This document shows, one piece after another, positions 1-37,764 of a stretch of DNA of 37,764 nt. Numbering within the stretch: the stretch's first letter is position 1; each line of letters starts with the position of its first letter. Position numbers and translations under genes: made by a program. The notes under the pieces are model-generated. The model had not been told where the DNA came from. It did no database searches and was given only the letters and a program-made list of their open reading frames with translations. The DNA lies in the IMG/VR virus record IMGVR_UViG_3300037153_000309, positions 1-37,764 of that record; one strand, 5' to 3'. The stretch comes from a virus.

Positions 1-554
1 GTGATGCGCTCACCGGGTCGATCGCGCGGATCTGTCACCGGGTATCGGAAGGAGGCGAACCGTCGATGGCCAACCTGGGCCGGCCACCGAGGCCTGCACG
101 GCTGCGTCTGCTCAACGGCGCCCCGCCGGGCAAAGTGAACCTGAACGAGCCGGTGCCGCGGGGCGGCCGGCTGGTTCCGCCGGACGACCTGGGCGAGGAG
201 GCGCGGACCATCTGGGACTACACGCTGGCCGAGCTGGAGTTCATGCGGTCCGCCGTGCCGACCGACCGGGACGCGCTGGTCGCCTACTGCGAGGCCGTGG
301 TGAACCACCGCAGAGCCAGCGCGCAACTGGTGGACGCGCCGCTGCTGATCCGTGGTCACCGCGGGGTGCAGGTCCGCAATCCGCTGCTGGCGGTGCAGCG
401 CGACGCCGCGCACCTGATCCGCCAGTACGCGCAGGAGTTCGGGCTGACCCCGTCGGCGCGGGCCCGGATCGACGTGGACGGTCCGCGCCGCGAGGAGGAC
501 AACCCGTTCAGTCAGGGCGCCGTCTGAGATGGGCGTCGAGCTGCCCGACGCGGC
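1..554. repeat. Left copy of the near-identical terminal repeat
   Basis: This stretch matches 37210-37764 with 19 substitutions and one single-base indel, by direct comparison. It covers the terS leader, all of terS and the first 26 bases of terL. Fifteen of the 20 differences fall in the first 200 bases or so, and the last 120 bases are identical. An exact terminal redundancy or a simple circular-assembly overlap would be identical, so two alleles are present. Confidence 0.95.
66..527 (+). CDS. terS: Terminase small subunit, P27 family
   Basis: This 153-aa protein recognises phage DNA and delivers it to the large terminase during packaging. The N-terminus MANLGRPPRPARLRLL, the LNEPVP segment and the helical 'AEL-FM...VAYCEAV' core are typical of the P27-like family seen in HK97-type actinophages. 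An AAGGAGG ribosome-binding site at 49-55 supports the ATG at 66. It lies one base upstream of terL, the usual terS-terL order. A second allele differing at seven residues is at 37276-37737. The family call is from motif recognition. Confidence 0.9.
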   Translation: MANLGRPPRPARLRLLNGAPPGKVNLNEPVPRGGRLVPPDDLGEEARTIWDYTLAELEFMRSAVPTDRDALVAYCEAVVNHRRASAQLVDAPLLIRGHRGVQVRNPLLAVQRDAAHLIRQYAQEFGLTPSARARIDVDGPRREEDNPFSQGAV

Positions 555-2244
555 GACGCTGCGCCGGCTGAAGCTGTCGCCGGAGATCGCCTGGTACCTG
601 CTCAGCCGCGGCTACGAGCTGCCCGACTGTGTGCCGGCGTTCAAGACGCCGGAGCCGAAGGTGCGGGGGGCGCGCTTCGACGGGGCGCGCGTGGACAAGG
701 TGCTGCACGGGTTCTCCAGGATGATGCATACGCAGGGGCAGTGGGCGGGCAGGCCGATCATCTTGAGCTCGTGGCAGGTCGGCTACATCGTGGCACCGGT
801 TTTCGGCTGGGTGAGGTTCGACGACGATGCCGGCCGGCAGGTGCGGGTGGTTCGGTCGCTGTACGTGGAGGTGCCGCGGCGCAACGGCAAGAGCACCCTG
901 TTCGGGGGGATCGGCCTGTACCTGACCTGTCTGGACGGGGAGGCGGCGGCACAGGTGGTCGCGGCGGCGACGACGACGAAACAGGCGCGGTACGTGTTCG
1001 ACCCGGTGCGCGAGCTCGCGAGCAGGTCGCCGTACATGCGTCCGTACGTGAAGGCGTTCGCGTCGAGGGTTGTGCACACGCCGACCGGCAGCTACTTCGA
1101 GGTGGTCAGCAGCGTCGCGGAGGCGCTGCACGGCGGCAACTTGCACGGCGGGCTGGTCGACGAGCTGCACGTGCACAAGCATCCGGACCTGGTGGAGACG
1201 ATCGAGACCGGCACCGGGTCGCGTCGCCAGCCGCTGGTGGGGATGATCACCACCGCCGACGACGGCCGCGACGGCACCATCTACGCGCGCAAGCGCGGCT
1301 ACGTCGAGCAGCTGGCCAGGCACGTGATCAAGGACCCCTCGACGTACGGGGTGATCTGGTGTGCTTCTGAGCGCGACGACCCGTTCGCGGAGTCGACGTG
1401 GCGCAAGGCGAACCCCGGCTACGGGGTGAGTCCGACCCGGCAGTATCTCGTCGACGCGAGCACCCGGGCGGCGAACAGCCCGACCGAGCTCGCCACGTTC
1501 ATGCGGCTGCACCTGGGGGTGCGCACCAAGCAGCAGACCCGTTTCGTCACCCTCAACGTGTGGGACCGCAACGCGGGTCTCGTCGATGAGCAGAAGCTGC
1601 ACGGCAGACGCGCCTACGGCGGGCTCGACCTCGCGAGCACCAGCGACCTGTGCTCGCTGTGCTGGCTGTTCCCCGACGATGACGGCGGTTTCGACGTGCT
1701 CTGGCGGCACTGGTGCCCTGAGGCCGCCTACGAAGCGCTGGTGCGCCGTACCGCGAAAAACGCCGAGCTGTGGCGGCGCGAGGGACTACTGCAGGTGACA
1801 GACGGCGACGTCGCCGACTACGGCTACATCCGCGCGCAGATCAATCTCGACCGCACCCGCTTCGATGTGCGGCTGATCGGCTACGACCCGTGGAACAGCT
1901 CGCAGCTGATGAACGACCTGGGCGACGACGAGGCCGCGCTGATGCAGGTGCGGCAGGGCTTCGCGTCGATGAGCCCGCCGCTCAAGCAGATCGCGCATCT
2001 GCTACGCGAGGGCACCGCCGAGCACCCACGCTTCAGACACGGAGGGAACCCGCTGATGCGCTGGCAGACCGACAACCTCGCGGTGGCCGCCGACCCGGCC
2101 GGCAACGTCAAGCCCGACAAGAGCAAGTCAGGCGACAAGATCGACGGCTGGTCGGCGGCGGTGACCGCGATGAGCGCCTACATCAGCGCGGAGAAGCAGG
2201 TCGAGAGCGTGTACGACGCCGAGCACGGGCTGGTGGTGATCTGA
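529..2244 (+). CDS. terL: Terminase large subunit (ATPase and nuclease)
   Basis: This 571-aa protein is the DNA-packaging motor that docks on the portal, hydrolyses ATP and cuts concatemers. The Walker A region is RRNGKST near residues 118-124. The Walker B-like segment is GGLVDELHVH near 206-215. The C-terminal RNase H-like nuclease half opens with GGLDLASTSD, whose aspartate is the expected first metal ligand, and continues with GYDPWNSSQL. Its length fits the HK97-type terminase family. It starts one base after terS and ends one base before the portal gene, indicating translational coupling. Confidence 0.95.
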   Translation: MGVELPDAATLRRLKLSPEIAWYLLSRGYELPDCVPAFKTPEPKVRGARFDGARVDKVLHGFSRMMHTQGQWAGRPIILSSWQVGYIVAPVFGWVRFDDDAGRQVRVVRSLYVEVPRRNGKSTLFGGIGLYLTCLDGEAAAQVVAAATTTKQARYVFDPVRELASRSPYMRPYVKAFASRVVHTPTGSYFEVVSSVAEALHGGNLHGGLVDELHVHKHPDLVETIETGTGSRRQPLVGMITTADDGRDGTIYARKRGYVEQLARHVIKDPSTYGVIWCASERDDPFAESTWRKANPGYGVSPTRQYLVDASTRAANSPTELATFMRLHLGVRTKQQTRFVTLNVWDRNAGLVDEQKLHGRRAYGGLDLASTSDLCSLCWLFPDDDGGFDVLWRHWCPEAAYEALVRRTAKNAELWRREGLLQVTDGDVADYGYIRAQINLDRTRFDVRLIGYDPWNSSQLMNDLGDDEAALMQVRQGFASMSPPLKQIAHLLREGTAEHPRFRHGGNPLMRWQTDNLAVAADPAGNVKPDKSKSGDKIDGWSAAVTAMSAYISAEKQVESVYDAEHGLVVI

Positions 2245-2245
2245 C

Positions 2246-4171
2246 GTGTTCGGCAGGCAGCGCAAGTCGACGCTCGCCGGCACCATGGTGTGGCCGCTGC
2301 AGAACAGTGTCTTCGACTACGGCACTGCCGTCAGCGAGGCCTGGCGCTGGGCGCTGAACCAGACCCCGGAGGACGTCTGGAACAGCCAGCCGTACGTGCG
2401 CACCGTCGTCACGTTCCTCGCCCGCAACGTCGCGCAGCTCGGCCTGCACTGCTTCGTCAGAGTCGGCGACACCGAGCGGCAGCGGGTCAGCGACGACCCG
2501 CTCGCGACGACGCTGCGACGGCCGAACGGCTACACGACGAGCTACGAGCTGATCTTCGGCCTCGTCGCCGACCGTGCGCTGTATGACCGTGCGTACTGGT
2601 ACATCGGCAGCGAGCAGGGACAGACGACGCTGACGCGTATCCCGCCGAGCCGTGTCGTGACGCACATTGCCCGCGACCCGCTCGGCCAGGTCGACGCGTT
2701 CCGGATCGTCGGCCCGCGCGGCGAGACACCGATCGACGTACCAGCCGACCGGGTGCTGTACTTCCCCGGCTGGAACCCGACGAGCAGCGTCGGAATGCCG
2801 AGCAGCCCGATCGACGCGATACGCAGCGTGATCGCCGAGCAGGCCGCCGCGTTCGAGTTCCGCAAGCTGGCCTGGGCGAACGGCGCGCAGACGTCGCAGG
2901 TGATGGCCCGGCCGGCTGGGGTGCCGTGGAAGGAAGGTGCCCGCGACCGCTTCATCGCTGACATGCGCGCCCAGTTCGGCGGCGACGGGCCGCGACGCAA
3001 CGGCCCGATCCTGCTCGAGGACGGCATGACGCTGACCGGCCAGCAGTTCAACGCCCGCGAGGCGCAGTGGATCGACGCGGCGAAGCTGTCGCTGGCGCTG
3101 GTCGCGTCGGTCTACCACGTGAACCCGACGATGGTCGGGCTGCTCGACAACGCCAACTACAGCAACGTCCGTGAGTTCCGCAAGATGTTGTACGGCGACA
3201 CGCTCGGCCCGATCCTGGCGAGCATCGAGGACCGCATCAACACATTCCTGGTGCCCAAGATCGCCAGCAGCGCCGAAGAGTACGTCGAGTTCAACATCGC
3301 CGAGAAGCTGCAGGGGTCGTTCGAGGAGCAGAGCGCGGCGCTGCAGTCGGCGGTCGGCGGGCCGTGGATGCTGCGCAGCGAGGCCCGGGCGGTGCTGAAC
3401 CTGCCGCCGATCGACGGTGCCGACGAGCTGATCGTGCCGATGAACGTCACCGAGGGCGGGCAGCCTGCACCCAACGCGCCGATCGAGCAGGCATCGCGTC
3501 GGCTCGCCACTGTCGTGCCGATCAAGATCGCGGCGGCCGACAGCCAGCGGCAGCGCATCAACGTCAGCGTGTCCAGGTATTTCGACAGGCAGTCGCGCAG
3601 CGTGCTGTCACGCATCGGCAGCGTCGACGACTGGTGGCAGCAGCAGCGCTGGGATGACGAGCTGACGCAGACTCTGCACCCGCTGCACAGACAGATCGCG
3701 ACACAGATCGGCAGGGCCGAGGCGTACCGGCTGGGCTACTCGCCAGACGAATACGACGCCGCGCTCGCCGATGGCTACCTGTACGCGTCGGCGAGCAGCA
3801 GCGCGCACGATATCAACGCGACGACGAAGAGCCAGCTCGATGAGCAGATCGGCACCAAGGACGGCGACCCCGTCCACGTCTTCGACATCGCCAGGGCGTC
3901 GCGTGCAGCCGGCATCGCGGTCGGCATGAGCACCTTCCTCGCCGGCTTCGCCTCCCGTGAGGCGGCGCAGCAGATCGCCAGCCGGCACGACGTCGAGCCG
4001 ACGAAGACATGGGTCACCGGCCCGAACGCGCGGGCGTCGCATTCACGCATGAACGGCGAGACGGTGCCGATCGACGCCGCCTTCAGCAACGGCATGCAGT
4101 GGCCCGCCGAGGGCAGCGACGCCGACGAGATCGCCGGCTGCAACTGCTCCATCCAGATCAACCTCGCCTAA
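2246..4171 (+). CDS. Portal protein fused to a MuF-like head morphogenesis domain
   Basis: The first 400 or so residues of this 641-aa protein are an HK97-type portal, the ring at the capsid vertex through which DNA enters and leaves (YVRTVVTFLARNVAQL; FPGWNP; NPTMVGLLDNANYSNVRE). From about residue 430 the sequence becomes a phage Mu gpF-like domain. It ends in the family signature KTWVTGPNARASHSRMNG...VPIDAAF, followed by a GCNCSIQI Cys-x-Cys end. Portal and MuF are separate genes in many phages, but fused versions are known in actinophages. There is no stop or frameshift between the halves. It precedes the protease by 25 bases. Confidence 0.9.
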   Translation: MFGRQRKSTLAGTMVWPLQNSVFDYGTAVSEAWRWALNQTPEDVWNSQPYVRTVVTFLARNVAQLGLHCFVRVGDTERQRVSDDPLATTLRRPNGYTTSYELIFGLVADRALYDRAYWYIGSEQGQTTLTRIPPSRVVTHIARDPLGQVDAFRIVGPRGETPIDVPADRVLYFPGWNPTSSVGMPSSPIDAIRSVIAEQAAAFEFRKLAWANGAQTSQVMARPAGVPWKEGARDRFIADMRAQFGGDGPRRNGPILLEDGMTLTGQQFNAREAQWIDAAKLSLALVASVYHVNPTMVGLLDNANYSNVREFRKMLYGDTLGPILASIEDRINTFLVPKIASSAEEYVEFNIAEKLQGSFEEQSAALQSAVGGPWMLRSEARAVLNLPPIDGADELIVPMNVTEGGQPAPNAPIEQASRRLATVVPIKIAAADSQRQRINVSVSRYFDRQSRSVLSRIGSVDDWWQQQRWDDELTQTLHPLHRQIATQIGRAEAYRLGYSPDEYDAALADGYLYASASSSAHDINATTKSQLDEQIGTKDGDPVHVFDIARASRAAGIAVGMSTFLAGFASREAAQQIASRHDVEPTKTWVTGPNARASHSRMNGETVPIDAAFSNGMQWPAEGSDADEIAGCNCSIQINLA

Positions 4172-4196
4172 TCCGCCCGCCACAAGGGAGCACACC

Positions 4197-4928
4197 ATGA
4201 CGTATCTGAAGTCGCTGCCTGCCGTCGTGAAGACGACCGCAGCCGAGGACGACGGCGTCGTCGAGGCGCTCGTCGCGACGTACGACGTCGACAGCATCGG
4301 CGACCGTATCGTGCCGGGCGCATTCGCGAAGAGCCTCGACGACTGGCAGCACAGCGGCCACCCGATCCCGTTCATCTGGTCGCACCTGCACGACGATCTC
4401 GACGCCTACATCGGCGACGTGCTCGAGGCCGCCGAGACCGACGACGGGCTGCTCGTCAAGGCGCAGGTGGACATGAGCGACGCGAAGAGCGCGAAGGCGT
4501 TCCGGCTGCTGAAGAGCGGACGCGTGCACAACTACTCGTTCGCCTACGACGTCGTCGACGCCGAGCAGGACGGCGACGTGAACCTGCTGCGCGAGCTGAG
4601 GCTCTACGAAGTCGGCCCGTGCCTGATCGGGATGAACCAGCAGACACGCACCCTCGTCGCGAAGCACCGCCCGGCCAAGCGCGGGCGGGTGCTCAGCGCG
4701 ACGAACGAGACAGACCTGCGGGACGCGCTGACAGCGATCACGCGCGTACTCGCACAGCTCGACGACCAGTCGAGCGACGACGAGGAGCAGTCGAGCCAGT
4801 CGACGGAACCGGCCAAGGACGAGCACGACGACGACGTCGCGAAGTCCGAGGAGCCCACGCCGAGCGATCCGCTCGATGACGACCTCGCAGCAGAGATCGC
4901 ACTTGCTACTGAAAGGGGCAGGCTATGA
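4197..4928 (+). CDS. HK97-family prohead protease (maturation serine protease)
   Basis: This 243-aa protease cleaves the capsid scaffold (delta) domain during head maturation. The conserved core is present: YDVDSIGDRIVPGAF, the catalytic-histidine segment WSHLHDD (H63) and the catalytic-serine segment VHNYSFAYDV (S114), then LYEVGPCLIG. Residues 165-243 are very acidic (DDQSSDDEEQ and onward) and may act as a scaffold-like tail. That last point is inference. It overlaps the capsid gene start by four bases (ATGA). Protease directly before capsid is the standard HK97 order. Confidence 0.92.
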   Translation: MTYLKSLPAVVKTTAAEDDGVVEALVATYDVDSIGDRIVPGAFAKSLDDWQHSGHPIPFIWSHLHDDLDAYIGDVLEAAETDDGLLVKAQVDMSDAKSAKAFRLLKSGRVHNYSFAYDVVDAEQDGDVNLLRELRLYEVGPCLIGMNQQTRTLVAKHRPAKRGRVLSATNETDLRDALTAITRVLAQLDDQSSDDEEQSSQSTEPAKDEHDDDVAKSEEPTPSDPLDDDLAAEIALATERGRL

Positions 4929-6157
4929 ACCTGCACGAAAAGCGCAAGGCGGAACTCGCGGCAGCGCAGGGCATCATCGACCGCGCGAAGAGCGAGGGCC
5001 GCAACATGACAGACGCCGAGCGTGCCGAGGTCACGCTGCGGCTCAAGACGGCGGGCGAGCTGCTCGCCGCGATCACCAGCGAGGCCAACGACAAGGCGCT
5101 GCGCGAACAGATCGGCGCCGCCATGAAGGATGACGACCCGACCGTCGACGACGGCAGCGGCCAGCCCAAGGGCAAGCGGTACCGCAGCGTCGGCGAGGCA
5201 TTCGTGAAGAGCGACGCCTACATCGACGCGATCGCGGCGCTCGCCTCCCGCAGCCGCTTCACCACCCGCGCAGTCGACACCGGGCTGGACCTGAAGTCGC
5301 TGACCACGACCGGCACCGTCTACCCGGGCGGACATCAGGACCTGCCCGGCATCGTCACGAAGGCGCTGCAGCGGCCCACCGTCGCCGACCTGCTCGCATC
5401 CGGTACCGTCACCGGCTCGGTGCTGTCCTATCTCGTCGAGTCGGCATACACCAACGCGGCGGCAGCGGTCGCCGAGGGCGGTGCGAAGCCGGCCAGCGAC
5501 CTGACGCTGACGCGTGTCGACCAGGTGCTCAGCAAGATCGCGACCCTGCTCGACGTGCCCGACGAGTTCCTGCAGGACGCCGACGCGGCGCGCAGCTACA
5601 TCGACGGCAGGCTGACGCTGTTCATCCAGCTGGCCGAAGAGCAGCAGCTCATCAGCGGCTCGGGCACCGCGCCGAACCTGCGCGGCATCCTGAACACGAG
5701 CGGCATCCAGACCGAAACCCAGGCGGCGGCCCCCGACACCGGGCTCGACGCGTTGTACCGGGCCATCACCAAGGTGCGCACCGTCGCGTTTCTCGAGCCG
5801 GACGGCGTCGTCATCAACCCCGCCGACTACCAGGCGCTGCGGCTCGCGAAGGACGCGAACGACCAGTACTACGGCGGCGGGCCGTTCACCGGCGCGTACG
5901 GGGCCGGCGGCGGCGTCAACGACCCCGGCGTGTGGGGGCTGCGCACCGTCGTCACGACCGCCGTCGCTGCGAAGACGGCGATCGTCGGCTCATGGCAGGC
6001 CGGCGCGATGGTCTTCCGCAAGGGCGGCATCACCGTCGACAGCACCAACAGCGACGCGGACAAGTTCACCAAGAACATCACCACCATCCGCGCCGAGGAG
6101 CGGCTTGCGCTGGCGGTGTTCCGCCCGTCTGCGTTCGTCAAGGTGACACTGCTCTGA
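4925..6157 (+). CDS. Major capsid protein, HK97 fold
   Basis: This 410-aa protein forms the icosahedral shell. Residues 1-90 are a charged, predicted coiled-coil delta/scaffold region (EKRKAELAAAQGIIDRAKSE), probably removed by the upstream protease. The HK97 core follows, with VADLLASGTVTGS, the EGGAKPASDLTL turn typical of the family, and a C-terminal VRAEERLA-like segment (TIRAEERLALAVFRPSAFVKV). The P-domain helix segment DGRLTLFIQLAEEQQLISGSG is also recognisable. A strong hairpin follows the gene, consistent with high, uncoupled expression. Confidence 0.95.
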   Translation: MNLHEKRKAELAAAQGIIDRAKSEGRNMTDAERAEVTLRLKTAGELLAAITSEANDKALREQIGAAMKDDDPTVDDGSGQPKGKRYRSVGEAFVKSDAYIDAIAALASRSRFTTRAVDTGLDLKSLTTTGTVYPGGHQDLPGIVTKALQRPTVADLLASGTVTGSVLSYLVESAYTNAAAAVAEGGAKPASDLTLTRVDQVLSKIATLLDVPDEFLQDADAARSYIDGRLTLFIQLAEEQQLISGSGTAPNLRGILNTSGIQTETQAAAPDTGLDALYRAITKVRTVAFLEPDGVVINPADYQALRLAKDANDQYYGGGPFTGAYGAGGGVNDPGVWGLRTVVTTAVAAKTAIVGSWQAGAMVFRKGGITVDSTNSDADKFTKNITTIRAEERLALAVFRPSAFVKVTLL

Positions 6158-6171
6158 TTCAAGCGTGACGA

Positions 6172-6206
6172 GCACGCGAGGCGTCGCATCGCCGCGTCTC
6201 GCGTGC
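6172..6206 (+). terminator. Strong hairpin after the capsid gene
   Basis: A perfect 9-bp inverted repeat (GCACGCGAG at 6172-6180, CTCGCGTGC at 6198-6206) can be lengthened inward by wobble and G-C pairs to about 12 bp. It sits 15 bases after the capsid stop. There is no U-tract, which is common for actinobacterial terminators. It could be a partial terminator or an RNA-stabilising stem. Confidence 0.5.
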
Positions 6207-6237
6207 CCGCCGCCCACAGCGAAAGGGAGGAAAGGCA

Positions 6238-6399
6238 ATGGCAGAGACCAGCAACGGTGACAGCGATCTGAGCGAGGTCGAGGTCGAGGTCAACGGCGTC
6301 ACCACGACACTGCTGCTGAGCGCCGAGGACGCGAAGCAGTACGAAGACGCGAAGAAGCAAGCGGCGTCGACGAAGAAGGCGACGGCGGCGAACAAGTGA
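6238..6399 (+). CDS. Small acidic/lysine-rich protein after capsid, unknown
   Basis: This 53-aa ORF has a good GGGAGGA ribosome-binding site just upstream. It ends with a GTGA overlap into the next gene, so it belongs to the head operon. The protein has an acidic valine-rich strand (SEVEVEVNG) and a Lys/Ala-rich tail (KKQAASTKKATAANK). Small proteins in this slot of siphovirus genomes are often head decoration or connector accessory factors, but no family is recognised here. Confidence 0.75.
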   Translation: MAETSNGDSDLSEVEVEVNGVTTTLLLSAEDAKQYEDAKKQAASTKKATAANK

Positions 6400-6848
6400 C
6401 GACGCTCGACGATCTGCTCGCATTGCTGCCCGACAACACGAGCGGCGACATCAGCGCGGCTGATCTGCGCACGATCGTCACAGAGTTGTACAACGACGCG
6501 AACACCCGCAGCGAGTCGTACGCGTACGACTTCACAACCGACGTGACGCCCGCGACCGGCAAGGTCGCGACGGATCAAGGCTGGCAGATGAGCGTCACGA
6601 CGCTGCTGCTCAACGAGACGACGGGCGACGGCATGGTCTTCCCGATCGTGCTGCTCGACCGTCTCGCCGTCGAAGATCGAGCACGTCTCATCCTCGCGAT
6701 GCCCGGCTCGAGCATGACGATGACGGTGACCGGGCAGTCTGTCGATCAGGGCACCTACCGCTCGATCCCGGTCACGCCGACGAAGCTCGTCGGTGTCGCA
6801 CCGGCCAACAACGCGCTGATGACGCTCGCGCTGGTGGTCCTGCCGTGA
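6396..6848 (+). CDS. Head-region structural protein, unknown
   Basis: This 150-aa protein starts at a GTG overlapping the previous stop. The N-terminal segment LLPDNTSGDISAADLRTIV resembles a short helical motif seen at the start of many phage structural proteins. It is followed by a beta-rich body (MTMTVTGQSV...YRSIPVTPTKLVG). Its place between the capsid and the head-tail connector suggests a decoration or minor head protein. The function is inference from position. Confidence 0.7.
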   Translation: MTTLDDLLALLPDNTSGDISAADLRTIVTELYNDANTRSESYAYDFTTDVTPATGKVATDQGWQMSVTTLLLNETTGDGMVFPIVLLDRLAVEDRARLILAMPGSSMTMTVTGQSVDQGTYRSIPVTPTKLVGVAPANNALMTLALVVLP

Positions 6849-7387
6849 GCTTCGATGCCGGCTATGCGAGCAGTTTCGACGTCGACACGACGGCACCTGG
6901 CCCGACGCCTGACGAACGCCAGGCGGCAGAGGACGTGGTGCGCGCCTACTGCGGCTGGGTGATCGCACCGAGCACCGACGAAGACTTCACCCTGGACGGT
7001 GAGCTCGCCGTCATCCAGCCGATCCCGACGCTGTACATGACTGCGCTGCGCACGCTGACGATCTGCGACCAGGTGATCGACGTGACCGATCACAGCCAGG
7101 TCGAATGGTCGCAGTCGGGGTTCCTGCGTCGTGCCGCCGGGTTCGGTGGGCAGCTGCGCGGCGTCCAGGTCGCCATCACGCACGGCTACCCCGACTGGCC
7201 GTTCGACGTGCTCGCCGTCGTCGACGGGCTGATCGCACGCGGCGCCGACGTCGGCAGCTCGACGCTGGTGCAGGTCGGTCAGGTCCGTCAGGCCACCGGT
7301 GCTGACGGGCTGCCGTACGGCGAAGGCGTGCTCACCGGCTACGAGCAGACGGTGCTGGACCGGTACCGGCTGCCGTTGCGGCCATGA
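6845..7387 (+). CDS. Head-to-tail adaptor/connector protein
   Basis: This 180-aa protein fits the HK97 gp6-type connector family: small and helical at the N-terminus (PDERQAAEDVVRAYCGWVI), then beta strands (FTLDGELAVIQPIPTLYM) and the C-terminal 'RAxGADGLPYGEG..TGYEQTVLDRYR' type end. Such proteins stack under the portal to form the DNA exit channel. It overlaps both neighbours by four bases (GTGA, ATGA), part of a tightly coupled connector operon. It is assigned by motif and synteny. Confidence 0.75.
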   Translation: MSFDAGYASSFDVDTTAPGPTPDERQAAEDVVRAYCGWVIAPSTDEDFTLDGELAVIQPIPTLYMTALRTLTICDQVIDVTDHSQVEWSQSGFLRRAAGFGGQLRGVQVAITHGYPDWPFDVLAVVDGLIARGADVGSSTLVQVGQVRQATGADGLPYGEGVLTGYEQTVLDRYRLPLRP

Positions 7388-7722
7388 GGCTCGGGCCGCA
7401 CTCGGTCGTCGTGCTGCGGGCCGGCGCCAAGGCGAGCGACTACGGCAACGTGGCCGTGCTGGACTGGTCGAGCCCGACCCGTACCACGGTGACCGGGTGC
7501 AGCGTGCAGCCGCCGGGCGGCGAGACCGGGCAGTACACGATCGACCGCGACTCGACCGAGACCGAGCTGACCGTCTTCCTGCCGTGGGAGACCGACGTGC
7601 TCGCCGACGACCGCGTCGAGTTCGACGGCGCGCAGTACCAGATCGTCGGCGACGTCGCGCGCTGGCAGTTCGGGGCGCTCGCGCACAAGGTCGTCTACCT
7701 GCAAAGGAGTACCGACACATGA
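7384..7722 (+). CDS. Head-tail stopper/connector protein
   Basis: This 112-aa beta-rich protein contains CSVQPPGGETG, DSTETELTVFLPW and FDGAQYQIVGDVARWQ. This resembles the stopper proteins (lambda gpFII/SPP1 gp16-like) that seal the connector after packaging and receive the tail. The order adaptor, stopper, small protein, gp10-like, tail terminator matches HK97-type phages. It ends in an ATGA overlap with the next ORF. Confidence 0.72.
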   Translation: MRLGPHSVVVLRAGAKASDYGNVAVLDWSSPTRTTVTGCSVQPPGGETGQYTIDRDSTETELTVFLPWETDVLADDRVEFDGAQYQIVGDVARWQFGALAHKVVYLQRSTDT

Positions 7723-7943
7723 GCATGAAACTGTACGACGTCGAGGGCTACGACCATCCGCTGGAGTTGACCGAGGAACTCGCCGCTCAGGTGGGCGGCG
7801 TCGAGCACGGTGCCGCGACGATGCCGAGGGCCACTGCCAGCAAGGCCGACTGGGTCGACTGGGCGGTAACCCAGGGCGAGGACCGCGGCGTCGCCGAGGC
7901 CTTGACCAAGGCGGAACTGGTCGCCGGCTACGGCAGCGAGTAA
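7719..7943 (+). CDS. Small head-tail region protein with HeH/SAP-like C-terminus
   Basis: The 74-aa ORF starts at the ATG of an ATGA overlap, with an AAGGAG ribosome-binding site a little upstream. The N-terminus is MSMKLYDVEGYDHPLELTEE. The C-terminal SKADWVDWAV...LTKAELVAGYG resembles the short helix-extension-helix motif at the end of several phage head-tail proteins. The role is unknown. Confidence 0.65.
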   Translation: MSMKLYDVEGYDHPLELTEELAAQVGGVEHGAATMPRATASKADWVDWAVTQGEDRGVAEALTKAELVAGYGSE

Positions 7944-7949
7944 GCAGCC

Positions 7950-8243
7950 GTGCCCGTCGCCAGTGTGCGTATCGAGATCAACCGGAGCGGCATCAAGGAC
8001 CTGCTCAAGGACGCCGAGACCCAGCGGATGCTCGACGACAAGGCCGCAAAGGTTGAGCAGGCCGCGCAGTCGCGGGCGCCGCTGGTGTCGGGCGAGTCCG
8101 GGCAGATCCCGCTCCCGGTCGCCGCGCGCAGCGCACCCGAGAGCAGCCGTGCCCGGGTGATCGTCAGCGCCGACCACCCGGCCGGGATCGCCGTGGAGGC
8201 GAAGTACCGGCTGCTGGTGAGCAGCCTGGACGCGGCGAGGTAG
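7950..8243 (+). CDS. HK97 gp10-like head-tail completion protein
   Basis: This 97-aa protein with a GTG start has the family layout: an N-terminal strand and helix (VRIEINRSGIKDLLKDAETQ), a long helix (MLDDKAAKVEQAAQSRAP) and a short C-terminal beta region (ARVIVSADHPAGIAVEAKYR). Proteins of this type (HK97_gp10 family) lie between connector and tail-terminator genes and help join the tail. The call rests on motif plus synteny. Confidence 0.75.
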   Translation: MPVASVRIEINRSGIKDLLKDAETQRMLDDKAAKVEQAAQSRAPLVSGESGQIPLPVAARSAPESSRARVIVSADHPAGIAVEAKYRLLVSSLDAAR

Positions 8244-8246
8244 CAC

Positions 8247-8630
8247 ATGCTGCCGCTGTCGCCGCCGGTCGACGCCGAGCAGACGGTGATCGCCTACCTG
8301 CAACCGTTCCTGCCGGAGGGGGTCGGCATCGACGTGCGCGGCGCCGGGCAGCACTTTGTGCGGGTGCGTCGCATCGGCGGCGTCGAGATGACCCCGCACC
8401 ACGACCGGCCGGTGCTCGACGTGATCGTGTACCACGACAGCGACCGGGAGCGGATGCAGCTCGCGCTGTCGCTGTGGACGCTGCTGCGCGCAGCGGCCGG
8501 GGAGCCTGCCGCAGAAGGCGTGCTGTATTACGGCAGCACCACGCTCGGGCCGCGTCAGATGCCCGACCCGGCAGACGACGTGAAGACGGTCTGCCTGTTC
8601 ACCGTCGAGATGATCACCCGTCCGGCGTGA
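8247..8630 (+). CDS. Tail terminator protein
   Basis: This 127-aa protein has the mixed alpha/beta pattern of lambda gpU-type tail terminators: VIAYLQPFLPEGVGIDVRG, then RPVLDVIVYHDSDRERMQLA and a C-terminal VCLFTVEMITRPA strand. Terminators form the ring that stops tail-tube growth and binds the head. It is the last gene before a 105-bp gap and the major tail protein, as expected. Confidence 0.75.
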   Translation: MLPLSPPVDAEQTVIAYLQPFLPEGVGIDVRGAGQHFVRVRRIGGVEMTPHHDRPVLDVIVYHDSDRERMQLALSLWTLLRAAAGEPAAEGVLYYGSTTLGPRQMPDPADDVKTVCLFTVEMITRPA

Positions 8631-8735
8631 GCCGCCGGCGGGACCGGCGAGCAGGCCACCGGGGGCCCATCATACGACCGCCTCGAGCCGGGGCGGTGAC
8701 CCAACCATGCGTCACCAGGCAAAGGAGATTCCGCT
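8631..8735 (+). other. Gap between connector and tail modules
   Basis: This 105-base stretch has no convincing ORF. A palindrome CCGCCGGCGG lies just after the tail-terminator stop (about 8633-8642). An AAAGGAG ribosome-binding site before 8736 serves the major tail protein. A promoter for the tail genes could sit here, but no clear -35/-10 pair is visible. Confidence 0.4.
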
Positions 8736-9290
8736 ATGACGCTTACATCAGGCGAGGTCCGGGTCGCCGGGACCGGCGAACTGTTCCTCGGCCCGGTCGG
8801 CACCGCGCTGCCGGTCGACGCCAGCGTCGCGATCGACCCCGCGTTCAAGGGCTACGGCTATACGACGCAGGACGGCGTGGTGCTCAGCAAGTCGATCACC
8901 CGTGAGGGCATCATGGCGTGGCAGTCGAGCGTGCCGGTCCGCTACATCACCACCGAGCAGGAGTTCACCGTGCAGGCCACGTTCCTGCAGAGCAACGAGG
9001 ACGTGATGAAGGTCTGGCTGCAGAGCAGCGACTTCGCCGGTAGCTCGGGCAAGTACAAGGCCGACGTGCCGGTCGACCCGCCGTTCCTGCAGTACGCGCT
9101 GGTGCTGGAGTGGAAGGACGGCGCGCTGGTGTCGCGGCTGACGATGGCCAAGTGCAGCATCACCGAGACCGGCGACGTGAACATCGCACGGCAGGCGGTG
9201 CAGTTCCCGGTCACCTTCGGCGCGCTGGCACCCGACACCGGAACCGTGCTCGCGAGCTGGCTGACCACCGACGCGGCGTTCGGCCCGTGA
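8736..9290 (+). CDS. Major tail (tube) protein
   Basis: This 184-aa beta-rich protein polymerises as the tail tube. The pattern GTGELFLGPVGTALPVDAS...FKGYGYTTQDGVVLSKSITRE is characteristic of siphovirus major tail subunits, followed by YITTEQEFTVQATFLQSNED. AAAGGAG before the ATG gives strong initiation. The gene is followed by the two-frame chaperone, as in lambda-like tails, and its TGA overlaps the chaperone's GTG start. Confidence 0.9.
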   Translation: MTLTSGEVRVAGTGELFLGPVGTALPVDASVAIDPAFKGYGYTTQDGVVLSKSITREGIMAWQSSVPVRYITTEQEFTVQATFLQSNEDVMKVWLQSSDFAGSSGKYKADVPVDPPFLQYALVLEWKDGALVSRLTMAKCSITETGDVNIARQAVQFPVTFGALAPDTGTVLASWLTTDAAFGP

Positions 9291-9595
9291 CCGAGACGAC
9301 CACGCCGCGCAAGCAGCCGCGGGACCACAAGGGCAAGCAGGCCAGCAGGCAGCGCGCCGAGATCAGCGACGAGCCGGTCAGCTTCGTCTTCGACGCTGAG
9401 GAGTTCACCATCAGGCCGAGCGACTCGACCGGGCTGGAGTTCCTGGCCGCGCTCGACGACGGCGAGATCGTCAAGGCGATCAGGCTGCTGCTCGGACACG
9501 AGCAGGCCGCGCGGCTGTTCAGCGGACGCAACGCGACCCAGTTGCGCGGCTTCTTTGACGCGGTAGGCGAGGCAATCGGCGTGGGAAACCAGTAG
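9287..9595 (+). CDS. Tail assembly chaperone, short form (G-like)
   Basis: This 102-aa protein starts at the GTG overlapping the major-tail stop. It holds a basic N-terminus (TTPRKQPRDHKGKQASRQR), then EEFTIRPSDSTGLEFLAALDDGEIV and the helical LLLGHEQAARLF..FFDAVGEA region typical of tail chaperones. It coats the tape measure during tail assembly. The last codons contain the slippery site at 9583-9589, from which a 238-aa fusion with the next frame is expected. Confidence 0.85.
   Translation: MTETTTPRKQPRDHKGKQASRQRAEISDEPVSFVFDAEEFTIRPSDSTGLEFLAALDDGEIVKAIRLLLGHEQAARLFSGRNATQLRGFFDAVGEAIGVGNQ
9583..9589 (+). promoter_or_regulatory. Programmed -1 frameshift site G_GGA_AAC
   Basis: The heptamer GGGAAAC lies exactly in the X_XXY_YYZ phase of the upstream frame (GTG GGA AAC CAG TAG), two codons before its stop. 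A -1 slip leads into an open frame that runs to 10002. This is the canonical arrangement for siphovirus tail chaperones. Confidence 0.9.
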
Positions 9596-10002
9596 CGCTG
9601 CTCGTGCTGCTGCGCGAGTTCGGCGACGACCTCGAGGCGGACGTGCAGCGCTACTACGGAATCGACATCGCCGACCTGTGGCGCGGCAGCCTGTCGCTGC
9701 GCCGGCTGTACGTGCTGATCGAAAGGCTCCCGGTCGACAGCATCGCGGCCCGCCGGATCGCCAGCGAGGGCGACGACACGCTGGCCGGGTGGACGCTGCG
9801 CGACGTGCTGCTGGCCCGGGTGGTCGACGAGATCGCGGCGCTGCGCTGGCAGTTCGAGACCGCGCTGCTCACCAAGCACAAGCACCGCAGGCCGCCGCAG
9901 AGCGTGCTGCCGAAGGTGCCGGAACCCGAGCGCAGCAACGTGGTCCCGCTGGTGTCGGCACACCAGCTGGGCGAGTTCATGTCCGACGTCGAAAGGCACT
10001 GA
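9589..10002 (+). CDS. Tail assembly chaperone, frameshifted extension (T-like)
   Basis: This frame is most likely expressed as the C-terminal half of a join of 9287-9589 and 9589-10002, giving about 238 aa. The segment reads GDDLEADVQRYYGIDIADLW...LSLRRLYVLIERLP. Tail chaperone extensions commonly have this helical pattern with a YYGID/DLW motif. It has only a weak internal GTG at 9604 and no ribosome-binding site, so independent translation is unlikely. The extension should link the chaperone to the tail tube protein, as lambda gpGT does. Confidence 0.85.
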   Translation, partial: PVALLVLLREFGDDLEADVQRYYGIDIADLWRGSLSLRRLYVLIERLPVDSIAARRIASEGDDTLAGWTLRDVLLARVVDEIAALRWQFETALLTKHKHRRPPQSVLPKVPEPERSNVVPLVSAHQLGEFMSDVERH

Positions 10003-10006
10003 GGCT

Positions 10007-12034
10007 ATGGCGACCGAAGTCGGCACCGCGTATGTGACGCTCATCCCGAGCGCACGCGGCTTCGGCGCCAGGATGCAGTCCGAGCTGTCCGGCGACATCC
10101 GTCAAGCCGGCATGACCGGCGGCACCGCGTACTCGCAGCAGTTCAGCGGCAAGGCGACCAGCGGCATCAGTTCCCGCGCCGGTGCCATGTTCAGCAAGCT
10201 CAAGGTGGCCGGCGTGGTCGCCGCCGGCGCCGCCGGGGTCGCGATCACCAAAACCCTGGTGGACAGCATCGGCGCCGCCTCGGACCTGAACGAGACGCTC
10301 AGCAAGGCCGGTCAGGTGTTCGGCGAGCAGGCCGTCCCGCGGCTGCAGAAGTTCGCCGACGCCGCGGCCACCAACCTCGGGCAGAGCAAGCAGGAAGCCC
10401 TCGACGCGGCGTCCACGTTCGGCGTGTTCGGCAAGTCCGCCGGTCTGACCGGCGACAAGCTGGTCGGCTTCTCCACCAGGTTCACCACGCTGGCAAGCGA
10501 CCTGGCGTCCTTTCAGAACACCACCCCCCAGGAGGCGATCGACGCGCTCGGCGCCGCGCTGCGCGGCGAGAACGAGCCGATCCGCCGCTACGGGGTGCTG
10601 CTCGACGACGCGACGATGCGTCAGGAGGCGCTGCGGCTCGGCATCGTCAAGAACACCAAGACCGCGCTCACCCCGCAGCAGAAGGTGCTCGCCGCGCAGG
10701 CGCTGATCTTCAAGAAGACCAAGGACGCTCAGGGCGACTTCGCCCGCACCAGCGGCGGGTTGGCGAACCAGCAGCGCATCCTGGCCTCGCAGTGGGAGAA
10801 CATGAAGACCTCGATCGGCCAAGGCCTGCTGCCGATCGTGCTCAAGGTCGTCCGTGCGTTCAACCAGTTCATCCCGATGCTGTCGCAGGGCGCCACCACG
10901 ATCAGCACCGAGATCGGACCCGCGATCGACGGGCTGACCGACCAGTTCACCGAGATGTGGGACGCCCAGGGCAAAGGGTCGAAGCGTCTCGACGACACGG
11001 TGTCCAACCTCAAGCAGTGGGGCGCCGACCTGGTCGACATCTTCTCCGGCGTGTTCGGCATCCTCGAGGAACTCTGGCACACGTTCGGCGACGACATCCT
11101 GCGCTACGTGATCACCGTGTTCGACGCGCTGCGACTCATCATCGGCGGCGGGCTGCGCGTCATCAAGGGCATCATCAACCTGGTGCTGGCGCTGCTGCGC
11201 GGCGACTGGTCCGCCGCGTGGGACGCGATCAAAGACATCGTGTTCGGCGCGTTCGACGTGATCAAGGGCATGTTCAAACTGCAGCTCGCAGTCTGGCGGC
11301 TGGTGTTCAGCGTCGGGTGGAAGATCATCCGAGGCGTGTTCGTCCGTGCCTGGGAAGGCATCCGCGACGCCGTCAAGGTCGGGATCGCCGCACTCGTGCG
11401 GCTGGTCAAGGCGCTGCCGGGTCTGCTGCGCAGTGCGCTGTCCGGTCTAGGCGCGCTGCTGCGCGACCTGATGGTCCGGGCCTGGAACGGAGCCAAGGCG
11501 GCGCTGGGCAACGCGCTGGACTGGATCGTCAACCAGGTCAGGGCCCTGCCGGGGCATCTGCTGTCGATCGGGAAGTCGCTGTACAACGCGGGCAAGTCGC
11601 TGATCGAGTCGTTCGTCAACGGCCTCAAACAGTCGCCGGGGTTCGTGTCGAACATCGCCGGCGCGGTCTGGGACGCCGTCAAGGGCATGATCAACGCGGC
11701 CATCGACGCGATCAACAGCGCGCTGAGCATCAACATCGACTGGCCGGGCCCCGGCTCCTTCTCCTGGCACGCCAGCATCCCGCACCTGCAGCAGGGCGGA
11801 CGCGCCCGCAACGCGACCCTGGCGATGATCGGCGAGGGCCGCGAGCCGGAGACGGTGCTGCCGGACTCGATGCTGCGTGGGCTGCTCGAGCGCACCGCCG
11901 GCGGCGCCGGAACCGTGGGCAGGTTGACGATCACCAACTGGGCCGAGGGCACCGGCTACTTCCAGCTCGTCGCCCGCGGCGAGGTCGCCGGCGAGCGGGC
12001 GCACCGTCGCGACCTGAGGACGATGCATGCCTAG
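10007..12034 (+). CDS. Tape measure protein
   Basis: This 675-aa protein sets tail length and is ejected with the DNA. The N-terminus TAYVTLIPSARGFGARMQSELSGD is typical of actinophage tape measures, followed by a TP901-type core (LNETLSKAGQVFGEQ, TPQEAIDALGAALRGENEPIRRYG). Residues 370-570 are long hydrophobic and amphipathic helices. The end has a GEGREPETVLPDSML motif common to tape-measure C-termini. At about 1.5 angstrom per residue it predicts a rather short tail near 100 nm. It overlaps the next gene by eight bases. Confidence 0.93.
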   Translation: MATEVGTAYVTLIPSARGFGARMQSELSGDIRQAGMTGGTAYSQQFSGKATSGISSRAGAMFSKLKVAGVVAAGAAGVAITKTLVDSIGAASDLNETLSKAGQVFGEQAVPRLQKFADAAATNLGQSKQEALDAASTFGVFGKSAGLTGDKLVGFSTRFTTLASDLASFQNTTPQEAIDALGAALRGENEPIRRYGVLLDDATMRQEALRLGIVKNTKTALTPQQKVLAAQALIFKKTKDAQGDFARTSGGLANQQRILASQWENMKTSIGQGLLPIVLKVVRAFNQFIPMLSQGATTISTEIGPAIDGLTDQFTEMWDAQGKGSKRLDDTVSNLKQWGADLVDIFSGVFGILEELWHTFGDDILRYVITVFDALRLIIGGGLRVIKGIINLVLALLRGDWSAAWDAIKDIVFGAFDVIKGMFKLQLAVWRLVFSVGWKIIRGVFVRAWEGIRDAVKVGIAALVRLVKALPGLLRSALSGLGALLRDLMVRAWNGAKAALGNALDWIVNQVRALPGHLLSIGKSLYNAGKSLIESFVNGLKQSPGFVSNIAGAVWDAVKGMINAAIDAINSALSINIDWPGPGSFSWHASIPHLQQGGRARNATLAMIGEGREPETVLPDSMLRGLLERTAGGAGTVGRLTITNWAEGTGYFQLVARGEVAGERAHRRDLRTMHA

Positions 12035-14459
12035 CGTCACGCTGCGCAACGCGACCGACACGATGAGCGACAGCGTGAACCCGTCGCGCACCTTCGCCGA
12101 CCGGAAGAACCTGCAGGTCAAACAGGCCGACAAGTTCGTGTACGTGTACTTCAACCGGGCCGCGCCGCTCGGCTCGGTGATCACCGCCGCCACCCTGCGC
12201 ATGTACCACAGCGGCGACTGGGGCGGCTCGTCCAGGACCCTCACCACCAAACGGGTGTCCGCGTCCTGGAAGGCGTCGAAACTCAACGACAACAACAAGC
12301 CAGGCGTGGTCGCCAACCCGAACGCGGCCACCGTCGACGGCGGCGGCGCAGACGGCACCCTCGTCAGCTGGAACGTCGCCACCCTGCTGCAGAACGTCAG
12401 CGACGGCGCCCGCTGGTACGGCTTCCGCATCGAGAGCAACGAGGCCGTGCTGCGCACCCTGTACTCCAGCGAGGGCCTCTCCCAGTACAAGCCGACCCTC
12501 GACGTGTCATGGGTCGAGTACCCCGACCAGCCGAGCACACTGTCCCCGTCCGGCGGACGCAGCGTCAGCATCGCGAAACCCGTGCTGCGGTTCGACTACA
12601 CCGACGAGATCGGCGACACCGCACTGGCGAACCTGCAGGTACAGATCAACCCGACCAACTCATTCACCGCCCCAGCGTTCGACACCGGCACCTGGCCCGC
12701 CACCGAGCCGACGCTCGACCTGAACACCACCGCCTATGCAGGGTTGGCGGCCGCGGCCACCTGCTACTGGCGGGTGCGCGCGCAGAACGCAGCCGGACTG
12801 TGGTCCGCATGGAGCGACCCAACGTCGTTCCGCCGCGACAACAAGGGCACCGCGACGATCACCAACCCGGCCGCCACCACCGGCCCCGTCGAGACCAACC
12901 GGATGCTCGACCCGAGCGTCGAGTCAGGTGTCACCGGCAACGACAACACCAACAACTCGTCGCTGTACCCCTACTCCTACGACACCGCGGTCTACTACAC
13001 CGGCACCCGCTCCGCCAAGACCACCCGCACGACCACCACACCCGCCACCACGATCGGCAGTGTTTTCCTGTCGCCCGCCAACAACACCACGGCCGCGACC
13101 CGCATCCTCGTCACACCCGGCGAGGTCATCAGCGCGCTAGGTCGCATCCGCATGGACACCGCCGGACGCGGCCAGATCCAGCTCAGCTTCCGAAAGTCGG
13201 ATGGCACCCTCATCAGCACCAGCAGCGGCCCGCAGACGACGTACCCGACGCCGAACACGTGGATGCTCGTCAAGATCGAGAACATCGTGGTGCCCGCCTT
13301 GTCGGCGTGGGTGTCGGTGATGATGGCCGCCTACACGCCCTCGGCGGCGATCAACACCGTGGGCGGCGAGCAAGCCTGGTACGACGCCTGCAAGGTGGTC
13401 AGCGGCCCGACCGTCATCAGCGACGAGTCGTTCGACGGCAACACACCGCCGCACGACGGCTACGAGTACGCCTGGACCGGGACGCCGAACCAGTCGACGA
13501 GCACCAAGTCGATGCCGGTGGTCGGGGAGCCGACGCCGCCGTTCATCTGGACGTTCGCCGGTGCCACCCAGAGGGCCTGGCAGGTGCGCATCCTCGACGC
13601 GCTCAACCCTGCAACGGTGTACGCCGACTCCGGCAAGCGGCTGGGCACCGAGACGAGCTGGACACCGCCGAACGGGTCGTTGTCCATCGCAGGCCCGTAC
13701 CTGGAGCAGCTGCGGATCTGGGACACCGTCGACCGCGAGTCGACACCCGGCGACCCACCGTACGTGCTGACCACCCGCGTGTTCAGCATTTCCGACGACG
13801 CGTCCGTGACGGCCGTGACCGGCTTGACGGCCGGCAGCGTGCTGGTCTACCGGCCGACCGTCGCGCTCACGTGGACGCGGGCCACCGCCCCCGACAAGTA
13901 CGTGATCGTCAGGGACAACAAGGTGATCGACGACGCGGTGCTGCCGGGCGACGCGCTGGTCGGCGGCACCTCGTACCAGTACCTCGACGACCTCGCGCAG
14001 CCCTGGCGACCGCACATCTGGAAGGTGCAGCCGGTCGTCAACAACAAGCAGGCAAGCAGCTCCAGCGTGTCCGCGACACCCACCCAGTACGGCATCTGGC
14101 TGATCGACTCACAACGCAAGCTGTACGTGTGGCTGGCCGGTGACGACGACGGCCAGTTCGCGCTCGGCGAGGAGGCCACCGTCGTCGCGCCACTGAACGC
14201 GACCCAGATCCAGCGCCGCATCCAGTCCCAGCGCGGCTACGAGGGCACCATCGGCGGCGTGCTCGTCGACCAGTACGGGCGCAGCTGGGTCGACTACGAG
14301 AGCGACCTGTTGAAGATGCGCGACCAGCCCGCCCGGTCGGTCGCACTCGCGATGGGAGACATGTCCATCAAGGCCATCCTCGGCAACGTGTCGACCTGGC
14401 CGACCAAGTATCAGCCGATCACCCGTCGCGTCCAATTCGACTTCTGGGAACAGAAGTGA
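12027..14459 (+). CDS. Minor tail protein with DNRLRE-like and carbohydrate-binding-like domains
   Basis: The N-terminus of this 810-aa protein (residues 15-165: SVITAATLRMYHSGDWGG, VSWNVATLLQNV...WYGFRIESNE, YKPTLDVSWVEYP) matches the DNRLRE-type beta-sandwich otherwise seen in secreted bacterial proteins. A fibronectin-like segment follows (about 170-275, CYWRVRAQNAAGLWSAWS). A jelly-roll-like region then opens with NRMLDPSVESG (about 288-460), and further beta domains follow. It lies directly after the tape measure, where distal-tail and host-contact proteins are encoded. Cell-wall glycan binding is inference. The gene ends in a GTGA overlap. Confidence 0.8.
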   Translation: MPSVTLRNATDTMSDSVNPSRTFADRKNLQVKQADKFVYVYFNRAAPLGSVITAATLRMYHSGDWGGSSRTLTTKRVSASWKASKLNDNNKPGVVANPNAATVDGGGADGTLVSWNVATLLQNVSDGARWYGFRIESNEAVLRTLYSSEGLSQYKPTLDVSWVEYPDQPSTLSPSGGRSVSIAKPVLRFDYTDEIGDTALANLQVQINPTNSFTAPAFDTGTWPATEPTLDLNTTAYAGLAAAATCYWRVRAQNAAGLWSAWSDPTSFRRDNKGTATITNPAATTGPVETNRMLDPSVESGVTGNDNTNNSSLYPYSYDTAVYYTGTRSAKTTRTTTTPATTIGSVFLSPANNTTAATRILVTPGEVISALGRIRMDTAGRGQIQLSFRKSDGTLISTSSGPQTTYPTPNTWMLVKIENIVVPALSAWVSVMMAAYTPSAAINTVGGEQAWYDACKVVSGPTVISDESFDGNTPPHDGYEYAWTGTPNQSTSTKSMPVVGEPTPPFIWTFAGATQRAWQVRILDALNPATVYADSGKRLGTETSWTPPNGSLSIAGPYLEQLRIWDTVDRESTPGDPPYVLTTRVFSISDDASVTAVTGLTAGSVLVYRPTVALTWTRATAPDKYVIVRDNKVIDDAVLPGDALVGGTSYQYLDDLAQPWRPHIWKVQPVVNNKQASSSSVSATPTQYGIWLIDSQRKLYVWLAGDDDGQFALGEEATVVAPLNATQIQRRIQSQRGYEGTIGGVLVDQYGRSWVDYESDLLKMRDQPARSVALAMGDMSIKAILGNVSTWPTKYQPITRRVQFDFWEQK

Positions 14460-15601
14460 TCCCGCTCGACCTGTCCGGGGCCGAACGGCGCACGTTCGAG
14501 GCGGCGCTGCTCAAGCCGTACGAGATGCGGGTCCGGGTGCGGGTGCTGACCCTCGACGGCGACGAGCTCAGCGAGGTCACCAACCGGCTGCTCGACGGCC
14601 AGGTGAACATCGACACCGGCGCGGAAACCACCCGGCAGGCCAGTCTCACGCTGAGCGACCCGAACAACACGATGAACCTCGACAGCGACGCGCCCAGCGA
14701 CGGCGCGCTGTACGTGGACCGGATGATCAACCTGCACCACGAGATCTACGTGCTCGGCCTGCAGCGCTGGGTCAGCGTGCCGATCTTCACCGGGCCGATC
14801 ACCAGCATGACCCGCGACGGCGAGGACATCACGCTGTCGTGTCTGGGCAAGGAGTTCCTCGCCAAGGGCAACTGCTGGCGGCCGCTCACGCTGCGCAAGG
14901 GATACGACACCGTGCAGGCGATCCGCACCATCCTGCGCGAACGCGCCGGCGAGACCCGGTTCGCGTTCCCGGACCTGGCCAGACGGCTGCCCCGCAACGT
15001 GTCCCTCGGCCGGATGACCCAGCCGTGGGCGATCGCGTCGCGGCTGGCCCGCAGCATCGACCGGCAGCTGTACTACGACGGCGAAGGGGTATGCCGGCTC
15101 CGGGCTTACCCGCACGGCAGCGTGTACACGTTCCGCGACCGGGGCGGCGCGGTGCTCGGCAACGCGTCGGTCACCTTCGACATCACCAACGTGCGCAACG
15201 TCGTCTGGGTCAAGGGCGGCAAGCCGAAAGGCGCCAAGAAGGCGGTCACCTGGCCCGCCGTCGCGCAGCCGAGCCATTCGCTGTCACCGGCCCGGCAGGG
15301 CCGCAACCAGACCCCACGGTTCCTGGTCGAGGAGATCGACAACGACCACGTGCGCACCGTCAAGTCTGCGAGGCAGATCGCGAACAACCGGCTGCGGCAG
15401 AAGCTCCTCGAGGGGGTCACGGTCACCTTCGACGCGCTGCCGATCCCGCATCTGGACCCGCTCGACGTGGTACGCCTGTCCACCGAGCTGACCAGTGTGA
15501 CGTTCACGCTGCGACAGGCCAGCATCCCGCTCACCCACGACGGGGTGATGACTGTCGGCAGCAACCGCCGGGTGTCGGTGCGCAGACAGGCGATCCGCTG
15601 A
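14456..15601 (+). CDS. Minor tail protein, tail-tip/hub type
   Basis: This 381-aa protein contains YEMRVRVRVLTLDGDEL, then GQVNIDTGAETTRQASLTLSDP, FTGPITSMTRDGEDITLSCLG and a C-terminal DPLDVVRLSTE region. This matches the baseplate-hub/Tal-like 'minor tail protein' of actinophages, which closes the tail tube and contacts the tape measure. It has a GTG start overlapping the previous stop, and its TGA overlaps the next ATG by one base. No lytic domain is visible. Confidence 0.75.
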   Translation: MIPLDLSGAERRTFEAALLKPYEMRVRVRVLTLDGDELSEVTNRLLDGQVNIDTGAETTRQASLTLSDPNNTMNLDSDAPSDGALYVDRMINLHHEIYVLGLQRWVSVPIFTGPITSMTRDGEDITLSCLGKEFLAKGNCWRPLTLRKGYDTVQAIRTILRERAGETRFAFPDLARRLPRNVSLGRMTQPWAIASRLARSIDRQLYYDGEGVCRLRAYPHGSVYTFRDRGGAVLGNASVTFDITNVRNVVWVKGGKPKGAKKAVTWPAVAQPSHSLSPARQGRNQTPRFLVEEIDNDHVRTVKSARQIANNRLRQKLLEGVTVTFDALPIPHLDPLDVVRLSTELTSVTFTLRQASIPLTHDGVMTVGSNRRVSVRRQAIR

Positions 15602-18372
15602 TGGTGCTGCGCAGCACCCAGTACGAGCAGGGCACCGTCGAGAGCATCGCCGAGGTCGTGCTCGGCGACGAGCTGGCCACCGCCGTCACCGCCGGTGCCG
15701 GCACCCTGACCCTCGGTGACGTTGTCGACTTCAACGAGAGCGGCGGCCAGCTGCTGATCGGCGCCGAGATCCTCGCCTACACCGGACTCGACGACGACGC
15801 GAACACCATCACCCTGACCAGCGGCCTGGCCAACGCCTACAGCGTCGGCGAGCCGGTCTACGTGTACCCCGACAGCCGCGAGCGGCAGGCCACCGTGCGG
15901 CTCGACGACGACGGCGAGGCGGTCGTCGCACGGGTGCCGCACGCCCTGTACGACAGGCTCGCCGAAGGCACCCGAGACGACGCCAGCGCCGAGGTCGTGT
16001 CGCTGTACCTGGACGGCGACGAGTGGGTCGTCGACGACGTGCTCGGCATCGAACCACTCGTCGACGGCTCGTACCTGGACCCGGACACGATCCCGCCGCC
16101 CGCACCCAGCGACGGGCTGCCGCCGACCGGCACCCCCAGCGTGCTCGTGTCGCCGCTCGGCATCGGGTCGCTGTTCGTGCAGTGGTCCCCGCTGGTCAAC
16201 GCCGACGTCGTCTCCTACGACGTGCACATCAGCCCCACCAGCGGGTTCACCCCGAGCAGCGCGACGCTGTCCACCACCGTCGTCGCGCAGCAGAGCGCAA
16301 CCATCGCGAAGCTGCCCGACGACACCCCGCTGTCCTACGACACCGACTACTACGTGCGGGTCGCCCCGCACGACGTCGACGGCTACGGCACCACCAGCCA
16401 AGAGGCGACCGGACGGCCACGGCAGGCAGAAAACGCCGACTTCTCCGCCGAGACCATCTACGCGATGAAGATCAGCGCCAACTCGATCCAGTCCGGCCAG
16501 GTCGACGCCGAGCTGCTCATCGCGGGCACCATCAAGACCGCCGACACCGGGCAGCGGGTCGAGATCGACGGCCAGCACGGCCTGGTCAACTACGGGCCCG
16601 ACAACACCCCACGGGTGATCCTGCCGACCGGCGGCAGCGACCCGGCGGTGCTGCGCGGCGTCGCCGAGGTCGACACGCTGACCGTGCACGGCAACGCCGA
16701 ATTCCAGGCCGGTGCGCACATCAACACAGGCCAGGCGGTCGTGCTCGACTCCGCTGTGCAGGCCCCGGTCAGCCAGCCGCAGCTCAGCGCCTACTACCCG
16801 AGCCTGAGCCTGTACACCGACCAGTACACCGCAGCCGGCAGCCGCTTCGGGCTCGTCTGGCAGAACAGCCGATGGTGGCAGGCCAACCTCTTCTACGGCA
16901 CCTTTCTCACGTCGTACGACCCGACGACCGGCGCGCTCCTCGACACGCTGCACCTGCCCACCGCCGAGGGCGCACTCACCAGTCCCGACGCGCTGTGGGC
17001 CAGCGGCGGACTCACCCGCATCGGCAGCGCGTGGTACCTGCTCGGCTACCGGCACGGCAACGGCCAGTGGCAGGTACGCAAGTACGACGACACCGGTGCC
17101 GAGCTGCTGCGCTGGAACTACAGCCCGACGCCCGCGATCGACACCCGCCCGGCGATCGGCTACGCGAAGATCGGCGGAGTCGACACGCTGCTGATCGCAC
17201 GCTGCGACAGCAACGGCACGCTGCGCATCAGCGGCTTCGTCCCCGACACCGGCGCAGCGAGCGGCTCGGCAGTCGTCTCGACGACGAACCCCGGCAAGTG
17301 GGACGTCGCAGGCGTCGCCTACGGCCAGTTCGACTTCGCCAGCGTCAGCCGCTACGTCGTCGCGTTCGGCAGCGCCGGCGGCAGCGTGCACACCTGGGTC
17401 AGCGACACCGGCGGCGTGCTCGACACCACCCGCTACTGGCTGCAGGGCGGACAGTCGCTCGGCGGCTTCACCTGGGACGGCACCCGCTTCGTCGGACGAC
17501 GCACCGACACGGCGACGCTGACCTACTACAACAGCATCCGGGCCGAGATCAGCGGCGACAGCTACAACCTCGCCGCCGCCGCGACATACCGCGACAGCGT
17601 CAACGGCTACGAGACGACACCCGGCGCCAGCCGGCAGATCAGCATCGCGAAGCGGGCCGGGTACAGCATCAGCATCGCAGCGCTGCCGACCGGCGTCGAC
17701 AGCGTCCGCTTCCACATCAGCGCAGCCGGCGGTGCCTACGCGCCCTGCACACCGCAGCCCGCGGTCGGCCTGCTCGCGCAGACATACGCCAGCCTGACGA
17801 CGTCAGGTGTCACCCCGACCAGCAACACGTTCCCGAACAGCACACCGGCGCAGATGCGCTCGGCGACGATGCGCCAGGACGGCACCCCCAAGTTCCAGGC
17901 CGACGGCGCAGGCGCAGGCCGCTTCGACGGGCTGATCCCGCCCGGCAGCATCATCATGTTCGGCGGCTCGGCAGCCCCGCCCGGCTGGCTGATCTGCGAC
18001 GGCTCGTCGAAGTCGCGGGTGCTCTACCCCGACCTGTTCGCCGCGCTCGGCAGCGGCGCGATCTACGGCACCCCGGACGCGAACAACTTCTACCTGCCCG
18101 ACATGCGATCCCGCTACCCACGTGGCGTCGGGGCCTCAGCCACCCTGGGCGGCAGCGACGGCAAGCCCGACGACGGCACCCGCAACCAGCGGCACACCCA
18201 CTCGATCAGCGCGGCTGGGACATTCGCGAACATGAACGCGACGCCGAACACGGGCGGCGTCAACTCGCCACGGCACGTCGACTTCCAGAACCACGACCAC
18301 GGCGGTGCGACCGGACTCAGCGCTGCCGCTGACTTCCCCAATCTCGGCGTCAACTTCCTGATCAAGACCTGA
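15601..18372 (+). CDS. Tail fibre / receptor-binding protein with C-terminal collar domain
   Basis: The start of this 923-aa protein is taken at ATG 15601 (TGATG junction); the longer open frame upstream only overlaps the hub gene. Regions: N-terminal tail-attachment part; fibronectin-like domain about 178-273; a KISANSIQSGQVDAELLIAG segment near 290, typical where fibres anchor; a region about 395-660 with repeated WY/GG-rich strands suggesting a beta-propeller; and residues 777-923, a phage tail-collar domain (GSIIMFGGSAAPPGWLICDG, NNFYLPDMRSRYPRGVG). HTH and HDH motifs near the end resemble metal-binding trimer tips. It is a likely host-range determinant. Confidence 0.85.
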   Translation: MVLRSTQYEQGTVESIAEVVLGDELATAVTAGAGTLTLGDVVDFNESGGQLLIGAEILAYTGLDDDANTITLTSGLANAYSVGEPVYVYPDSRERQATVRLDDDGEAVVARVPHALYDRLAEGTRDDASAEVVSLYLDGDEWVVDDVLGIEPLVDGSYLDPDTIPPPAPSDGLPPTGTPSVLVSPLGIGSLFVQWSPLVNADVVSYDVHISPTSGFTPSSATLSTTVVAQQSATIAKLPDDTPLSYDTDYYVRVAPHDVDGYGTTSQEATGRPRQAENADFSAETIYAMKISANSIQSGQVDAELLIAGTIKTADTGQRVEIDGQHGLVNYGPDNTPRVILPTGGSDPAVLRGVAEVDTLTVHGNAEFQAGAHINTGQAVVLDSAVQAPVSQPQLSAYYPSLSLYTDQYTAAGSRFGLVWQNSRWWQANLFYGTFLTSYDPTTGALLDTLHLPTAEGALTSPDALWASGGLTRIGSAWYLLGYRHGNGQWQVRKYDDTGAELLRWNYSPTPAIDTRPAIGYAKIGGVDTLLIARCDSNGTLRISGFVPDTGAASGSAVVSTTNPGKWDVAGVAYGQFDFASVSRYVVAFGSAGGSVHTWVSDTGGVLDTTRYWLQGGQSLGGFTWDGTRFVGRRTDTATLTYYNSIRAEISGDSYNLAAAATYRDSVNGYETTPGASRQISIAKRAGYSISIAALPTGVDSVRFHISAAGGAYAPCTPQPAVGLLAQTYASLTTSGVTPTSNTFPNSTPAQMRSATMRQDGTPKFQADGAGAGRFDGLIPPGSIIMFGGSAAPPGWLICDGSSKSRVLYPDLFAALGSGAIYGTPDANNFYLPDMRSRYPRGVGASATLGGSDGKPDDGTRNQRHTHSISAAGTFANMNATPNTGGVNSPRHVDFQNHDHGGATGLSAAADFPNLGVNFLIKT

Positions 18373-18381
18373 GGAGCAGCC

Positions 18382-18657
18382 GTGTCGTACAACACGATCA
18401 TCGAGCTGGCAGGCTCGCCGAGCCTGACCGCACGCATAGCAGCCGCAGCAGCGCAGGAGGGCCAGCCCGAGCCGTTGCTCTGGGCGCAGAGCCACACCTG
18501 GGAACTCGCCGCACAGCCCGGCTGGGCCGACGCGTGGGCATCCGCCGAGACGGCGAAGACAAGCAAGGACAACCCCGACACCGGCCAGCGCGACGACGTG
18601 ATCACCGACGGCATGATCCTCGCCGGCGTGCAGGCCGTGCTCGCCGCGACCCCATGA
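18382..18657 (+). CDS. Small conserved phage protein after tail fibre, unknown
   Basis: This 91-aa protein has a GTG start preceded by GAGGAG. The pattern LTARIAAAAAQEG...LWAQSHTWELAAQPGWADAW...DDVITDGMILAGVQAVL is a small helical family often found right after tail genes in actinophages and phage-like elements. The function is not known to me. It may be a fibre accessory or chaperone, by position. Confidence 0.75.
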   Translation: MSYNTIIELAGSPSLTARIAAAAAQEGQPEPLLWAQSHTWELAAQPGWADAWASAETAKTSKDNPDTGQRDDVITDGMILAGVQAVLAATP

Positions 18658-18713
18658 GACCCAGCGATGCGCTGAAGCGCTGGTACCGACGACACCACCG
18701 AGAGGAGACCACC

Positions 18714-18848
18714 ATGAGCACCCAACCCGACGACAGGGAGCACGTCGACGTCCCCGACGACGACGAGCTGGAGCCCGGCACCGAGCCCGAGCCCGAAGGC
18801 CCGCAGGACGACGGCGACAACAACGACGACGACGTCGAGGCCGACTGA
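18714..18848 (+). CDS. Very acidic small protein, unknown
   Basis: This ORF is 44 aa from ATG 18714, which has an AGGAG site six bases upstream. An in-frame ATG at 18654 overlapping the previous stop would give 64 aa with a basic extension (KRWYRRHH). The body is nearly all Asp, Glu and Pro (PDDDELEPGTEPEPEGPQDD), so it should be disordered. It overlaps the endolysin start (TGATG), so it is probably translated with it. Confidence 0.6.
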   Translation: MSTQPDDREHVDVPDDDELEPGTEPEPEGPQDDGDNNDDDVEAD

Positions 18849-19549
18849 TGGTCGTCAAGACCGCCCAAGAGGCCATCGAGAACGCGAACGCGACCAAGAC
18901 CTGCGAACCCGGCTACTGCCTCAAATACACCCGTACCTGGCTAGGCATCGGCTCCAAGTACCAGTCGGCCTACGAGGCTTGGCAGAACGCGAAGCACAAG
19001 CACCCAGGCGACAAGCAGCCGCCGAACGGCGCGCCGGTCTTCTGGAGATCGCCTTCAACCAGCAGCACCGGTTACGGTCACATCGCGCTGGTACGCAAGA
19101 CCGACATGCGAACCACCGACAAGCCACAGTCCGGCAGCGTCGACAACGACGACGGCACCTGGCCCCGGGTGCACTGGGGACAGACCTACCTCGGGTGGAC
19201 CGAGGACCTCAACGGCGTCGACATCCCCTACCTGCGCGGCGGCGGGAACTGGCGAGCCACCGGCGACGTGTACGTGTCCAAGCTGCACAAAGGTCAGAAG
19301 GACTCCGACTCGGTGGCCCGGCTGTGCTACCGGCTGCGCAACCACGACAAGATGCCTGGCAGCCACCGGCCGGTCAAGCAGTGGAACAACTACAACCAGG
19401 ACATGCTCGAAGCGGTCCGGTACTGGCAACGCAAAATCAACGGGTCCGGCGACGCACAGCCGGCCCCCGGCCCCACCGACGGCACCAGCATGTCCAACCA
19501 GCAGGCCAACCGGCTGTTCGGCGACAACTACAACGTCATCGAGGAGTGA
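18848..19549 (+). CDS. Endolysin, Cys/His peptidase or amidase type
   Basis: This 233-aa protein degrades peptidoglycan at the end of infection. Residues 19-35 (CEPGYCLKYTRTWLGIG) place a likely catalytic Cys24 at the start of a helix. TGYGHIALVRK (His78) supplies the histidine, the usual arrangement of CHAP/NlpC-like folds. Residues 155-200 (SVARLCYRLRN...AVRYWQRKIN) look like a peptidoglycan-binding helical module. There is no signal peptide, so export would need the holins encoded just downstream. The exact peptidase family is not certain. Confidence 0.8.
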   Translation: MVVKTAQEAIENANATKTCEPGYCLKYTRTWLGIGSKYQSAYEAWQNAKHKHPGDKQPPNGAPVFWRSPSTSSTGYGHIALVRKTDMRTTDKPQSGSVDNDDGTWPRVHWGQTYLGWTEDLNGVDIPYLRGGGNWRATGDVYVSKLHKGQKDSDSVARLCYRLRNHDKMPGSHRPVKQWNNYNQDMLEAVRYWQRKINGSGDAQPAPGPTDGTSMSNQQANRLFGDNYNVIEE

Positions 19550-19550
19550 C

Positions 19551-19742
19551 ATGCTCGCCGATGGCGTCTTCGACAGCCCCGCAGTCGGCGTCATCGCGTT
19601 CAGCCTCGCCGGGTTCTCGCTCGGCATGGGCCTCGTGCTCGGCGCGTTCGTCGCCCGCGCCCTGCGCAGGTACATGGAGGACGAGGACTACCAGCCCTAC
19701 TCGCGGCGCCGCCGACGCCGACGAGACGACGACGAGACATGA
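19551..19742 (+). CDS. Small single-span membrane protein, possible holin partner
   Basis: This 63-aa protein has one clear hydrophobic span (about residues 11-36, VGVIAFSLAGFSLGMGLVLG...) followed by a charged tail ending in RRRRRRRDDDET. It sits between the endolysin and a second membrane protein, the usual place for lysis membrane proteins. It overlaps the next ATG by four bases. A holin, antiholin or pinholin-like role is inferred from position and size. Confidence 0.7.
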   Translation: MLADGVFDSPAVGVIAFSLAGFSLGMGLVLGAFVARALRRYMEDEDYQPYSRRRRRRRDDDET

Positions 19743-20014
19743 GAGTTCGCGACCGCTCGACGGTCGACCTGATCGTGGTGTTCCTGACCGGCATGGTCGG
19801 CTTCTACATCGCCTGCTCGCTGCTGTTCGTCGCCATCTCCGAGCTGATACACCCCGACAACGACACCTCGCTGCTACTCAACCGGGTCGGCGCCGTCGTC
19901 TACAGCATCGTCGGCGCCGTCATCGGGTTCATCGGCGGCCGCGCCACCGGACATCTCGAAGGCGAGCATGAAGAGCGCAGGCGAGCAGCACAAAGATCAG
20001 ACAGCGACGACTGA
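19739..20014 (+). CDS. Two-span membrane protein, holin candidate
   Basis: This 91-aa protein has predicted membrane spans at about 10-35 (LIVVFLTGMVGFYIACSLLF) and 46-67 (LNRVGAVVYSIVGAVIGFIGG). Its C-terminus is charged (EHEERRRAAQRSDSDD). This is the common class II holin topology with a hydrophilic tail, directly downstream of the endolysin. It is the best holin candidate of the pair. Confidence 0.72.
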   Translation: MRVRDRSTVDLIVVFLTGMVGFYIACSLLFVAISELIHPDNDTSLLLNRVGAVVYSIVGAVIGFIGGRATGHLEGEHEERRRAAQRSDSDD

Positions 20015-20032
20015 ACGAGGGCACGGCGCGAC

Positions 20033-20062
20033 TTGTCGGCGGCCAATGCGAACATATGTTCG
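20033..20062 (+). promoter_or_regulatory. LexA (SOS) box overlapping a promoter
   Basis: The perfect 14-bp palindrome CGAACATATGTTCG (20049-20062) fits the actinobacterial LexA box core CGAAC-N4-GTTCG. A -10-like TATGTT (20055-20060) lies inside it, with TTGTCG (20033-20038) 16 bases upstream as a -35. A start near 20067 would give a short leader to the Panacea gene. Binding by host LexA is inferred. Confidence 0.65.
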
Positions 20063-20063
20063 G

Positions 20064-20083
20064 TGCTGGCGAGCCTGCCAGCA
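20064..20083 (+). promoter_or_regulatory. Inverted repeat in the toxin-antitoxin leader
   Basis: TGCTGGC (20064-20070) and GCCAGCA (20077-20083) form a 7-bp stem with a 6-base loop directly after the LexA box. It is not followed by U residues. It may be an operator for autoregulation by the encoded proteins or a leader hairpin. Confidence 0.4.
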
Positions 20084-20114
20084 CACCGACCGTTGACTCA
20101 CTAAGGTGTTCGCC

Positions 20115-20669
20115 ATGGCCCAGACCTCGGCTCACACCGTCGCCGCGGAACTGCGACGACGGCTACCCGGCCTGCCCGTCAAGAAGCTCCACAAGCTGCT
20201 CTACTACTGCCAGGGCCACCACCTGGCCACCTTCGGCGAACCCCTGTTCCACGAGACGATCTCCGCCTGGGATATGGGCCCCGTCGTCGGCCAACTCTGG
20301 TACCTCGAGAAGAAGAGCGGCCCGGCAGACGCCGCACCCGAATCCGACGAGGCGGTCCTGAACACGATCGGGTACGTGGCAAGCCGCTACGGACAGCTCA
20401 ACGGGCTCCAGCTGGAACGGCTCACCCACAGCGAGACCCCCTGGCTCGAAGCCGACGACCGTCGCCTGGCAGGGGAGAGCGAAAGGATCCCAACCGCCTC
20501 GATCGAGCGGTACTTCCGCGAGGCCGCGCTCGACCAGGACGACGAGCTGACACCGGTCGACTCCGAACTCCTTCGCGAGCTGCTCGACGGTGCCGAGCAG
20601 CGACTCACCGACCACCTCGACACGGACTCCATCGACGACCTGCGGCGCCACTTCGCCACACATGGCTGA
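20115..20669 (+). CDS. Panacea (SocA-like, DUF4065) domain antitoxin
   Basis: In this 184-aa protein, residues 20-62 (LPVKKLHKLLYYCQGHHLA, then SAWDMGPVVGQLWY) are a clear Panacea/SocA-like signature, and the LERLTHSETPWLEA segment is also typical. Family knowledge: Panacea domains neutralise many unrelated toxins and often sit upstream of the toxin gene. ATG 20115 has an AAGG site six bases upstream; an in-frame GTG at 20106 is the alternative. It overlaps the next ORF by eight bases. The LexA box upstream suggests DNA-damage induction. It lies just after the lysis genes, a common moron position. Confidence 0.85.
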   Translation: MAQTSAHTVAAELRRRLPGLPVKKLHKLLYYCQGHHLATFGEPLFHETISAWDMGPVVGQLWYLEKKSGPADAAPESDEAVLNTIGYVASRYGQLNGLQLERLTHSETPWLEADDRRLAGESERIPTASIERYFREAALDQDDELTPVDSELLRELLDGAEQRLTDHLDTDSIDDLRRHFATHG

Positions 20670-20967
20670 CCCGGCCGGGCCTCCCTGGGCACTGGTCGGG
20701 TTCAAGGACCGCTACGACACCTGGCTCGCCCAAGACCCCGTGCCCGACGCGTTCGTGCGCCTCGTCGTGGAGACCTGGATCCTCAGCCGCAGCACCGACC
20801 CCTACCAAGGCGCCCAACGACTCCCCGAGTTCGGTCCCAACTTCTGGGGCGGCAGAATCGCCGGCACCGAACAAGGCGACCACGTCGTCGTCGGCTACTA
20901 CTGGATCAACGAGACCAACAACACCGTCCGCTGCGACAGCATCGCCACTCTCTCGCTACCGCTGTAA
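20662..20967 (+). CDS. Putative toxin partner of the Panacea antitoxin, unrecognised
   Basis: This 101-aa protein starts with an ATG inside the end of the antitoxin gene (8-base overlap), the classic coupled toxin-antitoxin layout. Helical N-terminal half: FKDRYDTWLAQDP, FVRLVVETWILSRSTDPYQGA. Beta-rich C-terminal half: GRIAGTEQGDHVVVGYYWIN, VRCDSIATLSLPL. The size and helix-then-sheet order would suit a RelE/ParE-sized toxin, but no catalytic motif of a known class is visible. The toxin role is inferred only from pairing with a Panacea gene. Confidence 0.6.
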   Translation: MADPAGPPWALVGFKDRYDTWLAQDPVPDAFVRLVVETWILSRSTDPYQGAQRLPEFGPNFWGGRIAGTEQGDHVVVGYYWINETNNTVRCDSIATLSLPL

Positions 20968-21090
20968 ACCCGCGCCGGCCCGGGGGGCTACCCACTGGGA
21001 AACGGTCAGCACCGGCCGAACGACCAACGGGGACTAGCCCGAACGGGCCACCCCTTCAAATCACATATCTGTGGTTTCGACGGGGCTCTT
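20968..21090 (+). other. Intergenic gap before the methyltransferase
   Basis: This 123-base gap has no ORF. It starts G/C-rich and ends in an A/T-richer patch (about 21055-21075) just before the GTG start of the methyltransferase, which could hold its promoter. No convincing -35/-10 pair or ribosome-binding site was found. Confidence 0.35.
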
Positions 21091-22722
21091 GTGGCGGAAG
21101 TGCACCACTGGGACAATGAGGCGCTTTCCTCAACCCAGGGAGAACACGTGGAGACTCCCGATCGAGTGCTCTATTGCCGCGACAACGCCGACGCCTTGAA
21201 CGAGATCCCCGACGACAGCGTCGACCTGATCTATCTCGACCCGCCGTTTTTCTCGAATCGGGTCTACGAGGTCATCTGGGGGGACGAAGCGGAGGTCCGG
21301 TCATTCGAGGACCGCTGGGAGGGAGGGATGCGCCACTACATCGCCTGGATGCGGCACCGCGTGTTACAGCTGCACCGGGTGCTGCGGCCGACCGGCTCGA
21401 TCTACCTGCACTGCGATCCGCATGCAAGCCACTATCTGAAGATCATGCTGGACGAGATCTTCGGCATGTCCTACTTCCGGAACGAAATCGTGTGGCGACG
21501 CACCGGGGCGCACGGCAAGAGCCGGCGATATGCGCCGATCCACGACACGATCCTCTTCTACACGAAAACCAACGACTACACGTGGAACCGACCGAAACGC
21601 CCCTACATGCGCGGCCACGTTGAAGAGTTTTTCGTTCAGGACAGCCAAGGCTGGCGAACCAACTACTACGGGAACGTGCTGACGGGCAGCGGCCGGCGAG
21701 GCGGGCTCTCCGGTCAACCCTGGCGGGGCATTGACCCGTCGAGCAAGGAGCGCCACTGGGCCATCCCGGGGGCACTCGTCGAGGAGGTCGATGAAGATCT
21801 CAGCGGCCTGAACCAGCACCAGAAGCTGGATCGCCTGCTGGAGCTCGGTTACATCACGCTCGATCCCAACGCAGCATGGCCCATGTATCAGCACTACATC
21901 CGCCCTCACGACGGAACTCCCGCCCCGGACCTCTGGACATACCAGCCGTACACCGAGGGCACCGTCTTCGGGACCGAGGAGGGCGTCGACGCCGACGTGC
22001 GCTGGCTATCAACCCGCGACCGCGAACGCCTCGGCTACCCCACGCAGAAGCCTGAGGCGCTGCTAGCGCGAATCATCAGGGCAAGCAGCAACGGGGGCGA
22101 CACGGTCCTCGACCCCTTCTGCGGATGCGGTACCACGGTCAGCGTCGCGGAGAAACTCAACAGGAACTGGATCGGCATCGACATCAGCCCCACCGCCGTC
22201 AACCTGATGCGAGACCGGCTCAACCGAATCGGGAACGTGCGACCGTTCCAGGTACTCAACATGCCCGAGACCCAGCAGGATCTGCGAGCACTCAAACCCT
22301 TCGAGTTTCAGAACTGGGTCATCGCCAAGTTCGTCGGCACCCACAGCCCCCGCAAGTCCGGTGACATGGGAATCGACGGGTACAGCTTCTTCGAGCACAA
22401 TCCCATCCAGGTCAAACGCTCCGACCGGGTCGGCCGCAACGTGATCGACAACTTCGAAACCGCCATGCGCCGCGGACACCACACCGTCGGCTACATCGTC
22501 GGCTTCAGCTTCACCCGCGGCGCGCACGAAGAGGTCGCCCGGGCCAAATGGCACGACGGACTCGAGATCCGACTCCGCACCGTGGCCGACCTGCTCAAGC
22601 CCCAGCTCAAGGACCAGATCCCCGAACTGGGCCAGGTCGTCGAGCTACCCCTCCCGCCGTCTCGACCGCGTCAGGCCCTGCCCAGCCCAGACGAGCTCAT
22701 CGCCAGCGACCTCGCCGGCTGA
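21091..22722 (+). CDS. DNA methyltransferase fused to an Mrr-like nuclease domain
   Basis: This 543-aa protein combines two domains. The N-terminal two thirds is a beta-class N6-adenine/N4-cytosine methyltransferase: motif IV DPPF (50-53), the TQKPEALLARII helix (318-329), then motif I LDPFCGCGTT (340-349), in the IV-before-I order of that class. Residues 400-485 look like an Mrr-type PD-(D/E)XK nuclease: FEFQNWVIAKF, GDMGIDGY (D429) and the QxK pair IQVKR (Q440, K442), then FSFTRGAHEEV. Putative roles are self-contained restriction-modification, host-restriction evasion or exclusion of other phages. The GTG start is tentative; GTG 21148 in frame is an alternative. Confidence 0.85.
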   Translation: MAEVHHWDNEALSSTQGEHVETPDRVLYCRDNADALNEIPDDSVDLIYLDPPFFSNRVYEVIWGDEAEVRSFEDRWEGGMRHYIAWMRHRVLQLHRVLRPTGSIYLHCDPHASHYLKIMLDEIFGMSYFRNEIVWRRTGAHGKSRRYAPIHDTILFYTKTNDYTWNRPKRPYMRGHVEEFFVQDSQGWRTNYYGNVLTGSGRRGGLSGQPWRGIDPSSKERHWAIPGALVEEVDEDLSGLNQHQKLDRLLELGYITLDPNAAWPMYQHYIRPHDGTPAPDLWTYQPYTEGTVFGTEEGVDADVRWLSTRDRERLGYPTQKPEALLARIIRASSNGGDTVLDPFCGCGTTVSVAEKLNRNWIGIDISPTAVNLMRDRLNRIGNVRPFQVLNMPETQQDLRALKPFEFQNWVIAKFVGTHSPRKSGDMGIDGYSFFEHNPIQVKRSDRVGRNVIDNFETAMRRGHHTVGYIVGFSFTRGAHEEVARAKWHDGLEIRLRTVADLLKPQLKDQIPELGQVVELPLPPSRPRQALPSPDELIASDLAG

Positions 22723-22725
22723 GCG

Positions 22726-22902
22726 CTACTTCGCTGCGAGCAGCGCTCGCCGCAACACCTCACCCGGCGACACCCCATCACGCTCCGCGATCTGACGCAG
22801 CCGCTGATGCTCCTCCGGTAACAGACGCACCCCCACCAAATGCTGGCGCCTACGAACATCGCTAGCGCGTCGGCTTCGCTTGGGCTTGATCTGTTCGGTC
22901 AT
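22726..22902 (-). CDS. Ribbon-helix-helix (CopG/Arc-like) regulator
   Basis: This 58-aa protein starts at the ATG on the minus strand (22902). A basic N-terminus (KPKRSRRASDVRRRQ) precedes a strand and two helices (HLVGVRLLPEEHQRLRQIAE, VSPGEVLRRALLAAK), the ribbon-helix-helix fold of small repressors. It is convergent with the methyltransferase, three bases away. Three GGTTAACC-like palindromic sites lie upstream (22929-23009), consistent with autoregulation and control of the divergent 23074 gene. A longer in-frame extension upstream is translated noise over the operators. Confidence 0.75.
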   Translation of the reverse strand: MTEQIKPKRSRRASDVRRRQHLVGVRLLPEEHQRLRQIAERDGVSPGEVLRRALLAAK

Positions 22903-22928
22903 GCGCCCAGCATGGAGGAACCTGAAGG

Positions 22929-23009
22929 CGGATAACCGCAGCGACACGCCATGCTCGGACCGGTGAAAGTCGGTTAATTGGCTCGCGTGTCGGGAGCCGG
23001 TTAACCGGC
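22929..23009. promoter_or_regulatory. Three palindromic operator-like sites between divergent genes
   Basis: GCCGGTTAACCGGC at 22996-23009 is a perfect 14-bp palindrome. CGGTTAATTGG at 22971-22981 and CGGATAACCG at 22929-22938 are imperfect copies of the same CGGTTAACCG core. They lie between the leftward RHH gene and the rightward 55-aa gene. The RHH protein is the obvious candidate to bind them. Confidence 0.6.
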
Positions 23010-23073
23010 CTGGGTCTGCGAACCTTGACCTGGGCGAGCGGTCCATGCTCGCCCAGATCAAGGAGATTCAATC

Positions 23074-23241
23074 ATGGCCATCGTGGCCCCGTACCATACC
23101 AACTCACCCGAGTATCCACCTCAACACCGCAACGTCCACCACAACAAGGACAACTGCCCTGATGGCAAGCGGATCAAGCCCTGGCACAAGGAGTCAGGAA
23201 CTGGCAACAAACCGCTTTGCAAGGAATGCCCGAAGGTCTAG
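23074..23241 (+). CDS. Small Cys-rich, probably zinc-binding protein
   Basis: This 55-aa ORF has an AAGGAG site at 23060-23065, eight bases before the ATG. It contains MAIVAPYHTNSPEYP, then HHNKDNCPDGKRIKP and a terminal PLCKECPKV. The C...C-x2-C pattern with histidines suggests a single zinc site. Very similar short proteins (DACxDGKRIK...CxxC) are common, uncharacterised genes in actinobacteria and their phages. It ends with a 4-base overlap with the convergent 23238 gene. Confidence 0.75.
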   Translation: MAIVAPYHTNSPEYPPQHRNVHHNKDNCPDGKRIKPWHKESGTGNKPLCKECPKV

Positions 23242-23552
23242 TCAAGCCTTCTGGTGAACGTCACTTCCCAGTACGGCCCAGTAGGAGCGCCGTACGTGTA
23301 AGGCCAGGTGCGCCTGAGATCGCCGATGGGGAAGTCGAGCGAGATCAGCACCGACAGGGCATGCCACCCCGCACCCGCATCACCGTGAAACCGCACGGTG
23401 GGTTCGGGGTAGGCATGCCCCTCGCCACCCTGACAGGACTCAAAGGTCTCGACCCCCGCCTCGCGCAGCACCCTCACCGCTCGGCAGATCCCTTTGTCCA
23501 AGTCGGGGTAAAGGTCTTCATCTGTCCAGATGCGCGCCACTGGCTCAGTCAC
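23238..23552 (-). CDS. Conserved actinobacterial/phage hypothetical protein
   Basis: The minus-strand sequence of this 104-aa protein reads DLDKGICRAVRVLREAGVET, FESCQGGEGHAYPEPTVRFHG, then GWHALSVLISLDFPIGDLRR and PYWEVTFTRRLD. The ETFESCxGGxGH...EPTVRFHG motif belongs to a small family I recognise in actinobacterial genomes and phages, without a known function. It starts 13 bases after the preceding leftward ORF. Confidence 0.7.
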   Translation of the reverse strand: MTEPVARIWTDEDLYPDLDKGICRAVRVLREAGVETFESCQGGEGHAYPEPTVRFHGDAGAGWHALSVLISLDFPIGDLRRTWPYTYGAPTGPYWEVTFTRRLD

Positions 23553-23565
23553 GGGGGCCTCCCAC

Positions 23566-23877
23566 CTAGACCCCTTCTAGCCGGGTCATCCGGGGCATCG
23601 GGACCGCGGGGAAGGCGTCCCAGCCTCGCTCGGGGAAGCCGGAGTGGCCCATCGCAACAGCGATGCAGTTCGCGATGAATGGCACCAAGGTCTGAGCCTC
23701 GTGCAGTGAGAGATCGACGCCGAACCGGCCGTCGAGGGTCTGACCGACCATGCCCCCAGGCTTCGGCGTCGCAGTCAGATACGGAACCCGCCGACCGTGC
23801 ACCACCACCGCGTGATACTCAATCGGCCCAACGAACTCGACCGCGTCCGGCTCATCCGTCAACTCATCAGGCACCAC
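23566..23877 (-). CDS. Conserved hypothetical protein, 5' end uncertain (possibly truncated)
   Basis: The clear part reads VVPDELTDEPDAVEFVGPIE, YHAVVVHGRRVPYLTATPKP, GGMVGQTLDGRFGVDLSLHE and VPFIANCIAVAMGH, a family I have seen in actinobacteria without a function. The tandem GTG codons at 23877 and 23874 are the first usable starts. However, protein-like sequence (QAWVPCDPA) continues upstream in frame and has no ribosome-binding site or start until it enters the lamin-tail gene. The gene may have lost its 5' end when the cargo genes arrived. Confidence 0.5.
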   Translation of the reverse strand: MVPDELTDEPDAVEFVGPIEYHAVVVHGRRVPYLTATPKPGGMVGQTLDGRFGVDLSLHEAQTLVPFIANCIAVAMGHSGFPERGWDAFPAVPMPRMTRLEGV

Positions 23878-23981
23878 TGCAGGATCGCACGGAACCCACG
23901 CCTGCGGATGAATGGGACGCCGCGTACTGCGATGGAATCCGGTGGGGCACGTCGACCTGCGTATCTTGATACGGTTTCGGG

Positions 23982-24467
23982 TCAGCAATGCCGTTGGTTG
24001 TGCTGCTCGCCTGGGTCGTTCCAGCTGCACTGGTCAACGACCACACCCGCGGCACTCACCAGGGTCGCCGTGTCCTTGTCGTTGTTCCACACGTAGTTTC
24101 CCTCGTGCCAGTACCGGTTGACCGGGCCGTCGGTACCGCTTCCCGTGTGCAACCTGACGCTCTTGTGAGGGCCGATCGTGAGCTTCCCAAACGTGTAGTG
24201 ATGGTTCGACCCGGCGTCGTGCACATGGAACCCCGTGAGCGGTCGTGACTGGGCGGTCGGGTTGTAGATCGTCACCCATTCCGCGTTCAGCTTCTGGTTG
24301 TTGACCGGCAGGTCATTGCCCGGTGAGTTGTACTGGATCACGCTGAACACCAGCGGTGACCCCCCATTTGGGGCCACCCGGTGCGGTGTCGAGGCGTGCG
24401 CGATCCCACCCAGGCACGACAGCACGGCAGCGACAGCTATGGATGCGGCGAAGGCATGACGGCGCAT
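23982..24467 (-). CDS. Secreted lamin-tail-domain (LTD) protein
   Basis: This 161-aa protein has an N-terminal signal peptide (MRRHAFAASIAVAAVLSCLGG, cleavage near AHA|S). An LTD-type beta sandwich follows: FSVIQYNSPGNDLPVNNQKL, NAEWVTIYNP, LTGFHVHDAGSNHHYTFG, HKSVRLHTGSGTDGP, NYVWNNDKDTATLV. LTD proteins are extracellular in bacteria and are often linked to nucleic-acid or surface functions. The gene points opposite to the late genes, a mark of lysogenic-conversion cargo, and a purine-rich GAGGGG precedes the ATG. Confidence 0.8.
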   Translation of the reverse strand: MRRHAFAASIAVAAVLSCLGGIAHASTPHRVAPNGGSPLVFSVIQYNSPGNDLPVNNQKLNAEWVTIYNPTAQSRPLTGFHVHDAGSNHHYTFGKLTIGPHKSVRLHTGSGTDGPVNRYWHEGNYVWNNDKDTATLVSAAGVVVDQCSWNDPGEQHNQRHC

Positions 24468-24558
24468 GGTTTCCCCTCAAAGGCTCGGCGGCAGTCGACC
24501 CCGCACGCTAGCGGAACCGACTGATCCCATGGCATAGCCCGTTCGAGCTAGATACTGG
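24468..24558. other. Gap between two exported-protein genes
   Basis: This 91-base interval carries the leader of the LTD gene (minus strand). I see no clear terminator hairpin or promoter pair. Confidence 0.3.
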
Positions 24559-25062
24559 CTACCCGAGACACTCCTTCGCCTCGTCAGCAGCATCCGTCAA
24601 GAACAAGGTGTCCTGATAGTCCCGCATCGGCGACCCCTCCTGGGCTGCCGTACCCCAGTCGAAGAACACCCGCGCCACATTGTCGCCCACGATTATCGGG
24701 CCGATGCTCCCCTGCGGCGCGCCCAGCCCAAGGAACACCGTCTCAGTAGACGATCCGTTATCCACCTCGAGGGCGGCAACGTACTCGATCCCGAACTGCT
24801 GCTCGTCGTCCGGAAGGGGCACCGCGGCCCCGTCCACGATCTTCGTCTGGGAGTAGATCAGTCCTTCCGAGATCTGGTTCAGGACCTTCGGCGAGAGCTG
24901 GACGCAGTTCGTCGACGTCGACGGGCTCTCACTCGTCGACGGGCTCTTACTCGTCGGGCTTTCACTCGTCGGCGAGCTCCCACTCGATGAGTCTGAGGAT
25001 GAGCACCCTGCCACGAACAGCACCGCGGCGGCGACCGCCATGCCCTGTTTGCGGCGATCCAT
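24559..25062 (-). CDS. Lipoprotein with Ser/Thr/Pro linker, unknown
   Basis: The start at ATG 25062 gives 167 aa with a standard lipoprotein signal (MDRRKQGMAVAAAVLFVAGC). The lipobox is VAGC. An SPTSESPTSKSPSTSESPST linker follows, then a globular domain (SPKVLNQISEGLIYSQTKIV, YVAALEVDNGSSTETVFLGL, ARVFFDWG). An in-frame ATG 17 codons upstream is less likely because it would bury the signal. Prophage lipoproteins near att sites are known superinfection-exclusion factors in several systems. That role here is only a suggestion. Confidence 0.8.
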   Translation of the reverse strand: MDRRKQGMAVAAAVLFVAGCSSSDSSSGSSPTSESPTSKSPSTSESPSTSTNCVQLSPKVLNQISEGLIYSQTKIVDGAAVPLPDDEQQFGIEYVAALEVDNGSSTETVFLGLGAPQGSIGPIIVGDNVARVFFDWGTAAQEGSPMRDYQDTLFLTDAADEAKECLG

Positions 25063-25158
25063 CCACTTAGCGTCGCCCCGGTCATGATCGGTAGTCAAAC
25101 GGACCAAACCCATGAGCTAAGGATCCGGCCGATTCGGCTCGTCTTCCGATTTGAATAA

Positions 25159-25267
25159 CCGCAGGTCAGAGGCCATCTGGGTACACCGCTATGGCGTGGC
25201 GGACTCATAATCCTTTAGCCGCGGGTTCGAGTCCCGCCCGCCCTACAAAACCGGCTCTGACCTGCGG
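25159..25267. repeat. 13-bp inverted repeat flanking attP
   Basis: CCGCAGGTCAGAG (25159-25171) and its exact reverse complement CTCTGACCTGCGG (25255-25267) bracket the tRNA-like core, 27 and 9 bases away on the two sides. They are good candidates for arm-type binding sites of the integrase or an excision factor. A long-range stem is the alternative. Confidence 0.65.
25199..25245 (+). other. attP: attP core: 3' half of a CAU-anticodon tRNA
   Basis: The sequence folds as the 3' half of a tRNA: anticodon loop CTCATAA (25206-25212 region), T-arm GCGGG-TTCGAGT-CCCGC (25221-25237), 3' acceptor strand CCGCCCT and discriminator A (25245). Upstream there is no D-arm or 5' acceptor strand, and the anticodon stem mispairs at its outer end. 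This is what a phage attP looks like when it restores the 3' end of a host tRNA gene (Ile-CAU or Met type). The integrase starts 103 bases downstream. Confidence 0.8.
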
Positions 25268-25309
25268 AAACATTGGGCGAAGCGTGGTTGACTCGTCTGA
25301 GAAGACCGC

Positions 25310-25339
25310 TTGTAGTTCGGTGGACTGATGCGCTAGGCT
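25310..25339 (+). promoter_or_regulatory. Putative integrase promoter
   Basis: TTGTAG (25310-25315) and TAGGCT (25334-25339) are separated by 18 bases. The -10 ends eight bases before ATG 25348, and there is no ribosome-binding site, so the transcript is probably leaderless, as is common in actinobacteria. Confidence 0.5.
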
Positions 25340-25347
25340 TCCCTGTC

Positions 25348-26334
25348 ATGAGTCAAATCGTCAAGCCTTTTGAGGCGACCGGACCCACACCCATCAGGCC
25401 GCTGGCGGTCGTCCCCGACGACACCGATTGGGACGCGTTCGCTGGCCAGTGGGAACGGTCGTTGCGGGCGCGCAACGTCGCCCCACTCACCCTCAGGCGG
25501 TACCTGCAGAGCTACCGGCGGCTGGCTGGGTGGGCCGTGGCGGCCGGGATCGGGGCACCCGACGAGATCACCGGCGACCAGCTCGAGGAATTCTTCAGCC
25601 ATGAGCTCAGCCGCACCACCCGCACCGGCCGGCAAGCCAAACCCGGGTCGGTGGCCATCGATTACCGACACCTGCGGGTGTTCTTCAACTGGCTCGCCGA
25701 CAAGGACGACGTCGCCTCACCGATGGCGAAGCTGCATGCGCCGAGCGTCCCCGAGACCCCGGTGCCCCTGTTCACCGACGAGGCACTGAAGGCGCTGATC
25801 GCGGCGTGCAAGGGACGCGACTTCACTTCCCGCCGGGACACCGCGATCGTCCGGCTGCTGCTCGACGCGGGACTGCGACGGGCCGAGATCGCCAACCTCA
25901 CCGTGTTCGACCTGGACCTGCGCGAGCAGACCGCCACCGTGCTCGGCAAGCGGTCCAAGACCCGGACCGTCGCCTATGGCACCAAGACCGCCGAAGCGAT
26001 CGACGACTACCTACGGATGCGGCGCCGCCACCCCGACCGGAACCGCGACCAGCTGTGGCTAGCCGCGTCCCCGCACCGCGGCGCGCTCGGCTACGACGGG
26101 TTGCGGCTGATGCTGGACCGGCGGGCCAAGGCAGCTGGGGTCGAGGGGATGTTTGCGCACCGGTTCCGTCACACCGCGGTGTCGGCTTTCCTCGAGGCCG
26201 GCGGATCCGAGGGGGACGCGATGACGATCTTCGGCTGGGCCAGCAGGGACATGCTTCAGAGGTACGGCGCGGCTGCGAAGGAACGCCGGGCGATCGCCGC
26301 CGCCCGTCGCCTCAACGTGGGCGACCGGATCTAG
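25348..26334 (+). CDS. int: Tyrosine-type site-specific integrase
   Basis: This 328-aa protein has a core-binding SAM-like domain at about residues 25-125 (TLRRYLQSYRRLAGWAVAAG). The catalytic domain follows: Arg177 in GLRRAEIANL, Lys201 in GKRSKTRTV, His271-x-x-Arg274 in HRFRHTAVSAFL, Trp297 in FGWASRDM and the nucleophile Tyr306 in LQRYGAA. It catalyses recombination of the adjacent attP with a host tRNA gene. ATG 25348 is preferred to the longer frame, which would run into attP. Its TAG overlaps the stop of the convergent repressor. Confidence 0.93.
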   Translation: MSQIVKPFEATGPTPIRPLAVVPDDTDWDAFAGQWERSLRARNVAPLTLRRYLQSYRRLAGWAVAAGIGAPDEITGDQLEEFFSHELSRTTRTGRQAKPGSVAIDYRHLRVFFNWLADKDDVASPMAKLHAPSVPETPVPLFTDEALKALIAACKGRDFTSRRDTAIVRLLLDAGLRRAEIANLTVFDLDLREQTATVLGKRSKTRTVAYGTKTAEAIDDYLRMRRRHPDRNRDQLWLAASPHRGALGYDGLRLMLDRRAKAAGVEGMFAHRFRHTAVSAFLEAGGSEGDAMTIFGWASRDMLQRYGAAAKERRAIAAARRLNVGDRI

Positions 26335-26660
26335 TCGCTGCGCCGGCGCCGGATCGCCAGCATCCACGCCAGCACATGCTGAGCCTCAGCCCGGTCCTCG
26401 ATCGGCACCGACTCAAACTCCGCCGGCAGCTTCCACTCCTGGGGTAGCGACACATCGGCCAGGGTCGACGGGTCGACACCCAACACCCGGGCGATGGCAA
26501 CCAGCCGGTCGTACGACAGGTGGTCCTGTTTGCCGCGGACGATCGAGGACACCGTCGACCGTGACACCAGGCGATCGGTGCGGCGTTCGATCTCGGCGCC
26601 GCTGATCGGCGGCCGACGCCGACTGGCCTCAATGAGCGCGACACGCAGACGAGGCGTCAC
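26331..26660 (-). CDS. XRE-type HTH protein, probable lysogeny repressor
   Basis: This protein is 109 aa from GTG 26660; a TTG at 26687 would give 118 aa. The HTH region is ISGAEIERRTDRLVSRSTVS, then SIVRGKQDHLSYDRLVAIAR and VLGVDPSTLADV, the usual XRE helix order. A C-terminal helical part follows (RAEAQHVLAWMLAIRRRR). It is transcribed away from the early promoter region and converges on int with overlapping stops, the standard position for an immunity repressor. No protease domain is present, so SOS cleavage like that of CI is not expected. Confidence 0.7.
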   Translation of the reverse strand: MTPRLRVALIEASRRRPPISGAEIERRTDRLVSRSTVSSIVRGKQDHLSYDRLVAIARVLGVDPSTLADVSLPQEWKLPAEFESVPIEDRAEAQHVLAWMLAIRRRRSD

Positions 26661-26687
26661 AGGGACACGCCGGAGACCCGGTGTCAA

Positions 26688-26891
26688 ATCATGCGCCCCT
26701 TCGAGTCGGCCACCCCCAACCCTTTCCCTGGCGGGGAGCCTACGTGCCTCGGACGTATCGGTGAAATCTCTGTCTCATTGTCAAACGGTACGCATAAGCC
26801 GCATTGACAGGACACCTTGCGTTGGGCCTAGATTCACCTATCCGGGAGGTCGAAAACGGGAAAACCTCCCACCTCGCATCCAGGTCGACAT
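26688..26891. promoter_or_regulatory. Lysogeny switch region between divergent HTH genes
   Basis: This intergenic region of about 200 bases is A/T-richer than its neighbours. Rightward, TTGACA (26804-26809) and TAGATT (26829-26834) are 19 bases apart and probably drive the early operon. Leftward, perfect TTGACA hexamers on the minus strand at 26784-26779 and 26687-26682 may serve the repressor, but their -10 elements are unclear. The repeated TGTCAA words could be operator half sites. Confidence 0.55.
26844..26870 (+). promoter_or_regulatory. Inverted repeat in the early leader
   Basis: GGGAGGT (26844-26850) pairs with ACCTCCC (26864-26870) around a 13-base loop, just after the predicted start of the early transcript. 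It could be a repressor operator or an RNA hairpin. Confidence 0.45.
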
Positions 26892-27158
26892 ATGGCATAC
26901 AGTCCCCCTCCGAAGTCCTACGCCAGACTCCGATCTCGCCGAGTACTCGAAGATGCGATGCGCCGCCGCGACGTCAATGCTTCCGAGCTCGCCGCCCTCG
27001 CCGGCACTGCCAAACAGAACGTGTCGAACGTCCGCCGCGGCGCCATCGAACGTACCCGCGGCGACATCGCCGCCAGCATCGAGCGTGCCCTGCATGTCCG
27101 GCATGGGGAGCTGTTCGACTACGACAGCGACCGCCCCCCCACCGGGGTGGCGTCATGA
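26892..27158 (+). CDS. HTH DNA-binding protein (Cro- or excise-like)
   Basis: This is an 88-aa protein, the first gene of the rightward early operon. The HTH is RRDVNASELAALAGTAKQNV, then SNVRRGAIERTRGDIAASIE and RALHVRHGELFDY, an XRE-like fold in which AKQNVSNVRRG is the recognition helix. Divergent from the repressor, it probably acts as a Cro-like antagonist; excisionase is an alternative. It ends in ATGA with the next gene. Confidence 0.72.
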   Translation: MAYSPPPKSYARLRSRRVLEDAMRRRDVNASELAALAGTAKQNVSNVRRGAIERTRGDIAASIERALHVRHGELFDYDSDRPPTGVAS

Positions 27159-27427
27159 GTGAGCGGTACGACTCCGACACCGGCCGGGCGGCCGCGTTGC
27201 GCCGGTGGGCGTTTACCGACGACCCAGTCGAGGCGACCGCCAAGTTGCGCGCCGGGTTCCTGGCCCGGTTCGAACGGGAGGTCGACCCCGACAACCAACT
27301 GGCCCCCGACGAGCGGGAGAAGCGGGCCCGGAGGCTGATGCGGGCCCACATGATTGACCTGGCGCGACGGTCCCGGGCGAAACGCGCAGCCCAGAAGCTC
27401 GCCCGGCGACCCAACAGGACGTCCTAG
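27155..27427 (+). CDS. Early small helical protein, unknown
   Basis: This 90-aa protein starts at the ATG overlapping the HTH gene stop. It is rich in Arg and Glu: AAALRRWAFTDDPVEATAKL, RAGFLARFEREVDP, EREKRARRLMRAHMIDLARR, then a basic tail (KRAAQKLARRPNRTS). Proteins of this pattern recur in actinophage early regions and actinobacteria. The function is unknown and the basic tail hints at nucleic-acid binding. Confidence 0.7.
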   Translation: MSERYDSDTGRAAALRRWAFTDDPVEATAKLRAGFLARFEREVDPDNQLAPDEREKRARRLMRAHMIDLARRSRAKRAAQKLARRPNRTS

Positions 27428-27429
27428 CC

Positions 27430-27702
27430 ATGACGGCTTCGAATCCGGCCCACCGGTTGGACGGTCTGACCTACGAGGTGAGTCAGATGGTGGCCACTGA
27501 CCCACCCCCGGATCTCGCTAGCGCCCGGCAGACCATGCTCGCCGGACTCGACCTGGTCCGGGCGATCACCATCCTGCTGAACCAGATCGTCGCCGATCTG
27601 GACTCGCCACGCCGCACCGTGCTGGAAGACCGGACCGACAACGCCCGGCTGGCCGCCGATCTCGCGGCCGAGCGGTTCAGCCCGGGCGTGAGGGGGCATT
27701 GA
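27430..27702 (+). CDS. Early small protein, unknown
   Basis: This 90-aa protein starts two bases after the previous stop. The sequence is helical: RLDGLTYEVSQMVATDPPPD, SARQTMLAGLDLVRAITILL, NQIVADLDSPRRTVLEDRTD. No motif is recognised. It is followed by an opposite-strand gene, so the early operon is interrupted here. Confidence 0.65.
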   Translation: MTASNPAHRLDGLTYEVSQMVATDPPPDLASARQTMLAGLDLVRAITILLNQIVADLDSPRRTVLEDRTDNARLAADLAAERFSPGVRGH

Positions 27703-27706
27703 TGGG

Positions 27707-28078
27707 CTACAGCTGGCTGGTCCAGGTGTGTCGGCGGCCGAGCCGGCCACGCCATCGCACGGTGACCCGGTCCGGTTCCGGTGCGCCCCAGGCCACCACC
27801 CAGCCGACCTTGACGACAGCGCCCAGGTCGACGTCGCCGGCATCAACGGAGTCGGTGAGCCGCAACGGGACAGGGTCAACCTCGACGGTTGTATGCCGTG
27901 CTTTCCCAACGCCGCGGTTGGTCAGCAGCAGGTCGCGTTGGCCCTTGCCTGTCTCCTCGACGGTGGCGGTCCACTTCACGTCCCGGTGTTCCCTTCGCTG
28001 CAACCGATACAGGGCCATCGACACGGTGAGGGTCCCCGCGGACAGCACGGTCGGTGCCAGCCAGCCGAGGTCGCTCAT
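27707..28078 (-). CDS. Small membrane-anchored protein on the opposite strand, unknown
   Basis: This 123-aa protein has an N-terminal membrane span (LGWLAPTVLSAGTLTVSMAL, about residues 5-24) followed by a basic stop (YRLQRREHRD). A soluble beta-rich part follows (VKWTATVEETGKGQRDLLLT, TNRGVGKARHTTVEVD...VVKVGWVVAWG). A purine-rich GAAAGGG lies about nine bases before the ATG. It is the only leftward gene inside the rightward early operon, so it may be expressed in lysogens. The plus strand here reads as low-complexity Ser/Arg/Thr and is not believed. Confidence 0.6.
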   Translation of the reverse strand: MSDLGWLAPTVLSAGTLTVSMALYRLQRREHRDVKWTATVEETGKGQRDLLLTNRGVGKARHTTVEVDPVPLRLTDSVDAGDVDLGAVVKVGWVVAWGAPEPDRVTVRWRGRLGRRHTWTSQL

Positions 28079-28120
28079 GGACCGGGCCCTTTCGCTTCGG
28101 GTGAGTGGTATCTCCGAAGG

Positions 28121-28175
28121 TACGGTCCCGGCGGGGCCGATGGGTCCTGCCGGGCCGTTCGGGGGCGCGTCGTGA
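28121..28175 (+). repeat. Direct repeat, copy 1, before the 28175 gene
   Basis: This stretch is closely related to 28678-28735: both begin TACGGTCCCGGC, share GCCGGGCCGTTCG, and end at a GTGA start/stop junction. In the frame ending at the TGA, both encode the tail TVPA-x-P...PAGPF-x-GAS. Copy 2 is the true C-terminus of a gene; copy 1 has lost the rest of such a gene. Confidence 0.7.
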
Positions 28176-28735
28176 TGGCCTTCGAGGCGGAGCTGTTGGA
28201 GCTGGGGCGGCTGGTCGATCAGGCGATGAGCCGTTACCTGCCGTTGGACAACGAGACGATCGCCGCGCTGCTGCCCGACCGGTACGCCAGGCTGGCCGGC
28301 TACCAGCGTCGGCCGGCTCCGGGCGGGATCATGAGCATCGACGAGGCGCGCCGCTACAGCGTGCTGGCCGCCCTGGATCAGGCGAAGCGGACGCCCGCGG
28401 GGAGCGCGGACCGGGCGCCGGGTTCGGAGACCGCCACGAGTGTCGGGTCGTCCGCCGAGCTCGTCGACGCGCTGCGCAGGTCGTTCCACCGTGCGGTCCA
28501 GGTCAGCAACGAGCTTCAGCACCTCCTCGACGAAGTGTCCCTCCAGCGGCGCTGCGTCCGCGAGGACGCCCCGAAGCTCTCCGTGGCTGACTGCCTCGCC
28601 CTGGAGCACGCGGTCGGCAAGGTCCTGGAGCTGCTGCTCGGTGCGATCGGTGCTCATGCTGGTGACCCCGATGTAGATACGGTCCCGGCCAGGCCGAGCT
28701 CCGATCCCGCCGGGCCGTTCGAAGGTGCATCGTGA
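28175..28735 (+). CDS. Early helical protein, unknown
   Basis: The gene encodes 186 aa from ATG 28175; an in-frame GTG at 28172 sits at the equivalent position of the next gene's start. The N-terminal half is clear: LLELGRLVDQAMSRYLPLDN, ETIAALLPDRYARLAGYQRR, GGIMSIDEARRYSVLAALDQ. The C-terminal half is helical and ends PAGPFEGAS. A leftward frame inside it from 28657 also looks protein-like, but operon position and the conserved N-terminus favour the plus strand. The function is unknown. Confidence 0.65.
   Translation: MAFEAELLELGRLVDQAMSRYLPLDNETIAALLPDRYARLAGYQRRPAPGGIMSIDEARRYSVLAALDQAKRTPAGSADRAPGSETATSVGSSAELVDALRRSFHRAVQVSNELQHLLDEVSLQRRCVREDAPKLSVADCLALEHAVGKVLELLLGAIGAHAGDPDVDTVPARPSSDPAGPFEGAS
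28678..28735 (+). repeat. Direct repeat, copy 2, before the 28732 gene
   Basis: This is the second copy of the element at 28121-28175, with a 3-base length difference in the middle. The two copies bracket the 28175 gene, suggesting insertion or duplication of that gene by recombination at the junction. Confidence 0.7.
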
Positions 28736-29088
28736 CCGCCCGGCCCGAGCTCGACGAGCGGATGCTGGTCGCCGCGGTGAAGTTGATCGGCCGGACCGGC
28801 GCGACCGGCTGGCAGCTGCGGTACAGCGACGACGAGCAGCCGGTGATCTGGGCGGCGGTGGCCGAATACCAGGGCCGATACGAGGTGGCCGCCGCTCTTG
28901 ACCCGTTGCGGGCGACGTTGCGGCTGTGCGAGCGGCTGATCGACGGCGGCCAATGCACACACTGCAAGCGGCCGACCGGGTTCAGTCAGGACGTCGACGA
29001 GATGCCCGCCAACCAGCTGGCGTGTTGGTATCAGTGGGATCCGGAGCTCGCGACGTTTCGCCGCGGCTGCGAAGGCGCACAGTCGTGA
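28732..29088 (+). CDS. Conserved early phage protein with CxxC motif
   Basis: This 118-aa protein has a GTG start inside the preceding stop (GTGA). It contains LDERMLVAAVKLIGRTGATG, WQLRYSDDEQPVIWAAVAEY, then LRLCERLIDGGQCTHCKRPT and NQLACWYQWDPELATFRRGC. This layout, with a C-x2-C pair and a later WYQWDPE-like segment, is a family I recognise in actinophage early regions without a function. A zinc site is possible. It ends with GTGA into the nuclease gene. Confidence 0.75.
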   Translation: MTARPELDERMLVAAVKLIGRTGATGWQLRYSDDEQPVIWAAVAEYQGRYEVAAALDPLRATLRLCERLIDGGQCTHCKRPTGFSQDVDEMPANQLACWYQWDPELATFRRGCEGAQS

Positions 29089-29855
29089 CGCCGCGGTTGA
29101 CGTACAACAAGCGTCACGAGTACTTCCTGGACGGTGTGAAGGTCGGCGGGGTGACCACGATCTTGAGCAAGGCGATGCCCAAGGGAGGGTTGACCCAGTG
29201 GGCAGCAGACTGTGCGGCCGACTACGCGATCGAACACTGGGATGAGCTGACCGGGCTGCCGATTACGAAGCGGGTCAAGGCGATCCAGTTCGCTCACCGG
29301 GATGTGAAGACGGAGGCGGCTGGGCGGGGCACCAGCATCCACCGGTATGGGGAGGCGCTGATTGCCGGTGAGCCGGTCGAGGACCCGGAGTATCTGGGGC
29401 CGGCGCAGGCGTATGCGCGGTTCGCCGATGAGTGGAAGTTGGAGCCGGTCGCGACCGAGACCCCGCTCTGCCACACCAGGTTCCGGTATGGGGGCCGCGC
29501 GGACCTGTGGGCCACCATTGGGGTCCGGGACAACGCGCTCGCCCTGGTCGACTTGAAGGCCGGGAAGAACGTGTACGCCGAGACGGTGCTGCAGCTTGCC
29601 GCGTACCGGCACGCCGAGATCTGGCAACCCGACGGCCCCGACAGCGAACAGCAGCTGCCGGCGGTGGACCTGATGTACGTGGCGCACATCGGCGCCGACG
29701 ACGTCCGCATGCTCCCGGTCGACGGGTGCGACCCGGACCCGGCCATCTGTCGGCAGCTGCGCGCGTTCCTGTACGTGCAGCAGACCGCGCGTTGGCTCGA
29801 CCTGCACGGGTGGAAGGGCGAGGAGCCCCTGATCGGAGAGGCCGAGCGGCCATGA
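29085..29855 (+). CDS. PD-(D/E)XK exonuclease, Cas4/RecB-like
   Basis: This 256-aa protein carries the nuclease motifs in order: helix SIHRYGE (His86), GGRADLW (Asp140), VDLKAGK (Asp156-x-Lys158) and the QLAAY motif (Gln170, Tyr174) that marks the RecB/Cas4/lambda-exonuclease-like branch. The following gene is a RecT-like annealing protein with a 4-base overlap. The two probably form a phage recombination pair that resects double-strand ends and anneals single strands. The protein lacks the four cysteines that hold the iron-sulphur cluster in many Cas4 proteins. Confidence 0.85.
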   Translation: MTPRLTYNKRHEYFLDGVKVGGVTTILSKAMPKGGLTQWAADCAADYAIEHWDELTGLPITKRVKAIQFAHRDVKTEAAGRGTSIHRYGEALIAGEPVEDPEYLGPAQAYARFADEWKLEPVATETPLCHTRFRYGGRADLWATIGVRDNALALVDLKAGKNVYAETVLQLAAYRHAEIWQPDGPDSEQQLPAVDLMYVAHIGADDVRMLPVDGCDPDPAICRQLRAFLYVQQTARWLDLHGWKGEEPLIGEAERP

Positions 29856-31201
29856 CCGCGCTGGTGGAGTTCACCGACCGGCCGCTGCCGGCACCGGTCG
29901 ACACCGACAGCTGGACCGGGATGTTCCACGACGTCGTGGAGCTGGTCCGCTACGTCTACGAATCCGAGTTCGTCCCGAAGACGTTCCGCGGCAACGCCCC
30001 CGCAACGGCCGCGGCGATCCTGTACGGCCGTGAGGTGGGGCTACCCCCGATGACCGCGCTGACCCAGCTGTACGTCGTCGACGGGCGACCCGCGATGTAC
30101 GCCGAAGGGCAGCGGGCACTCATCCTCGCTGCGGGACACGACCTGGACATCCGGGAAGCCACCGGCGCCCGGTGCGTCATCGCCGGACGGCGCCGCGGGT
30201 CGAACCGATGGCTCGAGGTGGAGTGGACTCTCGATCATGCACGCCAGGCGAAGCTGTTGCCGGCCAAGGCCGGGTCGGGGTGGCTGAACTATCCCGGCGA
30301 CATGCTGATCGCCCGGGCCACCGCGAAGCTCGCCCGGATGCTGTTCTCCGACGTGATCCACGGGTTCCGGGCCGTCGAGGAGCTCACCGACGAGATCATC
30401 ACGACGACGCCGGCCCTGGCAGCGGCGGAGCCGAAGACCACGGTGCAACGCAAGAGCGCTCAGAGCCGCCGCAAGACGTCCCATAAGGCCGAACAACCCG
30501 ACAGCGCACCCGTGTCGAGTTCGCCCGACACGGCCACACACGCCGCCACCGGTGACCAACCCCCGCCGCCTCCCCTGCCGGGTGAACCCGGCTACACAGA
30601 CTTCGGCACCGACGCTAGTCAAGGTGCCGAAACTCCGGCCCGACCCTTGCCAGCCGCCGCCGGGGACCCGGAGCAAACAGGTGCCTCTGACGCTCCGGGA
30701 ACCGTCTCGGCCCCACCCAAGGAAACCTCAGCCGCGTCCCCCATCGCCGCCGAGGAGACTTCCCTTCCGGGTGGGGCCGAGGCTCCCACCGCGATCCCCC
30801 CTTCCGAGGTGGAGGTCGTCGGTCCCGAGCACGCCGAGGCCACCGACCGGCCCGCCCCACCCGCCGTGGGAGAACCCGTCGACGACGACGTCGAGGTGCT
30901 CGACGCCGGCGACGAGCCGATCCGCAAGAACGAACGCATCGCGCTGCTGATCGACTTCGAGAAGTTCCTCGGCCCCAACCGCGACGACCCGGGCCGGGCC
31001 CGACGCCTCGCGATCACCGGCGCCCTGATCGGCCGCCAGATCACCTCCAGCAACGACCTGACCCACCGTGAGGCCCGCCAGGTCCTCGACACCCTCGCCA
31101 TGTGCAGGGACCGGGCCGACCTCGAGCAGATCGTCGAGGCCGCCGTGGCGTACCGGGCCAATCGGGAGAAGACCGCGGCCGACGAGGAGCCGGCGCCATG
31201 A
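29852..31201 (+). CDS. RecT-like single-strand annealing protein with long linker
   Basis: This 449-aa protein has a RecT-like core in residues 20-180: FRGNAPATAAAILYGREVGL, PPMTALTQLYVVDGRPAMYA, EGQRALILAAGHDLDIREA, WLNYPGDMLIARATAKLARM. Residues 185-355 are Pro/Ala/Ser/Thr/Glu-rich and surely disordered. A helical C-terminal domain of about 85 residues (RIALLIDFEKFLGPNRDD, ITSSNDLTHREARQVLDTLA) may recruit partners such as single-strand binding protein. The linker is unusually long for the family. ATGA overlaps at both ends place it in the early operon with its exonuclease. Confidence 0.85.
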   Translation: MTALVEFTDRPLPAPVDTDSWTGMFHDVVELVRYVYESEFVPKTFRGNAPATAAAILYGREVGLPPMTALTQLYVVDGRPAMYAEGQRALILAAGHDLDIREATGARCVIAGRRRGSNRWLEVEWTLDHARQAKLLPAKAGSGWLNYPGDMLIARATAKLARMLFSDVIHGFRAVEELTDEIITTTPALAAAEPKTTVQRKSAQSRRKTSHKAEQPDSAPVSSSPDTATHAATGDQPPPPPLPGEPGYTDFGTDASQGAETPARPLPAAAGDPEQTGASDAPGTVSAPPKETSAASPIAAEETSLPGGAEAPTAIPPSEVEVVGPEHAEATDRPAPPAVGEPVDDDVEVLDAGDEPIRKNERIALLIDFEKFLGPNRDDPGRARRLAITGALIGRQITSSNDLTHREARQVLDTLAMCRDRADLEQIVEAAVAYRANREKTAADEEPAP

Positions 31202-31557
31202 ACGTCATCGGCATCGCCCCCGACCCGGTGACCATGCTGATCGATCTGGAGAACACGGCCGAGGCGATGCAACGCGAGGTCGGCGGCTACTTCGAATGCA
31301 TCTGGCCCGACACCGACATGTACGGGCCCTGGTGCGGGTTCGTCGACGAGGACGGCGCCGGCCGGCTCGAGCCGAACTACCTCGCCACCCTGATCGCGAC
31401 CCTGGCCGGCTGGCCCGGCGGCCGCCTGGAGCACCAGCTCCTCTTCGGCCCGGTGGTGTTCGCCGGCGAAACCCCCGACGGTGACACCGCGGACATCCCC
31501 GAGATGCTGCTCCGCCTGATCCGCGGCCTCACCAACATCGTGGGTAGTCCCCGATGA
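31198..31557 (+). CDS. DUF3846-like early protein
   Basis: The N-terminal strand and helix of this 119-aa protein (VTMLIDLENTAEAMQREVGG), the YFECIWP strand, the GPWCGFVDEDGAGRLEPNYL segment and the later LLFGPVVFAGET match the DUF3846 layout seen in actinophages. The family function is not established. It has ATGA and ATGA overlaps with both neighbours. Confidence 0.7.
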   Translation: MNVIGIAPDPVTMLIDLENTAEAMQREVGGYFECIWPDTDMYGPWCGFVDEDGAGRLEPNYLATLIATLAGWPGGRLEHQLLFGPVVFAGETPDGDTADIPEMLLRLIRGLTNIVGSPR

Positions 31558-31751
31558 CCAAACCTGCCTCCTTCACCTGCCCGGTCTGTGGTGCCGTCTC
31601 CCACCATCCGGTCGACGCCGCGGAGGAGTACTGCGGCAACTGCCACGACTGGACCGGCAAGCCCTGCGCGTTCGACTACGACGGCTGGTGCCTCACCCAC
31701 CGCCGCTACTGCTCGCTCGCCCACCACACCCCCGAAAAGGACCCTACGTGA
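31554..31751 (+). CDS. Small zinc-finger-like protein
   Basis: This 65-aa protein has two cysteine pairs (CPVCG near residue 9 and YCGNC near 27), followed by CAFDYDGWC and RRYC. The spacing fits one or two zinc sites. It starts at an ATGA overlap and ends at a GTGA overlap, so it is a genuine operon member. No specific function is recognised. Confidence 0.7.
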   Translation: MTKPASFTCPVCGAVSHHPVDAAEEYCGNCHDWTGKPCAFDYDGWCLTHRRYCSLAHHTPEKDPT

Positions 31752-32062
31752 GCGCACTGGTCAAACTGTCGTCAGCACTGCCCGGCGAGACCGACACCAA
31801 CGGCGTCGACGCCCTCCAGCCCTTCCTGGTCGAGGATCCTGAGGCGATCAGGATCGCGGTGCTCTGGTACGACGTCTCCAAGGTCACCATCGACACCGAC
31901 TCCGACCTGCACATCCCCACCATCCGGGTCCGGCGGATCGAACCGATCGGCGACGTCAGTGATGTGCCGGACGAGATCCGCAAGCTCGTCGACGCCGCGA
32001 CCGAACAGCGCACCGGCCGGGCGGCGTTGCCGTTCGACGAGGTCGAAGTGCTCGACGAGTGA
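31748..32062 (+). CDS. Early protein, unknown
   Basis: This 104-aa protein starts at a GTG overlapping the previous stop. It is mixed alpha/beta: VEDPEAIRIAVLWYDVSKVT, IDTDSDLHIPTIRVRRIEPI, then an acidic helix VPDEIRKLVDAATEQRTGRA. There is no motif I can name. Its position between recombination genes and the J-domain protein suggests a DNA metabolism accessory. Confidence 0.65.
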   Translation: MSALVKLSSALPGETDTNGVDALQPFLVEDPEAIRIAVLWYDVSKVTIDTDSDLHIPTIRVRRIEPIGDVSDVPDEIRKLVDAATEQRTGRAALPFDEVEVLDE

Positions 32063-32068
32063 CACGCC

Positions 32069-32683
32069 GTGACCTTCACGATCCGCCCGATCAGCGACCC
32101 GACCCGGTTCCACCGCGGCCCCGGAGAGCCACACCAGTTCCGGGCCGACCTGACCGACACCAAAAAGCTCCTCGAATACGAGGTGAGCCGCCTCGACGGC
32201 CACCACCTGATCGTCGAGCTCGACGTCCAGCCGGCTGACATCAACAACGCCGGCACCGCACTCCGGGCCTACGCCCGCCCCCTCCTGCCCGGCGTGGTGG
32301 TGGCGTTCGAGTCCCGGCATGGGTCACTCGTGTACGCAACCGACCGGTTCAACGACTGGCGGGCCAACCTCCGCGCGATCGCCAAGAGCCTCGAGGCGCT
32401 ACGTGCTGTGGACCGCTATGGCGTGTCCGGCCTCGGCGAGCAGTACACCGGGTGGGCCCAGCTGCCGCCGGGCCGCGACGGCGGCGCCTCTGCGATGACC
32501 CGCGACCAGGCGCACGAGTTCCTGCTCGGCCTGATGGTCGAACCAGAGCTCGCCAGGCACCTACTGCCGCTGGACGCCCTGGTCAAACGGGCCAGAGCCA
32601 AGACCCATCCCGACCGCCACGACGGCGACCGCACCGCCTGGGACACCGTCGAACGAGCCGCCGCCGTGCTAGGCGTCCGATGA
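32069..32683 (+). CDS. Early protein with C-terminal J-domain-like HPD motif
   Basis: This is a 204-aa protein with a GTG start. The N-terminal part is beta-rich (HHLIVELDVQPADINNAGTA, VVVAFESRHGSLVYATDRFN), followed by a central helix (RANLRAIAKSLEALRAVDRY). The last 60 residues (DQAHEFLLGLM, LVKRARAKTHPDRHDGDRTA, WDTVERAAAVLG) carry the HPD tripeptide at about 180-182, flanked by helices as in DnaJ domains. Similar phage proteins are annotated DnaJ-like. A role in recruiting host DnaK to replication would be inference. Confidence 0.75.
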   Translation: MTFTIRPISDPTRFHRGPGEPHQFRADLTDTKKLLEYEVSRLDGHHLIVELDVQPADINNAGTALRAYARPLLPGVVVAFESRHGSLVYATDRFNDWRANLRAIAKSLEALRAVDRYGVSGLGEQYTGWAQLPPGRDGGASAMTRDQAHEFLLGLMVEPELARHLLPLDALVKRARAKTHPDRHDGDRTAWDTVERAAAVLGVR

Positions 32684-32937
32684 CCAGTCTGTGCCGCCAG
32701 CCGACATGCGCGCTGCCGATCGTGTGGGCCACCACCGCCAACGGGTCACCAATGCCGATCGACGCCGAACCCAATCCAGACGGCAACCTCGCCGTCTGGC
32801 GCGACGACACGGGGGCGCTGCGATGCCGCGTCGTCACCGCCGAACACCCGCTCAACCCCGACTGCGAACGGCCCGCAATGCCGCACTGGTCGACCTGCCG
32901 CAATCCGCCACCTCGGTCACGGGCGCATCCCCGATGA
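32680..32937 (+). CDS. Small probable zinc-binding protein
   Basis: This 85-aa protein starts at an ATGA overlap. It contains LCRQPTCALPIVWATTANGS, PMPIDAEPNPDGN, then a strand (LRCRVVTAEHPL) and a HWSTC end. The C-x4-C...PMPxDAEP...HxxxC pattern is a small family common in actinophages, predicted to bind zinc, with unknown function. It overlaps the RusA gene by four bases. Confidence 0.7.
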   Translation: MTSLCRQPTCALPIVWATTANGSPMPIDAEPNPDGNLAVWRDDTGALRCRVVTAEHPLNPDCERPAMPHWSTCRNPPPRSRAHPR

Positions 32938-33449
32938 AACTGACCCGGCCGTTGGCGTTCAAGGTGTACGGCACCCCGGCACCCCAAGGCAGCCTGCGCA
33001 CCATCGGGAACGGGAAGGCCCGCCGCCTGATCAACGACAACCCGAAAACCGGGCCATGGCGGGAACGTGTCGCCAAAGGCGGCCGGGCCCTGATGGCCCA
33101 CCACCACTACCCCGAACCCATCGACGGGCCGATAACCGTCACGGTCACCACCACCCTGCAACGCCCCGTCAGCATCAAGCCGCACAAGCGCTGGTGGCCG
33201 TACCTGCAGTCACCGGGTCATGGCGACGTCGACAAGCTCGCCCGGACCGTCCTCGACGCCCTGGTCGACGCCCGCGTCATCGCAAACGACGCCCAGGTCG
33301 TCGAGCTGGTCGCCGTCAAGGCCTACCGCGACACCCCCACGGCACCCGACCGACTCCACCGGCCGGGTGCCGTCATCCGCATCTACCCCACCGAGCAACC
33401 CGACGACCAGCCCACCCTCGACACCCAGGCGGAAAGGACCGTGGAGTAG
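32934..33449 (+). CDS. RusA-family Holliday junction resolvase
   Basis: This 171-aa protein shows RusA landmarks: FKVYGTPAPQGSLRTI at the N-terminus, ITVTVTTTLQRP, then the catalytic region SPGHGDVDKLARTVLDALVD, ARVIANDAQVVELVAVKAYR (paired aspartates, then Asp and Lys). It cuts branched recombination intermediates before packaging, fitting the upstream exonuclease and annealing genes. It has an ATGA start, and its TAG overlaps the next GTG by one base. Confidence 0.9.
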   Translation: MKLTRPLAFKVYGTPAPQGSLRTIGNGKARRLINDNPKTGPWRERVAKGGRALMAHHHYPEPIDGPITVTVTTTLQRPVSIKPHKRWWPYLQSPGHGDVDKLARTVLDALVDARVIANDAQVVELVAVKAYRDTPTAPDRLHRPGAVIRIYPTEQPDDQPTLDTQAERTVE

Positions 33450-33820
33450 TGCCCTGGTTCAAAGTCGACGACAACTTCGCGTCCCACCCGAAAGCGGTCG
33501 CCGCCGGCAACGCCGCCCTCGGACTATGGGTCCGCGCCGGCGCGTGGTCCATGCAGCAGCTCACCGACGGCTACATCCCAGGCAATATCGCACGCATTCT
33601 CGGGAAACATTCCGAAGCGGTCGCGCTTGTCAACGCCGGACTATGGATCCCGAAAGACGACGGATACCTATTCCATGAATGGGCCGAACGCCAGCCAACC
33701 CGAATTCAACTGGAGGCGCAGCAAGAACAGACACGGCAACGGCAGCGACGGGGCCGCGAGGCGCAGGCGCGTCGACGAGCCGCTGAGAGGGCAGCCACTG
33801 AGAAGGAGGGATCGCCGTGA
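33449..33820 (+). CDS. Winged-helix replication-initiator-like protein
   Basis: This 123-aa protein contains WFKVDDNFASHPKAVAAGNA, ALGLWVRAGAWSMQQLTDGY, IPGNIARILGKHSEAVALVN and GLWIPKDDGYLFHEWAERQP. This matches the winged-helix N-terminal domain of phage replication initiators (DnaD/gpO-like). A highly basic helical tail follows (RQRQRRGREAQARRRAAERA), suited to DNA binding. The iteron-like repeats start 11 bases after the stop, which strongly links this gene to origin binding. The longer C-terminal domain of the full initiator is missing. Confidence 0.75.
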   Translation: MPWFKVDDNFASHPKAVAAGNAALGLWVRAGAWSMQQLTDGYIPGNIARILGKHSEAVALVNAGLWIPKDDGYLFHEWAERQPTRIQLEAQQEQTRQRQRRGREAQARRRAAERAATEKEGSP

Positions 33821-34083
33821 GTGACGCGTTTGTCACGCGTGACGGTCGCGTCACTGTCACGCGTCTGTCACGCGTGACCGTCGCGTCACTGTCACGCGTG
33901 ACTCACGGCGATGTCACGGTGGTCCCATCCCATCCCAAGACAAGCGACTCGTTCCCAACCTGGGAACCAAAACTCACCTTGGTCTCGAACTGGCCAAGCA
34001 ACCTGTCACCAACCGCACCAAAAACCACCCTTCGTAACCTCTCACCAGGAATTTCATCAGGTCACACTGGAAAGGCCGGCTAG
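33817..34083 (+). CDS. ORF through the repeat array, doubtful coding
   Basis: This 88-aa frame has a strong AAGGAGG site seven bases before GTG 33817, so translation is likely to start here. The product is repetitive (VTVTRLSRVTVASLSRVTHG) because it reads through the DNA repeats, and then low-complexity. It may be a relic of a gene overrun by the origin, or simply translated origin DNA. Confidence 0.35.
   Translation: MSDAFVTRDGRVTVTRLSRVTVASLSRVTHGDVTVVPSHPKTSDSFPTWEPKLTLVSNWPSNLSPTAPKTTLRNLSPGISSGHTGKAG
33821..34080. other. Candidate replication origin (iterons plus A/T-richer flank)
   Basis: A cluster of GTCACGCGT words at 33821-33919 is followed by about 150 bases clearly richer in A/T than the surrounding genes. 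A 7-bp hairpin GTTCCCA-acc-TGGGAAC lies at 33951-33967. The region directly follows a replication-initiator-like gene. No confident gene occupies it. This is the classic composition of an iteron origin; function is inferred. Confidence 0.6.
33831..33900. repeat. Tandem 35-bp direct repeat with palindromic iterons
   Basis: 33831-33865 and 33866-33900 are tandem copies differing at two positions. Each begins with TGTCACGCGTGAC and contains a second TGTCACGCGT 24 bases on, so the sites fall at 33831, 33855, 33866 and 33890. A partial copy, TGTCACGG, is at 33912. The core GTCACGCGTGAC is a perfect 12-bp palindrome. Confidence 0.9.
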
Positions 34084-34097
34084 GTAACGCGCGCGCG

Positions 34098-34664
34098 ATG
34101 ACCCACCTGGCCAGAATCACCGAGCACCCCACCGACCCGGACGTCGTCCTGATCGACATCCCCTACGAGCTCAACGCCGAGATGCGCCGCTACGAAGCCG
34201 CACGAATGGCACCCGAACTGCGCGGCTACGTACTCGCCGCCGAACACATCGACGGCTTCACCCGCTTCGCCGAACGTCTTAACATGCACGTCGTCGACGA
34301 GCGTCGACACGCCCCAAACCCCCGGCCGCTAATGCCAGAATGCGCCCACTGCGGACAGCCCGCTAAACTGTCCAGCCAGCCCGAATACTGCCCCGGCTGC
34401 GGACAACAATTCGAACCCTATTTCCACGCCGAAACACCGGGCGAATCCCGCGTCAGCTGCGAATACTGCGGACACCCGAACAAACCCGGCTTCGGCTATT
34501 GCGCCGAATGCGGGAAACCAATGCCGAAAATCCCCGTCACCTACGTCCGGCAACCCAGCCGCACCCGGCTCAAGAACCCGAAGCGGCTGGCCGAGACGCT
34601 CGGGGAGACCCAGCTGCTGCTCACCGACCTCAGCACGGATCCCTCGGTCACGCAGGCGTCATGA
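34098..34664 (+). CDS. Double zinc-ribbon protein, unknown
   Basis: The N-terminal half of this 188-aa protein is helical ([35 protein letters not shown]). Four C-x2-C pairs follow: [23 protein letters not shown] and CAECGKPMP, i.e. two zinc ribbons. The C-terminus is polar. It could be a DNA- or RNA-binding adaptor; no specific family is known to me. It is the last rightward gene before the leftward operon, and the stops overlap by six bases at 34659-34664. Confidence 0.75.
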
Positions 34665-34949
34665 TTCACGCAATCGGGAGCTCGACCGCTGCTGGCCGAA
34701 CCGCTGGTACGCCGCCTGCTTGGTGGTCCCCAACGCGGCCCCGATCAGGGTCCACGAGTCGCCAGCCTCCCGGGCCGCCGCCACCGCATCCCGCAGCTCC
34801 TGCTCGGCGTCCTCGACACCCTTGCGGGCGGCGATGATCCGGCGGAAGTGCACCGCGTCGCGTATGTCGAGAGTCGTAGGGTCGAGCGAATCCAGCCAGG
34901 ACTCGATGTCGGGCTTGGCGGCCGCCTCCTCGTCGGAAATCTCGCTCAC
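34659..34949 (-). CDS. Small HTH protein (last gene of the leftward operon)
   Basis: This 96-aa protein has a GTG start one base after the CopG-like gene stop. The helical sequence ends in a clear [43 protein letters not shown]. The pattern 'G[21 protein letters not shown]' is a widespread small actinobacterial family. The 35286 gene carries a related HTH (VPWVAIAVGLGVSHQAAMKR), so the operon has two paralogue-like regulators. Confidence 0.75.
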
Positions 34950-34950
34950 G

Positions 34951-35268
34951 TCAGCCCCGCACCAGCCCGACCACCCGGTCGGTCAGCTGCCGCAGCTGCT
35001 CCACCGTCTCCAGCAGCGCCACCTCATCGCCGGCGTGGCGCAGAGCAGCCGCGCGGATCAGCGCCGTCACCTTCACGCCGGCGTCATCGGCCCGGGCGCG
35101 CAGTTTTTCGATCTCCTCATCGGAGAACCGCACCGAGATCGTCACGTTGCGCCGGACCTCCACCGCCACCTCCGGACCCGGGAAGGCGTCATCGGCCTGG
35201 TCGCGGTGCTCATACCACCACTCGGCCTCCTCGGCCTCGGTCATGCCTGCCATCTTGTCGCCGCTCAT
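34951..35268 (-). CDS. CopG/BrnA-like ribbon-helix-helix antitoxin candidate
   Basis: This protein is 105 aa from ATG 35268; the longer open frame upstream has no support. The N-terminal [20 protein letters not shown] resembles the toxin-wrapping arm of BrnA-like antitoxins. The ribbon-helix-helix is [20 protein letters not shown], then [22 protein letters not shown]-terminal helix follows. It is the third gene of a leftward operon headed by a toxin-like ORF, so it may bind the twin operators at 35797-35840. Confidence 0.75.
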
Positions 35269-35285
35269 GCTCACCGCCCGGCCGA

Positions 35286-35540
35286 TCAGACCTTGTCCCG
35301 ATACCGCTTCATCGCCGCTTGGTGCGACACCCCCAGCCCGACCGCAATCGCAACCCACGGCACCCCGTCCGCGCGGGCAGTCACCACCGCCGCCTCGATC
35401 GCACGCTCGGCCACCTCCCGCGCCGCCACCGCCTGCTCGATATCGGCGATCGCCGACCGGTCACGCATCTTCGCCCGGTTGGGCTCGAAGTGCTCGAACC
35501 GCTCGGCCGCCTCCGCATCGGAAATCTTCGTCTTCCTCAT
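35286..35540 (-). CDS. Small HTH protein, possible antitoxin
   Basis: This protein is 84 aa from ATG 35540. It contains KISDAEAAERFEHFEPNRAK, SAIADIEQAVAAREVAERAI, EAAVVTARADGVPWVAIAVG, LGVSHQAAMKRYRD, ending in an HTH. It directly follows the toxin-like gene (28 bases) and precedes the CopG-like gene, so either may be the antitoxin. Extension upstream in frame overlaps the toxin gene and is not needed. Confidence 0.72.
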   Translation of the reverse strand: MRKTKISDAEAAERFEHFEPNRAKMRDRSAIADIEQAVAAREVAERAIEAAVVTARADGVPWVAIAVGLGVSHQAAMKRYRDKV

Positions 35541-35568
35541 CGCTATCACCTCACGCCCGCTGTCCTCG

Positions 35569-35793
35569 TCACGGCCAGAACTTCCGACGCGCGGGCATCG
35601 CGTGGATGATCCGGGGATCCTCGTCGTCCTCGACGACGCCGACCTCAAGCACCGCCCCGTTGCGGGCCGGGCCGATGAACATCACCAGCTCCTCGTCGCC
35701 TTCGTCCACGAAGTAGCTCAGATGGTGGGTGATCGCGTGGAGCATGTCCTCGTCGGCGATGCCTCGCCTCCGCGCGCTCTCGGTGATCCTCAC
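35569..35793 (-). CDS. Toxin-like small protein (BrnT/RelE-sized), first gene of leftward operon
   Basis: This protein is 74 aa from GTG 35793. The sequence VRITESARRRGIADEDMLHA, ITHHLSYFVDEGDEELVMFI, GPARNGAVLEVGVVEDDEDP, RIIHAMPARRKFWP has a helix-then-sheet order, a IGPxxxGxxLEV strand pair and a final IIHAMPARxKF. This resembles BrnT-type toxins and related hypothetical proteins paired with CopG genes. The start lies seven bases after a TATAGT -10, so the transcript should be leaderless. Toxicity is inference. Confidence 0.65.
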   Translation of the reverse strand: MRITESARRRGIADEDMLHAITHHLSYFVDEGDEELVMFIGPARNGAVLEVGVVEDDEDPRIIHAMPARRKFWP

Positions 35794-35796
35794 AAG

Positions 35797-35840
35797 TGCA
35801 ACTATAGTTGCAGGCGGCTCGCATTGCAACTCAGGTTGCA
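35797..35840. promoter_or_regulatory. Twin TGCAAC-N4-GTTGCA operators with embedded promoter
   Basis: TGCAACTATAGTTGCA (35797-35812, a perfect palindrome) and TGCAACTCAGGTTGCA (35825-35840, identical arms) are centred 28 bp apart. On the minus strand, TTGCAA (35829-35824) and TATAGT (35806-35801) form a promoter with a 17-base spacer, each element inside one operator. Repression by an operon-encoded HTH or RHH protein would block both. Confidence 0.8.
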
Positions 35841-35865
35841 GTCTGGGAGGGGTGAGGTCGCGCAC

Positions 35866-35919
35866 ATGACGAGCGCGCAGGCCCCGGACACCTGCCCCGA
35901 GCTCACGGGTGACACGTGA
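35866..35919 (+). CDS. Possible 17-codon leader peptide ORF
   Basis: ATG 35866 to TGA 35919 encodes 17 aa (MTSAQAPDTCPELTGDT) with a GAGG upstream, and its stop overlaps the GTG of the next gene. It may be a leader peptide or the remnant of a gene cut by the leftward operon. The support is the overlap only. Confidence 0.3.
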   Translation: MTSAQAPDTCPELTGDT

Positions 35920-36722
35920 TGAGCCGGCGTGCGTCGTGTTGTTGTGGTCGTCCGACGCCGCAGCAGTCGTACCTGTGCCGGGTCTGCACCGACGCGTACG
36001 CCGCCGCGCTGCAGGCGGTGCCGACGATCGGCTACGAGCTGGCGGTCACGCTGGCCAGGCAGCGCCGGTTCAGCGATGACCCGGTCTCCCGCGATGGCGG
36101 GCTGCCGTACGACACCGGTGCCAGTGCCGCGCTGGCCCGACTGCGCGCCGAGCTCGTCGGGCTGGTCCGGCTGTGCGTGGCGGAGCGGGTCAGCTCCACC
36201 GACTACCGGCACCGGCTCCCGGCCGACACGCTGTCGTCGATGAGCCGGTGGCTGCGGTGGCGGGTCGACGGGGTGGCGGCGAGGCCGTGGGCGGGTGACG
36301 CGCTGGGCCTGGTCGCGGTGGTCGCCGCCTGCGAACGGGTGGTGGACCGCCCGGTGCCGCGCAGCTACGCCGGGCCGTGCGACGTGTGCGGCGCCGACCT
36401 GTACGCGCTTCCCGGCCGCACCGAGCTCAGGTGCCGGCGCTGCCGGGCCGGCTACGACCTGGCAGCCCGGCGCGCCGACCTGCTGCGCCGCGCCCACGAC
36501 CGGCTGGCCACCAGCACCGACATCGCCCGCGGCCTGTCCAGCCTGGACCTGCCGGTCAGCCCGGAGCGGCTGCGGCAGTGGCACCACCGCGGTCGCCTGC
36601 TGCAGCGTGGCCACGACCGACGTGGCCGGCCGCTGTACCGGGTCGGCGACGTCGTCGAGCTGCTGCTGGAGTCCGTCTCCGCGCGGGGTCTTGCGCAGCC
36701 CCGTGCCGGTGTGTCACGCTGA
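35919..36722 (+). CDS. Zinc/HTH regulatory protein before HNH, unknown
   Basis: This protein is 267 aa from ATG 35919; a GTG at 35916 is in frame. The N-terminal cysteines (SCCCGRPTPQQSYLCRVC) suggest a zinc site. A helical middle is followed by a zinc ribbon (GPCDVCGADLYALPGRTELR, CRRCRAGYDL). A MerR/Mor-like winged HTH ends the protein (SSLDLPVSPERLRQWHHRGR, RPLYRVGDVVELLLE). Such proteins lie just upstream of HNH-terminase genes in actinophages and may activate late transcription. Confidence 0.7.
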   Translation: MSRRASCCCGRPTPQQSYLCRVCTDAYAAALQAVPTIGYELAVTLARQRRFSDDPVSRDGGLPYDTGASAALARLRAELVGLVRLCVAERVSSTDYRHRLPADTLSSMSRWLRWRVDGVAARPWAGDALGLVAVVAACERVVDRPVPRSYAGPCDVCGADLYALPGRTELRCRRCRAGYDLAARRADLLRRAHDRLATSTDIARGLSSLDLPVSPERLRQWHHRGRLLQRGHDRRGRPLYRVGDVVELLLESVSARGLAQPRAGVSR

Positions 36723-36726
36723 AGTG

Positions 36727-36757
36727 CCGACGGACGAGCGCGCTCGAAAACCGTCGG
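36727..36757. repeat. Nested inverted repeats upstream of HNH
   Basis: CCGACGG (36727-36733) pairs with CCGTCGG (36751-36757). Between them lies the palindrome CGAGCGCGCTCG (36736-36747). A double stem or cruciform directly after the regulator stop could be a terminator part or a terminase-related site. Confidence 0.45.
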
Positions 36758-36779
36758 CATTGTCGTCTCGACCCCCGAC

Positions 36780-36811
36780 AGCCCCGGCTCTGCCCCCCAA
36801 GGGCCGGGGCT
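36780..36811 (+). terminator. Probable intrinsic terminator
   Basis: AGCCCCGGC (36780-36788) and GCCGGGGCT (36803-36811) form a perfect 9-bp G/C-rich stem with a 14-base loop, followed by TCGTCGT. It lies between the regulator and the HNH gene and probably ends the early transcript. Confidence 0.6.
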
Positions 36812-36836
36812 TCGTCGTACCCGGGCGGAGGTCGCC

Positions 36837-37163
36837 GTGCCGGTCAGACCACCCAGCCGCTGCCCGCGCTGCGGCGCCGTGCACAAGGCCAGGCGATGCC
36901 CGGCCTGCTACCCGTCGTGGGGCAGCAGCACGCGCCGGCCGACCACCACCGCCGCGTACCAGCGGCTGCGGTTGTGGGTGTTCGCCGAGCAGGACTACCT
37001 GTGCGCGTGGCCGGGATGCGGTCGGCTGGCGGTCGAGCTCGACCACATCGTGGCGGTGTCCGACGGTGGCGGCGACGAGCCGGAGAACCTGCAGGGCCTG
37101 TGCGTCGAGCACCACCGGGCGAAGACGCAGGCGGAGTCTCGTCGGGGTGCGGCGAACCGGTAG
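36837..37163 (+). CDS. HNH endonuclease next to terminase
   Basis: This is a 108-aa protein with a GTG start. The N-terminal zinc-like cysteines (SRCPRCGAVHKARRCPACYP) and the central YLCAWPGC lead to the HNH core VELDHIVAVSDGG, ENLQGLCVEHHRAKT: His in LDHI, Asn in ENLQ, His-His in VEHH. HNH proteins beside terminase are known to be needed for cos cleavage in HK97-like phages, so a cos site is expected close by. It is followed by a 112-base gap to terS. Confidence 0.9.
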   Translation: MPVRPPSRCPRCGAVHKARRCPACYPSWGSSTRRPTTTAAYQRLRLWVFAEQDYLCAWPGCGRLAVELDHIVAVSDGGGDEPENLQGLCVEHHRAKTQAESRRGAANR

Positions 37164-37275
37164 GGGCGTCGCGATCACGGGCGTGGAGGCTGGCTAGACC
37201 GCGCCGGTAGTGATGCGCTCACCGGGTCGATCGCGCGGATCTGTCACCGGGTGTCGGGAAGGAGGCGAACTGTTG
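37164..37275 (+). other. HNH-terS intergenic region, possible cos region
   Basis: No ORF is credible here. It contains the start of the terminal near-repeat (37210), GATC/CGATCG-rich sequence (about 37225-37240) and the AAGGAGG ribosome-binding site of terS. In HNH-terS phages the cos site is often in this interval; I cannot define it from sequence alone. Confidence 0.35.
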
Positions 37276-37737
37276 ATGGCCAACCTGGGCCGGCCACCGA
37301 GACCTGCGCGGCTGCGTCTGCTCAAGGGCGCCCCGCCGGGCAAGGTGAACCTGAACGAGCCGGTGCCGAGGAGCGGCAGGGTTGTGCCGCCGGACGGCCT
37401 GGGCGAGGAGGCGCGGACCATCTGGGACTACACGCTGGCCGAGCTGGAGTTCATGCGGTCCTCCGTGCCGACCGACCGGGACGCGCTGGTCGCCTACTGC
37501 GAGGCCGTGGTGAACCACCGCAGGGCCACCGCGCAGCTGGTGGACGCGCCGCTGCTGATCCGTGGTCACCGCGGGGTGCAGGTCCGCAATCCGCTGCTGG
37601 CGGTGCAGCGCGACGCCGCGCACCTGATCCGCCAGTTCGCGCAGGAGTTCGGGCTGACCCCGTCGGCGCGGGCCCGGATCGACGTGGACGGTCCGCGCCG
37701 CGAGGAGGACAACCCGTTCAGTCAGGGCGCCGTCTGA
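37276..37737 (+). CDS. terS: Terminase small subunit, second allele
   Basis: This 153-aa protein starts at ATG 37276, equivalent to 66 in the left copy. A longer frame from 37210 opens only because of a one-base insertion in the leader and is not real. It differs from the left copy at seven positions (N to K, G to S, L to V, D to G, A to S, S to T, Y to F), mostly conservative, so both alleles look functional. It is followed by the terL start with the same one-base gap. Confidence 0.9.
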   Translation: MANLGRPPRPARLRLLKGAPPGKVNLNEPVPRSGRVVPPDGLGEEARTIWDYTLAELEFMRSSVPTDRDALVAYCEAVVNHRRATAQLVDAPLLIRGHRGVQVRNPLLAVQRDAAHLIRQFAQEFGLTPSARARIDVDGPRREEDNPFSQGAV

Positions 37738-37738
37738 G

Positions 37739-37764
37739 ATGGGCGTCGAGCTGCCCGACGCGGC
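37739..37764 (+). CDS. terL: Terminase large subunit, second copy, cut by the window end
   Basis: The first eight codons (MGVELPDA) are identical to the start of the 529-2244 gene. The rest lies outside the window. Its presence shows that the sequence continues into another packaging module or wraps around. Confidence 0.85.

Follow-up and report, generated by a model that had tools for sequence, protein, structure and literature searches.

Replication origins that lie inside initiator genes are already known. In lambdoid phages, the origin is located within gene O and comprises imperfect inverted-repeat iterons, which are bound by the initiator, and an adjoining A/T-rich region, as outlined in the available part of a published account (PMC7466680). 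In phage SPP1, oriL maps within gene 38 and oriR is located approximately 13 kb away; direct repeats and an A/T-rich region are the elements described in the accessible sections of the source (PMC6316719). Short repeats also occur in bacterial origins. In V. cholerae ori2, 5-base (G/A)ATCA repeats and DnaA-trios lie close to the initiator sites, at the place of origin opening, and short repeats of bacterial origins are reportedly read as single strands (PMC10797057, in part). The RepA-type mycobacteriophage prophage replicons Miko, Rachaly and Jeeves encode RepA proteins of 320–350 aa, and the regions that the authors examined reportedly contain no repeated motifs (PMC7157519). In the literature searched, we found neither a mapped origin for the PHROG 2447-type phage family nor experiments on any family member.

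Here, we describe a locus that is very likely to be the replication origin of an actinobacterial phage, as judged from comparison with related loci (region 33821–34080). The locus is contained in the virus record IMGVR_UViG_3300037153_000309, a single record (G000) of 37,764 bases, which was analysed over its whole length and is hereafter called the window.

The initiator gene and its genomic context

The record carries terminase, portal, head, tape-measure and integrase genes. Its early region contains exonuclease, RecT-like and RusA-like genes, followed by the gene starting at 33449. GC content ranges from 0.63 to 0.75 in 1.5-kb bins, and the GC skew calculated across the record shows no clear switch at 33.9 kb. 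A 33-bp tandem repeat (2.1 copies) with smaller GGGCTCTCAC-like units occurs at 24916–24987, inside a reverse-strand ORF (24559–25113).

The protein encoded at 33449 matches the PHROG 2447 profile 'replication initiation protein' (E 2.4e-43) at positions 3–121 of 295, which correspond to the first two fifths of the profile. The AlphaFold2 model (pLDDT 96.1) features helices at 45–51 and 54–62, a two-strand wing at 66–75 and a long helix at 85–121. A fold search against BFVD matched, among others, proteins named 'Replisome organizer' (E 2.4e-6 and 3.2e-6). Pfam searches returned no match for this protein and no replication family for 50 family members, and no significant match was found among solved structures in the PDB (best fold E 0.3, best sequence E 0.21). 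The C-terminal part of the full-length PHROG 2447 type is missing, as the protein stops at 123 aa, before the repeats; most relatives exceed 200 aa.

The initiator has matches in 585 phage records. Loci were taken from genome contigs (best 80 of 101 loci) and from viral contigs (best 80 of 404 loci); the titled loci among the best 80 of 101 are from Actinobacteria. Together with the window, 175 sequences with a tblastn match were available; of these, 152 are distinct and extend 500 nt or more beyond the winged-helix domain. The start of the initiator carries an invariant WF.VDD motif. The translated linkers of several relatives contain VTRD/VSHG-like repeats and, after them, repeats of TRPDP or VPSRP; the underlying DNA consists of palindromic sites and, behind them, a tandem C-rich array. 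The initiator of phage Raleigh (L013, NC_047795.1) is annotated as 'mucin-2', probably because of its Pro/Thr-rich linker, which encodes the origin. The features of the window are listed in Table 1.

Table 1. Coordinates of the initiator gene and of the elements of the candidate origin in the window
Feature	Position	Strand	Basis
Winged-helix replication initiator, short type, 123 aa	33449..33820	+	PHROG 2447 match and AlphaFold2 model
19-bp inverted repeat (95%), enclosing most iterons	33811–33829 / 33894–33912 (span 33811..33912)		
Open frame through the origin, judged non-coding	33817..34083	+	No matches, no codon-position bias
Iteron array, 11 GTNAC sites and 35-bp unit x2.2	33821..33917 (97 bp)		Repeat and motif counts
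C-rich array CCCATCCCATCCC	33924..33936	+	Perfect TCCCA x3 at 33923–33937
A/T-richer stretch, candidate unwinding region	33937..34080		GC 0.54–0.60 in 50-base bins
Hairpin GTTCCCA-ACC-TGGGAAC, 7 bp	33951..33967		Bottom-strand folding energy -6.3 kcal/mol, z -2.88

Palindromic sites

An earlier, sequence-only reading of the window had described a 35-bp tandem unit with GTCACGCGT sites at distances of 24, 11 and 24, beginning 11 bases after the initiator gene. Both observations hold. The unit is present in 2.2 copies at 95% match (33824–33899, score 138), the repeats are well in excess of chance, and the first GTCACGCGT is found at 33832, 11 bases after the end of the initiator ORF at 33820. Further copies on the plus strand are at 33856, 33867 and 33891, and because the sites are palindromic, three more are read on the other strand. 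The resulting count of 7 in the window compares with 1.44 expected, and none of 100 shuffles reaches 7. The full palindrome GTCACGCGTGAC occurs exactly three times in the whole 37,764-base record, at 33832, 33867 and 33891; all three copies are perfect and correspond to three pairs of GTNAC sites. The unit is more aptly described by its GTNAC sites, of which 11 lie between 33821 and 33917. The 19-bp inverted repeat takes in the stop/start overlap of the initiator gene and the open frame.

Relatives sharing the initiator were checked for the repeat in a looser form; none showed the exact 35-bp unit, but similar site clusters were present. At least three GTNAC sites lie within the 110 nt preceding the C-rich array in 65 of 131 loci, compared with 1 of 131 control stretches. 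Across the family, GTNAC sites peak 25–50 nt before the array, and the favoured pair distances are 24, 8, 12, 16 and 11. The sites were supported against synonymous-codon permutation in 48 of 58 coding loci. Many of the other loci use different short sites, such as CGAAC/GTTCG, AAGCA/TGCTT, GGCAA, GGACT and CGATC. A site class, picked by eye after viewing the sequences and with noisy labels in Streptomyces, was assigned in 109 of 133 loci, and 24 were left unclassed. On the poorly resolved tree, no fewer than 34 changes of site class are required. Classes were identical in 54 of 72 pairs at 0.8–0.9 identity and in 940 of 3154 pairs at 0.4–0.5, a difference that is no more than suggestive. The residues most strongly associated with site class fall in the helix-turn-helix (columns 50, 52, 55 and 56) and in the basic helix (85–93), an association that relatedness explains equally well.

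C-rich array

The C-rich array that follows the sites, as well as the family-wide context, is missing from the picture drawn in the sequence-only reading. In relatives, the array takes the form (CCCNN)n or (CCCNNN)n. In 131 of the 152 distinct loci, an array lies no more than 400 nt past the winged-helix domain. Control stretches contain one in 5 of 147 cases upstream and in 9 of 149 further downstream. The loci are mutually related, and these counts overstate their independence. The main spacing is 5 in 114 loci, 6 in 16 and 4 in a single locus. Spacer letters vary (GA in 72 loci, GT in 22, and nine rarer kinds) while CCC is constant, and they change at least 39 times on the poorly resolved tree. 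Arrays contain at least four C-tracts in 110 of 131 loci and only three in the remaining 21, including the window. The periodicity departs from within-gene synonymous-codon permutations at p<=0.05 in 102 of 116 coding loci (5.8 expected at the 5% level) and at p<=0.01 in 88. No array was detected by the pattern used in 21 of the 152 loci, some of which carry variants. The repeat unit, CCCNN or CCCNNN, differs from the 3'-(G/A)AT-5' repeats that define DnaA-trios.

In its looser form, (CCCN2-3)2CCC, the pattern has three other matches elsewhere in the record. In a scan for (CCCGA) covering at least 80 loci, 53 of 85 arrays had an initiator no more than 900 nt away, 30 had none at that distance and 2 sat too close to an edge; among the matches listed, many of these 30 look unrelated. 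The metagenomic contigs L199, L216, L222 and L243 each carry two or three (CCCGA)n arrays with no family initiator nearby, perhaps reflecting another, unrelated use of the repeat.

The array pattern was also found in 16 of 19 cultured phage records that were fetched, namely Ali17, 1191A, Raleigh, AxeJC, Verity, Appa, E6, Fruitloop, Shoya, YassJohnny (a doubtful match), Taj, Vasanti, Vendetta, Finkle, UmaThurman and Apricot. It is absent in Malithi, Tourach and Grizzly. The Malithi initiator gene (L317) features about four copies of a CCATTACCAACA-type repeat in place of the CCC array. In Grizzly (L323), a short initiator is followed, after position 1266, by many ATGCG sites and no CCC array, and this phage perhaps has another origin layout. 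Two circular plasmid records of 51.8 and 86.1 kb (L329 and L330) carry the initiator family and look like phages or phage-plasmids.

A/T-rich step and hairpin

The sequence-only reading had placed an A/T-richer stretch with a small hairpin after the repeats, and both are found there. GC content falls to 0.54 at 33951–34050, compared with 0.63–0.75 in the 1.5-kb bins of the record. In the family, the mean A/T content is approximately 0.2 in the array and 0.55 in the 10 nt that follow, and it is back at approximately 0.3 after 40 nt. An A/T-rich region adjoining the sites, as expected from lambda O and SPP1 gp38, is found both in the window and in the family.

A hairpin with a stem score of at least 7 occurs in the 60 nt following the array in 56 of 131 loci, compared with 5 and 2 of 131 in two sets of controls. 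Of these 56 hairpins, 38 have a loop that reads TNC or TNNC on the top strand, equivalent to GNA or GNNA on the bottom strand, and that is always closed by a C-G pair. GNA/GNNA-type loops were found in 1 of 293 control hairpins with stems of at least 6. Once repeats were removed, the consensus loop was retained in 28 of 44 distinct hairpins and in 24 of 38 clusters. DNA mini-hairpins with GNA or GNNA loops, d(cGNAg) and d(cGNNAg), are unusually stable. Loop type, wobble pairs (5 compatible with bottom-strand and 1 with top-strand folding in 11 hairpins) and the energies of three hairpins favour folding of the bottom strand, with small numbers in each case. Hairpins exceeded synonymous-codon permutations (p<=0.05) in 52 of 115 coding loci. 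The window hairpin begins 14 nt after the array, compared with a family median of 2 (IQR 0–5), and its loop, ACC, falls outside the GNA/GNNA consensus.

The open frame through the repeats

The sequence-only reading had noted a strong ribosome-binding site ahead of an ORF that reads through the repeats, and had suggested that this ORF may be a gene overwritten by the origin. The site is present (AGAAGGAGGG at 33801–33810, preceding a GTG at 33817). The gene is unsupported. ORF 33817–34083 has no PHROG, Pfam or family match, nor any phage match at E<=1, and its GC content is nearly even at the three codon positions (0.56/0.59/0.60, compared with 0.66/0.47/0.93 in terL and 0.72/0.50/0.71 in the initiator gene). 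We judge it non-coding, an open frame to which the repeats themselves gave rise. In phage E6, a hypothetical gene that contains the array, gp51 (L316, 1247–1459), resembles this open frame and is probably not a gene.

Position of the block relative to the initiator gene

The array lies in frame within the initiator gene in 116 of 131 loci and is non-coding in 15. In all 15 distinct loci with an initiator of 108–127 aa, the window among them, the array is found after the stop codon. The candidate origin of the window directly follows the stop codon, rather than lying inside the gene, because the initiator is of the short form. Phage E6 is likewise of the short type, with a 121-aa initiator and an array 94 nt after the stop. 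The short and long forms changed into one another at least 6 times on the tree, compared with a mean of 14.5 for shuffled labels, and the tree is too poorly resolved to give a direction. It is plausible that long initiators containing the origin evolved into short ones that leave it outside, or that evolution ran the opposite way.

In many short-type loci, the genes following the origin form a family (L100:3044-3688, L103:2987-3466, L090:3048-3521, L121:664-1101 and others), which was identified as PHROG 16038, of unknown function, in 4 of 8 scanned. Such genes possibly supply a missing partner or the C-terminal function of the initiator. The C-terminal half of long initiators might have become the next gene in short-type loci, but links between the C-termini of long-type initiators and these genes are weak, and the next gene in the window does not match this family.

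Three contigs carry the block away from the initiator gene. L192 has a complete one, with GTTCG-type sites, a CCCGA array and the hairpin GTGAAACC-TAAC-GGTTTCAC, lying between genes approximately 6.3 kb from the initiator. L308 is part of the L146 contig; its block, which comprises GTCACGCCGTGAC, an array and a hairpin, is located approximately 14 kb from the initiator by contig coordinates. The L240 block resembles that of L192, and its contig also carries an initiator at locus L156. L192, L308 and L240 are three of the ten viral records that lack a linker array; in the other seven, a stricter four-tract pattern gave no match elsewhere. The same pattern was uninformative in 10 bacterial genomes, which are too large for it.

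Since the block lies after the gene in 15 short loci and away from the initiator in three contigs, it is best viewed as a DNA element. That it persists whether coding, placed behind a stop codon or remote from the initiator gene indicates that it is constrained as DNA, and in coding loci the synonymous-codon permutations show such constraint as well.

Discussion

Comparison of the loci indicates that a three-part block is kept across the family, comprising a cluster of palindromic sites, CCC repeated every 5 or 6 bases, and an A/T-rich step that often carries a hairpin. The window is a slightly degenerate member, with only three C-tracts and a hairpin loop off consensus. Window-specific evidence for the array and the hairpin is modest, as the array is perfect but short and hairpins of this strength are seen in 2–5 of 131 controls. 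The case for the window as an origin stems from the presence of all three parts in the family order and at the family position. Repeated sites are found in or next to the initiator gene, as for lambda O and SPP1 gp38. The proposal of the sequence-only reading, an iteron-like origin beside its own initiator, is supported by relatives that keep site clusters, a C-rich array and often a hairpin in the same place.

By analogy with lambda O and SPP1 gp38, the short winged-helix protein would bind the palindromic sites as an array, and the C-rich array and the adjoining A/T step would then open. The opened array might be held single-stranded, as either the C-rich top or the G-rich bottom strand, and the bottom-strand hairpin might mark the place of helicase loading or priming. 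Theta replication would follow.

The array combines strict spacing and a constant CCC with variable spacers, which suggests a reader that recognizes CCC (or GGG) at intervals of 5–6 bases, perhaps on single strands. Tentatively, the array could represent a new class of origin element, a single-strand track read by conserved replication machinery and paired with a GNA/GNNA hairpin on the G-rich strand that marks the place of priming. Possible readers, proposed with equal reserve, are a host helicase or primase factor or the WF.VDD start of the initiator. Because the initiator sites are exchangeable while the CCC track stays, one host-read signal would serve phages across Actinobacteria. No description of the array and hairpin layout was found in the literature searched, which is weak evidence of absence, as subscription journals were mostly missing from it.

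The same array might instead act as a G-quadruplex on the bottom strand, or as an i-motif, the main, though doubtful, alternative, which concerns the array only and not the origin. Most arrays have four or more C-tracts, enough for a quadruplex on the other strand, and the spacers vary around a fixed CCC. On the other hand, arrays limited to three tracts, such as that of the window, fall short of this number, and the strict spacing of 5 or 6 (114 and 16 of 131) is unnecessary for a quadruplex.

Winged-helix proteins are often repressors, and the repeats could be an operator through which the protein controls its own operon or its neighbours, with the array and the hairpin as transcription signals. 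The distant copies in L192 and L240, which lie between divergent-looking ORF starts, fit this arrangement. We nonetheless regard it as improbable, since nearly all loci have the block within the initiator gene or past its end, rather than upstream of it, and the protein family is annotated as a replication initiator.

Slightly less probable still is that the window contains a decayed origin or a chance tandem duplication with no function. Although the short array and the off-consensus hairpin would agree with decay, the sites are intact perfect palindromes, the three parts keep the family order and position, and the initiator retains an open frame and a confident full fold. Selection on the linker peptides (VTRD..., TRPDP, VPSRP), with the DNA repeats as a by-product, is highly improbable: the array is usually in frame and its pentamers always encode a 5-residue repeat, but the 15 non-coding arrays, the three distant copies, the synonymous permutation tests and the stop codon preceding the block in the window all contradict it.

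If region 33821–34080 is an origin, as we favour, the combination of sites, CCC track and hairpin provides a rule that would predict the origin to within approximately 100 bases in Mycobacterium, Gordonia, Streptomyces, Microbacterium, Arthrobacter and Propionibacterium phages. The block would also explain the odd VTRD/TRPDP linkers of the family initiators and offers testable minimal replicons. Moreover, it would clearly illustrate how a DNA signal can be embedded in a protein-coding gene, and the family includes natural cases in which the gene withdrew from it.

Among known systems, the PHROG 2447 proteins of Gordonia, Mycobacterium, Streptomyces and Microbacterium phages are matched by the window protein over their first 121 positions. 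Unlike most of these relatives, which exceed 200 aa and contain the origin, the window initiator has 123 aa and the origin lies outside its gene. The RepA replicons of Miko, Rachaly and Jeeves, compared here by their partial description, share with the family an actinophage initiator and an origin suspected within or beside its gene (PMC7157519). The short repeats beside initiator sites recall V. cholerae ori2 and DnaA-trios, a comparison of working principle only; going by the excerpted source, both the sequence and the initiators differ, and a single-strand role of the phage array is hypothetical (PMC10797057). The family resembles SPP1, as partly described, in having an initiator of the replisome-organizer type and, in L192 and L308, an origin far from the gene; in contrast, the SPP1 origin descriptions at hand contain no C-rich array (PMC6316719). 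As in lambda, the family origin resides in the initiator gene and consists of inverted-repeat iterons with an A/T-rich region alongside. Unlike in lambda, as far as the accessible account extends, a C-rich array with a 5- or 6-base period separates the iterons from the A/T-rich step, a GN(N)A hairpin often follows, and the block may be located beyond the stop codon or well away from the gene (PMC7466680). According to these partial accounts, the array occupies the place where lambda and SPP1 have only A/T-rich DNA (PMC7466680, PMC6316719).

Follow-up and report, generated by a model that had tools for sequence, protein, structure and literature searches.

The window analysed here, a 37,764-base IMG/VR virus record, contains four small genes in tandem on the minus strand (35793-34659), oriented against the neighbouring phage genes, and the question raised by this locus is what such a cassette encodes and how it is controlled. 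The window comes from a tailed phage of actinobacteria that encodes a tyrosine integrase and a terminase sharing approximately 56% identity with its counterparts in Arthrobacter and Gordonia phages. The G+C content is 64-70%. The gaps between the four genes are 28 nt (genes 1 and 2), 17 nt (genes 2 and 3, measured to the ATG of gene 3), and 1 nt (genes 3 and 4). A toxin-like gene followed by tightly packed, co-directional DNA-binding genes, all behind a promoter with twin operators, had been proposed in the original prediction, and this architecture was borne out (Table 1). None of genes 1-4 had a match in PADLOC. The reading favored here, at a probability of roughly three in four, is that this is a phage-borne type II toxin-antitoxin operon of the RelS-RelI kind with two extra genes, in which the first RelI (RelI-1) would repress the promoter at the twin operators and the last gene would be a captured second RelI (RelI-2).

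Table 1. Features of the operon, its promoter, and the flanking genes
Feature	Coordinates	Strand	Description
-35 hexamer TTGCAA	35824..35829	-	last A (35824) one base outside operator 2
-10 hexamer TATAGT	35801..35806	-	wholly inside operator 1
Operator 1 TGCAACTATAGTTGCA	35797..35812		encloses the -10; centred 11 nt before the start of relS
Operator 2 TGCAACTCAGGTTGCA (plus-strand reading)	35825..35840		overlaps with the -35; spacing to operator 1, 28 bp
Gene 1, relS homologue	35569..35793	-	GTG start, 74 aa; BrnT/RelE-fold RNase-type toxin, predicted leaderless
relI-1 ribosome-binding site GAGGTGAT	35545..35552	-	complementary to the 16S 3' end AUCACCUC
Gene 2, RelI-1	35286..35540	-	84 aa; coiled-coil and HTH antitoxin, likely autorepressor; recognition helix GVSHQAAMKRY
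Gene 3, ribbon-helix-helix (NikA/MobA-like)	34951..35268	-	acidic N-terminus; ATG start, GTG 35274 as alternative
Gene 4, RelI-2	34659..34949	-	96 aa; GTG start 1 nt past the gene 3 stop; no RelS of its own
Zinc-ribbon gene flanking the operon	34098-34664	+	
phrog_908 gene flanking the operon	35916-36722	+	

RelS-RelI is the Rv2663-Rv2664 pair of M. tuberculosis, described by Han et al. in June 2026 (PMC13284704; PDB 9SDC). The RelS cleavage site in 16S rRNA falls within the anti-Shine-Dalgarno sequence, between C1520 and U1521, and RelI blocks the RelS active site (PMC13284704). The regulation of relSI was left open in that study, which called for study of its transcriptional and translational control (PMC13284704).

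Gene 1 has the BrnT fold and is, specifically, a RelS homologue. It matched M. tuberculosis RelS (9SDC chain C) with a phmmer E-value of 8.1e-11, with 31 of 72 residues identical, and a seven-sequence profile (A1) matched the same protein at 3.6e-27. It also belongs to PHROG 17063, annotated 'toxin' (3.7e-11). The nearest solved folds to its AlphaFold model (pLDDT 86.5) were the BrnT structures 7vd7 and 3u97; these Foldseek matches were the best obtained but had weak E-values (0.018-0.04), from a library that extended to April 2026, and 9SDC was not among them. Both gene 2 and gene 4 matched RelI (9SDC chain A), at phmmer E-values of 5.7e-9 and 1e-25, respectively, the better match being that of gene 4, and both are thus considered antitoxins. 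The earlier picture of a toxin with three candidate regulators was therefore mostly wrong, although gene 2 is also likely to be an autorepressor. The operon resembles M. tuberculosis RelS-RelI in its toxin-first two-gene core, similar length, fold class, and most catalytic positions, and differs in that it is phage-borne, adds a ribbon-helix-helix gene and a second RelI, and has Arg9-Arg10 in place of Lys9-His10.

To collect related loci, profiles were searched against phages, plasmids, and viral contigs as well as approximately 970 whole genomes from relatives of an actinobacterial MAG. Homology, gene order and linkage, operator conservation, and the statistics given below are results of computation. 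RelS-like loci suited to upstream analysis numbered 96, with a RelI gene following in 55, a ribbon-helix-helix antitoxin in 36, and neither in 5. Linkage in other genomes was found for genes 1 and 2, since relS and relI were adjacent, toxin first, in 55 sampled loci (window included), but not for genes 3 and 4, and the four-gene order was seen in the window and in no relative sampled. Gordonia phage AlumE (genes 35-34) and Mycobacterium phage prophi104-2 (genes 31-32), an M. abscessus prophage, carry phage-borne relS-relI pairs like that of the window, annotated as 'BrnT-like toxin' with 'DNA binding protein' or 'antitoxin' and with no reference to RelS-RelI. These share the palindromes at the -10 and -35 and the leaderless layout with the window, but have the operator TGTAAA..TTTACA, a RelI of the M. 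tuberculosis clade, and no genes 3-4. Two IMG/VR contigs (L002 and L003) share the operator sequence, the 28-bp twin spacing, and a RelI of the gene 2 clade, but consist of relS-relI only, and their RelS keeps Lys9-His10 and is identical at 43 of 70 residues.

Two other loci had unusual arrangements. An actinobacterial MAG contig (L010) encodes two different RelS-like toxins side by side (1366-1605 and 1782-2003), with RelI following the second only. In the Rhodococcus aetherivorans plasmid pRaL13b (L075), relI is listed in the collection's incomplete gene table and the upstream relS homologue is not, so that the latter is possibly an unannotated toxin gene.

In the mechanism that we infer from the sequence, RelI-1 would sequester RelS and, probably together with RelS, would bind both TGCAAC-N4-GTTGCA operators through its HTH. 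This binding would cover the -10 and the -35 and block the promoter, so that the operon would repress itself and would be derepressed when RelI falls. A leaderless message for relS and a strong ribosome-binding site for relI-1 (GAGGTGAT) would together yield an excess of antitoxin. The operon would be transcribed separately from its oppositely directed neighbours, presumably for the prophage state.

A RelI tree of 52 rows, which had few columns and some long branches (L002 among them), paired gene 2 with the RelI of L002 (support 99/95) and nested gene 4 in a clade with the RelI of M. tuberculosis, prophi104-2, AlumE, R. ruber, and Rhodococcus plasmids (99/98). Gene 4 is identical to M. tuberculosis RelI at 45 of 79 residues. 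At the positions that face the RelS active site, gene 2 has Ala8 and Glu12, with Ala at position 8 in many relatives, and gene 4 keeps the acidic residues Glu8 and Asp12. The recognition helix of gene 4, TKQAAY (TRQAAY in its relatives), belongs to a class found with TGTAAA operators. No TGTAAA-N6-TTTACA site was found near the operon, which makes RelI-2 unlikely as the operon's own repressor, and that role was rejected.

Gene 4 thus appears to have been captured as a second RelI, one of the M. tuberculosis type, and most likely its target would be another, host-type RelS. A further step would be that gene 4, by analogy with phage-borne orphan antitoxins, neutralizes such a RelS in the host and so protects the phage or lysogen. 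This proposal, which concerns gene 4 only and is compatible with the main reading, is tentative, with somewhat less than an even chance of being correct. The clade of gene 4, the distance of the operon RelS from the M. tuberculosis type (the 31 of 72 identities noted above), the acidic residues at positions 8 and 12, and the absence near the operon of an operator matching its helix class all point towards it. However, no host RelS was found, gene 4 could bind gene 1 instead, and a lone RelI-like HTH in another phage contig (L076) suggests that orphan copies may have other roles.

A feature of gene 1 that fits poorly with an active toxin is its pair of arginines at catalytic positions 9 and 10, where the usual residues are Lys and His, and this also counts against the main reading. 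Position 10 is His in 52 of the 55 RelI-paired loci (a set that includes the window) and in all 36 ribbon-helix-helix-paired relatives, and the substitutions K9A, H10A, and H64A severely affected the toxicity of M. tuberculosis RelS (PMC13284704). With its catalytic His10 replaced by Arg, and Arg at position 9 as well, the toxicity of gene 1 is doubtful. The module may in that case have decayed or been domesticated, with a catalytically inactive RelS retained as a co-repressor or scaffold and the operon now serving as a regulator cassette. This outcome is rather unlikely, although well short of negligible. Gene 1 retains His64, Arg61, Arg69, and Lys71, and the operators, promoter, and antitoxin are intact. 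Arg at position 9 is common (14 of the 55 RelI-paired loci), and although replacement of His10 by Arg is rare, one other locus (L077) likewise has Arg-Arg, so that the pair may be a tolerated alternative; a third (L093) has Arg-Leu. Basic residues can, moreover, serve in RelE-type active sites. Whether gene 1 is toxic is thus uncertain.

The promoter combination TTGCAA-17-TATAGT (35829-35801, minus strand) was the sole sigma-70-like match in 34400-36900, where shuffled sequences gave 0.0 ± 0.2, and both of the predicted TGCAAC-N4-GTTGCA palindromes were present and perfect. The claim that each hexamer lies inside one palindrome was accurate for the -10 but not entirely for the -35, whose final base is excluded. 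No further copy of the palindrome, allowing at most 2 mismatches, was found elsewhere in the 37.8 kb.

Analysis of the relatives showed that such palindromes are conserved. Upstream of relS, palindromes exceeded those in dinucleotide shuffles in the RelI-paired group (Fisher p 4e-9, 44 non-redundant loci), and in 25 of these 44 loci an in-frame start lay exactly 11 nt past the centre of a best palindrome. In the ribbon-helix-helix-paired group upstream palindromes were not above shuffles (p 1.0), by a score that counted even-centred palindromes only in a group that has odd-centred GTATTAC-type sites. Of the 55 loci, 27 had a strong palindrome (at least 5/6 arm pairs) over the -10 and 13 had one over the -35, in most cases 27-28 bp farther upstream; 37 had at least one of the two. 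These counts are descriptive, as starts and offsets were chosen with some freedom, which counts against the main reading. Both palindromes reached at least 5/6 in only 3 of the 55 loci, namely the window, L002 (spacing 28 bp), and AlumE (27 bp); that most relatives have only one clear operator likewise counts against it. Since L002 consists of relS-relI only and has the same helix class and twin operators, genes 3-4 are not needed for the operators.

The sequence of the operator varied with the recognition helix of RelI. SRQAAR helices occurred with GACAAG, HQAA[MI]K with TGCAAC, TRQAAY with TGTAAAGG, and SKQAAQRK with CGTCAAC. In partial Mantel tests on 35 loci, with three odd-centred operators entered by hand, the RelI helix predicted operator distance when RelS and the RelI N-terminus were controlled (r 0.25, p 0.004), and the RelI N-terminus gave no signal (partial r -0.04). 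Operator similarity also tracked the relatedness of RelS (partial r 0.35). The match between operator and helix is therefore in part a product of shared descent, which weakens the case for RelI-1 as repressor. So too do the results of Han et al., who found neither evidence of DNA binding nor, upstream of relSI, inverted repeats of the kind that are clear in the window, whose modelling gave no binding to DNA, and who saw part of the HTH taken up by RelS (PMC13284704). Nevertheless, conserved palindromes that vary with the recognition helix support autoregulation by RelI. Many type II toxin-antitoxin and phage promoters carry operators, and the palindromes could be sites of another regulator, such as a phage repressor or host factor. 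This is improbable, because the position of the palindrome relative to relS is common to phages, plasmids, and chromosomes, because its sequence changes with the RelI helix, and because this phage has no additional copies.

Gene 3 had been described as CopG/BrnA-like. It is indeed a ribbon-helix-helix protein, but its match to Pfam BrnA (E 0.1, 13.5 bits) is below the cut-off of 26.1, whereas that to Pfam NikA-like (3.9e-11) is above cut-off, and it also matched NikA in PDB 2ba3 (6e-4). Searches of phages, plasmids, viral contigs, and 396 genomes, the last with no known positive control among them, gave no homologue of gene 3. The match of gene 1 to Pfam BrnT_toxin was similarly low (E 0.043, 14.6 bits, cut-off 34.5). 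BrnT-BrnA of Brucella abortus (PDB 3U97) is like the window operon in toxin fold and toxin-first order, and its promoter is autoregulated, as is proposed for the window operon, but it has a ribbon-helix-helix antitoxin, cleaves mRNA, and is matched in sequence only below the Pfam cut-offs. An ordinary BrnT-BrnA module, with gene 3 as antitoxin and both HTH proteins as accessories, is very improbable and membership in that family was rejected, for although the BrnT fold, the two weak Pfam matches, and the BrnT-like label of the AlumE homologue in GenBank speak for it, both matches fall below cut-off, gene 3 is not adjacent to gene 1, genes 2 and 4 have strong homology to RelI, and the relatives have toxin and RelI without gene 3.

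The RelS-like loci with ribbon-helix-helix antitoxins form a sister group (L025, L027-L033, L036-L039, L041-L044, L051, L054, L055, L058-L060, L062-L064, and L068). Many of these antitoxins have an 'EAEaGYD' motif and most overlap the toxin gene by a few nucleotides, and in many of the loci a start that looks leaderless is closely preceded by a conserved -10 resembling TTTCGTAATACGATT.

The translation of a toxin that destroys the anti-Shine-Dalgarno sequence, and of its antidote, poses a separate problem. The suggestion that gene 1 is leaderless is a reasonable one, as its GTG is 7 nt after the -10. A TANNNT element was located 5-8 nt before the relS start in 35 of the 44 non-redundant RelI-paired loci, compared with 1.9% of start-like codons, and the leaderless layout therefore appears to be a family rule. 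Leaderless ATG and GTG messages are well translated in mycobacteria (PMC4633059). The relI genes, on the other hand, have strong Shine-Dalgarno sites (median -11.85 vs -4.3 kcal/mol), but of a shifted kind. GGTGA was found in 21 of 40 relI ribosome-binding sites, compared with 7 of 142 genes annotated in AlumE and prophi104-2 (p 4e-11) and 1 of 28 Shine-Dalgarno-led ORFs from the MAG loci themselves (p 1e-5), and GGTG was found in 30 of 40 relI sites and in none of 29 for ribbon-helix-helix antitoxins. The coding constraint of a relS end reading ...AGG TGA was considered as the source of GGTGA and is only a partial explanation, given that GGTGA persists in 10 of 15 loci whose relI starts at least 12 nt past the relS stop.

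These sites suggest how the operon might be exempt from its own toxin. Cleavage by RelS between C1520 and U1521 would leave ...GAUCACC-OH. relS, because leaderless, would need no Shine-Dalgarno pairing on cut ribosomes, and the shifted GGTGAT site of relI would pair with the remaining AUCACC, so that both genes would still be read when most messages were not; new antitoxin could then be made and the arrest reversed. In the window, the GGTGAT part of GAGGTGAT pairs with the 16S segment left by RelS, and the predicted pairing is -13.3 with the full 16S end and -7.1 with the truncated one. The median pairing energy with the cut end (GAUCACC) was -5.95 for relI and -1.85 for Shine-Dalgarno-led phage genes. 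The opposite idea, that relI has a Shine-Dalgarno-dependent start switched off by RelS, is weakened because its GGTGA-type sites can pair with the cut end. A comparable proposal for E. coli MazF has been contested (PMC12274833), and self-exemption is accordingly put forward here as a hypothesis. Taken whole, with leaderless relS and GGTGAT relI exempting RelS-RelI operons and this phage carrying a spare RelI against host RelS, the scheme is speculative and on balance unlikely to be right in every part. M. tuberculosis RelE1 and MazF-mt11, according to the literature, act like RelS on the 16S anti-Shine-Dalgarno region, but belong to different families and cut 3 nt further upstream.

Relative to Han et al., the conserved promoter palindromes, leaderless relS, and GGTGA relI sites are new, and together they support autoregulation by RelI and a possible self-exemption. 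The window operon points to an answer on the RelS-RelI regulation that was left open (PMC13284704), and the conserved operators matched to RelI helix classes make RelI autoregulation testable with several natural pairs of operator and helix. From the leaderless toxin and the shifted relI site comes a specific idea, open to checking, of how the antidote can be expressed alongside a toxin that destroys the anti-Shine-Dalgarno sequence. An orphan RelI of the M. tuberculosis type in a phage would, if true, offer a clue to phage counter-defence directed at RelS.

Several other features of this phage were observed. A direct repeat of 555 bp is present at the two ends of the contig (1-554 and 37210-37764; 96.4% identity, 19 mismatches, one gap). 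It includes two nearly identical small-terminase genes and probably reflects either tandem prophages or the assembly, from strain variants, of a genome that is circular or concatemeric. A gene for a SocA/Panacea-domain antitoxin (PF13274, 1.1e-15; 20106-20967, plus strand) overlaps a 104-aa ORF without a family match, and the two are a possible second toxin-antitoxin pair of the same phage. Downstream, a DNA methylase gene (21091-22722, plus strand; N6_N4_Mtase, 6.5e-47) has a weak C-terminal match to the Mrr_cat restriction endonuclease domain (4e-4, just below cut-off), and may encode a fused methylase-nuclease.
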